Part shown: piece after piece, positions 1-64,000 of the stretch
Layout of the letters: each line of letters begins with the position of its first letter
Numbering within the stretch: position 1 is the stretch's first letter
Source: Akkermansiaceae bacterium
GTDB lineage: Bacteria > Verrucomicrobiota > Verrucomicrobiia > Verrucomicrobiales > Akkermansiaceae
Reading direction: 5' to 3'
Length of the DNA stretch: 64,000 nt
Assembly (NCBI GenBank): GCA_030725745.1
Contig: JANRFH010000015.1
Coordinates: 30,869-94,868 of the forward strand
Notes under the pieces: model-generated
The model's database searches: none
Told to the model about the DNA's origin: nothing
Seen by the model: only the letters and a program-made list of their open reading frames with translations
Program-made: the position numbers and the translations under genes

Positions 1-156
1 GCTGTCTCCATTCCCGGAGCTTTCTGGGGAGACATCCTCGCCTTCGTCACCATCGGTGCCGCTTTCGTCTTCTTCCTTCTCCGCGCCATCGGCCAGCATT
101 CGCTCTACCCGAACCGCGATCCGCGAATCCTCGAATCCGCGAACCTCACCAACTGA
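1..156 (+). CDS. actF: C-terminal end of alternative complex III subunit ActF (partial)
   Basis: Open reading frame 1 runs from the window edge to a TGA at 154-156. The roughly 50 residues seen hold one hydrophobic helix (about residues 8-27) followed by a short hydrophilic tail, GQHSLYPNRDPRILESA. That tail resembles the end of ActF, the polytopic quinol-binding subunit of alternative complex III, which typically finishes with HPLxPxxDPRLxES. ActF sits in the inner membrane and takes part in quinol oxidation. The following genes encode cytochromes and a haem-copper oxidase, the usual company of alternative complex III, so the rest of an act cluster is expected just upstream of the window. 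The call rests on a short tail and on context. Confidence 0.68.
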   Translation, partial: AVSIPGAFWGDILAFVTIGAAFVFFLLRAIGQHSLYPNRDPRILESANLTN

Positions 157-185
157 TCTTTTTTCACACTCTCTTTCCGAAACGC

Positions 186-965
186 ATGGACCCCACCCGC
201 GACAATCCCCTGATCCGCATCAAAGCCTTCATCGATGGCTTGGGCATCTTCACCTTCTTCGCAGTTGTGCTGCTGATCATCATCGGCCTCGCTGCTGCTT
301 TTGGCCTATTCAGCAAGGGCGAAACGCCTGAGGACGCAGCCGGTGACATTCGTTATGAGACGAAGACTGAGGTAGATGCCGCTCAGGCCGCATTCCTTAC
401 TCCTGAGCAAATTTCCGCAGCTATTCCTGAGGTTTCCAAGGAGCTCATCGCTTCTAAGCCGGTCGCTGTCGAGAAAGCTGAGCAAATTGTGCCGGGTTCT
501 GAAACTGCTCTAAACCTAGAGAATGCCCCTGCGGTCGATACCACTGAGATGGATGCTGCTGCCGAAGGTGATGCAGACGCCCCTATCGATCCTGCGGTTT
601 TGGAAAAAGGCAAAGCCCAATACATAATGTGCATTGGGTGCCATGGTGAGAATGGCCAAGGGGTTGAGAGCGTAGCACCCCCACTTGCAGAATCAGAATG
701 GGTCACGGGCCCGATCTCTAATCTCATTAAAATCCAGCTTCGTGGTCTTGCAGGGCCGATCGAGGTAAATGGTCGGGTCTATGAATTCGCCAACGGCATG
801 CTTCCAATGGCCTACCAGACCAACGAGCAAATTGCCGATGTTCTTACCTACGTTCGAAACAGCTTCGGAAACAAAGCCTCCGCCGTGAAGCCTGAGCAAG
901 TAGAAGCTCTCCGCAGTGAAGTCGGTAAGCCACAAGTCACCGTCGAAGAACTCACCAAGCCGTAA
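186..965 (+). CDS. Membrane-anchored mono-haem cytochrome c
   Basis: This 259-residue protein has a cytoplasmic start, one transmembrane helix at about residues 20-41, an acidic linker of about 100 residues and a C-terminal class I cytochrome c domain. The haem site CIGCHG is near residue 150 and the probable axial Met is in GMLPMAYQ near residue 205. It should hang on the outer face of the inner membrane and carry electrons. It begins 29 bases after actF and ends 17 bases before the CcoN-like gene, so it belongs to the operon. Its domain resembles that of the second cytochrome gene at 3283-4047 (both end in VRNxFGN). It could be an ActE-like subunit or the electron donor to the oxidase; the sequence does not decide. 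Confidence 0.85.
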   Translation: MDPTRDNPLIRIKAFIDGLGIFTFFAVVLLIIIGLAAAFGLFSKGETPEDAAGDIRYETKTEVDAAQAAFLTPEQISAAIPEVSKELIASKPVAVEKAEQIVPGSETALNLENAPAVDTTEMDAAAEGDADAPIDPAVLEKGKAQYIMCIGCHGENGQGVESVAPPLAESEWVTGPISNLIKIQLRGLAGPIEVNGRVYEFANGMLPMAYQTNEQIADVLTYVRNSFGNKASAVKPEQVEALRSEVGKPQVTVEELTKP

Positions 966-982
966 CCTCTTTTTTCAGCCAG

Positions 983-2482
983 ATGTCATCAGCTACACAA
1001 AAATCATCCTCTCAGGACGCCCTTCTGCGCTCCGGCATCGACCGGTCGTTGCGCCATCCCGTCATGTTTTTCATGACCAGTGGTGCTGCATGGCTCGCAG
1101 TTTCGCTTATCCTCGGAGTCATTTCTTCCGCGAAAGCGCATTCCCCTGAGTTCCTTGATGGCTGCGGCTGGTTGACTTACGGTCGTGTTCAGGCGGCTCA
1201 TACCAGTGCATTGATCTACGGCTGGGGCTTCCAAGCAGCTTTCGGCATGATCATCTGGATGATGTCGCGCTTGTCTCGTCAAGAGTGCAGAGCTTCCGGA
1301 ATCATCCTAACTGCAGGACACGTCTGGAACGTTATTATTTCTCTCGGAACTCTTGGCATCCTTGCGGGGTATGGCACTGGAATGCCTTGGATGGAGTTCC
1401 CCTCATTTACTTGGCCTGTCATCACAATCACCTACGCTGTCATCATGGTCTGGTCGCTCGTCCAGTTCAAGGTGCGCCCTGAAGGACACGTTTACATCTC
1501 CCAGTGGTATCTTTTGGCCGCGATGATTTGGTTCCCATGGGTTTTCATCACCACGAATCTTCTGCTTCACGTATTTCCAGGAAATCCCGTCATGGCCGCT
1601 GGTATCAATGCTTGGTATAAATCTAGTCTGATCTTCCTGTTCTTCGTGCCGATTGGCCTTGGAATGGCATTCTACCTTATCCCTAAGGTGACGGGTCGCG
1701 CGGTTCACAGCTACTCGCTCGCCAAGCTTGGTTTCTGGTCGCTAGCGATAATTATGCCATGGGCGGGGATGCAGAAACTTACTGGAGCACCGATTCCATA
1801 TTTCATCCCTTATCTAGGTGCCGCTGCCACAGTTCTATTCTTCATCCCAGCTTTCACAGCTGCCGTCAACCTGCTCCGCACAGCGATGGCTTCTGGAGAT
1901 ATCGTCAACAACAGCCCGGCGCTTCGTTTCACTACGGCAGGCATCGTAGGTCTGATTGTTATGGCAGTGGCCGCGGTTTTCCTGAATCTCCCTGGCTCCA
2001 CCCTGAAGCTCAGTCAATTTTCCCTCTCGGGATATGGATTTGAGATGCTCTCGCTGTATGGCTTCTTTAGCTTTGTAGCCTTCGGTGCTATCTACTTCAT
2101 CGTGCCACGCATCACTGGCCGTGAGTGGCTTTCTCGCCGCCTCATCAAGATGCATTTCTTCATCTCGATCTACGGGATCATGCTCATCGCTGTCGTTGCG
2201 ATCTTCGGAGGACTCCAGCAGGGAGTTGGTCAGGAAATGTTTGACCAGCCATGGGCAACTGCCTCCACCCGCGCCTATCCCTATGCGATCTGCATCACCT
2301 TCTCGTGGTGCACCATCCTCATTTCAAACATCTTCTTCTTCATGCATCTTATGGTGATGTGGCTACGCCTCGGCCGCCGCAGCAACCACCCGACGCTTCT
2401 CGTTTCCGCTCACGGACACAGCCCGCACGGCGAGGAAGGCGATATCGATAACGCTGGCCCCGGCACAGCAGCAGCCCACTAA
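983..2482 (+). CDS. CcoN-like cbb3 oxidase subunit I homologue lacking the oxygen-reducing site
   Basis: The 499 residues form about 12 transmembrane helices with clear CcoN-family stretches: GRVQAAHTSALIYGWG, FYLIPKVTGR and FGAIYFIVPRITGRE. His73 matches the low-spin haem b ligand. Compared from memory with the CcoN consensus, the other metal ligands are gone. The helix that normally carries LHIVNN reads VFITTN, GHNAVGF is replaced by YKSSLIF, the GPHHLH pair is GMQKLT (residues 262-267), and GHVHSG reads GFEMLS (residues 352-357). Copper B and haem b3 therefore cannot bind in the usual way, although Met355 stands where the second haem b histidine should be. A His/Met haem b electron-transfer or scaffold subunit is my inference. 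It is followed by ccoO after 22 bases. Confidence 0.8.
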   Translation: MSSATQKSSSQDALLRSGIDRSLRHPVMFFMTSGAAWLAVSLILGVISSAKAHSPEFLDGCGWLTYGRVQAAHTSALIYGWGFQAAFGMIIWMMSRLSRQECRASGIILTAGHVWNVIISLGTLGILAGYGTGMPWMEFPSFTWPVITITYAVIMVWSLVQFKVRPEGHVYISQWYLLAAMIWFPWVFITTNLLLHVFPGNPVMAAGINAWYKSSLIFLFFVPIGLGMAFYLIPKVTGRAVHSYSLAKLGFWSLAIIMPWAGMQKLTGAPIPYFIPYLGAAATVLFFIPAFTAAVNLLRTAMASGDIVNNSPALRFTTAGIVGLIVMAVAAVFLNLPGSTLKLSQFSLSGYGFEMLSLYGFFSFVAFGAIYFIVPRITGREWLSRRLIKMHFFISIYGIMLIAVVAIFGGLQQGVGQEMFDQPWATASTRAYPYAICITFSWCTILISNIFFFMHLMVMWLRLGRRSNHPTLLVSAHGHSPHGEEGDIDNAGPGTAAAH

Positions 2483-2504
2483 TTTCCATTTTTACGCACT
2501 ACCC

Positions 2505-3251
2505 ATGAGCTTCCGCACTTTCTTCCTCAGTCTCTCCGCCAGTTTCGGAGTGGCATGGTTGGCCATTATCATCGTCCCTTACTTCAAGATGCGTTCCTTG
2601 GAACCCATCGTGATGGAGGAAGGCGAGGGCACAAATGCAGTCTATATCCCGAAACGTGCGGGACGTATCGCCGATGGCGCCGAAGTCTATGGCGAAAATG
2701 GCTGCTATCTCTGTCACACCCAGCTTGTCCGCCCCACATACGCGGGCAACGACCTTTTCCGTCCGGACTGGGGTGGTCTTAAAGCCATTGACGATAGGCC
2801 AGACACCCGCCGCGAGACAAACGTCTACGATTTCGAAGGCGAACAATTCGCTCAAATCGGTGTTTCCCGCATGGGCCCGGATCTTTCAAACCTCGGAGTC
2901 AGAGTCGAAGAGCTCTACGCCAAGGACATCTCTCCTGAGGATTGGCTGTATCGCCATCTTTACAATCCACGCTTCAAGCCGGAAGACCGTGACTCGAAAT
3001 GCCCTTCGTTCCGCTTCATGTTCGATGAGTCGGAGATCAAAGGAAATCCATCTGATGATGCCCTGGAATTTGCCGGAAAGAACGGTGGAGAAATTACCCC
3101 GAAACCCGAGGCTAAAGCGCTAGTTTCTTATCTTCTCTCGTTGAAAAAAGACCAAGCTGTTCCATCGTCTCTCAACTTCGCTCCTTCTTCCGGGGAGGAA
3201 GAAGCAGCTCCTCCTGCACCCGCAGATGAGCCATCACCTGCAGGTGCCTGA
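2505..3251 (+). CDS. ccoO: CcoO-like mono-haem cytochrome c subunit
   Basis: A 248-residue protein with an N-terminal membrane anchor (about residues 5-27) and a CcoO/FixO-type cytochrome domain. The haem site lies in GCYLCHTQLVRP near residue 67, the family pattern GCYNCHSQxIRP. The segment RMGPDLSNLG near residue 124 also matches CcoO. Where the family has the axial methionine in SNMPAYPW, this protein reads SKCPSFRF (near residue 166), so a cysteine replaces it. Its C terminus is Pro/Ala/Glu-rich. In cbb3 oxidases CcoO passes electrons to CcoN; here its partner is the degenerate CcoN-like protein directly upstream, so its acceptor is uncertain. The next cytochrome gene starts 31 bases downstream. 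Confidence 0.82.
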   Translation: MSFRTFFLSLSASFGVAWLAIIIVPYFKMRSLEPIVMEEGEGTNAVYIPKRAGRIADGAEVYGENGCYLCHTQLVRPTYAGNDLFRPDWGGLKAIDDRPDTRRETNVYDFEGEQFAQIGVSRMGPDLSNLGVRVEELYAKDISPEDWLYRHLYNPRFKPEDRDSKCPSFRFMFDESEIKGNPSDDALEFAGKNGGEITPKPEAKALVSYLLSLKKDQAVPSSLNFAPSSGEEEAAPPAPADEPSPAGA

Positions 3252-3282
3252 TCCATCAATTATTTTCCCAGAAATTTCTATC

Positions 3283-4047
3283 ATGTCTTCGCCCGATCCG
3301 CAGCACAGCAGCAAGCCCGACCTCGACGAGTCGATCAACGTCACCAAGGCGCATGGACGCGTCGAACGGGAATCAGCAGCCACCGCCCGCGAGCAACGAA
3401 TCGCCGACAACGGTCACGAGCCACTGGCTTTGTGGGTCATCGTGGCTTGTGGCATTGTTCTCCTCATTGCTGGGGGAGTGATTGGAGATGCTGGGACACT
3501 ATTTTCCTACGGAAATACCTTTAAAGAAGGCTACGTGCGCGGGAAGGCACCGGGATCCTTGGAGGAGGGCCCGGCTCCCAAAGATGCGCTAGCGGCTTTC
3601 AGCGCAAAAGGTCAGAAGGTTTATTCTAAATGCAACGGTTGCCACGGCGCCGACGGTAAAGGTGGCGCGAGCTACCCATCGCTCGCAGGTTCCGCATGGG
3701 TTGTGGGCGATACCCAGAAGTTTGCGATGATCGTGTTGAATGGTCTCCAAGGGCCTGCAAGCAATGGCAAAACCTACGGTGTGATGCCTGCCCAAGGTTC
3801 GGGCATGTCCGCACAGGATCTTGCAGCTCTGATGACCTTCGTCAGGAACGGTTTCGGAAACTCGGTAGGTGACGTGGTGACTGTGGAGATGGCAGAGAAC
3901 GCCCTTGCGATTTCCGCCGCCCGCGAAAAGGTTGGCCAGGCAGTTACTGCAGAAGAGATTAAAGCGGATCACATGGTCATGCTTGAGGGTGAGCCTCTCG
4001 ACCCAACGACAATGGTTGATCCCGCCAAGCTGACACCAGTCGAATAA
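3283..4047 (+). CDS. Membrane-anchored mono-haem cytochrome c (CcoP position)
   Basis: A 254-residue protein read from the ATG at 3283. An upstream in-frame ATG at 3226 lies inside ccoO and is unlikely. Residues about 45-67 form a transmembrane helix after a charged N terminus, and the C-terminal half is a class I cytochrome c with CNGCHG near residue 117 and an axial Met in GVMPAQG near residue 167. The gene sits where ccoP is found in cbb3 operons, but it has one haem site instead of two. Its domain resembles the cytochrome at 186-965. It probably shuttles electrons between the quinol-oxidising complex and the caa3 oxidase encoded next, acting on the periplasmic side. Confidence 0.83.
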   Translation: MSSPDPQHSSKPDLDESINVTKAHGRVERESAATAREQRIADNGHEPLALWVIVACGIVLLIAGGVIGDAGTLFSYGNTFKEGYVRGKAPGSLEEGPAPKDALAAFSAKGQKVYSKCNGCHGADGKGGASYPSLAGSAWVVGDTQKFAMIVLNGLQGPASNGKTYGVMPAQGSGMSAQDLAALMTFVRNGFGNSVGDVVTVEMAENALAISAAREKVGQAVTAEEIKADHMVMLEGEPLDPTTMVDPAKLTPVE

Positions 4048-4055
4048 GTTTCCTT

Positions 4056-4084
4056 AGAGTTTAAAGTTTAAAATTTCAAGTTTC
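4056..4084 (+). repeat. AT-rich spacer repeat (TTTAAAGTTTAAA family)
   Basis: The spacer between the cytochrome gene and ctaD carries the phrase GTTTAAAGTTTAAAATTTC. Close variants occur in at least ten other spacers in the window, and two occur inside the hrpA reading frame. It lies immediately upstream of the ctaD start and may affect translation or transcript folding; no function is shown. Confidence 0.6.
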
Positions 4085-4089
4085 CACCT

Positions 4090-6003
4090 ATGAGCGCCAA
4101 CGCAGCATCTCACGACTCCTCGCATGATCACCACGACGATCATGGAGATCACCACCACAATCCTGGATTCATCCAGAAATACATTTTTTCGACGGATCAC
4201 AAGACCATCGGTATTCAGTATGGTATTACCGCGATGTTGTTCCTCGCATTCGGATTCTACCTGATGATGGTTATGCGCTGGAGCATCGCCTATCCGCATC
4301 AGCCTCTTCCGGAGTGGATGAGTTTCCTTTTCACAGATACTTGGAAAGCCCGTTGGCTTCTGGACGGCAAAGTCACGGGTGAGACCTACAACATGTTCGG
4401 TGCTATGCACGGCACGATTATGGTCTTCCTAGGAATTGTGCCACTAGGATTCGGTGCCTTCGGCAACTACGTCACGCCCCTTCAAATTGGTGCTGTGGAC
4501 ATGGCTTTCCCTAAGTTGAACATGCTCAGTTACTGGATTTATTTTGTGGGTGGAGTCATCATGTGTGCCTCCTTCTTCATGGAGTCCGGTGCAGCAAAAT
4601 CCGGTTGGACGAACTACTCTCCGCTGGCTGGTTTCGCCGATGGTCAGATTGTAAACCAATGGCTCGCGGGTCAGACCCAGTGGTTGATCGGGCTCGTTTG
4701 CCTCATTACGTCATCACTACTCGGCTCGGTGAATTTCATCACCACCATCATCAATCTCCGCGCACGGGGAATGACCTGGATGCGCCTGCCGTTCTTCGTC
4801 TGGGCCATGCTTGTAACCGGCTTCCTCCTTCTGCTCGCTTTCCCACCGCTTGAAGCTGCTGGCATCATGCAGTTGATGGATCGCGTCGCACACTCTTCGT
4901 TCTTCATGCCATCCGGTCTCTACACCAGTGCCGAAGGCCTTGCTGATCTTTCCGGCGGCGGATCGCCTCTCTTGTTCCAGCACCTTTTCTGGTTCCTTGG
5001 TCACCCAGAGGTTTACGTCCTCCTTCTCCCTGCGATTGCCTGCGTTGCGGAAATCATTCCCGTCAACACCCGCAAGCCGCTCTGGGGATACAAGTCGATG
5101 GTCTATTCCGTCCTCATCCTTGGCTTCCTTTCCTTCATCGTGTGGGCACACCACATGTATATGACCGGCATGGGATCCGCCGTCTCCACCTTCTTCCAGA
5201 CCACGACAGTTCTGATCTCTATCCCATCGGTGATTATCATCACCGCGATGCTGATCTCTCTCTGGGGTGGTTCTATCAGATTCACCATGCCGATGCTCTG
5301 GGCATGTGCGTTCATCCCGATGTTCGGCATCGGCGGTCTCACCGGTCTTCCACTCGCTTTCAACCTCGTCGGACTCCACCTGCATGACACTTATTACGTC
5401 ATCGGTCACTTCCACTATGTGGTAGCTCCCGGTATCCTCTTTGGTCTCTTTGCCGGCGTTTACCACTGGTATCCGAAAATGACTGGTCGATACATGAGCA
5501 ACTTCCTCGGCCACCTTCACTTCTGGCCGAGCCTCGTGTGCATGAACATCATCTTCTTCCCGATGCTCATCCAAGGTATGGCTGGCTTCCACCGCCGCTG
5601 GTATAACGGTGGCGACGCCTACCTCGCTAAGGCTGCCGACAGCACGGACGTATTTGGTAACGTGGTTCGCGATTACATTGACCTCAATATCATTATGTCT
5701 ATGGGCGCATGGGCACTCGCACTCGCCCAGATTCCATTCGTGATTAACCTCTTCATCGCCTGGAAAGCTGGCAAGAAGGTCGAAAGCGACAACCCATGGG
5801 ACGCCACCACACTTGAGTGGTCCACTCCGACACCTCCGGGACACGGCAACTTCACCTACGATGTCGCCGTCTATCGTGGCCCTTACGAATATTCTCGCCC
5901 TGATTGCGACAAGGATTACTTCCCACAATGGGAGGCACCCAAGAAGCCCGTGGAAGAACCCGCGGATGCGCCATCCGTCGCAAACACCAACGATCATCAC
6001 TGA
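4090..6003 (+). CDS. ctaD: caa3-type cytochrome c oxidase subunit I
   Basis: A 637-residue haem-copper oxidase subunit I with all metal ligands visible: haem a His in GAMHGTIM, the copper B His and crosslinked Tyr in GHPEVY, the pair in WAHHMYM, and HLHDTYYVIGHFHYV for haems a and a3. The D-channel Asp is in IGAVDMAFPK and Glu in GHPEVY, so it is A-type. The K-channel lysine is missing: the segment that normally reads AVPTGxK reads SIPSVII, putting Ile383 in that position. A His-rich N terminus (HDSSHDHHDDHGDHHH) precedes helix 1. The enzyme reduces oxygen to water and pumps protons. It is the only subunit here with a complete oxygen-reducing site. Confidence 0.95.
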   Translation: MSANAASHDSSHDHHDDHGDHHHNPGFIQKYIFSTDHKTIGIQYGITAMLFLAFGFYLMMVMRWSIAYPHQPLPEWMSFLFTDTWKARWLLDGKVTGETYNMFGAMHGTIMVFLGIVPLGFGAFGNYVTPLQIGAVDMAFPKLNMLSYWIYFVGGVIMCASFFMESGAAKSGWTNYSPLAGFADGQIVNQWLAGQTQWLIGLVCLITSSLLGSVNFITTIINLRARGMTWMRLPFFVWAMLVTGFLLLLAFPPLEAAGIMQLMDRVAHSSFFMPSGLYTSAEGLADLSGGGSPLLFQHLFWFLGHPEVYVLLLPAIACVAEIIPVNTRKPLWGYKSMVYSVLILGFLSFIVWAHHMYMTGMGSAVSTFFQTTTVLISIPSVIIITAMLISLWGGSIRFTMPMLWACAFIPMFGIGGLTGLPLAFNLVGLHLHDTYYVIGHFHYVVAPGILFGLFAGVYHWYPKMTGRYMSNFLGHLHFWPSLVCMNIIFFPMLIQGMAGFHRRWYNGGDAYLAKAADSTDVFGNVVRDYIDLNIIMSMGAWALALAQIPFVINLFIAWKAGKKVESDNPWDATTLEWSTPTPPGHGNFTYDVAVYRGPYEYSRPDCDKDYFPQWEAPKKPVEEPADAPSVANTNDHH

Positions 6004-6051
6004 GTTCGGTTTCCTGAAAACTGAAAACTGAACACTAGCAAACTTTTACAA

Positions 6052-7710
6052 ATGGAAATCCCATACATCGTCACTCCCCGTAAAGACACGGGTCTGATCA
6101 ACTCCAAGATCGCCATCTGGCTCTTCCTCGCTTCTGAGGTCATGCTCTTCGGTGGTTTCTTCTCCGCTTACGTTTATCTGCGCATGGGTGCAGATTATCC
6201 ATGGCCGGAGCGCACGCTTCCCGTCCTTCCTGGTCTCATCAACACCTTCGTGCTTATCGGCTCCTCGGTGACAGTTGTCTTCGCATGGGCTGCCCTCAAG
6301 ATGCGTGAGTGGAGAAAATTCCAGATATACATGGGCATCACCGTCGCTTGCGCCGCTCTGTTCATGGTGCTGAAAGGCGTGGAGTATAACGTCAAGTTTC
6401 ATCACCAAGCTGTTCGTTTGGATGACTACTCGGTCGTTGAAGGGCACCTTGGTTACGAACTCAAAGAGGGTGCCGATGCGCATCATCCAAATGCCGATGA
6501 CTACGTAAAAGACCACAACGGAGATAAGATCGAGGAAAACATGATCCGGGTGAAGGTGGAGAAGCTCACCTTCGCTACCAAGCGCTACTACGCAGAGTGG
6601 GTGGATGAAATGCTTTCCGAGGCAGACCACGCCAATGCGAAGATCACCCTAGAGGCTGATATCGAGGCCACCACCACCGAGGGTGGAAAAATGAAAGTCA
6701 TCGCTAAGAAGGGCGAACCCCTCAGCCTTGATCTCCTCAAAAAGCTCAAGGATGTCCAGCTCGCCGCCCTAAAGCACAATGCTGCTCTTCGTACCCAAAA
6801 TCTTCGTGAACAGTGGGTCGTCGCCAAAGATGCAAACCCTGGCAAACAAGGCTGGGAGATTAGTGATGATGTCAGCATTAACATGGATGACATTACACCG
6901 CTTATGCTTTCCGAAGTGCCAAGCGCTACATTTGTAGTGAATCCTCCGACTGAGTTCCTCTTCAAGCCAAGGGATATCCGAGAAGCTGAAGGCAGTTCAA
7001 GGCTCCGTGACGACACCGTCGTCGTCGGTGAACTCGAGGAAAGCCCAATGGTATTCCACAACGTCGATGCAGTGGACTTCCAATGGCTTGTCATGAAAGC
7101 CGAAGAGAAGGGTATCTCCCCGGAAGCCGCCATTGAGAATTCATGGCTTATGAAAAATAATGCCTTTGTCCGCGAGATATGGGCATGGCACTTGAAGCGC
7201 AACGAGGCTAAACAGAAGGATCTCAATGAGCAATATGGCTTCAAGGAAGATGAAAACGGTAAGCCAACTGAGACTCCTGATCGAGTCCTCACCCACAAAG
7301 AACTCTACCGCATCGGCTGGAAGGAATTCAGGGACTACGGTGAAGAAACCAAAGGTGTAGAAGTTTCCGCTGTTGCAGGTCTGAAAGAAGAATTCATGGG
7401 GCCGAATTACAAAGCCCGCGGTGCAGAAACCTTTCCAGAGCTTTCCCTTCCCCGCGAAGAGATCCGCCATGCGGCGAAGTTTTCTCCGGCTTGGAACACC
7501 TACTACGCGATTTACTTCACCATCACAGGCCTGCACGGCCTTCACGTCATCGGTGGCGCGCTCGTCCTTGCCTACTACCTGTTTTTCGGACGCAAGATGT
7601 ATCTGGAAAATCCGGAGTGGCTCGCAAACCGCGTCGAAGTCGGTGGACTCTTCTGGCACTTTGTCGACCTGATCTGGATCTTCGCGTTCCCGATCCTGTA
7701 TTTGATGTAA
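6052..7710 (+). CDS. ctaE: Cytochrome c oxidase subunit III with a large periplasmic insertion
   Basis: The 552 residues are more than double the usual 200-260. Residues 1-110 give the first three helices (IAIWLFLASEVMLFGGFF, then LINTFVLIGSSVTVVFAW, then the segment before KGVEYN). The last 75 residues give the remaining helices with the family signature ITGLHGLHVIGG and WHFVDLIWIF. Between them lie about 360 hydrophilic, mostly charged residues (about 111-475) with no family I recognise. By the usual topology this loop faces the periplasm. There is no stop or frameshift, and codon use looks like the neighbours, so the insertion appears to be a real added domain. It may dock cytochrome c or neighbouring complexes; that is inference. 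Confidence 0.9.
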   Translation: MEIPYIVTPRKDTGLINSKIAIWLFLASEVMLFGGFFSAYVYLRMGADYPWPERTLPVLPGLINTFVLIGSSVTVVFAWAALKMREWRKFQIYMGITVACAALFMVLKGVEYNVKFHHQAVRLDDYSVVEGHLGYELKEGADAHHPNADDYVKDHNGDKIEENMIRVKVEKLTFATKRYYAEWVDEMLSEADHANAKITLEADIEATTTEGGKMKVIAKKGEPLSLDLLKKLKDVQLAALKHNAALRTQNLREQWVVAKDANPGKQGWEISDDVSINMDDITPLMLSEVPSATFVVNPPTEFLFKPRDIREAEGSSRLRDDTVVVGELEESPMVFHNVDAVDFQWLVMKAEEKGISPEAAIENSWLMKNNAFVREIWAWHLKRNEAKQKDLNEQYGFKEDENGKPTETPDRVLTHKELYRIGWKEFRDYGEETKGVEVSAVAGLKEEFMGPNYKARGAETFPELSLPREEIRHAAKFSPAWNTYYAIYFTITGLHGLHVIGGALVLAYYLFFGRKMYLENPEWLANRVEVGGLFWHFVDLIWIFAFPILYLM

Positions 7711-7744
7711 ACCAATCTAACTTATTTCCAACCTTTCGTAAAAA

Positions 7745-8101
7745 ATGGCCGATTCTATTGAAGCAATTCAAAAATCCAAAAAGACCTACATTCTGGTTTT
7801 TCTAGCACTCCTTGTGGGTACTGTGCTAACCGTTCTCGTTGCCGAGGCTCCCACTTGGGCTACCTGGCTTCAATGGATGGATGTCGGCGAGCATGGCTTT
7901 GACAAGTATGATGCGATTTTGGGGCTTTTGATCGCCACCACCAAAGCGACACTCGTAGCCTATTATTTCATGCACTTGAATCACGAGAAGAAGGCAGTAT
8001 ATTGGATTTTCGGCTCTGGTATCGTCTTCGTTCTCTGGATGGCTTTCCTGCTTGCTCTTGCCTACAGGAGTCCGATCAACGATTACCTCTTCTACAAGTA
8101 A
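7745..8101 (+). CDS. ctaF: Cytochrome c oxidase subunit IV (prokaryotic COX4 family)
   Basis: A 118-residue protein with three predicted helices (about residues 14-33, 57-79 and 85-108). The central one carries KATLVAYYFMHLNHEK, the typical signature of the prokaryotic COX4/caa3 subunit IV family, where the FMHL motif recurs. It follows ctaE by 34 bases and precedes a tiny membrane protein gene by 7 bases. Subunit IV is thought to stabilise the oxidase core in the membrane. The length is normal for the family. Confidence 0.88.
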   Translation: MADSIEAIQKSKKTYILVFLALLVGTVLTVLVAEAPTWATWLQWMDVGEHGFDKYDAILGLLIATTKATLVAYYFMHLNHEKKAVYWIFGSGIVFVLWMAFLLALAYRSPINDYLFYK

Positions 8102-8108
8102 AACCATT

Positions 8109-8309
8109 ATGTCACTCCGTAGCTTTCACCTCGTCTTCGTCACAGTCTGCACTCTTTTGTGTGCCTTCTTAGTGGTGTGGTCATTCGTGCTTGCTCCAGA
8201 GCCTTCCGCTATGGCCACGGCTTTCGGGGTTGTCGGTGTCATTGGCCTCGTGCTGATGCCCGTCTATGGTTTCGCCTTCCTCAAGAAAGCCTCCAAACTT
8301 CACCTCTAA
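8109..8309 (+). CDS. Small two-helix membrane protein in the caa3 operon
   Basis: A 66-residue open frame from the ATG at 8109. It is nearly all hydrophobic, with two helices (about residues 5-27 and 35-57) and a short basic tail (KKASKLHL). I do not recognise the family. It lies 7 bases after subunit IV and 7 bases before the next small gene, so co-transcription and co-translation with the oxidase are very likely. An oxidase accessory subunit or assembly factor is the natural guess. The tight spacing on both sides is the main reason to regard it as real. Confidence 0.72.
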   Translation: MSLRSFHLVFVTVCTLLCAFLVVWSFVLAPEPSAMATAFGVVGVIGLVLMPVYGFAFLKKASKLHL

Positions 8310-8316
8310 TTCCGCC

Positions 8317-8520
8317 ATGAACTTCTTCAATATCCTGGCCTGCCCGACCTGCGCTTCCTCTTTTGAGGCATCGGGAGATTCCATCGGCTACTCGATCTTT
8401 TTCCTTCTTATCGTCATCCTCGCCGTTCTCGGTGGAGTAGCTTTCTTCATGACGCGCATCATCCGCCGCGAAGACAACAACCTCGATCCCGAACTCCGCG
8501 ACGACTACGTCAGTCACTGA
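8317..8520 (+). CDS. Small membrane protein with N-terminal CPTC motif
   Basis: A 67-residue protein starting at the ATG 8317. The first residues hold a Cys-Pro-Thr-Cys motif (LACPTCASS, residues 7-15), followed by one transmembrane helix (about residues 23-46) and a charged, acidic tail. The CxxC pair just ahead of the helix would lie on the periplasmic side if the tail is inside, and might bind copper or haem or undergo thiol exchange. A lipoprotein-like processing at Cys9 is another possibility. I do not recognise the family. It is flanked by subunit IV and ctaC, which suggests a role in oxidase assembly. Confidence 0.7.
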   Translation: MNFFNILACPTCASSFEASGDSIGYSIFFLLIVILAVLGGVAFFMTRIIRREDNNLDPELRDDYVSH

Positions 8521-8565
8521 TAAAATTTCAGCATTTCAGATTTTAACTTTTCAGCATTTACCCCA

Positions 8566-9366
8566 ATGACCTTTTCAGAACTCCTCGGACTTCCAAGCAA
8601 CCACTCCGCACACGGTGGCCACGTCGATCACTTGATCATGGTGGTGCATTGGTTCATGCTCGCGCTGTTCGTGGGTTGGACTGTCTTCTTTTTCGTCTGC
8701 CTCTTCAAATTCTGGCACAAGCGTAATCCGAAGGCCTCCTACGATGGGGTTCGCAGCCACCTTTCCAGTCACCTTGAGGTCGGCGTGATCATTATTGAGG
8801 CGGTGCTTCTCCTTGGTTTCGCCTTTCCGCTCTGGCAGACCCGTGTGGATAGCTGGGAGAGAGTTCAGGAAATGGATCCCGTCCGTGTCCGTGTCGTCGG
8901 TTGGCAGTTCGGCTGGACTTATCACTATCCCGGTCTAGATGGGAAATTCGGTCGCACCGATGCGGCGCTGATTTCTGGCACGAACGATCTAGGTATCGAC
9001 TACACCGACCCAAACGCCCTCGATGATTACACCGACTCCACCCTCAGGCTTCCGGTCAATCGTCCGGCAGTGCTCAACATCGGCACTAAGGACGTGATCC
9101 ACAACTACGCGATTGTGCCGATGCGTATCCAGCAGGATGCCATCCCGGGCAAAGAGATCGCCATGTGGTTCACACCGGTGGACAAGATCGAGACTTCCGT
9201 TGTCTGTGCCCAGCTCTGCGGCGAAGGCCATGCGAACATGATCGGAAATATGGAAGTGATCGACGAGAAGGACTACGACTCCCAAGCGACATCCAAGTCT
9301 GAGGCTGCACTTAAAGCGAATTCCCCGAGCACTGCTCCAGAGGAGACGGCTGCGGTGATACGCTAA
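8566..9366 (+). CDS. ctaC: Cytochrome c oxidase subunit II (CuA subunit)
   Basis: A 266-residue protein with two N-terminal helices (about residues 20-42 and 66-87) and a periplasmic cupredoxin domain. The CuA site is complete: His in KDVIHNYAIVPM near residue 183, then CAQLCGEGHANM near residues 213-224, giving both cysteines, the second His and the Met. There is no fused cytochrome c domain, so the donor must be a separate cytochrome, presumably one of those encoded upstream. CuA receives electrons from cytochrome c and passes them to haem a in CtaD. It is the last gene of the operon, placed after ctaD/ctaE instead of first, and a strong terminator follows. Confidence 0.93.
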   Translation: MTFSELLGLPSNHSAHGGHVDHLIMVVHWFMLALFVGWTVFFFVCLFKFWHKRNPKASYDGVRSHLSSHLEVGVIIIEAVLLLGFAFPLWQTRVDSWERVQEMDPVRVRVVGWQFGWTYHYPGLDGKFGRTDAALISGTNDLGIDYTDPNALDDYTDSTLRLPVNRPAVLNIGTKDVIHNYAIVPMRIQQDAIPGKEIAMWFTPVDKIETSVVCAQLCGEGHANMIGNMEVIDEKDYDSQATSKSEAALKANSPSTAPEETAAVIR

Positions 9367-9404
9367 GGTGGTTATTACTGAGCTAGTTATCCAAAACATG
9401 TAAG

Positions 9405-9429
9405 AAGGCGGTGTTTCACCGCCTTTTTT
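9405..9429 (+). terminator. Rho-independent terminator after ctaC
   Basis: A perfect nine-base stem AAGGCGGTG/CACCGCCTT closes a three-base loop and runs into six T residues. It lies 38 bases after the ctaC stop and ends the respiratory operon. Confidence 0.93.
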
Positions 9430-9445
9430 CATGCCCCGTAGACAC

Positions 9446-9473
9446 AAAAATACCCCACATCGCTGTGGGGTAT
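9446..9473 (-). terminator. Rho-independent terminator after efp
   Basis: On the minus strand a nine-base stem TACCCCACA/TGTGGGGTA is followed by a run of T (A residues at 9446-9450 on the plus strand). It lies 22 bases beyond the efp stop. Together with the ctaC terminator it separates two convergent transcripts. Confidence 0.88.
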
Positions 9474-9495
9474 GAAAGTTCGATTTAATAATCAA

Positions 9496-10065
9496 TCAGT
9501 CGTTCGAGCGACCTTGATACGAGCCGTCTTCGGTCTTTACGAGGATTCGCTCGCCTTGGTTGATGAAGAGGGGAACGTTGACGTTAAGGCCGGTTTCCAT
9601 GGTAGCTGGCTTGTAAACGTTGTTGGCGGAGTCGCCTTTGACGCCTTCTGAGGATTCAGCGACGGTCATGACCATGGTGAGCGGTAGCTCGATGCTGACG
9701 ACAATGCCATCCGCGATAAGTAGGGTGTAGAGCTGACCTTCGATGAGGTAGTTCTTCACGTTATCGATGAGGTCTTCGTAAACGACCATGTCGTCGTAGG
9801 TCTCCGGGTGGAGGAAATGGTAGCCTTCGTTGTCCTTATAGGAGTATTCGTGGCCGGTTTTTTCAAGATGCACACCTTCGAGCGAGTCGTTCGAGGTCAT
9901 GCGAAGGTTTGAGACCTTCTTAGTGGCTACGCTGCGGATCGACATCTGCACATAGGAGGCCATGCGGGGAGGGGTTTTCAGTTCGTGCTCGATGACGAGG
10001 CAAACCTCGTTGTTGTGACGGACTGCATGGCCTTTGCGGAGGCTGATTACGTTGACGCTGGACAT
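9496..10065 (-). CDS. efp: Translation elongation factor P
   Basis: The protein is 189 residues from the ATG at 10065; an in-frame ATG at 10119 would add 18 atypical residues. It has the N-terminal KOW-like domain, the central OB domain and the C-terminal domain with VKGDSANNVYKPATMETG and VPLFINQGE, all hallmarks of EF-P. EF-P binds ribosomes stalled at polyproline and promotes peptide bond formation. The tip loop that carries the modified lysine or arginine reads ELKTPPRMAS (residues 28-37), one or two residues longer than the E. coli loop, with Lys30 and Arg34 as candidates. The gene is convergent with the respiratory operon and has its own terminator. Confidence 0.93.
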   Translation of the reverse strand: MSSVNVISLRKGHAVRHNNEVCLVIEHELKTPPRMASYVQMSIRSVATKKVSNLRMTSNDSLEGVHLEKTGHEYSYKDNEGYHFLHPETYDDMVVYEDLIDNVKNYLIEGQLYTLLIADGIVVSIELPLTMVMTVAESSEGVKGDSANNVYKPATMETGLNVNVPLFINQGERILVKTEDGSYQGRSND

Positions 10066-10173
10066 AATGGTGTTGGGAAGTGGGTAAGGGGTGGCGGCGG
10101 GATTGGCAAGGGATTTCAAAGAGTGGCTGGTGCCGAGTGCCGAGTGAGAAGTGGAAGACGGGGGTAGATGAGA

Positions 10174-10590
10174 CTATGGCACTTTGCGGGTGACCTTTGG
10201 TGCGCCTTTTTTGAACCAAGATACGAGAGCTACGACCACCCAGATTGGGAGGTATCCAAGTAAGACTGCATCCCAGTTGACATGCCATTTGATCGGCCCA
10301 TGCGGGATCTTTCCTGAAATGACGTCCTCAAAAATCTTATCCGAATAATTGGTGGTGCCGAAGGTAGAAGTCGTATGAAACGACGCCCTTCCGACGAGGA
10401 TTGTTTCAGCATATCCGATTACAACTATCTGTCCTCCACGGAGAAACAAAACCTCTCCGCTGATATCGGAACCCGTATCCGTGGAGGATGTCGAGTAGCG
10501 ACCTAGTCTGGTGCCGCTATTTGTCAAAAAGCTAAGCGGAAGAAAAACTACGTAGAGCGCCAAGGAAATCAGAGAAATACGCTTCAACAT
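10174..10590 (-). CDS. Hypothetical membrane protein
   Basis: A 138-residue protein with an N-terminal hydrophobic segment (about residues 5-24, possibly an uncleaved signal), a polar Ser/Thr/Gly-rich middle and a second hydrophobic helix (about residues 107-126) before a basic tail (KKGAPKVTRKVP). The layout suggests two membrane anchors with a periplasmic loop of about 80 residues. I recognise no family. It stands alone between efp and ribBA; the minus-strand gap to efp holds a GTGCCGAGTG-type spacer repeat (10131-10146). The frame is open throughout and antisense frames are not, which supports a real gene. Confidence 0.62.
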   Translation of the reverse strand: MLKRISLISLALYVVFLPLSFLTNSGTRLGRYSTSSTDTGSDISGEVLFLRGGQIVVIGYAETILVGRASFHTTSTFGTTNYSDKIFEDVISGKIPHGPIKWHVNWDAVLLGYLPIWVVVALVSWFKKGAPKVTRKVP

Positions 10591-10663
10591 GACAACTATC
10601 GTGTGGGATTTCCGTGGCTACCCAAGCTCTTCCATTGAGGTTTAGAGTTTAAAACTTAAAGCT

Positions 10664-11863
10664 TCAAAGCGTGTGCCCCATCCTCAACCGCTTCGTATCC
10701 AGATACTTCTGGTTATGAACGTTCGATGGTAGGGAAAGGGGGATTTGTTCGGTGATTTCCAATCCATAGCCTTCGAGGCCGACGACCTTTTTGGGATTGT
10801 TGGTGAGGAGCTTGATGCGGCGCACGCCGAGATCGTAGAGGATTTGGGCGCCCATGCCGTAGTCGCGGAGGTCGGAGGCGAAGCCGAGTTTTTCGTTGGC
10901 TTCGATGGTGTCTAGGCCTTGCTCTTGGAGCTTGTAGGCGTGGAGTTTTGCTGGGAGGCCGATGCCGCGGCCTTCTTGGCGGAGGTAGAGGAGGACTCCG
11001 CCTTCTTCGGAAATACGTTTCATGGCGGCATCGAGTTGCGGGCCGCAATCGCAGCGCTGGGAGTGGAAGACATCCCCGGTGAGGCATTCGGAGTGGACGC
11101 GGACGAGGGTGGGTTTCTCTGGATCGATCTCGCCGCGAGTCATGGCAATGTGGTGGGAGTCGTCCAGCGAGACGGTGAAGAGGTGGCAGTCGAAATCGCC
11201 GAAGTCTGTGGGCATGACGACGGTTTGGTCGCGCTTGACGAATTTCTCCGAGCGGCGGCGGTATTCGATGAGCTGGGCGATGGTGCAGGCTTTAAGGCCG
11301 TGTTTTTCCTGGTAGGGGCCGAGATCGCCGACGCGTGCCATGGAGCCTTCGTCGTCCATGATTTCACAGATGACCCCGGCTGGCGGGAGTCCGGCGAGGG
11401 TGACGAGGTCGATGGCGGCCTCGGTGTGGCCAGCGCGACGGAGGACGCCTCCAGACATGGCTTGGAGGGGGAAAATGTGGCCGGGTTTCACGAAATCATC
11501 GGCATGTGTCTTCGGATCGGCGAGCAGGCGAATGGTCAGGGCGCGGTCGGCGGCGGAGATGCCGGTTGTGATGCCCTTGGCGGCATCGACCGAGATGGTG
11601 AAGGCGGTCTTCATGCCTTCGAGATTGCGGCGAGTCATCTGCGGGAGATCCAGCTCCTCGGCGCGGCTAACAGAAATGGGAGCGCAGATCAGACCCCGTC
11701 CGTGTATGGCCATGAAGTTGACCATTTCCTTGGTGCAGAGGGAGGCGGCGGCTACGAGATCGGCTTCGTTTTCACGGGATGGATCATCGGCAACGATAAC
11801 CATTTTGCCTGCGGTGATGTCGGCGATGATTTCGTCGATGGGATGGAAGGTGAGCTGTGACAT
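10664..11863 (-). CDS. ribBA: Bifunctional DHBP synthase / GTP cyclohydrolase II
   Basis: The 399 residues contain two riboflavin-pathway enzymes. The N-terminal half is 3,4-dihydroxy-2-butanone 4-phosphate synthase with DDPSRENEADLV near residue 25 and RRAGHTEAAIDL near residue 141. The C-terminal half is GTP cyclohydrolase II with the zinc cysteines in SECLTGD and RCDCGPQL (about residues 254-270), LRQEGRGIGL and the terminal DLGVRRIKLLTNNP. It supplies both the four-carbon unit and the pyrimidine precursor of riboflavin. It sits 27 bases after algH; no FMN riboswitch fits in so short a gap. Both halves appear complete. Confidence 0.95.
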   Translation of the reverse strand: MSQLTFHPIDEIIADITAGKMVIVADDPSRENEADLVAAASLCTKEMVNFMAIHGRGLICAPISVSRAEELDLPQMTRRNLEGMKTAFTISVDAAKGITTGISAADRALTIRLLADPKTHADDFVKPGHIFPLQAMSGGVLRRAGHTEAAIDLVTLAGLPPAGVICEIMDDEGSMARVGDLGPYQEKHGLKACTIAQLIEYRRRSEKFVKRDQTVVMPTDFGDFDCHLFTVSLDDSHHIAMTRGEIDPEKPTLVRVHSECLTGDVFHSQRCDCGPQLDAAMKRISEEGGVLLYLRQEGRGIGLPAKLHAYKLQEQGLDTIEANEKLGFASDLRDYGMGAQILYDLGVRRIKLLTNNPKKVVGLEGYGLEITEQIPLSLPSNVHNQKYLDTKRLRMGHTL

Positions 11864-11890
11864 GCTGAAAACTGAAATGCTGAAATTTGC

Positions 11891-12457
11891 TTAGTTAAGG
11901 AAAGGATTTTTCGGAGCCTCGGCGAGGAGGTGGTGGTAGGGGGAGATGCCTTTGAGCAGATCCGTCCAGAGTGAGAGGTCGTGGGGGTGGTTGAAGAGGG
12001 CGGCGGATGGCCGGAGGGTGATCCATGTGTTGCGCTTCAGCTCGTCTTCAAGCTGACCGGGTGACCAGCCGGAGTGGCCGACGGTAGCACGGACGATGTG
12101 TTTGCCGCTGGCGACGAGTTCGGAGGCATGTTTTGCGGAAATGCGTGGGGCGTAATCGAGGGATTTAGTATTTGCCCATGAGAAAGCGGAGAAACTGAGC
12201 TCGCCTGTGGAGACTGGGCCACCGTGATGGACGGGGAGGTGGTGGAGGGCGGAAAAGGCGGGATCCGGCAAGATGTCACCGACTGAGGTTGGAGTGCAGT
12301 GATTGATGATCGTACCAATGGCACCTTCGGTGGACGAATGCTCGGCGATGAGGATGACGGCGCGATCGAAAGTGCCGTCCGATAGCGCCGGGGAGGCAAG
12401 CAGAAGCTGGCCGCTCAGGGAGAAGGGGAGTTCGGATGCTGAGGATTCACCGGGCAC
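11891..12457 (-). CDS. algH: YqgE/AlgH family protein
   Basis: The protein matches the YqgE/AlgH (DUF179) family: SGQLLLASPALSDGTFDRAV at its start, AIGTIINHCTP in the middle, and GHSGWSPGQLEDEL near the end. I chose the GTG at 12457, which gives 188 residues, the usual family length. A TTG at 12532, preceded by AGGA, would add 25 residues and is the alternative. The biochemical role of the family is not settled. The gene lies between rnr and ribBA on the same strand, with spacer repeats of the CTGAAACGCTGA type on both sides. Confidence 0.85.
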   Translation of the reverse strand: MPGESSASELPFSLSGQLLLASPALSDGTFDRAVILIAEHSSTEGAIGTIINHCTPTSVGDILPDPAFSALHHLPVHHGGPVSTGELSFSAFSWANTKSLDYAPRISAKHASELVASGKHIVRATVGHSGWSPGQLEDELKRNTWITLRPSAALFNHPHDLSLWTDLLKGISPYHHLLAEAPKNPFLN

Positions 12458-12555
12458 GTGGGGAACATGGGACGGGGAAAGGTGGAATTCAAGGACGATG
12501 GAAGCCCTTGGAAAAAGCTGAAACGCTGACAACTGAAATCCTGAAAGTTTTGGAG

Positions 12556-14991
12556 CTACCTACGCTTGCGCGAACTGCCGCGTCCTCTTGACGGGCCGGA
12601 CTTGGCGGCGGGCTTCGGCGTGGGCTTTTTCGAGCCACGCGTGTTCGATTTGGCGGGCGGGCGGCCTCCCTTTTTTGCGGGGGACTTGCCGGAGATCTTC
12701 ACTCCCTCTGTGGTCGGTGCGCCTGCTACGGCGAAATCAACGAAGCGCTTGATCTTGTCGATGGCGACGATGCGGAGCGGGAGCTTCATGCCTAGGGCGA
12801 GGCGTTTTCCATCGAAGGAAGTCCACGCCTTATTGTGATCTTCGAAGCGCCACTTGCTGCTGCTGGGGAGGTCTTCGCGTTTCACGACACCGCGGACGCC
12901 CATGTCGGGTATCTCAACCATGAGACCCATCGCGCGCACATCGGTGATGACGCCGTCGAAGGTCGTTTCCTCACCTTGGTTCTTGGATTGATCCGTGAGG
13001 GCGATGAGTTCGAGATATTCGAGTAGTTTGATCTGCTTGGTCTCGGATTCAGCTTCGGAAGAAGTGCGTTCGGTATCGGAAATGTGTCGGGCGATATCGC
13101 GAAGATCCGCCTGTGAGGGCGTGCGATCCGGGCTCTTCGGGGCGTTTTCGAGAAACGGCTGCATAGAGCGGTGGACGATGAGATCCGCGTAGCGCCGGAT
13201 GGGCGAGGTGAAATGAGTGTAGTCCGTTTTCGCGAGGCCGTAGTGGCCGACGGGGTCTGCGGCATAGGCGGCACGCTTCAGCGATTTCAGGAGGCCTAGC
13301 TTGATTTGGTGCTCTTCAGCGGTGCCTTTGGCTGCGTCGAGCAAGGCCTGGATGTGGGCGCGGTTGTTGAGATCACCCGGGCTGTATCCATACTGTTTCG
13401 CTGTTTCCGTATAGTCATCGAGACGCGATGGATCGGGATCTTCGTGGATGCGGAAGATGGAAGGCTTGGAGCGCTCGCGCAACAGCTTCGCCACCGATTG
13501 GTTGGCGATGAGCATGCATTCCTCAACGAGCTGGTGGGACTCTGTGTGAACGACCTCATGCGCCTCACAAGCGCGGCCATTCTCATCGAGCTTGATCTTG
13601 ATCTCGGTCATCTCCAGATCCAGGGCGCCGTTGGCGAAACGATTTTTGCGGAGGAGCGATGCCATTTTCCATGCCTCTTTCACGGAGCCGACGAGGGTGG
13701 GGTCGGAGCCTTCCGGTGCGCCTTTTCCATCGAGGATCGCTTGTGCTTGCTCGTAGGAGAGCTTGGCGCGGGAGTGGATGACGGCATCGATGAACTTCGT
13801 GTTCAGGATATGGCCTTCTTTGGAAACTTCGATGACGGCGCACTTGGTGAGGCGGTCGACATCGGGTTTCAGCGAGCAAATTCCATTCGATAGCTCGACC
13901 GGGAGCATGGGCAGAACGCGATCGACGAGGTAGGTGGAGTTCCCGCGCTCGACGGCTTCCTTGTCCATCGGCGAGCCGGGCTTGATGTAGTGAGAAACGT
14001 CTGCGATGTGGACTTCTAACAGCCAACCGCCGGACTTGGTCTTGGCGATGTAGATGGCGTCGTCGTGATCCTTCGCATCGGCGGGGTCGATGGTGATGAC
14101 GAGCTTGCTGCGATGATCCATGCGACGGGCGATTTCCTTTTCATCCGGAAACTCCGGGACGGCGCGGGCTTCGCGGAGGACGTCTTCTGGGAAAGAGGTG
14201 CGTAGGCCGTAGCGGGCGATAGTGGAGAGGATATCCACACCTGCATCGCCCGGCCAGCCGAGGACTTCGATGATGTGGCCGATGGGGTCGGTCGAAGGGT
14301 TGTCCCAGCTCACGAGATCCGCGACAACGGTTTGCCCCGGCTCGGCGGTGGTGTCACCGGTGATGTTGATGCGCCCACCTTCGAGGGCTTTGTCATCTGT
14401 TTCTACCCAGGCGAATTTGTTCTTCCTACGGAAAATGCCGACGATACGGCCGGAGCGGCGGGAGATGACTTCGAGGACTTTGCCGCGCATTTCCTGATCG
14501 TCTGGAGCCGCGCCGCGCTGGCGGGGCTTCGAGGATGGGGCGGATGGGAGGATGCGGACGCTGTCGCCATCGAGGGCGGTTTCCGTCTTGTCGCGTGGGA
14601 CAAAGATGCGTGAGTGCACGGTGAAATCGATGCCTGAGGCTTCGTTCTCCGGATCGCCGATGATCGGGTAGAAGAAGGCGTGGCCGTTTGGCAGGAACTT
14701 GATCGAGCCGGTGAGGGAGCCTTTCGGGGCGTCTCCGGATGGGGCTTTTGCGGGTGTCTTCGCAGCTGGCTTGTTTGCGGCTGCGGGTGCCTTCTTTTCC
14801 TTGGGAGGTTTCGGGAAGGAGTATAGATTCTTCGCGCCGATGTGGATCAGATTGTCTTCGGCGAGATCGCTGAGCACTCCACCGAGTTCACCCTTGCGGT
14901 TGCCGGGGATGTCGAGCTGCTTGGCGATCTGGGTTTTTGAAAAGGTTTGCTCCGGGTTCTGGCGGAGGAGGTCGAGAATGGTTTCGCGCAT
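12556..14991 (-). CDS. rnr: Ribonuclease R (VacB/RNase II family)
   Basis: An 811-residue 3'-5' exoribonuclease. The order is an N-terminal winged helix (residues 1-60), a Lys/Ala/Pro linker, cold-shock domains, the RNB catalytic domain, an S1 domain near residues 675-740 and a very basic tail ending SRGRGSSRKRR. The catalytic acidic cluster is DPADAKDHDDAI near residue 300, followed by HIADVSHYI. The patterns RGNSTYLVDRVLPMLP and FTSPIRRYADLIVHR are typical. It degrades structured RNA. The tail probably aids unwinding of duplex RNA. It is the first gene of the rnr-algH-ribBA run on the minus strand. Confidence 0.95.
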   Translation of the reverse strand: MRETILDLLRQNPEQTFSKTQIAKQLDIPGNRKGELGGVLSDLAEDNLIHIGAKNLYSFPKPPKEKKAPAAANKPAAKTPAKAPSGDAPKGSLTGSIKFLPNGHAFFYPIIGDPENEASGIDFTVHSRIFVPRDKTETALDGDSVRILPSAPSSKPRQRGAAPDDQEMRGKVLEVISRRSGRIVGIFRRKNKFAWVETDDKALEGGRINITGDTTAEPGQTVVADLVSWDNPSTDPIGHIIEVLGWPGDAGVDILSTIARYGLRTSFPEDVLREARAVPEFPDEKEIARRMDHRSKLVITIDPADAKDHDDAIYIAKTKSGGWLLEVHIADVSHYIKPGSPMDKEAVERGNSTYLVDRVLPMLPVELSNGICSLKPDVDRLTKCAVIEVSKEGHILNTKFIDAVIHSRAKLSYEQAQAILDGKGAPEGSDPTLVGSVKEAWKMASLLRKNRFANGALDLEMTEIKIKLDENGRACEAHEVVHTESHQLVEECMLIANQSVAKLLRERSKPSIFRIHEDPDPSRLDDYTETAKQYGYSPGDLNNRAHIQALLDAAKGTAEEHQIKLGLLKSLKRAAYAADPVGHYGLAKTDYTHFTSPIRRYADLIVHRSMQPFLENAPKSPDRTPSQADLRDIARHISDTERTSSEAESETKQIKLLEYLELIALTDQSKNQGEETTFDGVITDVRAMGLMVEIPDMGVRGVVKREDLPSSSKWRFEDHNKAWTSFDGKRLALGMKLPLRIVAIDKIKRFVDFAVAGAPTTEGVKISGKSPAKKGGRPPAKSNTRGSKKPTPKPAAKSGPSRGRGSSRKRR

Positions 14992-15004
14992 TTGGAATTT
15001 CTAA

Positions 15005-15560
15005 AAAAAGGGTGGTGACCGCGTCTGCCCGCCACTTTGCGGGTGTGCATGCAGGTCGCCTTGCTGCATAGACTAGGTGCGGATCAGGGATTTACAAGGG
15101 TAGCTTTGGAGGGCGTGGGGAGGCTTGGGTTTTGCTTTTTCTAAGATAATAGAAGTTGAAATGAGGAAGGCAGGAAGGCAGGAAACGGATTTAGGAATTG
15201 GAATTGGAATTACCCTAGCTGGATTGTGCTGGTAGGTGGGTTTGGGTGATTCTGAGGTAGGCGGGCATTTATCTACGGGGAGGGAAGAAGGAAGATGGGA
15301 GGAAGATGGGAGGAGAAGGAGGGTAATCTAAAACAAGATCTTTCATGTGCTTTAAATCCAATCTTCTCCCTTCTCTCCTCGGCCTCCTTCCCTCCCTGTT
15401 TTAAAAAGCCCGAAGCAACTAATAAAGCCTGTGACATATTCCTACGAGATAACCAAACTCTGACCCAGTTCCTGCCTTCCTGCTTTCCTTATTCATCAAC
15501 TAGAGCTTGGCCATGAATATTCCCTAGCTGAATCGAGTTCCATCCGGGCTTGATTGATGG
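15005..15560. repeat. Gene-free spacer with nested inverted repeats
   Basis: This 556-base gap between divergent rnr and hrpA holds no convincing gene. A motif GAGGAAGGCAGGAAGGCAGG at 15163-15182 is matched in inverted form by CCTGCCTTCCTGCTTTCC at 15471-15488. Inside these, a purine-rich stretch (15277-15322) faces a pyrimidine-rich stretch (15360-15398) in inverted orientation. The whole (about 15161-15496) could fold into one long imperfect stem. Promoters for rnr and hrpA must also lie here, but no clear -35/-10 pair stands out. Confidence 0.6.
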
Positions 15561-15584
15561 GTGCGGGTGGGGAAGATCGCGCGG

Positions 15585-18500
15585 ATGAGTTTTTCGGGGG
15601 AATGGAACTATCCGGCGGAACTGCCGGTGGTGGGGATGCGTGGGGAAATCGTGGAGGCGATACGTGGCAACCAGGTGGTGGTGGTCGTTTCCGATACGGG
15701 TTCGGGGAAGACGACGCAGCTGCCTAAGATGGTGGCGGAGGCTTTAAACTCTAAACCTGAAACTTTAAACTCCAAGCAGAGGAAGAAGCTCGTTGGGTGC
15801 ACGCAGCCACGACGGATTGCGGCGGTGAGTGTGGCGAAGCGGGTGGCGGAGGAGCTGAAAGTGGAGCTGGGTGCTTATGTCGGGTATCAGGTGAGGTTTG
15901 ATGACAGGACTTCGCGGGAGACGCGGGTCAAATTCATGACGGATGGTATCCTGCTTGCGGAGACGCAGGGGGATAGGGATTTGGGGAAATATGATGCGCT
16001 GATTTTGGACGAAGCGCATGAGAGGTCGCTGAATATCGATTTCTTGCTGGGGTATTTGAAACGACTGCTGGAGAGGCGACCGGACTTCAAATTGGTGATT
16101 TCTTCGGCGACGCTGGATGCGGGGAGCTTTGTTGAGTTTTTCGAAAATGAGGGGAAGATGCCGGTGCTTGTCGAGGCGGAGGGACGGATGTTTCCGGTGT
16201 CGGAGTTTTTCCTGCCGGGGAAGGATGATGAGGATTTGGCGGTGCATGTGGGGCGGGGGATGGACTATTTGAATGCGATTGATCCCATGGGTGATGTGCT
16301 GGTTTTCCTGCCGGGGGAGCGTGAAATCCGTGAGGCGGCGGATCTACTGGAGGGCAGGCATTTCCGAAATACGGAAGTTCTGCCGCTATTCGCGCGACTG
16401 GGGATGGGCGATCAGCAACGGGTGTTTCAACCGGGCAGCAAACGCCGTATCGTACTTGCGACGAACGTTGCGGAGACCTCGCTGACCATCCCGAGGATCG
16501 CGTGTGTGATCGATAGTGGGCTCGCTCGCATGAGTCGGTGGAATCCGGGAAAAGGTGTGCAACGCCTTCAAATAGAGGCAATTAGCCAAGCAAGCGCGCG
16601 GCAGAGAAAGGGGCGCTGCGGTCGTGTTCAAGACGGTATTTGCATACGACTGTTTGAAGAGGAGGATTTGAACGACAGGCCGGAGTTCACAGAGCCGGAA
16701 ATACGGCGGAGTTCGCTGGCGGGGGTGATTTTGCGCATGAAGTCGCTGGGGCTGCCGGAGATTTCCGAGTTCCCATTTCTCGATCCGCCGAATCCAAAAG
16801 CCGTTGCGGAGGGCTACCGGACGCTGCGCGAGGTGGGGGCGCTGGACAAGGATCGGGAGCTCACAGAGATCGGTCGCGAGCTGGGCAGGTTACCGGTCGA
16901 TCCGCGCATGGGGCGGATGCTGATTGAGGCGCGGCATGAGAAATGTGAGGAGGCGGTGGTGGTGATCGTCGCTGGGCTTGAAACGACCGATCCAAGGGAG
17001 CGTCCGGCGGAGAAAAAGCGCGAGGCGGATGCAGCGCACTTTCGCTGGAAGGATGGCGACAGTGATTTCATGGCGATGCTCAACATGTGGGAGGAGCTTT
17101 CCGAGTTTTACGATGGCCGCCGATGGAGGTGGAATCAGCTACGGAAATTCTGCGGCAAGCATTTCCTGAACGCCAAGCGGGTAACGGAGTGGGGGAACGT
17201 CGTTGAAGAGTTGTCCCAACTCCTCAACGACGAAACTTCAAACTTCAAATCTCAAACCTCAAAGAAGAGTGAAGTCGGGAATGCGGATTTTGGGGCGGTG
17301 CATCGCTCACTGTTGGCGGGGGCACCGCGGCAGTTTGGATTGTGGGATAAGGAGAATAAGGCCTACCAGAGTGCGGCGGGTGGGTTCTTTGCGGTGTTTC
17401 CGGGATCTTTCCTTTTCGGGCAGAAGAAGCGGGCGGAGTGGGTGATGGGCTTGGAGCTGGTGGAGACGACTCGGCTGTGGGCGAGGCGGACGGCAGTGAT
17501 CGAGCCGGAGTGGGTGGAGGTGGTCGCGCCGCATCTGTGCCGGAGCCGATATGGCGAGGCGCATTGGGATGAGAAGCAGGGCGCGGTGTATGGGAAGGAG
17601 ACGGTGATTTGCGGAGGGCTGCATGTGGTGGAGGGCAGGCGCGTGCACTACGGGCGGGTGGACAAAAAGGCGGCGAACGAGGTCTTTCTGCGCGAGGGGA
17701 TTCTCGGCGGCGGGCTGCGAAGGAAAACGCCTTTCATGGAGCGCATGGAGGAGCTGCGTGATGAGATACGCGCGATCGAGGACAAGCTGCGCAGACCGGG
17801 TGTGCTCTGGAGCGAGGATGCGGTGGTGAGATTTTTCCAGCAGCGCATCCCCATGGAGATCAGCACGGCGGCAGCCTTCCACAAGTGGCGGGCGGAGCAC
17901 GAGGATCTGCTGATGATGGGGATGGCGGATGTGGTGTGGGAAGATCTGAATGGCCTGGAGTTTTTCCCCGATATCCTGAAGCACGGCGGCGAGGAGTATG
18001 CGGTGTATTACCATTGTGCGCCGGGTGAAAGGGATGATGGCGTGACGCTGGGCGTGCATGTAGATCAGCTCCCAGGTCTGCCGGAGTGGCTGCCAGCGTG
18101 GGGGATCGATGGGAATCTGGAGGAGCGCGCCGAACTGCTGATGCGCAGCTTGCCCAAGGATTTTCGAAGGGCGTGCCAGCCCATCGCGGAGGTGGCGCGG
18201 AGCTTTGCAGATCTGTGGAAAGGCGCGCCGAAAGATGTGCCGATCCTGGAGGCGCTCACCGAGCACGTGCGTGATCACACCGGGGCGATGGTGCCGGTGC
18301 GTGAGTTCGATGCCGACCGCCTACCCGAGGAGCTGGTGACGAAAATCTGGGTCTGCGATGACGAAGGCGAGGAGCTAGCGCTGGGCACGGATGTCGCGCA
18401 GCTGAAGCTGAAACTTGCGGACAGGATGCGGCTACGCTTCGAGGCAGCGGCCACGGCGGATGTCGAGCGACGCGGGATGAGCAAGTGGGATGGCGAGGAG

Positions 18501-19298
18501 CTACCCGAGCAAGTAATGACCGCCGGTGGCGCGGTTTTCCCAGCACTGGTGGATGAGGGCGGGACGGTCGGCGTGCGAGCCTTTGCAGACATCCACGAGG
18601 CGAGGGAATCTCACCGGCAGGGTGGGGCGCGCTTGCTCGTCATCGCGGCAGAGCGGGAGGTGGATTACCTGCGGAAGAAATTTCCCCTCGGTATGCTGGC
18701 AAAGGTGGAGATGGGTCGGCTGGGTTTGGGCGGCACGGAGCTGGAGGATCTAATCTTGCTCGCTGCGGAAGGCGCTGCTGATGGCGTTTTCCCGAGGAGT
18801 CCGGAGGCCTTTGCGAAGCTCAATGAGGCGACGAAAGGAAAATGGTATGAAGCGGCGACAAAGATCGGCGCGGCGCTGGATGAGGTGGTGGAGGGTGAAC
18901 GGGAAATCTCCGCATGGATTGCCGCAAACCGTGGCGACCGGAACTTCGGCGAGATCGCGGCGGATCTGGAGGAGCAGTTGTCTTGGTTGCTGCGCGGTCG
19001 TTTTGCTTGGCGTGCGGGCTATGCGCGGCTCGTGGATTACCCGAGGTATTTCCGCGCGATGCGCTCGAGGCTGGGGAGGGTGCAGAGCCTGCCCTTGGTG
19101 AAGGATCTTGAGAAAATGGACACCATCCGCCGCTACTGGGAGGGTTGGTATGCCGACTGGCAAGGTGCTCCCGAGGATGCCTCCCGCTGGGAGGCGGGTT
19201 GGTTGTTAGAGGAATGGCGCGTTTCCCTCTTCGCACCGGATGTCGAGGTGAGGATGAAGGTCTCTGAGAAGCGCGTCGCGAAGGTGTTAGGGCTATGA
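15585..19298 (+). CDS. hrpA: DEAH-box ATP-dependent RNA helicase HrpA
   Basis: A 1237-residue helicase from ATG 15585 (a GTG at 15561 would add eight residues). It shows motif I DTGSGKTTQLPK, motif II LDEAHERS, SAT in ISSATLDAG, TNVAETSLTIPRI, and QRKGRCGRVQ, followed by HA2, OB-fold and the long C-terminal DUF3418 region typical of HrpA. The length agrees with E. coli HrpA (about 1300). HrpA rescues stalled or collided ribosomes and remodels RNA. Two stretches look like intergenic repeat captured in frame: residues about 54-67 (LNSKPETLNSKQ), inserted just after motif I, and about 550-563 (SNFKSQTSKKSE). The reading frame is otherwise intact. Confidence 0.93.
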   Translation: MSFSGEWNYPAELPVVGMRGEIVEAIRGNQVVVVVSDTGSGKTTQLPKMVAEALNSKPETLNSKQRKKLVGCTQPRRIAAVSVAKRVAEELKVELGAYVGYQVRFDDRTSRETRVKFMTDGILLAETQGDRDLGKYDALILDEAHERSLNIDFLLGYLKRLLERRPDFKLVISSATLDAGSFVEFFENEGKMPVLVEAEGRMFPVSEFFLPGKDDEDLAVHVGRGMDYLNAIDPMGDVLVFLPGEREIREAADLLEGRHFRNTEVLPLFARLGMGDQQRVFQPGSKRRIVLATNVAETSLTIPRIACVIDSGLARMSRWNPGKGVQRLQIEAISQASARQRKGRCGRVQDGICIRLFEEEDLNDRPEFTEPEIRRSSLAGVILRMKSLGLPEISEFPFLDPPNPKAVAEGYRTLREVGALDKDRELTEIGRELGRLPVDPRMGRMLIEARHEKCEEAVVVIVAGLETTDPRERPAEKKREADAAHFRWKDGDSDFMAMLNMWEELSEFYDGRRWRWNQLRKFCGKHFLNAKRVTEWGNVVEELSQLLNDETSNFKSQTSKKSEVGNADFGAVHRSLLAGAPRQFGLWDKENKAYQSAAGGFFAVFPGSFLFGQKKRAEWVMGLELVETTRLWARRTAVIEPEWVEVVAPHLCRSRYGEAHWDEKQGAVYGKETVICGGLHVVEGRRVHYGRVDKKAANEVFLREGILGGGLRRKTPFMERMEELRDEIRAIEDKLRRPGVLWSEDAVVRFFQQRIPMEISTAAAFHKWRAEHEDLLMMGMADVVWEDLNGLEFFPDILKHGGEEYAVYYHCAPGERDDGVTLGVHVDQLPGLPEWLPAWGIDGNLEERAELLMRSLPKDFRRACQPIAEVARSFADLWKGAPKDVPILEALTEHVRDHTGAMVPVREFDADRLPEELVTKIWVCDDEGEELALGTDVAQLKLKLADRMRLRFEAAATADVERRGMSKWDGEELPEQVMTAGGAVFPALVDEGGTVGVRAFADIHEARESHRQGGARLLVIAAEREVDYLRKKFPLGMLAKVEMGRLGLGGTELEDLILLAAEGAADGVFPRSPEAFAKLNEATKGKWYEAATKIGAALDEVVEGEREISAWIAANRGDRNFGEIAADLEEQLSWLLRGRFAWRAGYARLVDYPRYFRAMRSRLGRVQSLPLVKDLEKMDTIRRYWEGWYADWQGAPEDASRWEAGWLLEEWRVSLFAPDVEVRMKVSEKRVAKVLGL
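15743..15780 (+). repeat. Spacer-type repeat inside hrpA (copy 1)
   Basis: The bases CTTTAAACTCTAAACCTGAA and their continuation match the AT-rich repeat that otherwise lies between genes (for example at 58911-58948). It is read in frame with hrpA and adds about 12-14 residues between motif I and the CTQPRR segment, where other DEAH helicases have a shorter loop. Confidence 0.65.
17232..17269 (+). repeat. Spacer-type repeat inside hrpA (copy 2)
   Basis: The run GAAACTTCAAACTTCAAATC and its continuation into CAAAGAAGAG match the same AT-rich spacer family, including its usual CAAGGAAGAG-like end. It encodes a polar Ser/Asn/Lys stretch in the HA2-to-OB linker of HrpA without breaking the frame. 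Confidence 0.62.
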
Positions 19299-19413
19299 AG
19301 AAACAAGAAGCGTCACCTCTATAGACTGCCAATCGAAGGGCAGCGAAGATAGAGGGACACAATGGATCATATTCATCCCTCAAAGAAGAATCCGGAATCG
19401 AGCGGAGCCATAT

Positions 19414-19509
19414 GGAGAGCCGTCCTTCCAGGCGGCAGCGAACCCAAGCACACTAGCCCGGCACGATGAAGCCCGTTGCAGATCTAGCCGCCTGGAAGGA
19501 CGGCTCTCC
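19414..19509. repeat. Perfect 23-base inverted repeat
   Basis: The arm GGAGAGCCGTCCTTCCAGGC (plus GGC) at 19414-19436 is exactly complementary to 19487-19509, with a 50-base spacer. It lies 115 bases after the hrpA stop. It could be a structured RNA end or the two ends of a small non-autonomous element; no T run follows. Confidence 0.85.
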
Positions 19510-19826
19510 CTATTGGTGTAGGACGGATGCAAGAAGCGGTTCTGTTCAAAAACAGCTCTTTTGCACACACGGGGAAGAACGTGCAAATAAAACGATGTTC
19601 TTTAGATGTTTAACGCGACATGAAAGAAAACGACGAATTTTTCACATGAGCTCGCTTCCTCCATTTCCGCCGAAGACTTGCAGGCGGTTTGGATGGGCGC
19701 AGTACATACCGAGGAGAACTGGGTATTTCGTCAGTTAAGTGACGCTCTTTGTTAGTTGGGGTGAGTCAGTGGGAGACTTTAGCACTGGGGCGGGCTGTAT
19801 CGAATGGCACGGGATTTAGCCAAGAA

Positions 19827-19939
19827 GGCAGGGAATTTTATCACTAAAAGTCTATATCTGACGGGCACGACTCGTCCCACCGGCTTCTCTTCGTGCAATG
19901 CGCCGCGAGATATAGACGACAAGGATTGTCGTCCCTGCC
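19827..19939. repeat. Multi-part palindromic element
   Basis: Two nested pairs of arms are exact: GGCAGGGA (19827-19834) with TCCCTGCC (19932-19939), and GTCTATATCT (19850-19859) with AGATATAGAC (19908-19917). Spacing between the pairs is symmetric (15 and 14 bases). A small extra hairpin GACGACAA/TTGTCGTC sits on the right. The rest of the 19299-20122 gap, 824 bases between hrpA and the next gene, shows no supportable gene apart from a coding-like minus-strand stretch mentioned under rejected items. Confidence 0.7.
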
Positions 19940-20122
19940 TATTTCACAAAAGAGGGCTTCATCCCTTGGTATTCGGGACTGTATGCCTTCATAGATACCT
20001 CAAATGCCGCTCCTTGGGCTTTGGATCTTTGGGCGGTATTGGGTTGTATCGTGCTGGAAGTGCTGAGAGTTTTCCGTGGTGATGATTCGGAGTTGCTGAG
20101 AGAAGTTGATGGAAATGTTGAT

Positions 20123-20782
20123 ATGACGAAGAGGGAGGAAGTGGCTGAAACGGGAGGTGGCAAGAGGGAGGAGCTTCGTGTGACTGGGAAGATTACGGGC
20201 TGGGAGACGGAGCGGGGGTTTGGCTGGGTGGCGTATGAGGGTGGGAGTTTGTTCCTGCACATCCGGGAGTTTGAGAAGGGCTTTGTGCCGAGGTCTGGGG
20301 ACGAGGTGAGCTTCGTGAAGGGCGCTGACTTCAGGGGAAGGCCGTGTGCAAAGGATGCGAAGTGCCCGAGGATGAGTCCCTTTCCCTCAGCGAAATCTTG
20401 GATGAAGCTGGGCTTGCTCTTGGTGCTACCGATGTGGGCGAACCTGAGGCTGCCGATTGCGTGGTGGCTGCTGCCGATGGCGATGCTCCCGGTATCGGTG
20501 GGGGCGTGGATTTTATTCCGGCACGATAAAAGGCTGGCTCTAGAAGGGCGCTGGCGAAACTCGGAGACGGAGCTGCACGGGCTGGAGTTCTTCGGTGGGT
20601 GGCCGGGGGCGTTCCTAGCGCAGCAGAAATTCCGCCACAAGACGCGGAAGGTGAGTTATCAGGCGATTTTCTGGGCGATTGTGTTCCTCTACCAGTTGCT
20701 TGCGATTGATGTCCTTACGGATCATCTGATGTGGAATGAGGTGAATGCTTTTTTGAAAGAGTGGATGACGCCGAAGATCTAG
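20123..20782 (+). CDS. Cold-shock domain and DUF1294 membrane protein
   Basis: I start at ATG 20123 (219 residues); an upstream in-frame ATG at 20021 reads through unlikely sequence. Residues about 15-65 form a cold-shock-like nucleic-acid domain (GKITGWETERGFGWVAYEGG, then LFLHIREF). The C-terminal half has hydrophobic helices and the DUF1294 signature: AWILFRHDKRLALEGRWRN, then ETELHGLEFFGGWPGA and FRHKTRKVSYQ. The same fusion of a soluble cold-shock domain with a DUF1294 membrane domain occurs in many bacteria; its job is unknown. It stands alone, flanked by palindromic repeats on both sides. Confidence 0.88.
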   Translation: MTKREEVAETGGGKREELRVTGKITGWETERGFGWVAYEGGSLFLHIREFEKGFVPRSGDEVSFVKGADFRGRPCAKDAKCPRMSPFPSAKSWMKLGLLLVLPMWANLRLPIAWWLLPMAMLPVSVGAWILFRHDKRLALEGRWRNSETELHGLEFFGGWPGAFLAQQKFRHKTRKVSYQAIFWAIVFLYQLLAIDVLTDHLMWNEVNAFLKEWMTPKI

Positions 20783-20912
20783 CGCGTAGCGCTAGAAGTT
20801 TACTAGTGTTCAGCTTGAAGTGCCGAGTGATTTGACGGCAGTTACGAATGAGATTGGCCGTCTATGTCGCTGCGCTCCATTGTGGAAGACTGGGGTTGTG
20901 CGGGAAGAGGGT

Positions 20913-21045
20913 GAACCGCCAAGACGCGAAGTTCGCCAAGGCCGGGGTTGTGTTTGGAAAGATGGTGAAACGCGAAGGTTGGGGTTGGAGAGTTTTTTTT
21001 GACTATGTTTTCCGAAACTTGGCGATCTTGGCGTCTTGGCGGTTT
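20913..21045. repeat. Inverted GAACCGCCAAGACGC repeat
   Basis: The left arm GAACCGCCAAGACGCGAAG (from 20913) is mirrored by TTGGCGTCTTGGCGGTTT near 21028-21045. Related single copies occur at 33098, 33265, 33333 and 38685, so this is a dispersed repeat family of the window. It occupies the 285-base gap between convergent genes; no gene is seen in the gap. Confidence 0.75.
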
Positions 21046-21067
21046 AAATTTCTGTTGTGCCTGCCTC

Positions 21068-21811
21068 TCATTTCAAGATGCGGGTGAAGTGGGCTAGGGT
21101 TAGAGCCCAGACTTGGGTGGCGATTTCTGGGTCGTGGCGGTGGCCGATGTCGCGCATGAAGGCGTGCTGGCCGTTAAATTCGTGCCATGAAAGTGTGAGG
21201 CCGGCATCGGTCATGGTGTCGTAGATCTTGCGGCGGCCTTCGCGGGGGATGTGGGGATCTTGGCGCCCCCAGATCATGAGCATCTCTGCTTTTATCTCGG
21301 AGGAGCGCTGGAGGGTATCGTCGGATTTTCCTTTTCCAAGGGTATTGGAATGGAGGTCGGTGCCGTAGAAGCAGGCACCGGCGGTGATGGCTGGCTCGGT
21401 GACGCAGGCGCGGAAGCTGAGGTGGCCGCCGAGGCAGATGCCGAGGGCACCGATCTTGCCCGAGCAGGCTTCGTGGTTTTGGAGGAATTCCACGAGGGCG
21501 GCGGCGTCGTCGTCGAAGGAGGAGATCTCCTTGGTGATCTTGAGTTCATTGCCACGGTCGGTGCCGGGCTTGTCGTATTCGAATACGGTGCCGAGTTTTT
21601 CAAACTCGTGATAGACCTCGGGGGCGACGACGATAAAGCCGTGACCAGCGAGGTATTCCGCAGCGCGGCGTATGGGTGCGGTGACCTGATAGATCTCTGA
21701 GTAGAGGATGATGGCCGGGTATTTCCCCTCCGCGACGGGGCGGAAGATGTGGGTGCGCATGGCACCGCGCGGGGTGGGGAGGTCGGCGTCTTCGTCGTTT
21801 CGGTAGATCAT
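21068..21811 (-). CDS. Dienelactone hydrolase family protein
   Basis: A 247-residue alpha/beta hydrolase. The nucleophile is the Cys in GALGICLGGH (near residue 125), the acid is the Asp in MIWGRQDPHIP (near residue 189) and the His is in FNGQHAFMRD (near residue 219), the Cys-Asp-His triad of dienelactone hydrolases. YSEIYQVTAPIRRAAEYLA and GFIVVAPEVYHEF are typical of the family. No signal peptide is seen, so it is cytoplasmic. The substrate is unknown; neighbours give no catabolic context. It is convergent with the DUF1294 gene. Confidence 0.9.
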   Translation of the reverse strand: MIYRNDEDADLPTPRGAMRTHIFRPVAEGKYPAIILYSEIYQVTAPIRRAAEYLAGHGFIVVAPEVYHEFEKLGTVFEYDKPGTDRGNELKITKEISSFDDDAAALVEFLQNHEACSGKIGALGICLGGHLSFRACVTEPAITAGACFYGTDLHSNTLGKGKSDDTLQRSSEIKAEMLMIWGRQDPHIPREGRRKIYDTMTDAGLTLSWHEFNGQHAFMRDIGHRHDPEIATQVWALTLAHFTRILK

Positions 21812-21855
21812 AGGAAGTTTGCTAGGCTCAAGTGTTCAGTTTTCAGGGAGAAGGC

Positions 21856-21983
21856 CGATGGCTCCGCTTTAGCTAGCGGAGCTTGCTCCACGGGGTTCCA
21901 CTTTTGGTTTTGTTTCTAGGCTGTCGCTCCGTATTGCAGAAGTCGAGGCTTCCAGCCACCAGAGCGGAGGCGAGCCATCCGCA
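21856..21983. repeat. Short palindromic spacer element
   Basis: CGATGGCTCCGC at 21856-21867 forms a small hairpin with GCGGAG at 21876-21881 and is also mirrored by GAGCGGAGGCGAGCCATCCG near 21962-21981. It fills most of the gap between msrB and the hydrolase gene. Confidence 0.55.
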
Positions 21984-22004
21984 CTCCAAAACGGGGCTAG
22001 TGGC

Positions 22005-22514
22005 TTATTCCTCTTTGAAATCGGCGAGGAACTCTTCGAGGCCGTTTTCCTTGAGCTTGTCGACCGGGATGAATTTCATGGCGGCGGAGTTCATGCAGTA
22101 GCGTTTCCCTGTTGGCTCGGGGCCATCATCGAAGACATGGCCGAGGTGGGTGTCTGCCTTAACGCAACGGACTTCATCTCGGGTCATGCCGTGGGAGTTG
22201 TCGGTGCCGACTTTGATGACGCCTTCTTTGATGGGCTTCGTGAAGCTGGGCCATCCGGTGCCGGATTCGAATTTGTCCTTGGAGCTGAAGAGGGCTTCGC
22301 CGCTGACGATGGAGACGTAGATGCCTTCCTTGTGGTTGTCCCAGTATTCGTTTTTGAAGGGAGGCTCAGTGCCGTCCTCCATGGTCACCTTGTATTGCAT
22401 CTCGGTGAGCTTTTCCTTGAGGGCTGCTTGTTCAGGGGTGGGCTCGCTGCAGGCAGTGAGGCTGAGCGCTAGGAGACCTAGGGAGATTTTTCCGAGGAGT
22501 GTGATGGGTTGCAT
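22005..22514 (-). CDS. msrB: Lipoprotein peptide-methionine (R)-S-oxide reductase
   Basis: A 169-residue MsrB with an N-terminal lipoprotein signal (hydrophobic run, then LTACSEP; lipobox Cys at residue 22). The MsrB domain shows [26 protein letters not shown] and the catalytic Cys in [14 protein letters not shown]. The four zinc-binding cysteines found in many MsrB proteins are absent. It reduces methionine-R-sulphoxide in proteins, here on the outside of the membrane, so it probably repairs envelope proteins. There is no fused MsrA domain. It is followed by dapF in the same direction. Confidence 0.92.
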
Positions 22515-22634
22515 GGTTCTTCAGTTTTCTAGTTAGAAGTGTTCAGTATTCAGGGAAGACGGATCTTTATGAAGATAAGAGGGGAAATGTGGGGATGCAT
22601 TCCGTTTTTTTGCGTGGGCGAGAAGCCCATGCTC

Positions 22635-23453
22635 TTAGATCTCAATTTCGCCTTCGAAGACGAAGTCGGCGGGGCCGGTGAGGGTGACGTTGGCGAAGGT
22701 GGTTTCTCCGGTTTTCTCGAAACCGATGATAAGTGTGTCTCCGCCTTCGACATCGACCTTGATGGGGCTTTCTGCGCCAGTGAGGAGGTGGTGGATGAGG
22801 GCGCAAGCGACCATGCCGGTGCCGCAGGCGAGTGTCTCGTCCTCGACGCCGCGCTCGTAAGTGCGGATGGCGATATGATCCGGGGCGAGGACGGTGGCGA
22901 AGTTCGCGTTGGTGCCGCTCGGGGCGAAGTGGTCGTGGAGGCGGATGGCGCGACCGTGGGTGACGACATCCGTGCTTTCTAGATCATCGACGAAGGCGAC
23001 AGCGTGTGGGACTCCGGTGTTGAGTGAGTGGATATCGCTGTGGAAGCTATCGATGCGGGCTCCGGTCTTGAGTTCGAGATCTTTCGGCTCGGACATGGCG
23101 ATACGGATGTCTTCATCGACAAGCTCGGCGGTGAGGGTGCCGGCGATGGTTTCGAAAGTGACAGAGGAGGGGACTTCCTCGCTCTCGCCAAGATGGGCGG
23201 TGAAGAATCCGAAGCAGCGCGCGCCGTTTCCGCACATTTCTGCCTCTCCGCCATCGGCGTTGTAGTAGCGGAACTTGTAGTCTGCACCGTGCTCGGCTGG
23301 CTCTACGGCGAGCAGGCCGTCGGCTCCGATGCCGCGGTGGCGATCGCAGAGGGCGGCGATGGTGTCTTCGTCGAGGGAGATGGTGAGATCGCGGTTATCA
23401 ATGACGATGAAGTCATTGCCGGCGCCGTTCATTTTGTAGAAGTGGAGGAGCAT
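22635..23453 (-). CDS. dapF: Diaminopimelate epimerase
   Basis: A 272-residue cytoplasmic enzyme that converts LL- to meso-diaminopimelate for lysine and peptidoglycan. The start FYKMNGAGNDFIVIDNR is typical. Both catalytic cysteines are present: GGEAEMCGNGARC near residue 75 and ETLACGTGMVAC near residue 218. Length is normal. The 5' spacer (23455-23500) carries a TTTAAACTTTAAACCTCAAG repeat. The enzyme implies a DAP-type peptidoglycan pathway in this organism. Confidence 0.95.
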   Translation of the reverse strand: MLLHFYKMNGAGNDFIVIDNRDLTISLDEDTIAALCDRHRGIGADGLLAVEPAEHGADYKFRYYNADGGEAEMCGNGARCFGFFTAHLGESEEVPSSVTFETIAGTLTAELVDEDIRIAMSEPKDLELKTGARIDSFHSDIHSLNTGVPHAVAFVDDLESTDVVTHGRAIRLHDHFAPSGTNANFATVLAPDHIAIRTYERGVEDETLACGTGMVACALIHHLLTGAESPIKVDVEGGDTLIIGFEKTGETTFANVTLTGPADFVFEGEIEI

Positions 23454-23549
23454 GTTGCTGGAAACTTTAAGTTTTAAACTTTAAACCTCAAGGAAGAGGC
23501 TTGGAGCCGGGGAAAAGATTGCAGCGGAAGGGCGGGAAGGCAAGGCAGG

Positions 23550-24697
23550 CTATTCTGAATCAGCGGGGGCTAGCTCGGGGTATTTCGCGAGGGTCAGCGC
23601 TTGGACTTTTTCCATGGCGATGCGGACTTCGTCTCCGAGGTAGATGTTTTGCAGGTTCTCTTTGTAGGCGGCTCCGGATTCCACAGCGATGATCTCGCGG
23701 TAGTGCTCGATGGAGGCATCCATGTTGTCGACGTAGTAGTCAGCAGTGATGCGGTAGATGAGCGCATCTACCTTCTGACTTTGAGTTGGATCATCATCTT
23801 CAAGAGTTTTTGCTGCCTTGTTGAAGTAGCCGAAGGCCTCTTCAGGATTGTCGTTGAAGAGTAGGATTAAGGCTCGGTCGATATCGGAAATACCGTCTTT
23901 TTCTAGGGCGCCGGGGAATTGCTTGCGTGCGGCAGTCTTCTTACCCGCTTTCCATAGGTTGATGGCATATCGTGCATGGCCACGTCCGTTTTCGGGTTCA
24001 AGTTTATGATATTTGCCAAAGTATTCGGCGGCTTCTTCAAACTCGCGATCTGCCTCTAGCAGGAGGGCTAGGAGTTCGACGGATAGCACGTGATCCGGCT
24101 TGATGGTAATGGCGCGGCGTAGGAGTGAAATGGAGCGTTCTCGCTCACCTGCAACATTCGCTTGGCTGGCGAGCGCGTGAAAGACATCGGGGTTGTTGTA
24201 GGAATTCCGCTCGGCTAGCTCTACCAAGCGAGCCACGCGTGCTCTGATTTCGAGGATGACGTTTTCGATGTTTTCATACTCCTCTTTGTCTTTTTCGGGG
24301 TCGAGGGTGGCGAGGTAGCTGACCTTGTTGTCGATGTCATTCTGCCGCCACTTTGCAATGGATGCGTGGATGAGGCCGACGCCCGGCATGGCGGATGATA
24401 GGGTCGCGAAGGGGACGTTAGCATAGTTCAGCCAATCGATGGTGGTGGCCTTTGATGCGGGGGAAATGGTGCGTTCGGTGGGGTATTTTACGAACCACGA
24501 GTCGCCATCGATCGCGGCGACTTTCTGCCAGCTTTCGAAAGGGTCGCAGGGTGTGGTGATGCCTCGTGCTCCCAGAAATAGGGTTCGATGGTGGTATCCC
24601 CTCCGATCTCGGACTGCAATCGATCAACGATGCGCTTCGCGGTCTCCCGCTCCATTTTGACGTCGCCGGGGGAGGAGAAAAAGATGCGGATGTTCAT
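23550..24697 (-). pseudogene. Decayed DUF4062-TPR protein gene (frameshifted, probably internally deleted)
   Basis: The ATG at 24697 opens a frame reading MNIRIFFSSPGDVKMERETA and ending its recognisable part at IEPYFWEHE, the start of DUF4062-type proteins. These usually continue into an NTPase (STAND) and repeats. After WEHE (about 24555) the frame is wrong and meets a stop. A one-base shift leads into a frame open from there down to 23550. That frame carries TPR-like repeats (about 280 residues from 24389) ending in PELAPADSE. The middle of a DUF4062 protein and any NTPase are missing, so a large deletion is likely. The TPR part alone has an internal ATG at 24389 and might still be translated. 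Confidence 0.6.
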
Positions 24698-24834
24698 GAA
24701 ACTCTAAATGATAAACTTTAAATCCCAACGAAGAGGGGAAACAAAACGCTGTTATTCAACACGATCCAACGCGGATGTGGAGTAAACTTTGGGTAAAAAA
24801 TGCGTGGTGGCACACCGTCCGCCGCCACTTGCCC

Positions 24835-25623
24835 TCACCGAATCGCATCGATGAGCGGCTTGGCGAAGTCACGCACGGCTTGTGCGGGGTTCTCCGGGTT
24901 GTTCTCGATCTGTTTCACGATTGCAGAGCCGACGATGACACCATCCGCAGATTTGGCGACGAGTGCGGCTTGCTCTGGATTTGAAATGCCGAAGCCGACG
25001 CAGACAGGAGTGTCGGTATGAGCCTTGATCGCGGCGACTTGGGCGGGGATGGTTTCCGCTGGGGCGGAGTGGCCACCGGTGACACCACTTCGTGAAAGGG
25101 CGTAGATGAAGCCCTCTGCCTTTTCCGCAAGGAGCTTGATGCGATCCGGTGGGGTGGAAGGGGCGATCAGGCGGATGTGGGAGAGAGAGGGGTTTTCCGC
25201 GAGTTCTTCCGAAAGCTCTGCTTCGTCGGGCGGGAGGTCGAGGAGCAGGACACCGTCGGCTCCGGCCTCGGTGGCGTCTTTCTGGAATTTCGCGAAGCCG
25301 TAGGTGAAGATCGGGTTCAGGTAGGTGAAGAGGACGAGGGGGGTCTTCGTGTCCTTCTCGCGGAAGGCGCGTATGAGATCGAGCGAGCGGGCGGTGGTCA
25401 TGCCTGCCTTGAGCGCGCGGTCGGCAGCCATTTGATTGACGATGCCATCGGCGAGGGGATCGGAAAAGGGGAGGCCTAGCTCGATGATATCCGCTCCGAT
25501 ATCCGCGAGGGTGTGCATGATTTCCAAAGAGAGATCGAAGGAGGGATCACCCGCAGCAACGTAGGCGATGAAGGCTTTTTTGTTTTCGAATTTAAGAGTG
25601 GCGAAGGTTTCAGCGAGGCGCAT
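24835..25623 (-). CDS. trpA: Tryptophan synthase alpha subunit
   Basis: A 262-residue TIM-barrel protein with the TrpA signatures IELGLPFSDPLADG (catalytic Glu near residue 48 and Asp near residue 59), GVLLLDLPPDE, YALSRSGVTG and CVGFGISNPEQ. It cleaves indole-3-glycerol phosphate to indole, which passes to the beta subunit. trpB is not adjacent, and trpG and trpE lie 21 and 33 kb away, so the pathway genes are scattered. The preceding spacer (25631-25668) has a TTTAAACTCTAA-type repeat. Confidence 0.94.
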   Translation of the reverse strand: MRLAETFATLKFENKKAFIAYVAAGDPSFDLSLEIMHTLADIGADIIELGLPFSDPLADGIVNQMAADRALKAGMTTARSLDLIRAFREKDTKTPLVLFTYLNPIFTYGFAKFQKDATEAGADGVLLLDLPPDEAELSEELAENPSLSHIRLIAPSTPPDRIKLLAEKAEGFIYALSRSGVTGGHSAPAETIPAQVAAIKAHTDTPVCVGFGISNPEQAALVAKSADGVIVGSAIVKQIENNPENPAQAVRDFAKPLIDAIR

Positions 25624-25677
25624 GGGGGGAGTTAAGCCTTAAATTCTAAATTTTAAACTCTAATTCAAGATGTGGCG

Positions 25678-25820
25678 AATATGGAGCGCGGTGTTTGTAA
25701 CCCGCTGTCTGATACTCCGCTACAGGGAAAATGCCTGGAATCTCGTGGGCGCCGGATGGAAACAATTGTAAGAAAGCGGCTTGAAATACCCAAGGGGCCC
25801 ACTTTGCCGCGCTCAATATT
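25678..25820. repeat. Inverted-repeat element upstream of the beta-helix gene
   Basis: AATATGGAGCGCGG at 25678-25691 is mirrored by CCGCGCTCAATATT at 25807-25820. It occupies most of the 280-base divergent gap between trpA and the secreted protein gene. The inner part contains AGAAAGCGGCTTGAAA, also found near 45987. Confidence 0.65.
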
Positions 25821-25903
25821 ACTTGGCCCCGTCAAACCGACCCACCTGACAAATCGTGACTCGCCACGGCGTGTCTCTGCGTGGAAGCTCAACGGAATAT
25901 TCC

Positions 25904-27454
25904 ATGACGAAGATACCTAACTCTCTCCTGATCGCCCTGCTGGCCATGGTGTGGCAGAGCCCGCGCATCTTCGCGGAGGAGGAAATGCAGGTGGTGCGCT
26001 ACGAGGATTTCGGAGCGCTCGGTGACGGGGAGACCGATGATATCGAGGCGATTGCCAAGGCGCATGCGTTCGCGAGCGAAAAAGGCTTGCCGGTCAAAGC
26101 GGATGACAAGGCGACGTATTTCATCGGGGGACGGGACATGACGGTGGTCATCCAGACGGATACCGACTTTGGCGATGCCAGGTTTATCATCGACGATACC
26201 AAGGTGGAGAATCGCAACGCTCATGTATTCGCCGTTCGCTCGATGCTGGAGCAGTTCAAACCAAAGGGAATCGATTCCCTGAAGCGGAACCAGCGCAGGA
26301 TCGCGGCGGAGCTGCATCAGGATTGCGTGATGCGCGTCACGGACTTCAACGTCAAACGCTACATCCGCAGAGGGCTGAACCAGAACAGCGGATCCCCGCA
26401 GACCGATGTGTTTGTCGTCGGGAAGGACGGGCAGGTTGATGAGAATACCCCCATCCTCTGGGACTTTGATCAGATCACCGATATCGTGGCCTATCTCATC
26501 GACCCGACCCCGTTGACGATCACCGGCGGTCGCTTCACCACCATCGCCAATGCTGAAGAGTCGAAATACACCTATTTCGCCCGGGGGATCGCGATCCAAC
26601 GCTCGAATGTGCTTGTCGATGGCCTGGAGCATCGCATCACCGGCGAAGGCGAGCACGGGGCTCCGTATGGTGGATTCATTAATATCAGCGACTGTGCGGA
26701 GGTAACGGTTCGCAACACCACGCTGAGCGGGCACAAGACCTATCAGACGGTCGGAAATGCGGGCAAGCCGGTGTCCATGGGGAGTTACGACATTTCCGTC
26801 TCACGCGCCCTGAACGTTTCGTTTGTAAACTGCCGCCAGTTCAACGATATCAAGGATCGCTCCCGCTGGGGCATCATGGGGTCGAATTTCTGCAAGAACC
26901 TCCTGTTTGATGGGTGTGAGCTGTCGCGATTCGATGCCCATCAGGGAGTGTTCGGCGCGACGATACGCAACTCGACACTCGGCCACATGGGCATCAATGC
27001 CATCGGCAGCGGAACATTTCTCGTGGAGAACTCCACCGTCTACGGCAGGACTTTCATCAATTTGCGCAGCGACTACGGCAGCACCTGGCAGGGGGAATTC
27101 GTGATTCGTAACTGCACGTTTGTCCCAGCATGCGGCAAGCCCGTCAGCGCCAGCCTGATCGGTGGTTCGAATGACGGGCAACATGACTTTGGATACACCT
27201 GCTATATGCCCGAGCGGATCACCATCGACGGCCTGCGTATCGACGACTCCAATCACCCGGCCAACTACCAGGGGCCGACCCTCTTCGCGGACTTCAACCC
27301 CAAATACACCCACGCCGGTTATGAGGAGAAGTTTCCTTATGTCAAAACCCGCGAAGTTCTTCTCAAAGGCGTCACCACCGCAAGCGGCAAGCCGCTCCGC
27401 ACCAGCAAGAATCTGTTCATGTTTGAGGAAGTGGTGGTGAAAAGTGGAGAGTAG
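25904..27454 (+). CDS. Secreted right-handed beta-helix protein (pectate-lyase-like fold)
   Basis: I start at ATG 25904 (516 residues), which places a clear signal peptide at the N terminus (hydrophobic run, cleavage near IFA/EEE). The next residues, DFGALGDGETDDIEAI, are the opening of the pectate lyase superfamily-3 fold seen in glycosidases and phage tail spikes. Short beta-helix rungs follow (VRNTTLSG, LLFDGCELSRF, VENSTVYGR, VIRNCTFVP). An enzymatic role on a polysaccharide is likely but no catalytic residues can be assigned. It is isolated between trpA and the cassette-like genes and may have been acquired. Confidence 0.8.
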   Translation: MTKIPNSLLIALLAMVWQSPRIFAEEEMQVVRYEDFGALGDGETDDIEAIAKAHAFASEKGLPVKADDKATYFIGGRDMTVVIQTDTDFGDARFIIDDTKVENRNAHVFAVRSMLEQFKPKGIDSLKRNQRRIAAELHQDCVMRVTDFNVKRYIRRGLNQNSGSPQTDVFVVGKDGQVDENTPILWDFDQITDIVAYLIDPTPLTITGGRFTTIANAEESKYTYFARGIAIQRSNVLVDGLEHRITGEGEHGAPYGGFINISDCAEVTVRNTTLSGHKTYQTVGNAGKPVSMGSYDISVSRALNVSFVNCRQFNDIKDRSRWGIMGSNFCKNLLFDGCELSRFDAHQGVFGATIRNSTLGHMGINAIGSGTFLVENSTVYGRTFINLRSDYGSTWQGEFVIRNCTFVPACGKPVSASLIGGSNDGQHDFGYTCYMPERITIDGLRIDDSNHPANYQGPTLFADFNPKYTHAGYEEKFPYVKTREVLLKGVTTASGKPLRTSKNLFMFEEVVVKSGE

Positions 27455-27504
27455 GGGAACGAGGGCACGGGGGGAATACTTCACCCTTCTTGAAAGAGTG
27501 ATAT

Positions 27505-27701
27505 GCCGAACGTTTATATTACAAAATATCAGCTTCCTGAAGAAACCTTGGCGCTCTATTCGTCTCAATTTTCAAGAAAGACAAACAACATCCTCACAAT
27601 CCTAGACGCTGTTTGACATTATCTGCCGAATTCGGCAGCTTTTTACACGTGAAACACCCAAGGCATATTGTCATTCGGTGATACCAATAACACTGTTCGA
27701 C
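27505..27701 (+). other. Candidate cassette boundary upstream of the PEP-CTERM gene
   Basis: GTTCGAC at 27695-27701 stands 5 bases before the next ATG and resembles the GTT-type core of an attC site. A matching inverse GCCGAAC occurs at 27505-27511. The 197-base distance is long for attC and the arms between them pair poorly, so this is the weakest of the four sites. A 16-base perfect palindrome CTGCCGAATTCGGCAG (27623-27638) followed by five T residues lies inside and may act as a terminator for the beta-helix gene. Confidence 0.35.
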
Positions 27702-27705
27702 TAAA

Positions 27706-28335
27706 ATGAATCACAACACTTTCTTTATGAAACTAAAACACACAAAAGTGGCCACCCTTGCTGCCACTCTAATTACATTCGGATCGCTCGCAGGGGGAGC
27801 GAATGCGGCGATCAGCTTCACCTCTATGGGGAATGATCTAGTGGTGAACATTACAAGCCCTATTAGCTTCAGCGTTACAACGGCCTTGGCGACTGACACC
27901 CGGTGGGGCCTTCGACTAGAAAATGTCTTTACTGTTGCACAGTCGACAAACATAGTCCCCGGGAGCACGACTAGCACAATTGATCTTGCAGGGACAACGT
28001 CAACAACCACGCTCAATCAACATGGAGTGTTCACTTTTGGTTCCACAACTGGGCAAGATCTTTTTGTTTTTTGGAATCCCCCAAGTTACACACCTACGAT
28101 AAATGACTCAATCAGTATATCATCAGGAACCTTTACACTAAATGGTTTTTTGGATTCAGGCATTTCTCCTGATACTGTAGCGACGTCGACAACGGCTTCT
28201 ATAATACAAGGAGCGAATGGTAAAGCGATTGCTTCAACTAGTGTTGCACTTTTAGCTATTCCTGAGCCATCGTCAGCTCTTCTTCTAGGGCTTGGGGCAT
28301 TAAGTTTGCTGGCTCGGCGCAAAAGAACTGCCTAG
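27706..28335 (+). CDS. PEP-CTERM sorted exported protein
   Basis: A 209-residue secreted protein with a signal peptide (cleavage near GGANA/AIS) and a classic PEP-CTERM tail: IPEPSSALLLGLGALSLL followed by ARRKRTA. The middle is Thr/Ser-rich and beta-like, with no recognised domain. PEP-CTERM proteins are processed by an exosortase and released or anchored at the surface. An alternative start is ATG 27727. Base composition is AT-richer than the surrounding genes, and the gene is bounded by attC-like sites, so it looks like a mobile cassette. Confidence 0.9.
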   Translation: MNHNTFFMKLKHTKVATLAATLITFGSLAGGANAAISFTSMGNDLVVNITSPISFSVTTALATDTRWGLRLENVFTVAQSTNIVPGSTTSTIDLAGTTSTTTLNQHGVFTFGSTTGQDLFVFWNPPSYTPTINDSISISSGTFTLNGFLDSGISPDTVATSTTASIIQGANGKAIASTSVALLAIPEPSSALLLGLGALSLLARRKRTA

Positions 28336-28394
28336 GTCGAACAAGCAGGTAGACTCAACGCGCTACCGCGCGTGAGTCACCTTAAACGTTCGGT
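28336..28394 (+). other. attC-like recombination site 1
   Basis: The 59 bases between the PEP-CTERM stop and the next gene begin GTCGAAC and end GTTCGGT. Inside, AGGT/ACCT, GACTCA/TGAGTC and CGCG/CGCG arms pair around a short loop, giving a nearly continuous imperfect stem. This is the layout of integron attC sites (RYYYAAC ... GTTRRRY), with one mismatch to the core in each box. Confidence 0.6.
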
Positions 28395-28406
28395 AAAGAA
28401 ATAAGA

Positions 28407-28907
28407 ATGAAGACCTTCGTTGCCTTAGTTTCCGGCATTACTATTGGGTGTCTCGGGACATTTCTAATCATGCGCACGCCAATCAATGGTTCGCAACTCG
28501 ATGGCCGTGCAGACGAGGTTGATGCATCGCCCAAACAGATGGTCGAGGATGCATCTACTGATCCATTCGCCGACGATCCAACTGATCTAACGGAACATCC
28601 TCATGGCTTCACTGAGATGGATATGGCAGATCCGATTCAGCGCGATATTGTTATTTCGCTTTGGTACACGGATATGTATAGCGTAGTGCAGAACATCGAG
28701 CTGCATACAGGCCATAAGTTCAACAAGGAGGTTTACAAGCTTCATGCCAGTCCCATGGAGATCCTTGAGGAGCAAGCGGAGTTTATGGAGACGTTCCTTA
28801 AGGAGACCCGTCGTATTGCCGCTGAACGCAACTCGAATACTGAAACCGAGGACAAAAAGATACCGAACAAGGCGGAGATGGCGACTCCGAACCAGCCGTC
28901 TGATTAA
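28407..28907 (+). CDS. Hypothetical membrane-anchored protein (cassette gene)
   Basis: A 166-residue protein with one N-terminal helix (FVALVSGITIGCLGTFLIM) and a polar, acidic periplasmic or cytoplasmic domain rich in Asp and Glu. I recognise no family. Its first residues (MKTFVALVSGITIG) resemble those of the next gene (MKTIISHLLAVVIG), both being single-helix anchors, though the rest differs. The start codon is 12 bases after an attC-like core and the 3' end overlaps the next attC-like site, the usual arrangement in integron cassettes. No promoter of its own is visible. Confidence 0.7.
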   Translation: MKTFVALVSGITIGCLGTFLIMRTPINGSQLDGRADEVDASPKQMVEDASTDPFADDPTDLTEHPHGFTEMDMADPIQRDIVISLWYTDMYSVVQNIELHTGHKFNKEVYKLHASPMEILEEQAEFMETFLKETRRIAAERNSNTETEDKKIPNKAEMATPNQPSD

Positions 28908-28949
28908 ATTCGAGCTTCACCCCGGAGCGCCATTCCTATAACGTTAGGC
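28862..28949 (+). other. attC-like recombination site 2
   Basis: The site begins ACCGAAC inside the 3' end of the preceding gene and ends with a perfect core GTTAGGC at 28943-28949. GGAGATGGCGACTCCG (28874-28889) pairs with CGGAGCGCCATTCC (28923-28936), leaving two unpaired bases on the left arm, like the extrahelical bases that orient attC sites. Total 88 bases. Confidence 0.62.
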
Positions 28950-28956
28950 TAGGAAA

Positions 28957-30036
28957 ATGAAGACAATTATTAGCCACTTACTCGCGGTTGTCATTGGAGT
29001 ATTGACAGCGCTTCTGTTGCGCCCTGCCATCGACGACCAGAAGAGCCCATCTGGTGAGACTCAACAATCCGAACGAGTAAAGCGCGATAGGGCAGACTCG
29101 GCCGCGCCACGCTCAACAGGAACTGTCCCTCGTATCGACGGACAGCAACTTGTAGCGGAACTTTCGCGTGAGATTACAGCATCTGATCTTGAGAAGTGGC
29201 TGGCTGAATGCAGCTACGATGTTCGTTCGCTGGCAGAGGCTCAGGCGATTGCTGGCTTGCTTACCAATAATCCGGATTTAGTTCTCCAAGCAATAGAAGC
29301 AGATCCTGAAAACCCCCATCTCCTCTACATCGGCGCAACCCTGTCGTCCATTAACGCAAAAGAGCGTCTGGCACTGAGCGAGCGTTTCTTTCAGCAGGAC
29401 ACCGGGAATGCATTAGCGGGCTACATCTACGCGTCGCAACTGTTCGAGACTGGTGATATCAAGAAAGGAATCGAGATCATGAAGGGCTCGCAAGACCAGC
29501 CTAAGATCGATGCTTACGCCAAACAAACGCAACTGCTAATGGATGACGCATTTATCGCTGCAGGCGATTCGCCTAGCATGGCCAAAATACGGAGCGTATT
29601 GAACTCTACTACTATGCCGTATTTTTCTGATTTGCAGTCTTTGGCCGGTTCAATAAACGATCTTGGAGATTCCCTGACGCCCGAGGAGGCTGCTGATCTA
29701 CGCTCCCTGAGCGCCTCGATGGGTTCACGTCTCTCCGATCAAGGAAAATCAAGTACCTATATTAATCATCTGGTGGGGCTGAGTTTGGAAAAAAAGGCCT
29801 TGGCGGGATTGCCAGACAGTTCGCCATCGCCCTACGAAGGACTCACTGTTGGGGAAGCTAGGCAGTCGATTGCAAACGAGCGCGAGGAACTCTTCCAAGT
29901 GATAAATCAAACCCCGATGGAAGCCATTATATCAGGCGACCCGGAGCTCGTAGATCGCTATTTTGATCGAGTCCGGCTAGTGGGTGAACAGGAGGCCTCA
30001 ATGTGGTGGCTTGAGGTGACAAGCGGACAGAAATGA
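28957..30036 (+). CDS. Hypothetical membrane-anchored helical protein (cassette gene)
   Basis: A 359-residue protein with an N-terminal transmembrane anchor (IISHLLAVVIGVLTALLL) and an alpha-helical body containing degenerate TPR-like segments, such as EAIEADPENPHLLYIGATL (with preceding residues) and GYIYASQLFETGDIKKGIE. I recognise no family. The start lies 7 bases after the GTTAGGC core of the preceding attC-like site, and a further attC-like site begins 18 bases after the stop. This matches cassette organisation. Repeats suggest a protein-binding role; nothing more can be said. Confidence 0.7.
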   Translation: MKTIISHLLAVVIGVLTALLLRPAIDDQKSPSGETQQSERVKRDRADSAAPRSTGTVPRIDGQQLVAELSREITASDLEKWLAECSYDVRSLAEAQAIAGLLTNNPDLVLQAIEADPENPHLLYIGATLSSINAKERLALSERFFQQDTGNALAGYIYASQLFETGDIKKGIEIMKGSQDQPKIDAYAKQTQLLMDDAFIAAGDSPSMAKIRSVLNSTTMPYFSDLQSLAGSINDLGDSLTPEEAADLRSLSASMGSRLSDQGKSSTYINHLVGLSLEKKALAGLPDSSPSPYEGLTVGEARQSIANEREELFQVINQTPMEAIISGDPELVDRYFDRVRLVGEQEASMWWLEVTSGQK

Positions 30037-30053
30037 CTGAAAATACCCGATCA

Positions 30054-30183
30054 GCCTAACAAGCAGCGCCAGAACAACCCCTACCAGCCGCCCAGTTTCG
30101 ATGACTTTACTTAGTTACAACATCAATCCCTCGTTCAACGCTCGCTCCCGCTGGTAGGGGTGCCTGCGCTCTGGACGTTGCTT
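30054..30183 (+). other. attC-like recombination site 3
   Basis: The site starts with a perfect GCCTAAC box (30054-30060) followed by AAGCAGCGCCAGA, and ends with TGCGCTCTGGACGTTGCTT. ACCCCTACCAGC (30077-30088) is exactly complementary to GCTGGTAGGGGT (30150-30161). The 130-base length and bulged long stem are typical of large attC sites. The last box reads GTTGCTT in place of GTTAGGC. Confidence 0.65.
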
Positions 30184-30251
30184 AATATCTTTAACATGGG
30201 GCGTGTTTCTGTCGGATAGTCTTGAGAAAGCGGCTAGATAAATCGCAATGC

Positions 30252-33023
30252 TTATTCCTTAGCGACCGTCTCCACTGCCTCCACGGGGATCCAGCAGGTT
30301 TCGCCGTTGAGGAGGCGGGCTTGGTGGTAGTGGTTGCGGGTTTGGAGGATTTTGAATTCGGTGCCGGGGTGGAGGGGGGATGAGAAGGCGTTGTCGTAGA
30401 TGAGGCCGTCGCCTTGGCGGGCGATGACTTCGCGGGCGGTGACGACGGCGTCGACCGGGTTGCCCCAGCGGAAGATATCGGTGAGGAGGGAGGCGAATAG
30501 GATGAGGGTGAGGGCGGCGGTGGCGGCGATGGCTTTGATGAGGGTGATGGATTTCCTTTTTCCCTTTTTCCCGTTATTTCCTAACAGGATGCGGGCGAGG
30601 AGGAGCCAGAGAGCGGCATTGGCGAGGCCGAAGAGGATGGCGCGGAGGAGAAATGGGGAGCGGTGCCAGAAGGTGAGGGCGTGGACGACTTGTTGGCGGC
30701 GGGTGGGGGGTAGCTCGTCGATGGTGAGGGTGCGGAGGTAGCGGAGGTTGTGGGTGGCATCCGCGTTGAGGGGATCGAGGGCGAGGGCGCGTTGGTAGTG
30801 GAGGACGGCGCGGCCGTGGTCGCCGGCGAGGAAGTGGGCGTTGCCGAGATTGAGGTGGAGGGCTGGGGTTTCGACGCCTTGTTGGTCGATGAGGTATTGG
30901 TATTTGAGGATGGAGGCGGCGTAGAGATCGCGGGCGGCGGTGGGGTCGGAGAGGGCGGTGTTGTTGGCGGCGGTGAAGGTGGCGTTGGCCTCGTCGAATA
31001 GGGCTGTGGTAGTGTTGGCTGTGGTTGTGGGGCGAGCTGAAGACTCGCGGTCCGGGGCTGGGGTTGTGAGGGCTAGGGTTGAGGGGGGGCTCACACGAAG
31101 GGACGAAGGCACGAAGGATTTTGGGTTCGTGGCTGGGGTTGATAGGCTCGCAGCAGGGCTGGGGTTGTTGGGCGACAGGAGTGTCGCCTCTCCTTTGGAC
31201 GAGGTGGGGAGGAGGGCTAGGGTTAGGGCTAAGATGGTGGAGAGGGATTTTACGGCGGTGATGGCTTGGGGGCGGAGGTTTGGGGTGGGTTGTTCGGGGG
31301 TGTGGTGGAAGCGGGTGGACTCGGTGGTGGTGTAGATTTCGCGAATGGTGGCTAGGGTTTCCTTTGATGCTCCTTTTGCTGTGAGGGCGAATTCGATTTC
31401 CGGGAGGGTGTGGGCGGTGGGGTGGAGGTGGAGTTTTGCGGAGAGGTAGTCGCGCAGGGCGGCTTCGGTTTCGGCGAGGGTGGAGGCGTGGGAGATGGCT
31501 TTAGTGAAGGTTTTTCCGGCGGCGAGGGAGCGGGCTTTGGCTGGGTCTTTGGCACGGAGTCGGGCGGGTGCCCCGAGGATGAGGTAGGCGAGGAAGGCGA
31601 TGGGTGGAAGGGCGGCGAGGAGCCAGAGAAGGGGAAGATAGCCGGAGGTGGTGGAGCTGTAGAGGGCTGCGGGGTCGGTGATGTTTGCGGTGATGCCTTC
31701 TTGGTTTTTTGAAACCAGATTGCGGAGGGGGCCGGAGCCGGTGAGGGAGGCATCGAAGGCGGTGATGGTGTCGGCGGGCTTGACGGTGATGGGGATGGGC
31801 TGGGTGGAGGCGAGGGCGTAGGCTTTTGTTTCCGGATCGAAGTAGGGCAGGCGGATGGCGGGGATGGCCGAGGCCTCTTGGCCGAGCGGGCGGATGGTGC
31901 GTATGTAGGTCTTGGTAGTGCCTTCGATGCGACCGGAGGATTGGCGTGGGGGGATGGAGAACTGGCGGGTGAAGGCTTCGATGCCGTCTAGCTCGGGGAG
32001 TTCGGTGATTTCCGGGAAATCATTTCCTGAGATGGTGATGGTGAGTGTGATCGGGTCTCCGGCATGCAGGACGGTGGGGCTGGCGGTGGCGGTGATTGTG
32101 CGTTTTCCGACTTGGCCGGTGAAGTCATCGGGCTGGCCGGCGGTGGGCAGGGGGAGGACGACGAGGCGGTTGCCGCGTGAGGCGGTGTGGAATTTTTCGA
32201 AAGCTTCGCCGTCGGTTTCCTCGAAGAAGTTGTTGTTGAAATAGGAGGGATAGGTGGAGCGCCATTGGGCGGCGTTGCGGCCTTTTGGCTCCGGTGGGGC
32301 GATGTAGGAGGTGAGCAGGGTGGCGGGCGAAAGGGTGTATTCGCCGGGTTTTTCCGGGACAACGATCTTGTCGAAGGAGATGGCGGCGGCGGGGACTCCG
32401 GCCTCCGTGGCATCCGAGTAGCGGGCGATGAGGCGGGTATTGGAAACGGGGAGGCCGATGGATGCGTCGTCGTCCTGAGAGATCGCATCGTGCGGGGCGG
32501 TGATGGAGAAGGCGGTGTCGTAGAAGAGGGGGACGTCGAAGTTCAGCGCGCGGAAGCCGGTGAGGGGGATTTCTGAACGGAATTTCCAAGAGGCGCGGAA
32601 GGGCTCGCCGACGTAGAGATCGCGATCCGGCATGGTCTGAGTGAGGGAGAGGGCGGGGTTTGATTCTGCCTGGCGGGCGGTGATGTATTCCTCTTCGTTG
32701 GTGGAGAGGTAGGTGTCGTCGGCTTTGACGGAAATGATGGGGAGTATGATGAGGCCGTTATCGAGGGGCATCATGCGGTAGGTGAGGGCGAAGCCTTTTT
32801 CGCCGCCGCGTTCGACGGCGGTCTGGCCGGTGAACTGGATGGCGAGGGTGTCGTCGCCTTCGATTTCGTCTGCGCTGACTTTTTCCGCTCCGGTGATGAG
32901 GATTTCGTATCGGAACTCCTCGCCGACGTAGAAGGTGGACTCCGAGATGTCGACGTGCAGGGAGGGCGCGGCGAGGGATGGAAGAGTTAGGATCAGGAAC
33001 AGGATGTAGCGGAGGTGGGGCAT
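30252..33023 (-). CDS. BatD-BatE fusion protein
   Basis: A 923-residue membrane protein. Signal peptide, then a BatD region (residues about 20-430: beta-rich domains with YVGEEFRYEI, YVGEPFRASWKF and GDPITLTITISG) and a membrane helix (PLLWLLAALPPIAFLAYL). A cytoplasmic segment follows. After a repeat-derived linker (about 605-668) come TPRs (LDPLNADATHNLRYL), helices and a C-terminal SH3-like domain, as in BatE. BatA-E proteins are tied to aerotolerance and envelope stress. It is the last gene of the moxR/Bat operon. The low-complexity linker encoded by dispersed repeats is the oddity. Confidence 0.85.
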   Translation of the reverse strand: MPHLRYILFLILTLPSLAAPSLHVDISESTFYVGEEFRYEILITGAEKVSADEIEGDDTLAIQFTGQTAVERGGEKGFALTYRMMPLDNGLIILPIISVKADDTYLSTNEEEYITARQAESNPALSLTQTMPDRDLYVGEPFRASWKFRSEIPLTGFRALNFDVPLFYDTAFSITAPHDAISQDDDASIGLPVSNTRLIARYSDATEAGVPAAAISFDKIVVPEKPGEYTLSPATLLTSYIAPPEPKGRNAAQWRSTYPSYFNNNFFEETDGEAFEKFHTASRGNRLVVLPLPTAGQPDDFTGQVGKRTITATASPTVLHAGDPITLTITISGNDFPEITELPELDGIEAFTRQFSIPPRQSSGRIEGTTKTYIRTIRPLGQEASAIPAIRLPYFDPETKAYALASTQPIPITVKPADTITAFDASLTGSGPLRNLVSKNQEGITANITDPAALYSSTTSGYLPLLWLLAALPPIAFLAYLILGAPARLRAKDPAKARSLAAGKTFTKAISHASTLAETEAALRDYLSAKLHLHPTAHTLPEIEFALTAKGASKETLATIREIYTTTESTRFHHTPEQPTPNLRPQAITAVKSLSTILALTLALLPTSSKGEATLLSPNNPSPAASLSTPATNPKSFVPSSLRVSPPSTLALTTPAPDRESSARPTTTANTTTALFDEANATFTAANNTALSDPTAARDLYAASILKYQYLIDQQGVETPALHLNLGNAHFLAGDHGRAVLHYQRALALDPLNADATHNLRYLRTLTIDELPPTRRQQVVHALTFWHRSPFLLRAILFGLANAALWLLLARILLGNNGKKGKRKSITLIKAIAATAALTLILFASLLTDIFRWGNPVDAVVTAREVIARQGDGLIYDNAFSSPLHPGTEFKILQTRNHYHQARLLNGETCWIPVEAVETVAKE
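31020..31205 (-). repeat. Cluster of dispersed repeats read in frame in BatD-BatE
   Basis: Three repeat types of this window lie side by side here: GCGAGCTGAAGACTCGC (31029-31054 with flanks), CTCACACGAAGGGACGAAGG (31090-31117 with flanks) and the GCTGGGGTTG phrase. In the protein they give DRESSARP and SFVPSSLRVS. The same peptides appear in the N terminus of the protein at 36696-37781. Confidence 0.78.
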
Positions 33024-33379
33024 TTCGTTGAGTGGAAAGTGATCAGTGGACAGTGATCAGTGGGAGACTGGGGTTGGGTGGAAGAGGTTGAACCGCGAAG
33101 ACGCTAAGGCGCGAAGGCTGGGGTTGTGTTTTTTTTTTGAATGAGGAAGGCAGGAAAGTAGGAAGGATACGGGGCTCTGGCTTTTGGCTTCTGGCTTCTG
33201 GGCTGGGGTTGATGGGGCGAGCTGAAGACTCGCGGTCCGTTTGCTGGGGTTGGGTGGGAAGAAGTTGAACCGCTAAGACGCTAAGGCGCGAAGACTGGGG
33301 TTGTTGGAATTGGTAATTTTATATTCTGAAAAACTTAGCGGCTTTGCGTCTTTGCGGTGAAATCTTTGTGTGGTTGGGG
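33024..33379. repeat. Repeat-filled spacer between Bat genes
   Basis: The 356 bases between BatB-BatC and BatD-BatE hold no gene. They contain AGTGATCAGTGG phrases (33039-33062), two GAACCGCNAAGACGC copies (33098, 33265), an inverted partner (33333-33358, GCGTCTTTGCGGTG), a GAGGAAGGCAGGAAAG copy (33143) like the one at 15163, and the GCGAGCTGAAGACTCGC repeat (33214-33239). Confidence 0.75.
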
Positions 33380-35542
33380 TTACCAGTCTTTTTCTACGGG
33401 TTCGGCTTTTTTGGCTGAGCCGCCTTGGCGGGCTTGCTGGAGGGCTTGGTTGCGGTTGATGACGTCTTCGGGGGAGTCGCCGGGAGGGGGGATGTCGAAG
33501 GCATCGAGGTCGGTGCGGGAATCGCCTTCGGAGGGCTCGTCGCTCATTTCGCCGTCTTCGCCTTCGGTGGACTCGCCGTCTTCTCCTTCTTCGCCGGATT
33601 CGGAATCGGCGTCGGAGGGGTCGCCTTCTTCGCCTTCGTCTCCCTCTTCGCCTTCGGCGGCTTCTTCGGGGTCTTTTGGCAGTGCGTCGAGGGCGGCGCG
33701 GAGGGCGTTGAGGGCGAGTTGTTCTTTTTCGCGGCCTGGGGTGGGCTGGAGGGGGAGGAGGCCTGTGGCTGCGGTTTCTTCGGTGACGGCGGTCTCGAGT
33801 TGGGTGAGGGTTTCGGCGAGGGGGCTGACTTCGCCGGGGAGGTCGCCGAAGAATTTTTCCTGGGTCTCCATGGCGAACTTGCGGGTGGAGGTGGTGTCGG
33901 TGGTGATGGTTCGCTCGGTCTCGGTGAGGGTGGTGGTGGTTGGTGTGGGATCTACTGTGGGTTCCGTAGGTGTTGGGTCGGACTTGAGGTAGGTGTCGGT
34001 GTTGATGAGGTTGGTGGATTGGGCGACGATGAGTGCCTTGATCTGGGTGGTGATCTTGTCGAGGGCGAGTTGCAGTTCGGCGCGGCGTTTCTCGTCCTCG
34101 GCGATGAGTTTGCGGAGGGCGGCGCGCTCAATGCGGGCTAGCTCGGTATTGATGGCGGCGGGTTTGTCGGTGGGATCTGTTAGGAGGATTTTTCGGTAGA
34201 GGGAGAGGGCGCGGTCGGTGAGGGAGAGGGCGGCATACATGTCGTCCGAGGCGTCGGCCTGGCGGAGGAGGGTGTTGGCGAGATTGAAGGTGAGGTGGCG
34301 GATGAGGGGGGAGCCGGGTGAGAGGGAGAGGGCTTGGTCGTAGGTGGCGGCGGCTTCCTCGAAGCGGGTGAGGCGGAACTCGGTGTTGCCCTTGAGGAAG
34401 AGGAGTTCCGGGTAGGGGGTTTTCTCGGCGAGGGTGGTGAGGATTTTGTCGGCGGCTTCGTATTTGGCGTTTTCGAAAAGGGACTCGGCTTCTTCGTAGG
34501 TTTCGGCTTTGAGGTTCTGGGCGAAAAACGGGAAGAGTAGTAGCAGGGCGAGGGCGGGTTTGATGCGGGCACGGGGGACGACGGCCATGAGGGTGAGTGC
34601 GATGAGGGCGATGGCGATGAAGAGCTGGAATATGCCGTCGTAGGTGATGGCGCTGGTGCCGGCGAGTTCGCGTTTGCCTTCTTGGGCGCTGAGGCGTTCG
34701 TAGATGTCTCCGAGTTTCATGCGACGGCTGGCGACCGGGAGGAAGGCGGCTTTTTCCACGGAGTTCGTGAGGGCGGTGAGTTGGGCGGTGTCGAGTTTTG
34801 ACCAGATTTCCTCGTTGTTGTAGGTGACGTAATCGGAGGCGCCGGATGGATCAGGGATGCGGGAGCCGGTGCGTTCGTCGCCGAGGCCGATGGCGATGAG
34901 TTTAACTTTCTTTTCGTTGAGGACGTTGATGGCTTTTTCGAGGCTTTCGGATTGGTCGCCGCCGTCGGTGATGAGGACGATGTCGCGGAAGCCTTGTTCC
35001 TCGCCGGAGAAGAGTTTGTCGCAGGTTTTGAGGAGGGCGTCGCCGATGCGGGTGCCGCCATGGGAGACGCTTTCGGGGCCGGTGAGGGCGAGGGCGTCGA
35101 GGAAGAAGCCGGTGTCGGAGGTGAGTGGGCAGACGATGGAGGAGGAGCCGCCGAAGACCACCAGGCCGACGCGGTGGTTTTCAAGGTCTGCAACGCATTC
35201 GGCGATGGAGGCTTTGGCGGAGCCGAGGCGGTTTGGCAGGAGGTCTTCGGCGAGCATGGAGCGTGAGACATCGAGGACGAAGACGATGTCGCGGCCTTCC
35301 TGGGCGAAGGTTTTCGGGTGGGGATTGATGGCGGGACGAGCGAGGGCGAAGATGATGGCGGCGGCGGTGAGGAGCATCATGGCGAGGCGACCGTGGCCGG
35401 AGGATGGGCGGGTGGCGGCGGCTCCGAAGGCGGCGGTGTCCGTGCGGCGTTTTGCGACGCGGAGGCGGTGGAGGAACGCGAAGAGACCTAGCAGCGGGAG
35501 CAGCCAGAGGAGTTCGGGTTTCTGTAGGACGAAGGGAGGCAT
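33380..35542 (-). CDS. BatB-BatC fusion (VWA domain plus TPR)
   Basis: A 720-residue protein with N-terminal helices, a von Willebrand A domain with the metal site DVSRSM (near residue 92) and ITDGGDQSES, a third helix near residue 315, then TPR repeats (ENAKYEAADKILTTLAEK, QALSLSPGSPLIRHL). The C-terminal 100 residues are extremely acidic (Glu, Asp, Gly and Ser runs), with a short basic tail. This is the BatB arrangement fused to BatC. The VWA domain faces the periplasm and probably binds a protein partner through metal. The acidic tail is encoded by imperfect short repeats of GGCGAAG on the minus strand. Confidence 0.86.
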   Translation of the reverse strand: MPPFVLQKPELLWLLPLLGLFAFLHRLRVAKRRTDTAAFGAAATRPSSGHGRLAMMLLTAAAIIFALARPAINPHPKTFAQEGRDIVFVLDVSRSMLAEDLLPNRLGSAKASIAECVADLENHRVGLVVFGGSSSIVCPLTSDTGFFLDALALTGPESVSHGGTRIGDALLKTCDKLFSGEEQGFRDIVLITDGGDQSESLEKAINVLNEKKVKLIAIGLGDERTGSRIPDPSGASDYVTYNNEEIWSKLDTAQLTALTNSVEKAAFLPVASRRMKLGDIYERLSAQEGKRELAGTSAITYDGIFQLFIAIALIALTLMAVVPRARIKPALALLLLFPFFAQNLKAETYEEAESLFENAKYEAADKILTTLAEKTPYPELLFLKGNTEFRLTRFEEAAATYDQALSLSPGSPLIRHLTFNLANTLLRQADASDDMYAALSLTDRALSLYRKILLTDPTDKPAAINTELARIERAALRKLIAEDEKRRAELQLALDKITTQIKALIVAQSTNLINTDTYLKSDPTPTEPTVDPTPTTTTLTETERTITTDTTSTRKFAMETQEKFFGDLPGEVSPLAETLTQLETAVTEETAATGLLPLQPTPGREKEQLALNALRAALDALPKDPEEAAEGEEGDEGEEGDPSDADSESGEEGEDGESTEGEDGEMSDEPSEGDSRTDLDAFDIPPPGDSPEDVINRNQALQQARQGGSAKKAEPVEKDW

Positions 35543-35670
35543 TTCTTTTAGTGGCTAGTGCCGAGTGATCAGTGATCAGTGGGAAGACTTGGGTTGGGTG
35601 GCTGGGGTTGTGGGGCGAGCTGAAGACTCGCGGTCCGTTTGCTGGGGTTGTGTTTTGAAAGTTGAGAGTT
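35543..35670. repeat. Spacer repeats between BatA and BatB-BatC
   Basis: The gap contains GTGCCGAGTGATCAGTGATC (35556-35575), a GGGAAGACTTGGG phrase and another GCGAGCTGAAGACTCGC copy (35612-35637 with flanks). The order of repeats matches that in the gap at 33024-33379. Confidence 0.7.
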
Positions 35671-36699
35671 CTATGGGGAGATGCGGAGGAGGGTGGCGGT
35701 TAGGAGGGAGCGGAGGGCTAGGAGGGCTAGGGAGGTTAGGGCGAAGGGGGTGAAGGCGTCGGTGCGTTCTTGGAAGCCGACTTCGCGGATTTTAGTTTTT
35801 TCGAGGGAGTTGATTTCGGCGTAGACGGATTGGAGGGAGTCGAGGTCGTGGGCGGTGCGGAAGATGCCGCCGGTGGAGGTGGCCATTTTTTCTAACACCT
35901 GATCGGAGGCGGTGGATGGTTCGGGGCGGAGGAAGTTTCCTTCGGCTGTTTCGACGAGGTTGGGGGCTTGCTGTTCCTGGAGGCTGATGGTGTAAATGCG
36001 GATGCCCCATTCTTTGGCCATGGCGGCGGCTTGGAGGGGCATGGTTTCGCCGCAGTTGTTTTCGCCATCGGTGAGGAGGAGGATGACTTTGCTTTCCGGG
36101 GTGCCGGGGCGGTCTTCGCTGGCTTTGAGTTCGGCGGCGGCGAGGGCTGCTGCGTCTCCGTAGGCGGTGCCGTCTTCGTTGGGGCGGGTGTTGATGGTGA
36201 TTTCCCGGATCATGTAGGTGAGCGCATCGTGGCCGAGGGTCATCGGGCAGATGCGATCCGAGTAGCGGGCGAAGGAGATGACGCCGATCATGTCGTCGGG
36301 GCGGCCGGTGAGTTCTTCGCCATCGCCAGAGACGAATTGCTCCAATACTTTCTTGGCGACTTCCATGCGTGTCATGGGGCCGTCTTCCATTTTGATATCC
36401 ATGTCCATGCTGCTGGAGACATCGACGAGTAGCTGGATGGCGATGCCCTCGCGGTCTTCGCGGGTGCCGGTGGAATCGACCTGGGGTCGTGCGAGGCAGA
36501 GGATGAGCGCGGCGAGGGAGAAGTGGAGGAGGAGGCTTGGGAGGAAGAGGAGGTGCTGGCGCCAGGTCTTTGGAGCGCCTTCGAAGGAGGCGAAGGACGG
36601 GTAGGGGATGGCGGCGCTGCGGCGGATTTTGCGCTGCCAGAGGGCGATGAAGGGGAGCGCGGCTAGGAGGAAAAGGAAATGGGGGGCGGTGAAGGTCAT
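35671..36699 (-). CDS. batA: BatA-type VWA domain membrane protein
   Basis: A 342-residue protein. N-terminal helix and RKIRRSAAIPYPSF motif, a second helix (LLLHFSLAALILCLARP), a VWA domain with the metal site DVSSSMDMD near residue 91 and LLTDGENNCGET near residue 198, and a C-terminal helix. This is the BatA pattern. The length is normal. Its start overlaps the stop of the upstream gene by four bases (ATGA), so the two are translationally coupled. It probably works with BatB in a membrane VWA complex. Confidence 0.9.
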   Translation of the reverse strand: MTFTAPHFLFLLAALPFIALWQRKIRRSAAIPYPSFASFEGAPKTWRQHLLFLPSLLLHFSLAALILCLARPQVDSTGTREDREGIAIQLLVDVSSSMDMDIKMEDGPMTRMEVAKKVLEQFVSGDGEELTGRPDDMIGVISFARYSDRICPMTLGHDALTYMIREITINTRPNEDGTAYGDAAALAAAELKASEDRPGTPESKVILLLTDGENNCGETMPLQAAAMAKEWGIRIYTISLQEQQAPNLVETAEGNFLRPEPSTASDQVLEKMATSTGGIFRTAHDLDSLQSVYAEINSLEKTKIREVGFQERTDAFTPFALTSLALLALRSLLTATLLRISP

Positions 36700-37781
36700 G
36701 GCGCCTCCTCGTTTAAAATAAATGTTAGGAAATGATAGATTTTCCAGACGTCTCTATCGAGTGGAGATGATGGGGAATACTGGAATCGTTCAAATTGGTC
36801 GATCGTTCCGAGGAGGGTTTGAGATGGGTTATCCAATGCTGCGAGGAGACCTTGAAAGTCGTAAGTTTGAAGACTTAAGTGGTATTTTTGAGCGTAGCTG
36901 CGTGTGAAGGCGGATTCGACCTGACTTAGGACTTCTGCCGGTGTGGCCAACTTGAGCTGGCTGAATGCGTCGTCGCCGATAATTTCTGGGGGATCGGGTT
37001 TGGAACAGCGTTTTGCGATGAAATAGGCTCCTATGGGTATCAGCAGTAAGACTATTACGAGGAAAGGAGCCGGGACTCGGAAGCTGTATGACTGGACGTA
37101 GGGCTGATCGGGATCGGTGACGATGTCTGAGGATTTGGTTTCGCCATCGGTGAGCACGGAAGTGATTTCGATGGAGACTGGGTCGGTGAGGATCTCGGTG
37201 GGTGTGCCGCTATCTGGAAGGATGACGGTTTTTAGAGAAGGTAATGTGGAAGTGCCGGGGAGATCTGGCTCCAGGGTGTAGGTGCGGGCGGTGGTGATTT
37301 TCCCGGCTGTGTTGAGGGCGGGTGGGGTGTCGCTGGATTCGAAGACGGTGAAATCGCCGAAGTTGGCGGTGGTGGAGGGGAATTCGATGTGGGCGGACTG
37401 GGGGTGCTCGGCGCTGAGGGTGGCGGTGAGTATGCCGCTGGTGGGGAGGGTGGTGGTGGAGAGGGTTAGGGTGAGGGAGGTTTCGGCGGTGGTGTGGGTT
37501 TGGGTGATGGATGGGGGTTTCTGTGAGGACTCTTTGCAGGAGATGAAGAGGAAGCAGATGAGTGTTAGGAGGGTGAGGTTGGCTGTGAGGGTGCTGGGGT
37601 AGCGGATGGGTGGCTCACACGAAGGCACGAAGGCACGAAGGTTATGTGGGTTGGGTGCTGGGGTTCCTCCTTCGCTGAGGCTTCGGCGGACGAGTTTGGG
37701 GCGAGCTGAAGACTCGCGGTCCGGGCTGTGGGACTCACACGAAGGCACGAAGGCACGAAGGTTTTTGGGGTTACTTTGCAT
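36696..37781 (-). CDS. BatD-like/DUF4381-like membrane protein with repeat-encoded N terminus
   Basis: A 361-residue frame. The first ~56 residues are repeat-derived (RAFVPSCES, DRESSARP, RAFVPSCEP). Only then comes a lipoprotein signal-like stretch LTLLTLICFLFISCKES. A beta-rich Thr/Ser domain (about 75-230) follows, then a helix (FLVIVLLLIPIGAYFIAK) and a helical cytoplasmic tail with AEVLSQVESAF. Such a protein between DUF58 and BatA is usual in Bat operons. No ATG, GTG or TTG codon lies between the repeats and the signal, so the annotated ATG, 11 bases inside the DUF58 gene, may be the only start, or an unusual codon is used. Confidence 0.68.
   Translation of the reverse strand: MQSNPKNLRAFVPSCESHSPDRESSARPKLVRRSLSEGGTPAPNPHNLRAFVPSCEPPIRYPSTLTANLTLLTLICFLFISCKESSQKPPSITQTHTTAETSLTLTLSTTTLPTSGILTATLSAEHPQSAHIEFPSTTANFGDFTVFESSDTPPALNTAGKITTARTYTLEPDLPGTSTLPSLKTVILPDSGTPTEILTDPVSIEITSVLTDGETKSSDIVTDPDQPYVQSYSFRVPAPFLVIVLLLIPIGAYFIAKRCSKPDPPEIIGDDAFSQLKLATPAEVLSQVESAFTRSYAQKYHLSLQTYDFQGLLAALDNPSQTLLGTIDQFERFQYSPSSPLDRDVWKIYHFLTFILNEEAP
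37610..37765 (-). repeat. Dispersed repeats at the start of the BatD-like gene
   Basis: Two copies of CTCACACGAAGGCACGAAGG (37614-37641 and, as ACTCACACGAAGG, 37734-37761) surround a hairpin CTTCGCTGAGGCTTCGGCGG (37670-37689) and a GCGAGCTGAAGACTCGC copy (37698-37723 with flanks). All are read in frame at the 5' end of the gene above. Confidence 0.8.
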
Positions 37782-38661
37782 CGGCGCTGCGGGTGTTGCG
37801 CTCGCGGAAGAACCGGATGAGCTCGTGGAGGTAGTCGTCGGTGGTGCCGAGTTCGAGGAGGTCGGAGCGGATTTCGTTGCAGAGGTTTTGGAGGTTGGCT
37901 TCGCGGGCGGATGAGGTTTGGGCGACTCGGTTGCGGAGGCGGGGGTCGCTGCAATCGACGCTACGGATGTCTCCGGTTTCGGCGTCGCGCATTTCGACCA
38001 TGCCGCCGGCGGGTAGGACGTGCTCGAGGGGGTCGCTGAGGGAGACGCAGATGAGGTCGTGGAGATTGGCGGTGCGGCGGAGGGCGTCTTCGTAGCCGGT
38101 GTCGAGGAAGTCGGAGAAGAGGAAGACGACGCAACGACGGCGGCGTATCTGGTTGAGGTGATCGAGTGCTTGGTCGAGATCCGTGCGGGGAGAGGAAGCG
38201 GTGTGGGTCATGATCAGGTCGATCATGCGCATGACGTGGCTCTTGCCTTTTCGAGCCTTGATGTGGGCTTCGATGACATCGGAGAAAAGGATGAGGCCGA
38301 CGTTGTCGTGGTTGTGCGCGGCGGCGAAGGCGAGGAGGGCGAAGATGCGGGCGGCCATTTCGCGCTTGGTCATTTCCGCGCTGCCGAAATCGCCGGAGCC
38401 GGAGACATCGATCATGAAATAGAGCGAGAGTTCACGCTCTTCCATGAACGTTTTGACGTGAGGCCGGCCGGTGCGGGCGGTGACGTTCCAATCGATGGTG
38501 CGGACGTCATCGCCATGGCCGTATTCTCGGACGTCTTCGAATTCGATGCCCATGCCTTTGAATCGGCTGCGGTATTCGCCTGCGAGTAATTCGAGTACGG
38601 CCTTGCGGCTGTGCAACTGGATGTGGCGCACTTTGGATTCGAGTTCCTTTTGGGGAATCAT
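37771..38661 (-). CDS. DUF58 domain protein (VWA-like)
   Basis: I start at ATG 38661 (296 residues); an ATG at 38709 would add 16 residues encoded by a dispersed repeat (SSLAVQTPTTRA). The DUF58 signature is clear: GMGIEFEDVREYGHGDDVRT, IDWNVTARTGRPHVKTF and ERELSLYFMIDVSGSGDFGS. It is usually encoded next to MoxR and Bat proteins. The fold resembles a VWA domain and is thought to be cytoplasmic here because no signal or helix is present. Its 3' end overlaps the next frame by 11 bases. Confidence 0.9.
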   Translation of the reverse strand: MIPQKELESKVRHIQLHSRKAVLELLAGEYRSRFKGMGIEFEDVREYGHGDDVRTIDWNVTARTGRPHVKTFMEERELSLYFMIDVSGSGDFGSAEMTKREMAARIFALLAFAAAHNHDNVGLILFSDVIEAHIKARKGKSHVMRMIDLIMTHTASSPRTDLDQALDHLNQIRRRRCVVFLFSDFLDTGYEDALRRTANLHDLICVSLSDPLEHVLPAGGMVEMRDAETGDIRSVDCSDPRLRNRVAQTSSAREANLQNLCNEIRSDLLELGTTDDYLHELIRFFRERNTRSADAK

Positions 38662-38742
38662 GGCTCGGGTTGTGGGAGTTTGAACCGCCAAGGAAGAGAA
38701 GTTCGCCAAGTTTGGATTGTGTTTTTTAACTGCGAATGGATG
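38662..38742. repeat. Spacer repeats between moxR and the DUF58 gene
   Basis: The 81 bases contain TTTGAACCGCCAAGGAAGAG and TTCGCCAAGTTTGGA, variants of the GAACCGCCAAGACGC family seen at 20913 and 33098. Confidence 0.6.
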
Positions 38743-39729
38743 CTAATTTTCGCTAATGGATGGGATGTTGGAGAGGATTTTCTGGACGATGTCTTCGGAG
38801 GACATGTCTTGGGCTTCGGCTTTGTAGGTGATGGCGATGCGGTGGCGGAGGACGTCGGGGGCGATCCATTTTACGTCGGATGGAGTGACGTAGTCGCGGC
38901 CTTCGAGGAGGGCGTGGGCGCGGGCGCCTTTCATGAGGAAAATGCTGGCGCGTGGGGAGACGCCGTGGGCGATGAGGGATTCTAGCTCGGGGAGGTCGTA
39001 TTTCGCGGGGTGGCGGGTGGCATCTACGAGGCGGAGGACGTATTTTTCGATGGCTTCGTTGGCATGGATGGAGTCGAGCGACTCGCGCATGCGCATGATG
39101 TCGGCGCCGGTCATGACGGATTTCACGGTGGTTTTGGGTTTGTTGACCGACATGCGTTTCATGACCTCGTGCTCTTGCTCAAGCGTGGGGTATTGGATGA
39201 GGACTTTGAGCATGAAGCGGTCGAGTTGTGCTTCGGGGAGGGCGTAGGTGCCTTCTTGCTCGATGGGGTTCTGGGTGGCGAGGACGAGGAAGGGTTCTTC
39301 GAGTTTGTAGCTTTCGTTGCCGATGGTGACCTGTTTCTCCTGCATCGCTTCGAGCAGGGCGGACTGGACTTTCGCGGGGGAGCGGTTGATCTCGTCGGCT
39401 AGGACGATGTTGGCGAAGACGGGGCCTTTGTGTGGGGTGAAATCGCCGGTGCTCTGGTTGTAGATGAGGGTGCCGATGAGGTCGCCGGGGAGGAGATCCG
39501 GGGTGAACTGGATGCGTGAGAAATCGACGCCGAGGGTCTGCGCCATGGTGCTGACGGTGAGTGTCTTGGCGAGGCCGGGCACGCCTTCGATGAGGACGTG
39601 GCCGTTACAGAGTAGGGAAATGAGCAGGCGATCTACGAGATCGGAGAGGCCGACGACGACGTGTGAAATTTCAGAGCGGACTTCGTTTAGCTGGCGATTT
39701 TCTTCGGAAAATGAGGTGGGAGCTGACAC
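38743..39729 (-). CDS. moxR: MoxR-family AAA+ ATPase
   Basis: A 328-residue AAA_3 protein starting at GTG 39729. Walker A EGVPGLAKT (near residue 48), Walker B IVLADEINRSP (near 110), sensor LATQNPIEQEGTYALPEAQ (near 150) and the C-terminal lid with VDATRHP and GVSPRAS. MoxR ATPases act as chaperones for metal insertion or assembly, with partner VWA proteins. Here it heads the operon moxR, DUF58, BatD-like, BatA, BatB-BatC, BatD-BatE. All genes point the same way on the minus strand. Confidence 0.94.
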   Translation of the reverse strand: MSAPTSFSEENRQLNEVRSEISHVVVGLSDLVDRLLISLLCNGHVLIEGVPGLAKTLTVSTMAQTLGVDFSRIQFTPDLLPGDLIGTLIYNQSTGDFTPHKGPVFANIVLADEINRSPAKVQSALLEAMQEKQVTIGNESYKLEEPFLVLATQNPIEQEGTYALPEAQLDRFMLKVLIQYPTLEQEHEVMKRMSVNKPKTTVKSVMTGADIMRMRESLDSIHANEAIEKYVLRLVDATRHPAKYDLPELESLIAHGVSPRASIFLMKGARAHALLEGRDYVTPSDVKWIAPDVLRHRIAITYKAEAQDMSSEDIVQKILSNIPSISEN

Positions 39730-39833
39730 GTCTATTAAACTGAGCGGAATGCCCGATTCTGTCAGCTGGAATATGAGAAATGACCGGGGATCGGCAGTTT
39801 CATATGAATGCCTCCGAATATACCTGTCCTCCG

Positions 39834-39878
39834 CCGTGGCAGCAGGGCTGCTTCACGGAAAGCTACAGCAGGCTGTAG
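39834..39878. repeat. Two hairpins between moxR and the M42 peptidase gene
   Basis: CCGTGGCAGCAGGGCTGCTT with CACGG (39834-39858) forms a stem with a one-base bulge, and CTACAG/CTGTAG (39863-39878) a second. They lie just past the peptidase stop and may protect or end its transcript, although no T run is present. Confidence 0.6.
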
Positions 39879-39900
39879 CAGTCCAAAGCCCGCTGGGCGA

Positions 39901-40980
39901 TTAATCCAGGGTCTGGTGGAAGTTTTCCGTGTCCTTGACGGAGAGGACGAAGGCTTCGAGGAGCTGGATGGTGGCTTCGATGTCGTCGAGGTGGGCGGTT
40001 TCCACGACGGAGTGCATGCAGCGGAGGGGGAGGGAGACAAGGGCGGAGGGGATACCTTCGCGGTTGTTGAAAATCTTGTCGGTATCTGTGCCGGAGAAAC
40101 GGCTGGAGGATTCGTGTTGGAGATCGATTTTGTTTTTCTCCGAAAGCTCGATGAGGCGCTTGACGATGAGAGGGTGGTTGCAGGTTCCGTGGGTGACGGT
40201 TGGGCCTTCTCCGAGTTTCACGAGACCGAACTTTGCGGGGTCGATGCCCGGGGTGTCGGTGGCGTGGGTTACATCGAGGCAAAGGCAGATTTCCGGATTG
40301 AGGCGGTAGGTGGCCATTTTCGCGCCGTGGCCGCCGATTTCCTCTTGGATGGCGTTGAGGCAAACCAGGGTGACGGCGGGCTTTTTGCCGGAGGCGGCGA
40401 TGCGTTTCATCACTTGGGCGATGATGTAGGAGCCGATGCGGTTGTCCAAGGCGCGGGAAATGATGCGTTTGTGGGCGAGTTCGGCGGGGCCGTCTTGGTT
40501 GACCATGGGGTGGCCGACGCGGAGTCCCATGGCGGCGACTTCTTTGGCGTTTGAGGCACCGATATCGACCCAGAGATCATGGACGGCGGGTGCTTTTTCG
40601 GTGCCGGCTTCGTCGCGGCGGAGGTGGATGGCGGTGTTGCCGACGATACCGGAAACGACTCCTTTGTCGCCGAGGATGTGGACGCGGCGGCCACGGGCGG
40701 TGGCGGCATCGGTGCCACCGACGCGGTCGATGCGGAGGAAGCCTTTGTCATCGATGTGCTTGATGATGTAGCCGATCTCGTCGGCGTGAGCTTCGAGCAT
40801 GACGACTTTCTTGGATTTTCCTTCGAGGGTGGCCCAGGTGGAGCCGTAGGCGTCGCACTCGACTTTGGAGGCGGTGCCTTTGAGGTAGTTCGCCCAAACG
40901 TTTTGACCGGGCATTTCGAATCCGGTGGGGGAAGGGGTTTCGAGGAGGGTGAAGAGGAAGTCTTTGTCGGCCTTTTTCAT
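39901..40980 (-). CDS. M42 family metallopeptidase (glutamyl aminopeptidase-like)
   Basis: The start ATG 40980 gives 359 residues; ATG 41046 would add an unlikely 22. M42 hallmarks are present: LEAHADEIGYI (metal His and Asp, near residue 65), SRALDNRIGSY (Asp, near 180), NAIQEEIGGHGA (Glu pair, near 213), CLDVTHATD (near 234) and LRCMHSVVETAHLDD near the end. These are cytoplasmic dinuclear-metal aminopeptidases that form large tetrahedral assemblies. The substrate class cannot be told from sequence alone. No operon partner is close. Confidence 0.92.
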   Translation of the reverse strand: MKKADKDFLFTLLETPSPTGFEMPGQNVWANYLKGTASKVECDAYGSTWATLEGKSKKVVMLEAHADEIGYIIKHIDDKGFLRIDRVGGTDAATARGRRVHILGDKGVVSGIVGNTAIHLRRDEAGTEKAPAVHDLWVDIGASNAKEVAAMGLRVGHPMVNQDGPAELAHKRIISRALDNRIGSYIIAQVMKRIAASGKKPAVTLVCLNAIQEEIGGHGAKMATYRLNPEICLCLDVTHATDTPGIDPAKFGLVKLGEGPTVTHGTCNHPLIVKRLIELSEKNKIDLQHESSSRFSGTDTDKIFNNREGIPSALVSLPLRCMHSVVETAHLDDIEATIQLLEAFVLSVKDTENFHQTLD

Positions 40981-41112
40981 GTGGGGGTAGTTGAAACGCT
41001 TTGAGCCGGGGACGCAAAGGGAGAGTTTGAAAACGATGATTTTCAAAGTTCAATTTCAGGGGGGATCATTCTTGGCTTTTCTGGGTGGCATGGTGAGGCG
41101 CAGGGTATCGCC

Positions 41113-41793
41113 ATGTCGCATGAAACCCTCGATGTTCGTCCTGGAAAACGCCCTGGATTTGTATTTTCCCAGAAAGGTGAGGAGATAAAAATTCCTGCGG
41201 GCTGGGCGCTATTACCTCCTGGTGATGCCGCCCTGAGCCGGAGGATCAAGAAGGATGGGCCGAGCTGGACGGTAAAGGAGATGTATAAGAAACGGCTGAC
41301 TTCGAGGGGCATCTGGGCTCCGGCAGAAAGGATTGAGGCACTGCGTGGGGAGTTGGAAGCGGAACGTGAAGATCCGGCTTATGCGAAAAAGCTCGAGGCG
41401 GGGCGGCAGAGGCGGGCGAAGGCGGAGGTGGCTTATGTGGAGGATTTCACCGGGGCGGTGCGGGAGTTTCTCTGGTTTGACGACCGCTATTCGGCGCTGG
41501 CAGACAGGCTTTCCTTGTTGATCGCCGCGCATGCGACGCCGGTGGGTAGTGGCACAGTGGCGCGGACGAAGCGCATCCCGATCGAAAAAAGGGCGGAGGC
41601 GGCGACGATTGCCTGGCTGAGACATCAGACGACTTCCTATGACGAGATGCATATAGAGCGCGTCAAAGGGCGACGGCGCGAGGTGCGGCAGATGCTGGCG
41701 GAGGTTTCGCGCAAACGGTTGCGGAAATACCGTGTTGGGGAGGATGTGGACAAAGCGACCTGCCCGGTGTGGAAAGCGGTTACTAAACAGTAG
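41113..41793 (+). CDS. DUF2293 domain protein
   Basis: A 226-residue protein. The C-terminal half carries the DUF2293 pattern: HATPVGSGTVARTKRIPIE, KRAEAATIAWLRHQTTSYD and KGRRREVRQMLAEVSRKRL. The N-terminal part is basic and contains PGFVFSQKGEEIKIPAGW and helical Glu/Arg-rich sequence. The function of the family is not known. It is transcribed alone on the plus strand and is convergent with the next gene, with only 7 bases between the stops. Confidence 0.86.
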   Translation: MSHETLDVRPGKRPGFVFSQKGEEIKIPAGWALLPPGDAALSRRIKKDGPSWTVKEMYKKRLTSRGIWAPAERIEALRGELEAEREDPAYAKKLEAGRQRRAKAEVAYVEDFTGAVREFLWFDDRYSALADRLSLLIAAHATPVGSGTVARTKRIPIEKRAEAATIAWLRHQTTSYDEMHIERVKGRRREVRQMLAEVSRKRLRKYRVGEDVDKATCPVWKAVTKQ

Positions 41794-41800
41794 CCCCTTT

Positions 41801-42802
41801 TTATTCTAAATAGATGCGGTGAATTCCACGTCGTTCCATTTCTGTCTCCACATCTTCGAATTTGACTAGGCGCTCATCGGCATTTTCATTGAGTAAATCT
41901 GTTTCCACAGCTTTGAACTGCTCAAGCCAAGCTAGCCCTCCATTGATTTTTTCTTCCGCATTTTTGATTGCGGCCTTTTGGTGAGTGTCTCCGCGAAGGT
42001 TCCTTTCATTACTCAAAAAGGTTTCGAAATATTTCAGATAAGTCAGGCGACGTCTACTTACCTCGCCGGGATTCTGATGGTCGAGCATCAGAGCTCTCGT
42101 GTAGGCAAAAAAGGAGAGATTAAGGTCTCCCCGGAATGTAAGTGCATCACCCACGGTGACGAAGCCATCGGCGAAGGATTGGTCGTTGCGGATCAGTTGT
42201 TCATAGCGGTCTTCGAGAGTTGGCGCTTTGGCAGGCTTATCATGATCCGAACCATAGTCGGAATCTGAGAAACTTTCAGGATAGGCGACGCCGAGGAAAT
42301 TTTTCGCCGGGGGATTCTCTTTGGTGGAGTGCTCGTTTTTGGCTCTCCAGCGTAATGCTTTTAGATACCAGTCCCCAAGTCCCATGTGTCCTTCTGGTTT
42401 TAGCTCTAAGGCTTTGGCAATATATTCAGCTCCTTTTTGGAAATCTCCCTGTTTTTTGGCGGTCACCCCCATGTTCGACAAAGTCTCATAGTGATCCGGC
42501 TTGATTAGCCGCGCAGCTTCCAAGGCTTTCCACGCTGGTTTAAATTCTTTGAGGCGCACATGAGCGACGGCGAGATCGTTCAGGCTCGCCACATCTAGCT
42601 CACCTGCCTTTTCCAGTCGAGCAATCCGTGCCTGATAGTAGGCGTCTCCATGATGTGGAAACTGCCCGAGTAGCAAGTCCCACATCGTTGGGCGAACTGC
42701 GATTTCTTCTCTCAGGGTATCGGTGTCCCACAGACAAGCGGAGCCGACAGTTGTAGAGATGCCAAGTCCGCCGAGAATCCGCAATGCCTGTCTTCTATTC
42801 AT
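41801..42802 (-). CDS. TPR lipoprotein with Tat-like signal
   Basis: A 333-residue protein. The first residues, MNRRQALRILGGLGISTTVG followed by SACLWD, combine a twin-arginine-like pair with a lipobox (Cys23), so it is probably a lipoprotein. The body shows TPR units (AVAHVRLKEFKPAWKALEAA, then GVTAKKQGDFQKGAEYIAKA, near residues 80-150) and long amphipathic helices at the end. No enzymatic motif is present. It may be a surface scaffold or an adaptor. It is not in an obvious operon. Confidence 0.8.
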   Translation of the reverse strand: MNRRQALRILGGLGISTTVGSACLWDTDTLREEIAVRPTMWDLLLGQFPHHGDAYYQARIARLEKAGELDVASLNDLAVAHVRLKEFKPAWKALEAARLIKPDHYETLSNMGVTAKKQGDFQKGAEYIAKALELKPEGHMGLGDWYLKALRWRAKNEHSTKENPPAKNFLGVAYPESFSDSDYGSDHDKPAKAPTLEDRYEQLIRNDQSFADGFVTVGDALTFRGDLNLSFFAYTRALMLDHQNPGEVSRRRLTYLKYFETFLSNERNLRGDTHQKAAIKNAEEKINGGLAWLEQFKAVETDLLNENADERLVKFEDVETEMERRGIHRIYLE

Positions 42803-42896
42803 AATCTGACTAAACTGAGATATCCGCTTTCATGCATCAAGCGATCACTTCAACATCAGACGGATACTAGTTCGTTGTTGATACCGCTCTTTTGGA

Positions 42897-43070
42897 TCAA
42901 TCGGCTAGGCCTTGGGCGTGGATGTCGTCGGGGGAGTTGATGATGATGAGCATGGGGCGGCAGCAGATTTCGCAGTCGTAATCGTATTCCGTGGGCATTT
43001 CGGACTCCGGAGGCACGGCGATCTCGAATTCCTCGAAGCAGGTGGGGCAGGTGACGGGGAAGGTGTCCAT
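42897..43070 (-). CDS. CPXCG-like cysteine-rich small protein
   Basis: A 57-residue frame from ATG 43070, too short for many gene finders. It starts MDTFPVTCPTCFEEFEIAVP and continues with YDYDCEICCRPM. The two Cys pairs (CPTC at 8-11 and CEICC near 34-38) are spaced as in CPXCG-motif proteins, which are small zinc-ribbon-like proteins in many bacteria. The tail INSPDDIHAQGL is hydrophilic. The function is unknown. Strong codon bias and the metal-binding cysteine pattern support it as real. Confidence 0.8.
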   Translation of the reverse strand: MDTFPVTCPTCFEEFEIAVPPESEMPTEYDYDCEICCRPMLIIINSPDDIHAQGLAD

Positions 43071-43176
43071 TTTCTAAACTCTCAATCTTCAACTCACAAA
43101 TTTCAATGAAGACTTGGGATGGTATTCGGGCTTCCTGCGGGTGAGTGGATGTCCTAGAAGTTTCTGAGAAAATATT

Positions 43177-43524
43177 GTGAGCATTGACCAACCAAAACTC
43201 GTGGACTCTTGCGGGATCAATCAAGACGAGGGCAGCTGTGTCCTAGTGATTGTTGATGACCGGAAATGGAATGAGTGGGAGCATCTTAAAGCTCTCAAAG
43301 AGAAGCTGAACAACTATCTGGCGTTCATTGAATCAGGTGAGATCTACGAGGTACGCCCTGAGGCTCAGGGGCTTGCGATCGAGATTTGTATTCGCTGTAA
43401 GTTCGAGCCTGAAGGGGAGGATGATTTTAGCTTTTTACGCGTGTCGAGGAAAGCGATTGAAGGGGCGGGGTTTCGGTTCTCCGTGATGACGGATGCGGGT
43501 CGGTTTGAGATTCCTGATTGTTGA
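43177..43524 (+). CDS. DUF6572 domain protein
   Basis: A 115-residue protein from GTG 43177. It reads MSIDQPKLVDSCGINQDEGS, VLVIVDDRKWNEWEHLKALK, and EKLNNYLAFIESGEIYE, which I recognise as the DUF6572 pattern found in small stand-alone proteins, some near toxin-immunity genes. No toxin is visible next to it. Its role is unknown. No strong ribosome-binding site precedes the GTG. Confidence 0.72.
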   Translation: MSIDQPKLVDSCGINQDEGSCVLVIVDDRKWNEWEHLKALKEKLNNYLAFIESGEIYEVRPEAQGLAIEICIRCKFEPEGEDDFSFLRVSRKAIEGAGFRFSVMTDAGRFEIPDC

Positions 43525-43635
43525 TCCTACTTCGCCAAGGCTACGGCGGATAAGGTGGGGAAGAAGTGGCTAGTGCCGAGTGATCGGTGGAAGACTTGGG
43601 TTTTGCAGGCGTTCTGTAGAGACGCCTCTCCTTGT
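43525..43635. repeat. Spacer repeats between the DUF6572 gene and pyrC
   Basis: The 111 bases contain a hairpin CTTCGCCAAGGCTACGGCGG (43530-43549) related to 37670, a GTGCCGAGTGATCGGTGG phrase (43573), and a possible stem AGGCGT/ACGCCT (near 43607-43625). Confidence 0.6.
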
Positions 43636-44937
43636 TTATCTTTCGAGGAGAATCTCATCGCCAAGCACTACCAGATCAATCCGTCCGCTGAGGGTTTTGT
43701 CGAGGAAGGGGGTGTTCTGGGCTTTGGATTTCATGAAATCCTTGGTGAAGGTGGAGGTGGCCTCGGTGTTGAAGAGGGTGAGGTTGGCGGGTTGGCCTTC
43801 GGTGATGGTTGGGACGTCGAGGGACATGAGGCGGCGGGGCTCGGCGGAGTATTTTTTGACGAGGGTGTCCCAGCCGAATTTTCCTTCTTTGATGAAGTGG
43901 TGGTAGAGGGAGACGACGGCGGTATCGAGGCCGGTGATGCCGTTGGGGGCGCTTACGAAATCCTGGGATTTCTCGAATGGGGTGTGGGGGGCGTGGTCGG
44001 TGGCGATGAAGTCGAAGGTGCCGTCGAGGAGGCCTTCGAGGAGGCCCTCGTTGTCCGCTTTGGTGCGGAGAGGGGGGTTCATTTTGTAATGGGTGTCGAA
44101 ATCGCCGATGTGCTCGTCGGTGAAGAGGAGGTGGTGGGGTGAGACCTCGGCGGTGACTTTGACGTCGCCGCGTGACTTCCACCAGCGGATGGTTTCCATG
44201 CCCATCTTGGAGGAGACGTGCTGGATGTGGATGTGGGCGCCGGTGGTGTGGGCGAGGCGGATGTCGCGGTCGATGATGATTTCTTCGGCGCAGGCGGGGG
44301 AGCCGTGGATGCCGAGCTTGTAGGCGGTGGGGCCGTCGTTGAGGGCGCGGGGGCCGGCGAGCTCGGGGACTTCGCAATGGGAGGCGAAGAACATGTCGAA
44401 CTCGGAGGCGTATTGCATGGCGCGGTAGAGGAGGGAGGAGTTGATGGTGGTATCGCCATCATCGGTGAGCATGAGGACTCCGGCGGCGCGCATGCCGTCG
44501 ATGCCTGCGAGTTCCTTGCCCTCGCGGCCTTTGGAGACGCAACCGGAAGTGTAGATGGGGATGCGGGAGTTTTTTGCAGCCGAGGCAAGGACGGAGGTGA
44601 CGGATGCACCGGAGTCGATGGCGGGGGAGGTATTTGGCATCATGACGACGCCGGTGATGCCGCCGTTGATGGCTGCTTCGGAGCCTGTGGCGATATTTTC
44701 CTTCTGCTCCTGGCCGGGTTCGCGGAAGTGGACGTGGGCATCGAAGAAGGCGGGGAGGAGGATCTGGTTCTGGCAGTCGATGACCTTGGTGTCGGCTGGG
44801 GCGCTGATGCCGGGGGCGACTTTTTTGATGATGCCGTCGATGATGAGGACGTCGGCGGAGAGGAGGCCTGGGGAGGATTCGGAGGCGATGCGGGCGTTCT
44901 GGAGGAGGAGGTTCACGGGGCTGATGCTAAGTTTCAA
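43636..44937 (-). CDS. pyrC: Dihydroorotase
   Basis: A 433-residue amidohydrolase of the type I dihydroorotase class. FDAHVHFREPGQE (near residue 64) gives the metal histidines, followed by HCEVPEL (near 187), IHIQHVSSKMG (near 237), AEVSPHHLLFTDEH and the catalytic Asp in IATDHAPHTPFEK (near 312). It closes carbamoyl aspartate to dihydroorotate in pyrimidine synthesis. The carboxylated lysine position cannot be assigned by eye. The gene is alone; other pyr genes are not here. A TTTCAAATTTCAACC spacer repeat precedes the start. Confidence 0.93.
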   Translation of the reverse strand: MKLSISPVNLLLQNARIASESSPGLLSADVLIIDGIIKKVAPGISAPADTKVIDCQNQILLPAFFDAHVHFREPGQEQKENIATGSEAAINGGITGVVMMPNTSPAIDSGASVTSVLASAAKNSRIPIYTSGCVSKGREGKELAGIDGMRAAGVLMLTDDGDTTINSSLLYRAMQYASEFDMFFASHCEVPELAGPRALNDGPTAYKLGIHGSPACAEEIIIDRDIRLAHTTGAHIHIQHVSSKMGMETIRWWKSRGDVKVTAEVSPHHLLFTDEHIGDFDTHYKMNPPLRTKADNEGLLEGLLDGTFDFIATDHAPHTPFEKSQDFVSAPNGITGLDTAVVSLYHHFIKEGKFGWDTLVKKYSAEPRRLMSLDVPTITEGQPANLTLFNTEATSTFTKDFMKSKAQNTPFLDKTLSGRIDLVVLGDEILLER

Positions 44938-45004
44938 ATTTCAACCTTCAACTCTCAAACTTCAATTAAGACTGGTGTTGTGCAGGCGCTCCTTGGATGG
45001 GTAC

Positions 45005-45054
45005 AAAGAAAATCGGCAGACAACCGAGGTGGATGTCTGCCGATAGTTTTTCTT
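45005..45054. terminator. Bidirectional terminator hairpin downstream of rsmE
   Basis: Perfect 11-base arms ATCGGCAGACA (45012-45022) and TGTCTGCCGAT (45034-45044) are flanked by A-rich bases on the left and T-rich bases on the right, extending the stem to about 18 bases. It lies 150 bases beyond the rsmE stop and would work on the minus strand, and on the plus strand as well. Confidence 0.85.
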
Positions 45055-45195
45055 TGGGGGGAATTACTTTGTTTTTTGGGTCGTTGAGATCGGGCTTGGG
45101 GGGGAGAGCCTGTTTCTCGCTAACAGACTCACTATGCCACTATTCGGGCATATTGATATTCCGTGATCGCGTGTAATTTTGGATTTTTTGGGAAA

Positions 45196-45909
45196 TTAAA
45201 TGTAGTGGGCGCGGATGGCGGAGAGGCTGAAAAGGGTGGCCGTTTCCACTCGCAAGACGAGATCACCGAGGGTGATGGGGATGAAGCCGGCGGCGATGGC
45301 GGCTTGGGTTTCCTCTGGGGAGAAATCTCCTTCGGGGCCGATGAGGATGGTGACGGAAGTGAGATCCGGGTGGGCGGCTAGGGTTTCGCGGAAGCTCTGT
45401 GGATCATCTGAGAGGGAAGCGATGAGGGAGAGCTCGGTGGTGGGGCATATGGGGAGCCATTGATCGAAGGTGAGGGGGTCTTCAATGATGGGGACGGTGA
45501 ACTGGGCGCATTGCTTGCAGGCCTCTAGGGCGGTGCGGCGCCATTTTTCCGCTTTGTTATCGCCGGGGGTGGCGATGGTGTGGCGGGTGACGAGCGGCTG
45601 GATGCGCGAGACGCCTAGCTCGACAGATTTCTGCACGATCCAATCCATGTTTTTTCCCTTGGGGATGGCTTGGGCGAGGGTGATCTCTGGGAGTGGGGTG
45701 TCCTTGGAATCGGCGAGGTCGAGCATGAGGTCGATGCGCTGGCGGGATACACTGAGAACTTTCGCCTCGGCGAAGTTTCCCCTTCCATCGAAGACGGTGA
45801 TCCATTGATCCGGCTGGATGCGGAGGACTTGGGCGGCGTGTTTCGCCTCGTCTCCGGAGAGGAAGGGGGTTTCCGTCCAGTCGGCGGGGGGGAGGTAGAA
45901 ACGGGGCAT
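45196..45909 (-). CDS. rsmE: 16S rRNA (uracil-1498-N3) methyltransferase
   Basis: I start at ATG 45909 (237 residues). The N-terminal PUA-like region begins MPRFYLPP. The SPOUT catalytic domain shows GKNMDWIVQKSVELGVSRIQ, EACKQCAQ, ILIGPEGDFSPEE and ITLGDLVLRVETA, all typical of RsmE. It methylates U1498 of 16S rRNA with S-adenosylmethionine. Length is normal. It stands between trpG and pyrC in the same direction; a spacer repeat TTTCAAATTTCAACCTTTAA (45911-45930) precedes its start. Confidence 0.95.
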   Translation of the reverse strand: MPRFYLPPADWTETPFLSGDEAKHAAQVLRIQPDQWITVFDGRGNFAEAKVLSVSRQRIDLMLDLADSKDTPLPEITLAQAIPKGKNMDWIVQKSVELGVSRIQPLVTRHTIATPGDNKAEKWRRTALEACKQCAQFTVPIIEDPLTFDQWLPICPTTELSLIASLSDDPQSFRETLAAHPDLTSVTILIGPEGDFSPEETQAAIAAGFIPITLGDLVLRVETATLFSLSAIRAHYI

Positions 45910-46012
45910 AACTTTCAAATTTCAACCTTTAAGTCCTAAGGAAGAGAGGTGGTGGTGGGTAGTTTTCGGTAGGGAACGGGGCGTCAGAAAGCGGCTTGAA
46001 AAGCCGCGCTCC

Positions 46013-46576
46013 CTATAGGCGGAGGAAGGTTTCGAGCATTTGTTTGCCGTGCTCGGTGAGGATGGACTCGGGGTGGAACTGGACGCCGTGGACGGGGTGT
46101 TCTTTGTGTCTAAGTCCCATGATTTCGTCCTCAGCAGTCCATGCGGTGATTTCGAGGCAGTCGGGTAGGGTGTCGCGCTTGACGATGAGGGAGTGGTAGC
46201 GGGTGGCCTCGAAGGGGTTCGGCAGGCCGGCGAAGACGCTGGAGCCGTTATGGTGGATGGGGGAGGTCTTGCCGTGCATGAGGCGGTCTGCGCGGACGAC
46301 ATCGCCGCCGTAGACTTGCCCGATGGATTGGTGGCCGAGGCAGACGCCGAGGATGGGGGTGGTGGGGCCGAGCTGGCGGATGAGTTCGAGGGAGATGCCC
46401 GCTTCGTTGGGCGTGCAGGGGCCGGGGGAGATGCAGATTTTCTCCGGGGCAAGGGCTTTCACTTGATCGACGGTGAGGGCGTCGTTGCGGTGGATCTGCA
46501 TTTCCACGCCAAGCTCGCCGAAGTATTGGACGAGATTGTAGGTGAAGGAGTCGTAGTTGTCTAAGATGAGGAGCAC
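46013..46576 (-). CDS. trpG: Anthranilate synthase component II (glutamine amidotransferase)
   Basis: A 187-residue class I amidotransferase. It begins [20 protein letters not shown] and has the catalytic Cys in [10 protein letters not shown] (near residue 78) and the His-Glu pair in [14 protein letters not shown] (near 170). It hydrolyses glutamine and feeds ammonia to TrpE, or to PabB in folate synthesis. It is commonly next to trpE, but trpE is 10.8 kb away here with a large secreted-protein island in between. Confidence 0.93.
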
Positions 46577-46753
46577 GGGTGAAACTTTAAATTTTAAATT
46601 CGAAACTTCAAGGAAGAGGAGGAAGCATTGAGGGTGCTCAATGCTGAGCGACGTAAGCTAGTGCATTCTATCAGGAAGCGGGGGAAAAGCTAAATTCCTC
46701 ATACGACGGCCAGTTTTGGCACAGGAGGTGTTTCCGGACTGCTGGGGTGGCTT

Positions 46754-46975
46754 ATACCACTCCGCATTTCAAAAGAGACGAATGAGTATTTTATGTGGTT
46801 GAGATCGAAGTGCGCTTCGCATGGGCTGAGAAGCCGGGCGCTTTCCCGTAGTCTCTGCGTTACTCCTCAGTCATGATGCACCCAAGGGCATTTTACCCGC
46901 ATCACTCCCTCGTCATGCCTTGAGCCTACGAAAAATCACTCCGGCATTCGTCTCTTTTGAAACGCTACTTGGTAT
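46754..46975. mobile_element. MITE-like element with 31-base imperfect terminal inverted repeats
   Basis: The left end ATACCACTCCGCATTTCAAA with AGAGACGAATG (46754-46784) mirrors CATTCGTCTCTTTTGAAACG with CTACTTGGTAT (46945-46975). The inner 18 bases of each arm are exact. The 160-base core is non-coding, with small hairpins (GAAGTGCGCTTC). A non-autonomous element is likely. Confidence 0.7.
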
Positions 46976-47137
46976 TACTTCTCCTTGAATTTTTCCTGAG
47001 AGTTTCGCCGAATTCGTCAATGATGTTCGGTGATTTTGCGCCTTTGAAGATCGGGCTTATGGGTATTTTGTGTAAAGAGGTCAAATGGCTTGGATGCAGT
47101 CAATTTCAGCAATACAATGAATCGTTCTAACTCGCTG

Positions 47138-47254
47138 CCTCACTAATTCTCGCGAGGTGACAAATTCAGTTATTAATTACCATGTATGCCAAATCGTAAG
47201 GCGATACGAGATACAAATCGGTCAACATGAAGTGCCTCCGAGAAAAATATAAAC
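47138..47254 (+). promoter_or_regulatory. Conserved leader of secreted-protein unit, copy 1
   Basis: CCTCACTAATTCTCGCGAGG (47138-47157) and GTGACAAA begin a stretch that closely matches 51975-52089 before the second unit, continuing with GATACAAATCGGTCAACATG, AAGTGCCTCCGAGAAAAA and the start codon. A short stem CCTC/GAGG is possible. It may hold the promoter and translation signals shared by the two units. Confidence 0.6.
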
Positions 47255-50200
47255 ATGAAATTTGGCAAAAGAATCCGATCAAACAAAGGAAAGCAGGAAT
47301 TAGGATTCGTATTGATCGTCACGCTAGTCTTGATGGTAATGCTGGTGATACTGGTGACTGGCTTGCTCAGTATTTCTTCGGTTACACTGAGGAGTAGTAA
47401 GGTTGATTCGGATTTGTCTATCGCGCGCTACAATGCGCAGCTTGGCTTGCAGATGGCGCTGAGTCAGCTGCAGGAAACGATGGGGCCGGATCAGAGGGTC
47501 ACAGCGCCGGCGGATCTTAAGTTTGCTGGAACGGATTCCAGCAAATGGGTGGGGGTTTATGGAAATGAATCGGTGGCCGATTATTCACAGAGCCCCTCAG
47601 CTATTCCTTCAGAGCCTTACAAGCCAGTGCTTCTGAATTGGCTCGTGAGTGGAAATGAAAACGTTTCCTTCAGTTCATCGGTTTCGTCAGGAAGCTTCGG
47701 CTCGATCACGAGTCCACCAAGTTCGATAGACTTTGAGCCGACTGATAATGTTTCAGGGCTAGATGGGTCAATTGGCGGCATAACGATCGCGGGTCAGAAG
47801 GCCGCTTTGTTGGTGGGTGATGGATCGGTGGAGAACCCAAGCGGCTCTTCAAACTATGTGGCTGCGCCCATAGTATCGATAATGGATCAAGCAACTTCCA
47901 GCGAGACCGGTGGCTATGCCTATTGGGTAGGCGATGAAGGAATGAAAGCCAGGATCGACTTGCGCGATAATTTTCGTAAGCAGACCACATCAAGCGATAT
48001 CGATGAAGCGAAGGCCGCTAGCTTTATTTCTTCTCAGCGCAACGGGATTGAAATGATGAGTCGGGATGATACCGCCAATAATCAAATCGGTGACGACTAT
48101 GACCCAGAAAATGCGGATATTGAAAAACTTATCACAACGGGAGAGTTCCCACTACTCTCCGCAAACCTGATACCAGTCGCGAAGTCGAGATATCATGACA
48201 TCACTTCATATTCAAAAAGCGTTATAGCGGATAGTTATGCAGGTGGTTTGAAGCAAGAAATGGGCGCCTTGATCTACGGGAATGAAGGGCCGGATGATTC
48301 TGATCCTGTTTTTACACCGGAAAATTCTAGTGAGTTTGGAATTCCTAGATGGGGTCACATTCGCAGTTGGGCCAATCTCACTGCGCCTCTTTCCACTCCA
48401 CCTCCAGTGTTATCTGCCTCAGTAGTAAGGCCATATACACGCACACAAACGAAGTTCGGACCAGTGTTAGTCCTAGCGACCTTCGCTATGGGAGTCGAGG
48501 TGGATCAAGAAGCAGCGAATGCAATCCGAATTGTATTTTACCCTGCCTTGATTCTTTGGAACCCCTACACGGTCGCGATTCCTGCCACCGATTACGAAGC
48601 GGGTTTTCGCTATATTCCTGGTTCGCCTGGAAATGACGCTCTTAGGGTTGTAATGAAAAGCAATCACCCTACGGATCCGGAGCGTACGCTTGGTACGGGT
48701 TTTCTGAGCGGAGGAACCCCAGAGTTGTCGGCAGGAAACGGTTTCTTTAGATTCCGAGTTGTGGGCGAGGAAATCCCTGCAGGTGAGTCTCACATTTACT
48801 TGGCGCAAAGACCTTCAGCCGGGATGTATTCTCCTGGGGTAACGACATTGACCAGAGCCGAGGACAGCAATATCGGATATCTCGAACGTAAAGTAACAAC
48901 AGATACGTCATACGCCTTTGATCCTGATTCTTTTAATTATGTGATACCACCGGGGACAGACCCCAATAATTTCGAACCGGAATCCGAGTTAGAAGTTCGG
49001 CTGGATTGTGACCTGGCTAGGGAGCAGGGGATGGCCAGTGGAAATAGGTTTGAAGTCATCCTCACCAGCCCTGGCGAACTAGAAGACGGCTATGATCAGA
49101 CGACACCGGTCTATCAGGCTTTGACGGATATGAATTTTGGTGTGGATACCTATGATGTTCCTAGAGGTCGCGATCCGCACGACGTTTACGATCCAAATGG
49201 GAATGCTTCTACTGTAGATATTCTCAGGCTTTTTAGCGCAGGAAGCCCAAGCTCCGGCTCCGGGCCGCAGTATATCACACGAAGTACGATCATGATGGAA
49301 GCGCGTGGAAACCCCTCAGCGCGTTGGCCGCAGGTGGGAGCGATGGGACAAACAGGTGGTTCTAATGCCGTGCGCTGGATTGCTGGACAGAATCCTATAG
49401 CGCCCTTCATCAAGCGCACAGCAAATGAAGAACAACTGGGAGGAGGAGCCTTCTCACATGGCAGTGTTATCTCCGGGGTAGTCAGTAACCGTGGTAGATT
49501 GATGTTAGGAAATTCTAGGGTGGACAGCTACCTTGCCGGCATAGGTGGCAGCCCTGCGACGCCTGCGGGCAATGGTGGAGCGCGGCAAGCTACATTAATC
49601 GATATACTTCCTGACACTATACCACTCATGTCGCTGGGGCAGCTACAGCATGCCCAGCTCGATCCTTATGGTTTTGGATCGACCTACACTTTCGGGAATG
49701 GTGCGGCGAATGTGAATATTCCTCGTGCCGATCAATTCATATCCGGTGAAGTCGCCCAGCCTGCTAATTCACCCACAACTTACTCAGATAATTTATACGA
49801 TATGCCTTGGCATACCAATCGAGCCATTTGGGATCGTTACTTTGTATCCACCGCCGAGTCCGATTTAACTCAACAGGATATTGACGACAACGTTCCACTA
49901 CTCAACGGAAGGATGGAATATTTGACCGCGAACGGAAGGAGACCGAGTGAGGCTAGCCTCCGGCCAACAAGTTCAGATGCTTTCCTAGAAGCGGCAGCCA
50001 ACCTCATGGTCAAAGGGGGATTCAATTTGAATTCAACTTCGGTGGATGCATGGAAAGCGATTTTGACGGGTACGAACCAACTGACGGTTCCCTCAACACT
50101 TGCTCATCCTGAGTATAGCTCTGAACCTTTAAATGTGATGATGCCACGTTTTTCACGCGATGTGAGATTAGTAGATACAGTAGATGCTGATGGTTTGACG

Positions 50201-50926
50201 AATATGTGGAGTAGCGATACAAACCGAAGAAACAATCTGTATCGCGGTAATCGGGAGTTGGTTCTGTTTAGAGAAGTTGGCAATGATAGTGAGGAAATCG
50301 AAGATGCTCAAGATAGGCTGAATGAGGTGGTAAACGAGCTGGCGGAAAAAATCGTTGAAGAGATTCGTTTAAGAGGCCCGTTCCTATCAGTTAGTGATTT
50401 TGTCAATAGAAAACTCGATAACACTGATGAGGGTATCCGTGGAACACTTCAGGCGGCCTTGGATAAAATGGAAAATTATCCAGTGAATCCGCAGGATAGC
50501 TTCGGTACGCTTAATGGCGGATATAACGACGGAGGGTGTTACGTATCAAAAAACGTCATTACAGGGTGGGAAGAAGAGCATTTCTTGGGAACTCCGACTT
50601 CGGAAAGGAGATCAGTAGCTAATTCTAAGGCGGCGATGTCGCCAAAGTATCTAACGCAGGGCGATATCCTTACTACCATAGGCTCTTCGCTTTCCGCTCG
50701 ATCTGACACGTTCTTAATCCGTAGCTACGGTGAGGCACTCGACTCGGGCGGTAACGTGATTTCACGTGCATGGTGTGAGGCTGTTGTTCAACGCCTCCCT
50801 GACTATGTAGATCGTGAAGAAGAGGCCTGGACCGCCCCCAGCGATCTGACCCTTTCGTCTAATCGAAGATTGGGTCGCCGTTTTTCTGTGGTTTCATTCC
50901 GTTGGTTGTCCGAAGGCGAAATCTAA
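47255..50926 (+). CDS. Giant pseudopilin-like secreted protein, verru_Chthon cassette A type (copy 1)
   Basis: A 1223-residue protein. A basic start MKFGKRIRSNKGKQELG leads into a hydrophobic segment (FVLIVTLVLMVMLVILVTGL) like the N-terminal anchor of PilX-type pilin-like proteins, then YNAQLGLQMALSQLQETMGP. The long middle is polar and beta-rich. The C terminus has RSDTFLIRSYGEALDSGG and RAWCEAVVQRLPDY, typical of verru_Chthon cassette protein A. It is probably exported by a type II-secretion or pilus-like route and exposed at the surface. Its partner gene starts 7 bases later. A near-homologue follows at 52090; the first 260 bases of the two are nearly identical. Confidence 0.72.
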   Translation: MKFGKRIRSNKGKQELGFVLIVTLVLMVMLVILVTGLLSISSVTLRSSKVDSDLSIARYNAQLGLQMALSQLQETMGPDQRVTAPADLKFAGTDSSKWVGVYGNESVADYSQSPSAIPSEPYKPVLLNWLVSGNENVSFSSSVSSGSFGSITSPPSSIDFEPTDNVSGLDGSIGGITIAGQKAALLVGDGSVENPSGSSNYVAAPIVSIMDQATSSETGGYAYWVGDEGMKARIDLRDNFRKQTTSSDIDEAKAASFISSQRNGIEMMSRDDTANNQIGDDYDPENADIEKLITTGEFPLLSANLIPVAKSRYHDITSYSKSVIADSYAGGLKQEMGALIYGNEGPDDSDPVFTPENSSEFGIPRWGHIRSWANLTAPLSTPPPVLSASVVRPYTRTQTKFGPVLVLATFAMGVEVDQEAANAIRIVFYPALILWNPYTVAIPATDYEAGFRYIPGSPGNDALRVVMKSNHPTDPERTLGTGFLSGGTPELSAGNGFFRFRVVGEEIPAGESHIYLAQRPSAGMYSPGVTTLTRAEDSNIGYLERKVTTDTSYAFDPDSFNYVIPPGTDPNNFEPESELEVRLDCDLAREQGMASGNRFEVILTSPGELEDGYDQTTPVYQALTDMNFGVDTYDVPRGRDPHDVYDPNGNASTVDILRLFSAGSPSSGSGPQYITRSTIMMEARGNPSARWPQVGAMGQTGGSNAVRWIAGQNPIAPFIKRTANEEQLGGGAFSHGSVISGVVSNRGRLMLGNSRVDSYLAGIGGSPATPAGNGGARQATLIDILPDTIPLMSLGQLQHAQLDPYGFGSTYTFGNGAANVNIPRADQFISGEVAQPANSPTTYSDNLYDMPWHTNRAIWDRYFVSTAESDLTQQDIDDNVPLLNGRMEYLTANGRRPSEASLRPTSSDAFLEAAANLMVKGGFNLNSTSVDAWKAILTGTNQLTVPSTLAHPEYSSEPLNVMMPRFSRDVRLVDTVDADGLTNMWSSDTNRRNNLYRGNRELVLFREVGNDSEEIEDAQDRLNEVVNELAEKIVEEIRLRGPFLSVSDFVNRKLDNTDEGIRGTLQAALDKMENYPVNPQDSFGTLNGGYNDGGCYVSKNVITGWEEEHFLGTPTSERRSVANSKAAMSPKYLTQGDILTTIGSSLSARSDTFLIRSYGEALDSGGNVISRAWCEAVVQRLPDYVDREEEAWTAPSDLTLSSNRRLGRRFSVVSFRWLSEGEI

Positions 50927-50933
50927 ATTAATT

Positions 50934-51683
50934 ATGAAATACCTAATAATAGTGGCATTAGCTGCCTTTGCATTTCTCACTAGTATCACACCCGCGTCTG
51001 CTCAGAACGATGACGGCGATAGCGGTCGTTCTTCCAAACGCACGATGAAGGTCATCGGGTTTGGAGGTGAGCTAGATTCTGTCTTTTACGAGTCGAAAGG
51101 GAAAAAGATAGAATTGTATGCGTCGACTGGCTCTTTGTCATCGCCCCTCCTTTTGCCGAGTGGAGGAGTTCTCAAGCTATATCATGAAACCCAAATACCA
51201 GTCAAAGGGTCTCCAGATCAAACAGTTCCCCAGTATAGAGAGTGTGGCAGCGTCGAGTTCCCATCTGGGTCAAAGATGATTGTGCTGCTAGTTGTCCCGC
51301 CGGATTTGAAGGAGGCAAACATTCGAGGGAGGGCTTTCAAGGATTCGTATACGAGTCACCCTACCTTAACTGCGCGGGTTTTTAACATGTCTCCTAAACA
51401 GATCGGAGTGCGTGCTGGGGATAGCTCAGTCTCTTTACAGCCCGGAGAAGAGGGCATGATGGCGTGGAGGCCTAAGCCTTACAATTCGGTTGCTTTTGAA
51501 GTGGCAGTCCGCAACAAGGAAAACACTGGCTGGAACGTTATATCAAGCGGAGAAGAATTGACCGCTGTTGGTCTAAGAACTTTCATCTTTTTCGTAGCAA
51601 CGGGAGCCGAGGACGAAGGAGGCCCAGTTTCTTCGGTGATGATCCAAGATAAGGTAGGCTCCGACTCCGAGGACATGGAGTGA
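50934..51683 (+). CDS. Secreted partner protein of the pseudopilin-like unit (copy 1)
   Basis: A 249-residue exported protein with a signal peptide (cleavage near PASAQN). Features include KRTMKVIGFGG, ESKGKKIELYASTG, an acidic start after cleavage and a region RVFNMSPKQIGVRAGDSS. I do not recognise a family. The second copy (55663-56451) has matching blocks: KRSMRVIAFRSG, EDKGKKMELSIG, IRGRAFEDSKS and ARVFNMSTKNAAIRAGDE. It follows the giant gene by 7 bases, so the two are surely co-transcribed and likely act together at the envelope. Function unknown. Confidence 0.78.
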   Translation: MKYLIIVALAAFAFLTSITPASAQNDDGDSGRSSKRTMKVIGFGGELDSVFYESKGKKIELYASTGSLSSPLLLPSGGVLKLYHETQIPVKGSPDQTVPQYRECGSVEFPSGSKMIVLLVVPPDLKEANIRGRAFKDSYTSHPTLTARVFNMSPKQIGVRAGDSSVSLQPGEEGMMAWRPKPYNSVAFEVAVRNKENTGWNVISSGEELTAVGLRTFIFFVATGAEDEGGPVSSVMIQDKVGSDSEDME

Positions 51684-51974
51684 AATTTGGCTAGTGTGAT
51701 TTCCTAGAGGCTGAGTAGGGGAGGCGCTTGAGCCTTTTGAGGTGAGTTGTTCCAATTTGTCTTTATTTTTCAATAGTCTGAATCCTTCAGTATGCAGGTG
51801 AAACGCGACCCCATTGACCTACCTCTGGCTGCGGCGGTTTTCTCGCGGCGGCAGCGCGCCATGGCTCGGGGACGGATGGAGTGGACATCCCGCGAGAATA
51901 CGGCTGTCCCGGGAGCATCCGCGAGATTTCACTAGGGGCTGCGTTTGCTTCGCTTACATCCTTCAAGCTGACTA
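51684..51974. other. Gap before second unit with weak palindromes
   Basis: This gap holds no supported gene. GGTGAAACGCG (51798) and CGCGAGATTTCACTA (51923) are partly inverted, and CATCCCGCGAGAATACGGCTG lies between them. The conserved leader follows. Confidence 0.5.
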
Positions 51975-52089
51975 CCTCACTAATTCTCGTGAGGTGACAA
52001 AGTCAGGTAATTACTATGTAATGCCCATATTCGAGGTGACACGGGATACAAATCGGTTAACGTAAAGTGCCTCAGAGAAAAACAAAAAC
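51975..52089 (+). promoter_or_regulatory. Conserved leader of secreted-protein unit, copy 2
   Basis: CCTCACTAATTCTCGTGAGG (51975-51994) forms a perfect six-base stem (CCTCAC/GTGAGG) and is followed by GTGACAAAGTCAG. The rest matches copy 1, including GATACAAATCGGTTAACGTA and AAGTGCCTCAGAGAAAAA. Shared sequence runs straight into the coding region. Confidence 0.6.
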
Positions 52090-55000
52090 ATGAAATTTGG
52101 CAAAAGAATCCGATCAAACAAAGGAAAGCAGGAATTAGGATTCGCATTGATCGTCACGCTAGTCTTGATGGTTATGATGGTGATACTGGTGACCGGCTTG
52201 CTAAGTCTGTCTTCCATCACACTGAGGAGTAGTAAGGTTGATTCGGATTTGTCTATTGCGCGCTACAATGCGCAGCTTGGCTTGCAGATGGCGCTGAGTC
52301 AGCTGCAGAAGACGATGGGGCCGGATCAGAGGGTGACCGCCACGGCGGATCTTGAATTTCCTGCCGCAGATTCACGCAAGTGGGTGGGCGTGTATGGCAA
52401 CGAATCGGTTGCCGATTATGACCAGAGACCTTCTGATATACCCTCCGAGCCTTACAAGCCCGTGCTTCTGAACTGGCTGGTCAGTGGAAATGAAAACGTT
52501 TCCTTCAGTGCATCCGAGTCTTCAGGAAGTTTTGGCTCGATTACGAACACACAAGCTTCACTGCCCTTTACTCCGGTAGATACGGTTTCAGGTTTGGATG
52601 GGACATCTGGCGGCGTTACGATCGCTAATGCGAGGGCCGCTTTGCTAGTAGGTGAGGGCTCGGTGGATAATCCAAGTGGCTCATCAAATTACGTGGCCGC
52701 CCCTATCGTTGCGGTCAGGGATCAGGCTAGCGCCAAGGACACCGGTGGATATGCCTATTGGGTGGGTGATGAAGGGATGAAGGCGAGGATCGATCTACGA
52801 GATGGTTTTCGCCAGCAGACCTCATCAGGCGACATCGACGAAGCGAAGGCCTATAGTTTCGTAACTTCGCAGCGCAACGGGATCGAGATGATGAGTAGGG
52901 ATGATACCGCCTCCAGCAAGATCGGTGACGACTATGATCCGGACAGCGCGGATATCAAAAAACTCATTACCACGGGAGAATTACCGTTGCTTTCGACAAA
53001 CCTAACGGCGGTCGCTAAATCAAGGTTTCATGACGTCACGGCGTATTCGAAAGGTGTGCTTTCGGATAGTTATGCGGGTGGATTGAAAAAAGAAATGAAA
53101 GCCGCGCTCTACGGTGGCCACGGTCCGGATGACGGAGATCCTGTATTCACTCCTGAGTCCACTTCGGAGTTTGCCCTGCCAACCTGGGGACACATTCGCA
53201 GTTGGGCGAATTTCACGGAGCCCCACGCCACTCCTCCTCCGATCGCTTCCTCCGTGCGTCCGCAGACACCGACCCAGACACGTTTCGGCCCCGTCATTTC
53301 CATGGCCGCCATGGGTCTCAGTGTGCAACAAATCCCGGGAACCTCAAACGAACTACGAGTCCTGCTCTATCCTGCTCTAATTTTGTGGAATCCATATACT
53401 GTGGGTATTCCTGCCAGCGACTACGAAGTAGGCTACAAATATATTCCATCCTCAAATGGCGGCGATGCAATCAGTGTCCGGACATCTGACGCGAGTAATG
53501 GTCCCTGGTCTACTGTAGGCTCCTTCAATCTCAGTGGTGGAGATGCAGCGATGAACCCTGGTAGTGGACACTTCCGCTTCAAAGTTAAAGGCAGCGAGAT
53601 TCCTGCAGGTGAAAGCCATGTCTATTTGGCTGAGAATGTAGGCTCTATTTACGCCTCCTCTGGCTCCGTGAACGAGTCCACTCTTGTCCGAGCACCGGAT
53701 TCCGCCCCGATTGGCTATAACACCCGCTACTTTGCCACCAACAAGACTTTCACCTACACCGGAAGCGATCCGTATGTCACCTTCTCAGGCAGCTATCCTA
53801 ACAATGGCAATATGTCCAATGGGGATCGCCAAGAGGTCGTCCTCACCACGCCCGGAGGACTTTCCAGTGGATTATCCAGCTCCACACCTGTCTATCAGGT
53901 ACTGACGGATATGAATCTCTATAATCGTATCTTTCCCGCCTATTACGGCACAGCCCGACAACTATCCGTCATTGGCCTTCAAGCTCACTTGGTGTTGCGC
54001 ACACAAATCATGATGGAAGCTCGTGGAGGCTTTAGCGCAGATTGGAGAAAGGTCGGTGCCATGTTTCATTCTGGCGGAGCCCGTGGTCAGGAAAGAAACC
54101 GCTGGATCGCGAGCCAGAATCCGACCGCACCTTATGTCAAACGAACCAAATTAGAACAAAACGGTTGGCGTGGTGGTGCCTTCTCCCATGGCAGCATCGC
54201 AGATGGGGATCTTCGGAACCAAAATAATATGATGTTGGGAGTCGGCGGCCTAGGTAACTATCTCGCCGGTGTGGGCGGCGATCAAAGTGGAGGTGCAGAC
54301 GCTCCGTTGTTGGATATCCTTCCCTCTTCGAAAATGCTGCTCTCAATCGGACAGCTCCAACACGCCCAACTCAATCCTTATGTGTTTGGAACGACCTACC
54401 CTTTCGGGAATGCCGGAGCCAATGTGAGTATTCCACGTGCTGAGCAACATGTTCCATCCTATGTCGCTCGTCCCGGTGACGATCCTACCGATTACCAGGA
54501 TCCGCTCTACGACATCTCTTGGCACACAAACCGCGCCATCTGGGATAGGTATTTTATTTCCTCAGCAGACACTACACTCAGCCAAGGTGACATCGATGAC
54601 GACCTCTCGCTACCGAACGCCCGGATGATTTATTACAAGGAAGATGGAGAGTCACCTGATGTCACAGATCTCAGTCCCAGCAACGCTGACGCCTACGAAG
54701 AGGCCGCGGCCAACTTGCTCTTAGCTGGTGGCTTCAATGTAAATTCTACATCCATCGATGCTTGGCGTGCGATCCTCACAGGGACTAACCAGCTAAACGT
54801 GACAAGCGAGCTAGCCAACCCAATGTACTCCTCGGAACCCCTAAGCGCCATGATGCCACGTTTCTCACGTGATATCCGCTCATCCAGTAGTAGCGACTAC
54901 AACGGACTGACCAATATGTGGAGCAACAACTCCAAAAACCAACGCTTCAACATGTATAGAGGCAATCGTGAATTGCTACTTTTCCGCGAAAACGGCAAGA

Positions 55001-55650
55001 CCAATGAGTCCACTTCTGACGCACAAGACCGCTTGCACTTAGTAGCCAACGAACTGGCTACCAAAATCGTCGACGAAGTCCGCCTGCGCGGTCCGTTTCT
55101 TTCCCTGAGTGACTTTGTAAACAGAGATTTAGTAAGTAGCTCTGACGCCGAAGCAGACAACGGTATTCGGGGCGCTTTGCAGGCTGCCATAGACCGTATG
55201 GAGAGCAATCAGGTGAATCCTTACAACAGCATCAACCAAATTGGCGCATTTGTTAATCAGGCAAACAATAACTGTGCGTTCGTATCAGTGTGGGATCCCG
55301 AGCATTACATGGGTACGCCAACTTCAGAGTATCCCAACTCCTCGAATGGCCGCACCGCAATGGCGCCAAAGCATCTGACGCAGGCTGACATCCTTTCTAC
55401 CCTCGGCCCCTCGCTCACGGCAAGATCCGACACCTTTACGATCCGCAGTTACGGAGAGGCATTGGATTCCAGCGGACAAGTCACTGCCCGGGCATGGTGC
55501 GAGGCTGTGGTGCAACGCACTCCTGAATATGTGGACTTTGCCGATGAACCCTCCGTTGAGCCGGAAAACCTTACCGTCACGGCTAACAAAATACTCGGAC
55601 GGCGCTTCGAAGTGGTATCTTTCCGCTGGCTTTCCCAAGATGAACTGTAA
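52090..55650 (+). CDS. Giant pseudopilin-like secreted protein, verru_Chthon cassette A type (copy 2)
   Basis: A 1186-residue homologue of the 47255-50926 protein. It shares the N-terminal anchor (FALIVTLVLMVMMVILVTGL), the helix YNAQLGLQMALSQLQKTMGP and the C-terminal RSDTFTIRSYGEALDSSG and RAWCEAVVQRTPEYV. Between them are shared islands such as GGYAYWVGDEGMKARIDLRD, SDSYAGGLKKEM and WHTNRAIWDRYF, separated by divergent stretches (notably around 53450-53980). First 260 bases match copy 1 almost base for base, third codon positions included, whereas the interior has diverged. That mosaic suggests gene conversion or strong constraint at the 5' end. Confidence 0.72.
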   Translation: MKFGKRIRSNKGKQELGFALIVTLVLMVMMVILVTGLLSLSSITLRSSKVDSDLSIARYNAQLGLQMALSQLQKTMGPDQRVTATADLEFPAADSRKWVGVYGNESVADYDQRPSDIPSEPYKPVLLNWLVSGNENVSFSASESSGSFGSITNTQASLPFTPVDTVSGLDGTSGGVTIANARAALLVGEGSVDNPSGSSNYVAAPIVAVRDQASAKDTGGYAYWVGDEGMKARIDLRDGFRQQTSSGDIDEAKAYSFVTSQRNGIEMMSRDDTASSKIGDDYDPDSADIKKLITTGELPLLSTNLTAVAKSRFHDVTAYSKGVLSDSYAGGLKKEMKAALYGGHGPDDGDPVFTPESTSEFALPTWGHIRSWANFTEPHATPPPIASSVRPQTPTQTRFGPVISMAAMGLSVQQIPGTSNELRVLLYPALILWNPYTVGIPASDYEVGYKYIPSSNGGDAISVRTSDASNGPWSTVGSFNLSGGDAAMNPGSGHFRFKVKGSEIPAGESHVYLAENVGSIYASSGSVNESTLVRAPDSAPIGYNTRYFATNKTFTYTGSDPYVTFSGSYPNNGNMSNGDRQEVVLTTPGGLSSGLSSSTPVYQVLTDMNLYNRIFPAYYGTARQLSVIGLQAHLVLRTQIMMEARGGFSADWRKVGAMFHSGGARGQERNRWIASQNPTAPYVKRTKLEQNGWRGGAFSHGSIADGDLRNQNNMMLGVGGLGNYLAGVGGDQSGGADAPLLDILPSSKMLLSIGQLQHAQLNPYVFGTTYPFGNAGANVSIPRAEQHVPSYVARPGDDPTDYQDPLYDISWHTNRAIWDRYFISSADTTLSQGDIDDDLSLPNARMIYYKEDGESPDVTDLSPSNADAYEEAAANLLLAGGFNVNSTSIDAWRAILTGTNQLNVTSELANPMYSSEPLSAMMPRFSRDIRSSSSSDYNGLTNMWSNNSKNQRFNMYRGNRELLLFRENGKTNESTSDAQDRLHLVANELATKIVDEVRLRGPFLSLSDFVNRDLVSSSDAEADNGIRGALQAAIDRMESNQVNPYNSINQIGAFVNQANNNCAFVSVWDPEHYMGTPTSEYPNSSNGRTAMAPKHLTQADILSTLGPSLTARSDTFTIRSYGEALDSSGQVTARAWCEAVVQRTPEYVDFADEPSVEPENLTVTANKILGRRFEVVSFRWLSQDEL

Positions 55651-55662
55651 AAATCCGAACTG

Positions 55663-56451
55663 ATGAAACCTCTTTTCTTTCATGCCTTTTTAGCCTTCTG
55701 TTTCATTGGAGCCTCAAGCCCCGCGTTGGCTCAGGATGTAAACGCCCAGCCTAACGAAGAGAATTACTCTCAGAATTCCAAAAGATCGATGCGAGTTATC
55801 GCTTTCCGTAGTGGCAGTGGAGACGGCGAAGAAGTCGACCAACTGGATGCCATCTACTACGAGGACAAGGGGAAGAAAATGGAACTTAGCATCGGTGTAG
55901 GCACGTTGTCAGGCAGCATGCCGATGCCCAAAGGTGAGGCAATGAAGCTCTACAGGGAGATTCAACTTCCCATCGAAGGATCCGTAGAAACAAAAACTAC
56001 CTATCAGGATGTAGGCACGGTCGAGTTGGTGAATGGCTCCAGGGCAATCATCCTTCTTATTATTCCTGAGGATTTAACCACGGACAAAATTCGCGGGCGG
56101 GCGTTCGAGGACTCCAAGTCAATTCACCCGAAGGAGACTGCCCGTGTCTTCAACATGTCCACCAAGAATGCTGCTATCCGTGCCGGAGACGAAGCCTTGA
56201 AACTAGCCGTGGGCGAGACAGGTATCATCAAATGGAAGGCCATGGCTTATAATTCCGTGGCCTATCAGATCGCCATGGAGGGAGAAAAGGAAGGCACCTG
56301 GGAAATCATCCAGAAGGCGGAATGCGCAGCTAGTCCTGACATGCGCACTTTTGTATTCATCAGTGGCAGTCTGCTCGAAGACAGGGAAACCATCACCTCG
56401 TCGACTTTCCTAGATCCCGTTGCCGAAGGCAATGACGGTGACACTCCCTAG
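55663..56451 (+). CDS. Secreted partner protein of the pseudopilin-like unit (copy 2)
   Basis: A 262-residue homologue of the 50934-51683 protein with a signal peptide (cleavage near PALAQD). It keeps the same blocks in the same order but has a longer acidic insert (GSGDGEEVDQLDA). Spacing from the giant gene is 12 bases, similar to copy 1. The pairwise conservation of both genes in the same order argues that they work as a pair. No enzymatic motif is visible. A role in surface attachment, assembly or export of the giant partner is possible. Confidence 0.78.
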   Translation: MKPLFFHAFLAFCFIGASSPALAQDVNAQPNEENYSQNSKRSMRVIAFRSGSGDGEEVDQLDAIYYEDKGKKMELSIGVGTLSGSMPMPKGEAMKLYREIQLPIEGSVETKTTYQDVGTVELVNGSRAIILLIIPEDLTTDKIRGRAFEDSKSIHPKETARVFNMSTKNAAIRAGDEALKLAVGETGIIKWKAMAYNSVAYQIAMEGEKEGTWEIIQKAECAASPDMRTFVFISGSLLEDRETITSSTFLDPVAEGNDGDTP

Positions 56452-56519
56452 ATCCGCTGCCGTTTGAAGGTTCTCGATACGGCGGGATCCGAAGACGAGG
56501 AGGTGAAATGTCTGGGTGC

Positions 56520-56657
56520 CTAATCCTTGATCGTCTTCGCCAATGGATGGCTCTGCGGAGAGCCATGGATTTGTTGTCGGTTTCCTCGTATTCGTAGGTG
56601 GGATCGGAGTCTGCGACGACTCCGGCGCCGTCCTGGACGTGTGCTTTGCCGTCTTCC
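56520..56657 (-). pseudogene. Relic of the 3' end of trpE
   Basis: About 138 bases repeat the 3' end of the intact trpE (57394-57530) with roughly 85-90% identity. Read on the minus strand it gives AHVQDGAGVVADSDPTYEYE and NKSMALRRAI, then one base is missing and the frame shifts before the equivalent of the stop. It lies on the far side of the transposase from trpE. Confidence 0.85.
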
Positions 56658-56765
56658 AACCCCGAGGGGGTTGTGGATTTAAGCCCGGGGTTGCTGGAGT
56701 GTAACGAAGGCTACCCCGGGAAAGTTCACACCAAGATTCAACAACCCCAACGGGGTTGCGTCCAT
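56658..56765. repeat. Left REP-like block of the transposase element
   Basis: The block is bracketed by AACCCCGAGGGGGTT and AACCCCAACGGGGTT and contains GCCCGGGGTTGC and GGCTACCCCGG. It is an inverted copy of the block at 57268-57374, including CGAAGGCTACCC. Confidence 0.85.
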
Positions 56766-56788
56766 GGCGCGAAAAGATCCCCGATTCT

Positions 56789-57241
56789 TCAATCCCATAC
56801 ATAACGTTCGTCCCATTTCTCCCCATGCCGACGTAGGAGTTCACGGTATTCCTCTTGGAAGGTGATCTTCTTGTGATGCTCTTCCTGAGTTTCGATATAA
56901 TGAGAGACGACCGAAAGCTTTGATTCCGAAACCGAGAAACAACCGTATCCCGCCTGCCATGCGAAGTCCTTGTAGCCTTCCTTCTCCTTCATCCAGAGAG
57001 TGCTGTTGCGTTTGATCTCCTTGATGAAATCCGCCACAGCCACCGTCCGGGAAAGGGATGCGAGTAAATGGACATGATCTTCTGTGTCTCCGATACTGAT
57101 GGGCTGGCATTCGAGGTTTTTCGCGCAACCTCCGAGGTAGGAGTGGAGTTGGTCGCGGAATGCGGGATCGCGCATGAGGGGGGCGCGGTTCTTGGTTGAG
57201 AAGACCGAGTGGATCAGGACGCGAGACAATGATTGCGGCAT
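56789..57241 (-). mobile_element. tnpA: IS200/Y1-type transposase (REP-associated)
   Basis: A 150-residue Y1 (HUH) transposase. The metal-binding HUH pair is in TEDHVHLLASL (near residue 55) and the nucleophilic Tyr is probably in SVVSHYIETQEEHHKK (near 117). The start IHSVFSTKNRAPL and KRNSTLWMKEKEG are typical of the IS200-like/RAYT group. It cuts single-stranded DNA at palindromic ends. Inverted REP-like blocks lie on both sides, the arrangement of a RAYT with its REP sequences. The frame is complete. The element sits at the 3' end of trpE. Confidence 0.9.
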
Positions 57242-57267
57242 GGTGGAGTTTGGATAAATACCGGGCG

Positions 57268-57374
57268 TGGACGCAACCCCGATTGGGGTTGGGGAATGTG
57301 GATGGGCGTTACCCAGGGTAGCCTTCGTTTCGCTGCGGCAACCCTGGGCTTAGATCCGTAACCCCGTTGGGGTT
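57268..57374. repeat. Right REP-like block of the transposase element
   Basis: The block is bracketed by AACCCCGATTGGGGTT and AACCCCGTTGGGGTT and carries GGGTAGCCTTCGTTTCGCTG. It is an inverted copy of the left block and lies 20 bases beyond the trpE stop. Confidence 0.85.
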
Positions 57375-57393
57375 GGGATGTGGGGAGGAAGGC

Positions 57394-58893
57394 TCAGTCC
57401 TTGATGGTCTTAGCCAAGGCGATGGCTCTGCGGAGAGCCATGGATTTGTTGACGGTTTCTTCGTATTCGTAGGTGGGATCTGAATCGGCGACGACGCCGG
57501 CACCGGCTTGGACGTGCGCCATGCCGTCTTTGAGAAGGCAGGTGCGGAGGGTGATGCAGGAGTCATGGGAACCATCGAAGCCAAAGTAGCCGACGGCTCC
57601 GGCGTAAGCGCAGCGTTTGTTTTTCTCGAGGGAATTGATGATCTGCATGGCGCGGATCTTGGGTGCTCCGGAGACGGTGCCTGCGGGGAAGGTGGCGCGC
57701 AGGACATCGTAGGCGGTGTGCGCGGGATCTAGCTCGCCGTGGACGTTTGAGACGATGTGCATGACGTGGCTGTAGCGCTCGATGATCATGAAATCATCGA
57801 CGATGACCTTGCCATGTTTGGCGATGCGGCCGACGTCGTTGCGGGCGAGATCGACGAGCATGAGGTGCTCGGCGCGTTCCTTGGGATCGGCGAGGAGCTC
57901 GGCGGCGAGGGCGTCGTCTTCCTCCGGGGTTTTTCCCCTCCAGCGTGTGCCGGCGATGGGGCGGATGTCGATGCGGCCATGGACGGAGCGGACGTGGACT
58001 TCCGGGGAGGAACCGACGAGGGCGAAGTCTCCCATTTCCAAGACGAACATGTATGGCGATGGATTGACGTGGCGCAGGGCACGGTAGAGATCGACGGGTG
58101 ATTGGTCGAAGGGGACGGAGAAGCGCTGGGAGGGGACGAACTGGAAGATGTCCCCGGCGGCGATGAATTCCTTTCCGTCGCGCACCATCTGTTCGTATTC
58201 GGCTTGGGTGGTGTTTGAGGCGGCGGGTGGGACATTGACTTCCGCGAGGCCGTTGAGGGCGGGGACGTGGAGGGGGCGGTTGAGGATTTCCAGGATGGAG
58301 GCGATGCGGCCGGTGGCGGCGGCGTGGGCTTCGGCGGGGGTGTCGTGTTCGTCGAGGAAAGCGTTGGCGATGATCTGGAGGCGTCTCAGGCGGTGATCGA
58401 AGACCAGGAGAGTGTCTGCGAGCATGAAGAGGGCATCGGGGACGCCGAGAGTGTCTTCGGGAGGTGAGCCAAGGGTCGGCTCGAACTGCGATACTGCATC
58501 GTAGGAGAGGTAGCCGACCATGCCGCCGGAGAAAGGAGGGAGGGCGGGGTTTTCTACGGGTTTGAAAGGAGCCATTTCGCGTTCAAGGGCGGCGAGAACG
58601 TCGTCGGGGGCGGTGATGGTGTGCGACTTGTTGCCATCAGTGATGGTGATTTCCTTGCCGCGTGCGGTGAAGATGCGGCGGGGGCCGGAGCCGACGATAG
58701 ACCAGCGGCCGCCTTTGTCGGTGGCTTCCGCGGATTCGAGGAGGAAGGAGTGTTTTGCGTCGCGCAGTTTGATGTAAGCAGAGAGGGGTGTCTCGAAATC
58801 TGCGGCGAGCTGTGTGAAGACAGGAACGACGTTTCCTTGTTTGGAAAAGTCTTTGAAGGCTTCGAGGGATGGCTCTACTGGGATGGGATGCAC
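57394..58893 (-). CDS. trpE: Anthranilate synthase component I
   Basis: A 499-residue chorismate-using enzyme. The N-terminal domain has LLESAEATDKGGRWSIVGSG (tryptophan-binding region) and the C-terminal catalytic domain has GDIFQFVPSQRFSVPF, IRPIAGTRWRGKTPEED, LMLVDLARNDVGRI and FPAGTVSGAPKIRAMQII. It forms anthranilate from chorismate, with TrpG supplying ammonia. LLES near residue 50 suggests feedback inhibition by tryptophan. The gene is complete up to its TGA at 57394, immediately followed by the REP/transposase element and the relic of its own 3' end. Confidence 0.95.
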   Translation of the reverse strand: MHPIPVEPSLEAFKDFSKQGNVVPVFTQLAADFETPLSAYIKLRDAKHSFLLESAEATDKGGRWSIVGSGPRRIFTARGKEITITDGNKSHTITAPDDVLAALEREMAPFKPVENPALPPFSGGMVGYLSYDAVSQFEPTLGSPPEDTLGVPDALFMLADTLLVFDHRLRRLQIIANAFLDEHDTPAEAHAAATGRIASILEILNRPLHVPALNGLAEVNVPPAASNTTQAEYEQMVRDGKEFIAAGDIFQFVPSQRFSVPFDQSPVDLYRALRHVNPSPYMFVLEMGDFALVGSSPEVHVRSVHGRIDIRPIAGTRWRGKTPEEDDALAAELLADPKERAEHLMLVDLARNDVGRIAKHGKVIVDDFMIIERYSHVMHIVSNVHGELDPAHTAYDVLRATFPAGTVSGAPKIRAMQIINSLEKNKRCAYAGAVGYFGFDGSHDSCITLRTCLLKDGMAHVQAGAGVVADSDPTYEYEETVNKSMALRRAIALAKTIKD

Positions 58894-59094
58894 GGGGGGA
58901 TTCTGGGATGAAACTTTAAATTTTAAACTTTAAACTTCAAGGAAGAGGGAAGACTTGGCTTTAGGTCTGGGGTTGTGGGATTGTGGCTCACACGAAGACG
59001 CTAAGGCACGAAGTTTTTGGATGATTTCAGGGAGGCTTTGGAGGGGCTTTTCTTGTGGGCTTGCGTTTTTGGACGTCAGGGGGATGGTGGGGGC
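58894..59094. repeat. Spacer repeats between trpE and the ATP-grasp-like gene
   Basis: The divergent gap contains AACTTTAAATTTTAAACTTT and its TAAACTTCAAGGAAGAG end (58912-58948), a GGAAGACTTGG phrase and a CTCACACGAAGACGCTAAGG copy (58987-59013). Confidence 0.68.
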
Positions 59095-60378
59095 GTGCCG
59101 ATTGAGTTGAGGAATTTGAAAGAGGCGTTGCCTGAGGGTGGGTTGTTTGGTGGCGGCGGATGGCAGTGGTCGCCGGAGCCGCTGAAGCTGTCGGCGGCTG
59201 AGGCACGGGAGATGATGTCGATGGGGCATCCTCTGGCGAAATTTCAGCAGGCGAGCGATCAGCTTTACCGGAGGTCGGCGGCGGGGAAGATCGAGCCTTG
59301 GTTGGCGGAGTTGCTGGACGAGGGGAAGCCGGATTGGCTGGTGGCCTTGCAGCGTGAGGGTGCGATGGCGGATCAGTTCCCGAGGGTGATACGCCCAGAT
59401 CTGATCTTGGCGAAGGGGCACTTTGCGGCGAGCGAGCTCGATAGTGTCCCGGGCGGGATGGGGATCACGGCTTGGCTTTCCAAGGTGTATTCGGAAGCTG
59501 GCTATGAGGTGCTGGGTGGGTCGGATGGTATGGTGGAAGGTTTCCGGTCGCTGCTGCCGGATGGGGGGGATATTTTGGTTTCCGAGGAGTCTCAAGATTA
59601 TCGACCGGAGATGGATTGGCTGGCGGGTCAGCTGGGGGATGGATGGAAGACGGAGAGGGCGGAAGAATATGAAGAGTGCGGGAGGGATATTTATCGTTTC
59701 TTCGAGCTGTTTGACTGGGAGTCGATGCCATTTTCTAAATCGATGGCGGAGAGGTCTGCGAGGGGTGAGATTTCTGTAACACCTCCGTTTAAGCCGCATC
59801 TTGAGGACAAGCTTTGGCTGGCGTTATTTTGGTCGCCTGCTTTGAAAAAACTGTGGGAACAATCGTTGCGGGGAAGTCATTTGAGAAGACTGAGGCAGAC
59901 GATTCCGTTTGGCTGGGTGATGGATCCGGAGCCGCTGCCACCACATGCGGCGCTGCCGAAGATGAATGCGCATTCGTGGGACGAGGTGGCGGAATTTTCC
60001 CAAAAAGAGAGGCAGCTGGTGCTAAAAATTAGTGGATTCCACGAATCGGCGTGGGGATCGCGAGGGGTGTTTGTCGGGCATGACTTATCCGCTGTGGAGT
60101 GGAAGGAGCGGATTGCGATCGCACTGGAGCAATCCGGTGAGCAGCCGTGGGTGATGCAGGAATTCCATGAAGGTCGGCGCTTCGAGCATCCGATCTATCA
60201 GGAGGATGGTAGCGTGAAAATGACCGAGGTCAGGGCAAGGCTGTGTCCCTATTTTTTCACAGACAGGAAAGGTGAGACCTCATTTGGCGGGTGTCTGGCG
60301 ACGCTGGTGCCGGCGGACAAGAAGAAGATCCACGGGATGAGCGACGGGGTGTTGGTGCCGTGCGTGGTGGAGGATTGA
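59095..60378 (+). CDS. ATP-grasp-like protein of unknown function
   Basis: I start at GTG 59095 (427 residues, preceded by GGGGGATGGTGGGGG); an ATG at 59017 would start inside a repeat. The C-terminal third has an ATP-grasp-like pattern: RQLVLKISGFHESAWGSRGV (nucleotide-binding lysine), WVMQEFHEGRRFEHP and CPYFFTDRKGETSFGGCLA. The N-terminal part has ITAWLSKVYSEAGYEVLGGS. The overall look recalls glutathionylspermidine-synthase-like or circularly permuted ATP-grasp proteins, but I cannot name a family with confidence. The product and partners are unknown. It is transcribed away from trpE. Confidence 0.66.
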   Translation: MPIELRNLKEALPEGGLFGGGGWQWSPEPLKLSAAEAREMMSMGHPLAKFQQASDQLYRRSAAGKIEPWLAELLDEGKPDWLVALQREGAMADQFPRVIRPDLILAKGHFAASELDSVPGGMGITAWLSKVYSEAGYEVLGGSDGMVEGFRSLLPDGGDILVSEESQDYRPEMDWLAGQLGDGWKTERAEEYEECGRDIYRFFELFDWESMPFSKSMAERSARGEISVTPPFKPHLEDKLWLALFWSPALKKLWEQSLRGSHLRRLRQTIPFGWVMDPEPLPPHAALPKMNAHSWDEVAEFSQKERQLVLKISGFHESAWGSRGVFVGHDLSAVEWKERIAIALEQSGEQPWVMQEFHEGRRFEHPIYQEDGSVKMTEVRARLCPYFFTDRKGETSFGGCLATLVPADKKKIHGMSDGVLVPCVVED

Positions 60379-60419
60379 AATTTTAAACCTTAAACTTTAA
60401 ACTCGAAGAAGACTGGATG

Positions 60420-62102
60420 CTAGAGGGCGGCAGCGTGCTCTATGGCGTCGCTGACAGCGGGGAAGATCTGGCGCTTTCTGGAGACGACGCCGGGTGCTAG
60501 GTAGAGGGTGTCATCGACGCGTTTGAAAGGCAGGGCGGCGATGACGTTTTCGGGGCCTACTGCGAGCACCATACTTTTCAGCAGGGCGACGTCGGTGACG
60601 GCGAGGACGGCGATGTCGTAACCCTTTTCAAACTGAAGGGCGCGGAGGGCGTCTTCTAGTTCCTGGCGGCGTGCTTCGAAGCCGTGGAGATCGCGCTCCT
60701 CGACTTGCGAGATGCTGATGAACATGCCGCCTTCGTTGAATTCCTTGCGGTCGGTGTGGATGATTTCGTCTGTGCTACCAGTGGCGATGAGCGAGCCGAC
60801 GGCGAAGAATTCATCGGCAAATTCCTTGGGATCAACTCGGGCGATGCCAGCCAGCCAAGTGAGCATTTTCTGGTCGAGCTTGGTGGTGGTGGGTGAGGTG
60901 AGGCAGAGTGTATCTGAGACGATACCGCCACAAAGGCAGAGGGCTACACTGGGTGCCGGGATGAGATCTCGGTGGAAAAATTTCCGTGCAACGAGTGTCG
61001 AGGTGGAGCCGACGGGTTCGTTCAGGTAACGGATGGGTTCGCGCGAGACGAGATCACCGGAGAGGCGGTGGTGATCGATGACTTCAATAATGGTGGCTTC
61101 TTCGATGCCCGAGATAGCTTGGGCATATTCGTTGTGGTCGACTAGGGCGAAGCGGAGTTTTGGGGGATCTACGAAATCGGATTTTGCGAGGACACCGAGG
61201 AGGGCATCTGTTTCGGAATCCATGACAGGAAATAGATCCTGATCGAGGGATATGAGTTGTTTTCGTATCTTGGAGACAGGCTCGTATTCTGGGACTGTGA
61301 TGAAGGCAGTCTGCATGACGTGGCGCACTGTTCGCGAGCAGCGGATGAGGGTGTTTGCGCTGGCGGTGTCTTGCTTGCAGCGTAGGAGGACGGTGCCCTT
61401 GGCGATAGCAAGATCCATGATGTCTTGAGAAATCTGGTTTTTCCCGGTTACGAGAAGTGCTCTCACGCCGTGATCGATGGCGAGGCGCTGGACGATGGGG
61501 CGGTCTCCGCAGATGACGAGGAATTTGGCGATGTTTCCATCTTTAGCTGCTTCTTTGAGGCGGCTTTCTACCGTGTCGTGAGAGGATGCGCCGACGAGAA
61601 GGATGAGATCTTCTTCTTCGTCTTGATCGCAGATCGTTGCTCCATGGCTTTCTGCATTGAGGGTGGAGGCGAGGTTATTGAGAGATGCGTGGACCGTCCG
61701 AACGCTGAGGCCTTCTGTATCTAGGGGAAGGAGTAGTCTGAGGAGGTCGATGTACTGGAGCATTCCGGCGACAGAGCCATCTTCTTTCACGACGGGGACG
61801 CAGCGAATTGCAGAAGCTGACATGCGATTGTAGGCAGTCAAAAAGGTATCGCTGGGTAGGACGGAGATAACATTTTTACGGCAAGCCATGCCTGCTGTGG
61901 TGCGTGCATCTGTAAGAAGGACAGGGGCATCCATCTTGGCCTTGTCGAGAACCCATAAGGTGCGTTGGGACATCTCTCCGCAACGTGCTGCGATGGCTTC
62001 GGGCTCTTCACCGGACGCACGGAGAAGAGCTGCGTGCCCGATGGCAGAGCAGATCGCGTCCGTGTCTGGGTTTTTGTGTCCAATGACGTAGAATGGCTCC
62101 AT
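60420..62102 (-). CDS. Manganese-dependent inorganic pyrophosphatase with CBS and DRTGG domains
   Basis: A 560-residue family II (DHH) pyrophosphatase. The start MEPFYVIGHKNPDTDAICSA gives the first metal motif; the ATG at 62102 fits it better than one at 62123. Two CBS domains flank a DRTGG domain (residues about 70-300). VIDHHRLSGD (DHH motif, near residue 336) and the terminal domain with SRKRQIFP complete the catalytic part. It hydrolyses pyrophosphate; the CBS domains normally bind adenine nucleotides and regulate it. Domain order and length match the regulated family II enzymes. Confidence 0.9.
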   Translation of the reverse strand: MEPFYVIGHKNPDTDAICSAIGHAALLRASGEEPEAIAARCGEMSQRTLWVLDKAKMDAPVLLTDARTTAGMACRKNVISVLPSDTFLTAYNRMSASAIRCVPVVKEDGSVAGMLQYIDLLRLLLPLDTEGLSVRTVHASLNNLASTLNAESHGATICDQDEEEDLILLVGASSHDTVESRLKEAAKDGNIAKFLVICGDRPIVQRLAIDHGVRALLVTGKNQISQDIMDLAIAKGTVLLRCKQDTASANTLIRCSRTVRHVMQTAFITVPEYEPVSKIRKQLISLDQDLFPVMDSETDALLGVLAKSDFVDPPKLRFALVDHNEYAQAISGIEEATIIEVIDHHRLSGDLVSREPIRYLNEPVGSTSTLVARKFFHRDLIPAPSVALCLCGGIVSDTLCLTSPTTTKLDQKMLTWLAGIARVDPKEFADEFFAVGSLIATGSTDEIIHTDRKEFNEGGMFISISQVEERDLHGFEARRQELEDALRALQFEKGYDIAVLAVTDVALLKSMVLAVGPENVIAALPFKRVDDTLYLAPGVVSRKRQIFPAVSDAIEHAAAL

Positions 62103-62167
62103 GAAGCGAGTCTTTCCTATCATGAGGAAAGTTCAATCCCAAAAAAACACGAAAAAACAAAGAATAA

Positions 62168-62197
62168 CAAAAATCTAGCGGGTAAATCGCTAGATTT
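62168..62197 (-). terminator. Rho-independent terminator after argS
   Basis: Perfect 10-base arms AAATCTAGCG (62171-62180) and CGCTAGATTT (62188-62197) with a seven-base loop run into T residues on the minus strand. The hairpin begins 9 bases beyond the argS stop. Confidence 0.92.
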
Positions 62198-62205
62198 CTT
62201 CGGTG

Positions 62206-63951
62206 CTACATGCGCTCTGGACAGCGGATGCCGAGGAGGCCTAGGCCTTTTTCTAATACGCTGGAAGTCAGGGCGCAGAGGGCGAGGCGGCTGGAGCGGA
62301 GGGGCTCTTCCGATTTCAAGACCGGGCAGGCCTCGAAGTAGGAGTGGAAAGCGCGGGCAAGCTCTAGGAGGTAGTTCGCAAGGAGGTTCGGGCGGTGGTC
62401 TTCCAGGACGAGCGGGAGGATTTCGCCGAAACGGGCGAGCAGGCGGGCGAGGTGGATTTCCTCAGGTTTCTCTAGGGAGATTTTTGCGGAGGTGGGATCA
62501 AATGCGGCATCGAGCTTCCGGAAAATGGAGCGGATACGCACGCTGGAATACTGGAGGTAGGGCGCGGTGTCTCCCTGCAGGGCGAGCATGCGATCCCATG
62601 CGAAAACGTAATCCGTGAGGCGGTGCTGGGAGAGTTCGGCGAATTTGACTGCGCCGATGCCGACGATTTCTGCGACCTCGGCGGCTTCGTCTCCTGTGAG
62701 GTCGGGGTTTTTCTCGGCGATGGCTTTGGCGGCGCGTTCGACGGCTTCTTCGAGGACATCGGTGAGGCCGACGTTGTCGCCGGAGCGGGTCTTCATCAGC
62801 TTACGATCTTCGCCGAGGATGGAGCCGAAGGCGATGTGGCGGAAGTCGCCGTGTTTTCCCCAACGCTCTGCCGCCTCGAAGATCTGGCGAAAATGGAGTT
62901 GCTGGGGGACGCCTACGACGTACCAGATCTGATCGGCATTCCATTCATCGATGCGGTAGCTGATGGTGGCGAGGTCAGTGGTGGCGTAGAGGAAGCCACC
63001 GTCAGCCTTGCGGATGATGGCGGGGTTGTCCGTCCAGCCGTCTTCCTTGTGGACTTTGAATGGGTCGTCGCCGGGGGCTTTCGAGTCGTCGGTGAAAACG
63101 CAGACGGCGCCGTTGCTTTCGCGGGCGAGGCCATTTTCGAGGAATTCATCGACGAGGCCGGGGAGCATGTCGTTGTAGAAGCTTTCGCCCAGCCAGTGAT
63201 CGAATTTCACATCGAGGCGGTCGTAGATTTTCTGCAGGCCCAGCTTCGAGACATCGATGCACTGTTGCCAGATGGCGAGGTTTTCAGGATCGCCGGCTTG
63301 GAGGGCGACGAGCTCTGCTTTGCAGGTATCGAGGACGGTGGGGTCTTCCTTGGTGGAGGCATTGACCTGTCGATAGACGCGGACGAGTTCCTTGATCGGA
63401 TCGGCGGCAAGGGCATCGTGGTTGAGCAGGGTTTTCCAGCCGTGGAGGATCATGCCGAACTGGGTGCCCCAGTCGCCAATGTGGTTGTCAGCGATGACGG
63501 AGTAGCCGAGGAAACGGGCGATGCGGCATAGTGAATCTCCAATGATCGTGGAGCGGATGTGGCCGACGTGCATTGGCTTCGCCACGTTCGGCGCGGAGAA
63601 ATCGACGACGATGGTCTTGCCTTCGCCGGGCTGGGGTGCGCCGAGGAGTGGGTCTTTCAGGAGGGATTCCGCATGGGCGGCGTAGGCCTCCGGGAGGATG
63701 GTGAAATTGATGAATCCGGGGCCGGCGATGCTAGTGGTGGCGATGTCGGTGACGTCCAAGGCGTCTAGGATTTGCTGGGCGAGCGCGCGTGGATTGGTTT
63801 TGAGGCGTTTCGCCATGACCATGGCGGTATTGCTCTGGTAGTCTCCGAAACGGAGGTCTGCGGCCGGGGAGAGGTTCGGAGCAGTTGGCTCGCCGATGGC
63901 TTTTTCAAGGGCCGCGGAAAGACGTGCCTCAAGGGTCTGTAGCAAGGTCAT
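62206..63951 (-). CDS. argS: Arginyl-tRNA synthetase
   Basis: A 581-residue class I synthetase. The HIGH-like motif is in VAKPMHVGHIRSTIIGDSL (near residue 125) and the KMSKS-equivalent is EDRKLMKTRSGD (near 378), which lacks a canonical KMSKS as most ArgRS do. The N-terminal Add-1 domain (LRFGDYQSNTAM) and the C-terminal DALR domain (LQYSSVRIRSIFRKL) are present. It charges tRNA-Arg. Length is normal. It is the last gene in the window and ends in its own terminator; its 5' spacer has CTGAAAAACTGACAGCTGAA. Confidence 0.95.
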   Translation of the reverse strand: MTLLQTLEARLSAALEKAIGEPTAPNLSPAADLRFGDYQSNTAMVMAKRLKTNPRALAQQILDALDVTDIATTSIAGPGFINFTILPEAYAAHAESLLKDPLLGAPQPGEGKTIVVDFSAPNVAKPMHVGHIRSTIIGDSLCRIARFLGYSVIADNHIGDWGTQFGMILHGWKTLLNHDALAADPIKELVRVYRQVNASTKEDPTVLDTCKAELVALQAGDPENLAIWQQCIDVSKLGLQKIYDRLDVKFDHWLGESFYNDMLPGLVDEFLENGLARESNGAVCVFTDDSKAPGDDPFKVHKEDGWTDNPAIIRKADGGFLYATTDLATISYRIDEWNADQIWYVVGVPQQLHFRQIFEAAERWGKHGDFRHIAFGSILGEDRKLMKTRSGDNVGLTDVLEEAVERAAKAIAEKNPDLTGDEAAEVAEIVGIGAVKFAELSQHRLTDYVFAWDRMLALQGDTAPYLQYSSVRIRSIFRKLDAAFDPTSAKISLEKPEEIHLARLLARFGEILPLVLEDHRPNLLANYLLELARAFHSYFEACPVLKSEEPLRSSRLALCALTSSVLEKGLGLLGIRCPERM

Positions 63952-64000
63952 TGGGTAAATGCTGAAAAACTGACAGCTGAAATGCTGAAAGAGGAAAACT
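63952..64000. repeat. Spacer repeat at window end
   Basis: AATGCTGAAAAACTGACAGC and CTGAAATGCTGAAA match the CTGAAAACTGAAATGCTGAA phrases near 6014, 8527, 11866 and 12518. No gene is seen before the window ends. Confidence 0.5.

Follow-up and report, generated by a model that had tools for sequence, protein, structure and literature searches.

The locus analyzed here raises the question of what a cbb3-type oxidase subunit does when it lies between an alternative complex III (ACIII) and a complete A-type oxidase and has no oxygen-reducing site of its own. The subunit is encoded in the window, by which we mean the whole 64,000-nucleotide stretch of an Akkermansiaceae bacterium contig that was analyzed. 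A sequence-only reading of this DNA had described it as a CcoN-family protein in which every CuB ligand and the haem b3 histidine are replaced, which may keep one haem b and which could serve as an electron wire or a scaffold.

Ligand loss in a protein with a predicted CcoN fold

The ligand positions of the window CcoN were read from an alignment to solved CcoN chains, in which residues 30–422 were covered, and also from a MAFFT alignment of 62 CcoN sequences (including that of the window) and one PDB chain. The roles of the CuB, cross-link Tyr, haem b3 and haem b ligands and the Pseudomonas stutzeri numbering applied to the window protein are those we take to be valid for this family. In both alignments, the CuB ligands His207, His257 and His258 are replaced by Ser214, Gln264 and Lys265, and the haem b3 ligand His347 is replaced by Phe353. 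The MAFFT alignment places Met258 at the position of the cross-link Tyr251. In the low-spin haem b pair, His60 is kept as His73 and His349 is replaced by Met355. The window protein has neither the three CuB His and haem b3 His of a functional cbb3 subunit I nor its bis-His low-spin haem b site. The proposed CcoN-family origin and the replacement of every CuB ligand and of the haem b3 His were borne out by the alignment with solved chains, and neither alignment places a His at these positions. Column counts were made in a close set of 121 sequences, comprising the window protein and 120 relatives at 71–92% identity. Ser214, Gln264 and Lys265 are invariant in this set, and Phe353 is found in 120 of the 121 sequences. 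The ligand loss is not a product of chance or sequencing error, because the replacements are fixed in close relatives. His113 in helix III (codon 1319–1321) is also invariant in all 121 sequences; at its position the organism's intact CcoN apparently has Ala, as judged by eye.

The window CcoN matches the COX1 profile PF00115 over the whole chain with 133 bits, which places it in the haem-copper oxidase superfamily. Its score with the TIGR00780 ccoN model is 111 bits (curated cut-off 583), a shortfall that says little by itself because the intact CcoN encoded on contig C2 of the same genome scores only 223. This second CcoN is 35% identical to the window protein, and the 19 kb that were read at its locus contain no neighboring ACIII. 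The AlphaFold2 model of the window protein (pTM 0.82, mean pLDDT 75.6) contains 12 long helices in a single chain, so no other gene is needed to supply missing helices. The best PDB matches to the model in Foldseek were seven CcoN chains, with TM scores of 0.76–0.79 (query length). The stretches of lowest confidence, residues 263–276 and 340–350, adjoin the former metal site. Alignment, predicted fold and family thus support the earlier proposal of a protein derived from a cbb3 oxidase that is catalytically dead. Elsewhere in the window's genome, on contig C3 (L215, 2051–2776), the letters read by eye give a 230-aa frame with CcoN-like first two helices and an AraC-type regulator-like end, which may be a gene remnant, a fused gene or a fault of the assembly.

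The gene order around the window CcoN is ActABCDEF, cytochrome c, ccoN, ccoO, cytochrome c, aa3 oxidase (Table 1). ActA–ActE lie upstream, outside the window (L003); in this ACIII neighborhood, ActD is a PF11821 protein (207 bits), ActC is an NrfD protein, ActA has five CxxCH motifs and ActE has one. Downstream, the CoxI ligands and the CuA site identify an A-type oxidase. The second cytochrome c carries one CxxCH and is thus not a di-haem CcoP. The sequence-only reading was right about the neighbors, namely ACIII upstream and CcoO and an oxidase with intact CoxI ligands downstream; its label 'caa3' did not hold, and 'aa3' fits better because the window CoxII has no CxxCH and hence no haem c. 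The window CoxIII has an insertion of ∼350 residues between two conserved stretches. CoxIII frames of the window's family have a median length of 558, those of the sister family 476 and those of the L209-type and Methylacidiphilum-type clusters 225–295. In Flavobacterium johnsoniae, the contact with ACIII is made through subunit III (PMC8361435). The first cytochrome c (cytc1) has a match of only 38% in L042 and none in L043, and it was not recognized outside the window's family.

Table 1. Genes and ligand-position codons at the start of the window
Feature	Position	Strand	Basis
ActF 3′ end, last ACIII subunit gene	1..155	+	ORF = L003 17343–19025; 164 bits to solved ActF chains
cytc1, membrane-anchored mono-haem cytochrome c, 259 aa	186..965	+	one CxxCH; PF00034 41 bits
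CcoN-family protein without O2-reducing site	983..2482	+	499-aa ORF
His73 codon, sole haem ligand position kept	1199..1201	+	alignments; invariant 121/121
Ser214 codon at CuB His207 position	1622..1624	+	both alignments
Met258 codon at cross-link Tyr251 position	1754..1756	+	MAFFT alignment
Gln264-Lys265 codons at CuB His257-His258 positions	1772..1777	+	both alignments
Phe353-Glu354-Met355 codons at haem b3 His347 / haem b His349 positions	2039..2047	+	alignments and column counts
CcoO-like mono-haem cytochrome c, 248 aa	2505..3251	+	PF02433 36 bits; alignment to PDB CcoO; CxxCH kept
cytc2, membrane-anchored mono-haem cytochrome c, CcoP-like domain	3283..4047	+	PF13442 36 bits; distal Met kept
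CoxI, A-type oxidase, ligands intact	4090..6003	+	PF00115 429 bits; motifs
CoxIII with long insertion, about residues 121–474	6052..7710	+	COX3 match split into two stretches
CoxIV	7745..8101	+	PF03626 47 bits
CoxII, CuA motif CAQLCGEGHANM, no haem c	8566..9366	+	no CxxCH

Recurrence of the gene order and of the lost site

For a survey of the phylum, 288 genomes were drawn, and the window protein was matched in 91 of them. Loci were read for the short CcoN in 64 genomes, for both copies of the window's genome and for another 16 matches to fused or other CcoN proteins; the match in G078, which spans 100 residues, and the majority of second matches are not included. A copy was called dead when it lacked at least one of the three CuB His residues or the haem b3 His. 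The sequence-only reading had suggested a search for its gene order in other Verrucomicrobiota, and the order ACIII genes, ccoN, ccoO, cytochrome c gene indeed recurs in the class, as seen in the loci of the 64 genomes and the window. The ACIII-linked copies number 65 with that of the window, 44 of them dead and 21 intact, and ActE is encoded within the same locus in all 65. None of the 44 dead copies retains His257 or Tyr251; His347 is missing from 43 of them, His349 from 41, His207 from 36, His258 from 31 and His60 from 25. The 20-kb locus also encodes CoxI in 21 of the 44 dead cases and in one of the 21 intact ones (L056).

A set of named loci from close relatives, which overlaps the first set in that some contigs are identical, includes Luteolibacter, Haloferula rosea, Rubritalea, Roseibacillus, Persicirhabdus and Prosthecobacter records. 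Among the matches listed, the haem b3 His is absent from 80/80 named loci, ActE/ActF lies upstream in 71/71 loci with more than 2 kb of upstream sequence, and CoxI lies downstream in 73/77 loci with more than 4 kb of downstream sequence. Twenty genomes of genus g2, which belongs to the window's family, gave no match to the window CcoN, and this genus seems to have lost the gene. A weak match in G099 (L214, 3899–5278) is a 427-aa CcoN-like protein that keeps several His and lies outside an ACIII cluster.

Each of the 44 genomes with a dead copy encodes a further PF00115 protein that scores 418 bits or more. A-type CoxI proteins score in this range, whereas the highest score of fused CcoNO proteins is about 384 bits. 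A-type motifs were present in all 16 second oxidases that were examined, 14 from dead-copy genomes and two from intact-copy genomes. Such a PF00115 protein is found in 17 of the 21 genomes with an intact ACIII-linked CcoN, compared with 44/44 above, both being raw counts with related genomes counted separately; in two of the 21, the CcoN is the only match. A crude motif screen was failed by 7 of 93 CoxI frames.

Haem b, haem c and the proposed electron route

The sequence-only reading had proposed a His/Met haem b with Met355 as second ligand. In the 121 close sequences, Ile occupies position 355 in 108, Val in seven and Met in six, and 4 of 80 named loci among the matches listed have Met there; the proposal thus lost its support, the residue being mostly Ile. 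After these column counts, in the close set and in the named loci listed, a His/Met haem b as a general feature was rejected. A wider form of the idea is that the protein retains one haem b, either His/Met or five-coordinate on His73, and that electrons travel via the membrane subunit. In its favor, His73 is invariant in the close set and its position is kept in 19 of the 44 dead copies, and both haem b His are kept in two of the 44, L050 (G013) and L052 (G166), which are distant cousins of the window CcoN. However, besides the Ile/Val/Met column at the second-ligand position, the His73 position is Phe in 6 of the 79 named loci with a residue there (among the matches listed) and is lost in 25 of the 44 dead copies, and without the b3 site there is no electron acceptor within the protein. 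We consider a retained haem b improbable. A His/Met haem b is not a conserved feature because of the counts at position 355 and His73, and since it lacks support, an electron wire through CcoN itself is unlikely; any electron wire would run via the c-type haems next to it. L050 and L052, as ACIII-linked CcoN proteins without CuB and b3 ligands, represent a possible haem-b-only form.

The CxxCH motif is kept in both genes directly downstream of ccoN at all 44 dead loci, and the window CcoO has it as well. L065, L066 and L165 were set aside in the comparison of the neighbors, one of which is missing from the stretch read there. The Met of the CcoO SxMPxF/Y motif, which we take to be the distal haem ligand, is replaced by Cys166 in the window CcoO (codon 3000–3002, + strand), so the His/Met pair is absent. 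This Met is kept in 22 of 22 different intact genes. The position is Cys in all ten members of the window's family and, among the matches listed, in 55/55 named loci of at least 52% identity, a set that overlaps the former. In the sister dead family it is Met in five of six and Ala in one of six, with 21 Met and three Ser in its named loci (among the matches listed), and 22 of the remaining 27 dead copies have Met there (the L082 row, a cytochrome c and not a CcoO, was excluded). A His/Cys haem c is predicted in the window CcoO, because Cys166 is the only Cys beyond the two of the haem motif. The cytc2-type cytochrome c keeps its distal Met in 16/16, 27/28 (one gap, L052) and 79/79 copies and in 20/20 different intact genes.

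These ligands bear on the possibility that CcoN and CcoO form an assembly or regulatory subunit, for example a redox sensor acting via the Cys-ligated CcoO haem, and not a dock for electron transfer. The Cys is too regular in the window's family and the named loci for drift, but it is restricted to the window's family, and the sister dead family and most other dead lineages keep mostly Met; we consider such an assembly or regulatory role improbable. The drift of the CcoO distal ligand in several dead lineages fits a structural CcoO but weakens the case for CcoO as a relay.

ActA has five haem motifs in all 113 sequences found, and CoxII has none in all 78 found. According to PMC8552683, electrons reach the oxidase from ACIII through a sixth haem on ActA in F. 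johnsoniae and, in Rhodothermus marinus, through an additional haem c carried by the caa3 oxidase. Since ActA has no sixth haem and CoxII no haem c in the clusters analyzed here, a bridging haem c would by analogy be required, for which the cytochromes beside CcoN are the natural candidates. Electrons would pass from ActA/ActE to the c haems, above all those of the His/Met cytochromes, and on to CuA, bypassing CcoN.

Evolution, proposed role and known systems

In a tree of 83 sequences from which the ligand columns had been removed, the window CcoN, nine close relatives and six further relatives, all dead, group together at full support. The best tree contains three losses of the O2 site (in clades of 1, 20 and 23), and the well-supported (starred) branches force two. 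One of the three is L072, which is nested in an otherwise intact, well supported clade. A single dead clade was not rejected by the AU test (p 0.0825), and deep placement is unsure because of the long branches L081, L084, L085, L086 and L095. Under an irreversible-loss model, single ligands were lost repeatedly (His258 13 times, His207 10 times and His60 eight times), and the dead copies L044–L046 and L048 still hold a single CuB His. L056/L209 represents an intermediate arrangement, in which an intact CcoN adjoins an intact aa3 oxidase. The pattern looks like metal-site decay in a protein retained for another role. The ancestor would have been an active ACIII–cbb3 unit, in which the oxidase site became dispensable once an A-type oxidase was present; the metal sites would then have decayed while docking surfaces were retained.

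The dead copies are under purifying selection, with dN/dS values of 0.04–0.24 in 14 close pairs vs. 0.01–0.07 in four pairs of intact copies (dS was saturated in a fifth), so the constraint on them is strong, though looser overall. It is very improbable that the window CcoN merely persists as a leftover of a busy operon: metal sites that decay one at a time and repeatedly are what would be expected after loss of function, but these dN/dS values, the absence of stops from all 44 dead frames read and a mean column identity of 81% in the 121 close sequences speak against it.

Because the window CcoN is cbb3-derived, catalytically dead and encoded in a gene cluster that runs from ACIII to an oxidase, it is best read as a scaffold-type subunit. 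Of the earlier suggestion of an electron wire or scaffold subunit from a cbb3 oxidase, the scaffold is what we retain; the wire through CcoN falls with the haem b. We think it rather probable that the protein is a cbb3 subunit without the O2-reducing center that contains no haem and serves as a membrane scaffold, keeping CcoO and the membrane-anchored cytochromes c in place between ACIII and the aa3-type oxidase. We infer a physical complex with ACIII and aa3, the absence of haem in vivo and the electron path. Several points weigh against the scaffold. CoxI lies in the same locus in only 21 of the 44 dead loci, and in the others the partner would have to be encoded at a different place in the genome. 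The ACIII–aa3 pair of F. johnsoniae manages without a CcoN module (PMC8552683). The near invariance of His73 in the window's family has no apparent reason in a protein predicted to be haem-free, and the structural model is weak precisely at the former active site (residues 263–276 and 340–350).

The dead set includes a protein from a methanotroph. P0121 of Methylacidiphilum kamchatkense Kam1 has the same sequence as the L096 protein; it has Glu, Ser and Phe at the positions of His207, His257 and His347, keeps one CuB-position His and lacks both haem b His, and no other protein of the Kam1 genome matches the window protein. In the Kam1 paper (PMC6688271), the genes adjoining ACIII are assigned as a high-affinity cbb3 oxidase, on which the oxygen-affinity argument is based. 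A review (PMC8498564) counts cbb3 among the three oxidases of verrucomicrobial methanotrophs, and the cbb3 label recurs in two later papers (PMC11102522 and PMC10205796). The residues at the ligand positions of the Kam1 protein argue against the assignment of a high-affinity cbb3 oxidase.

More tentatively, and with the odds in our judgment against it as a whole, a haem-free CcoN could be the structural keystone coupling ACIII to aa3 in much of the class, with the His/Cys haem c of CcoO gating or sensing the flow in the window's family and the Methylacidiphilum 'cbb3' being no oxidase. The presence of ccoN genes is taken as a sign of high-affinity, microaerobic respiration, and a large share of the ACIII-linked ccoN genes in the class, that of M. 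kamchatkense among them, cannot encode an oxygen reductase. The series from intact to haem-b-only to haem-free proteins offers natural material on the non-catalytic contribution of a complex IV subunit and bears on how electrons leave ACIII. The scaffold proposal is open to test in cultured Haloferula, Rubritalea, Luteolibacter and Methylacidiphilum.

We found no description of a dead ACIII-linked CcoN in the open-access literature, a search that does not reach older subscription surveys of ACIII gene clusters. The window CcoN resembles the CcoN of cbb3 oxidases (PDB 3mk7 and 6xkw) in its predicted 12-helix fold, its PF00115 sequence and the ccoO gene directly downstream. It differs from them in the absence of CuB, the haem b3 ligand, the cross-link Tyr and one of the two haem b ligands, and a mono-haem cytochrome c here replaces the di-haem CcoP of the cbb3 oxidase. 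With the F. johnsoniae ACIII–aa3 supercomplex (PDB 6btm; PMC8552683, PMC8361435) the gene cluster shares ACIII and an A-type oxidase, here encoded by neighboring genes. No CcoN/CcoO module is known in the F. johnsoniae system; in the gene cluster described here, ActA carries five haem motifs and CoxII lacks any. The ACIII-linked 'cbb3' of verrucomicrobial methanotrophs and Opitutaceae (PMC8498564) has the same gene order, and the Kam1 protein falls in the same set; the review counts this 'cbb3' as a third terminal oxidase, whereas the Methylacidiphilum sequence has no O2 site. In the bc1–cbb3 supercomplex with membrane cytochrome cy (PMC7876108), a membrane-anchored cytochrome c likewise lies between complex III and the oxidase, but CcoN is active there and the donor is bc1, not ACIII. 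What is new here is a pseudo-oxidase subunit within a known class of respiratory clusters.
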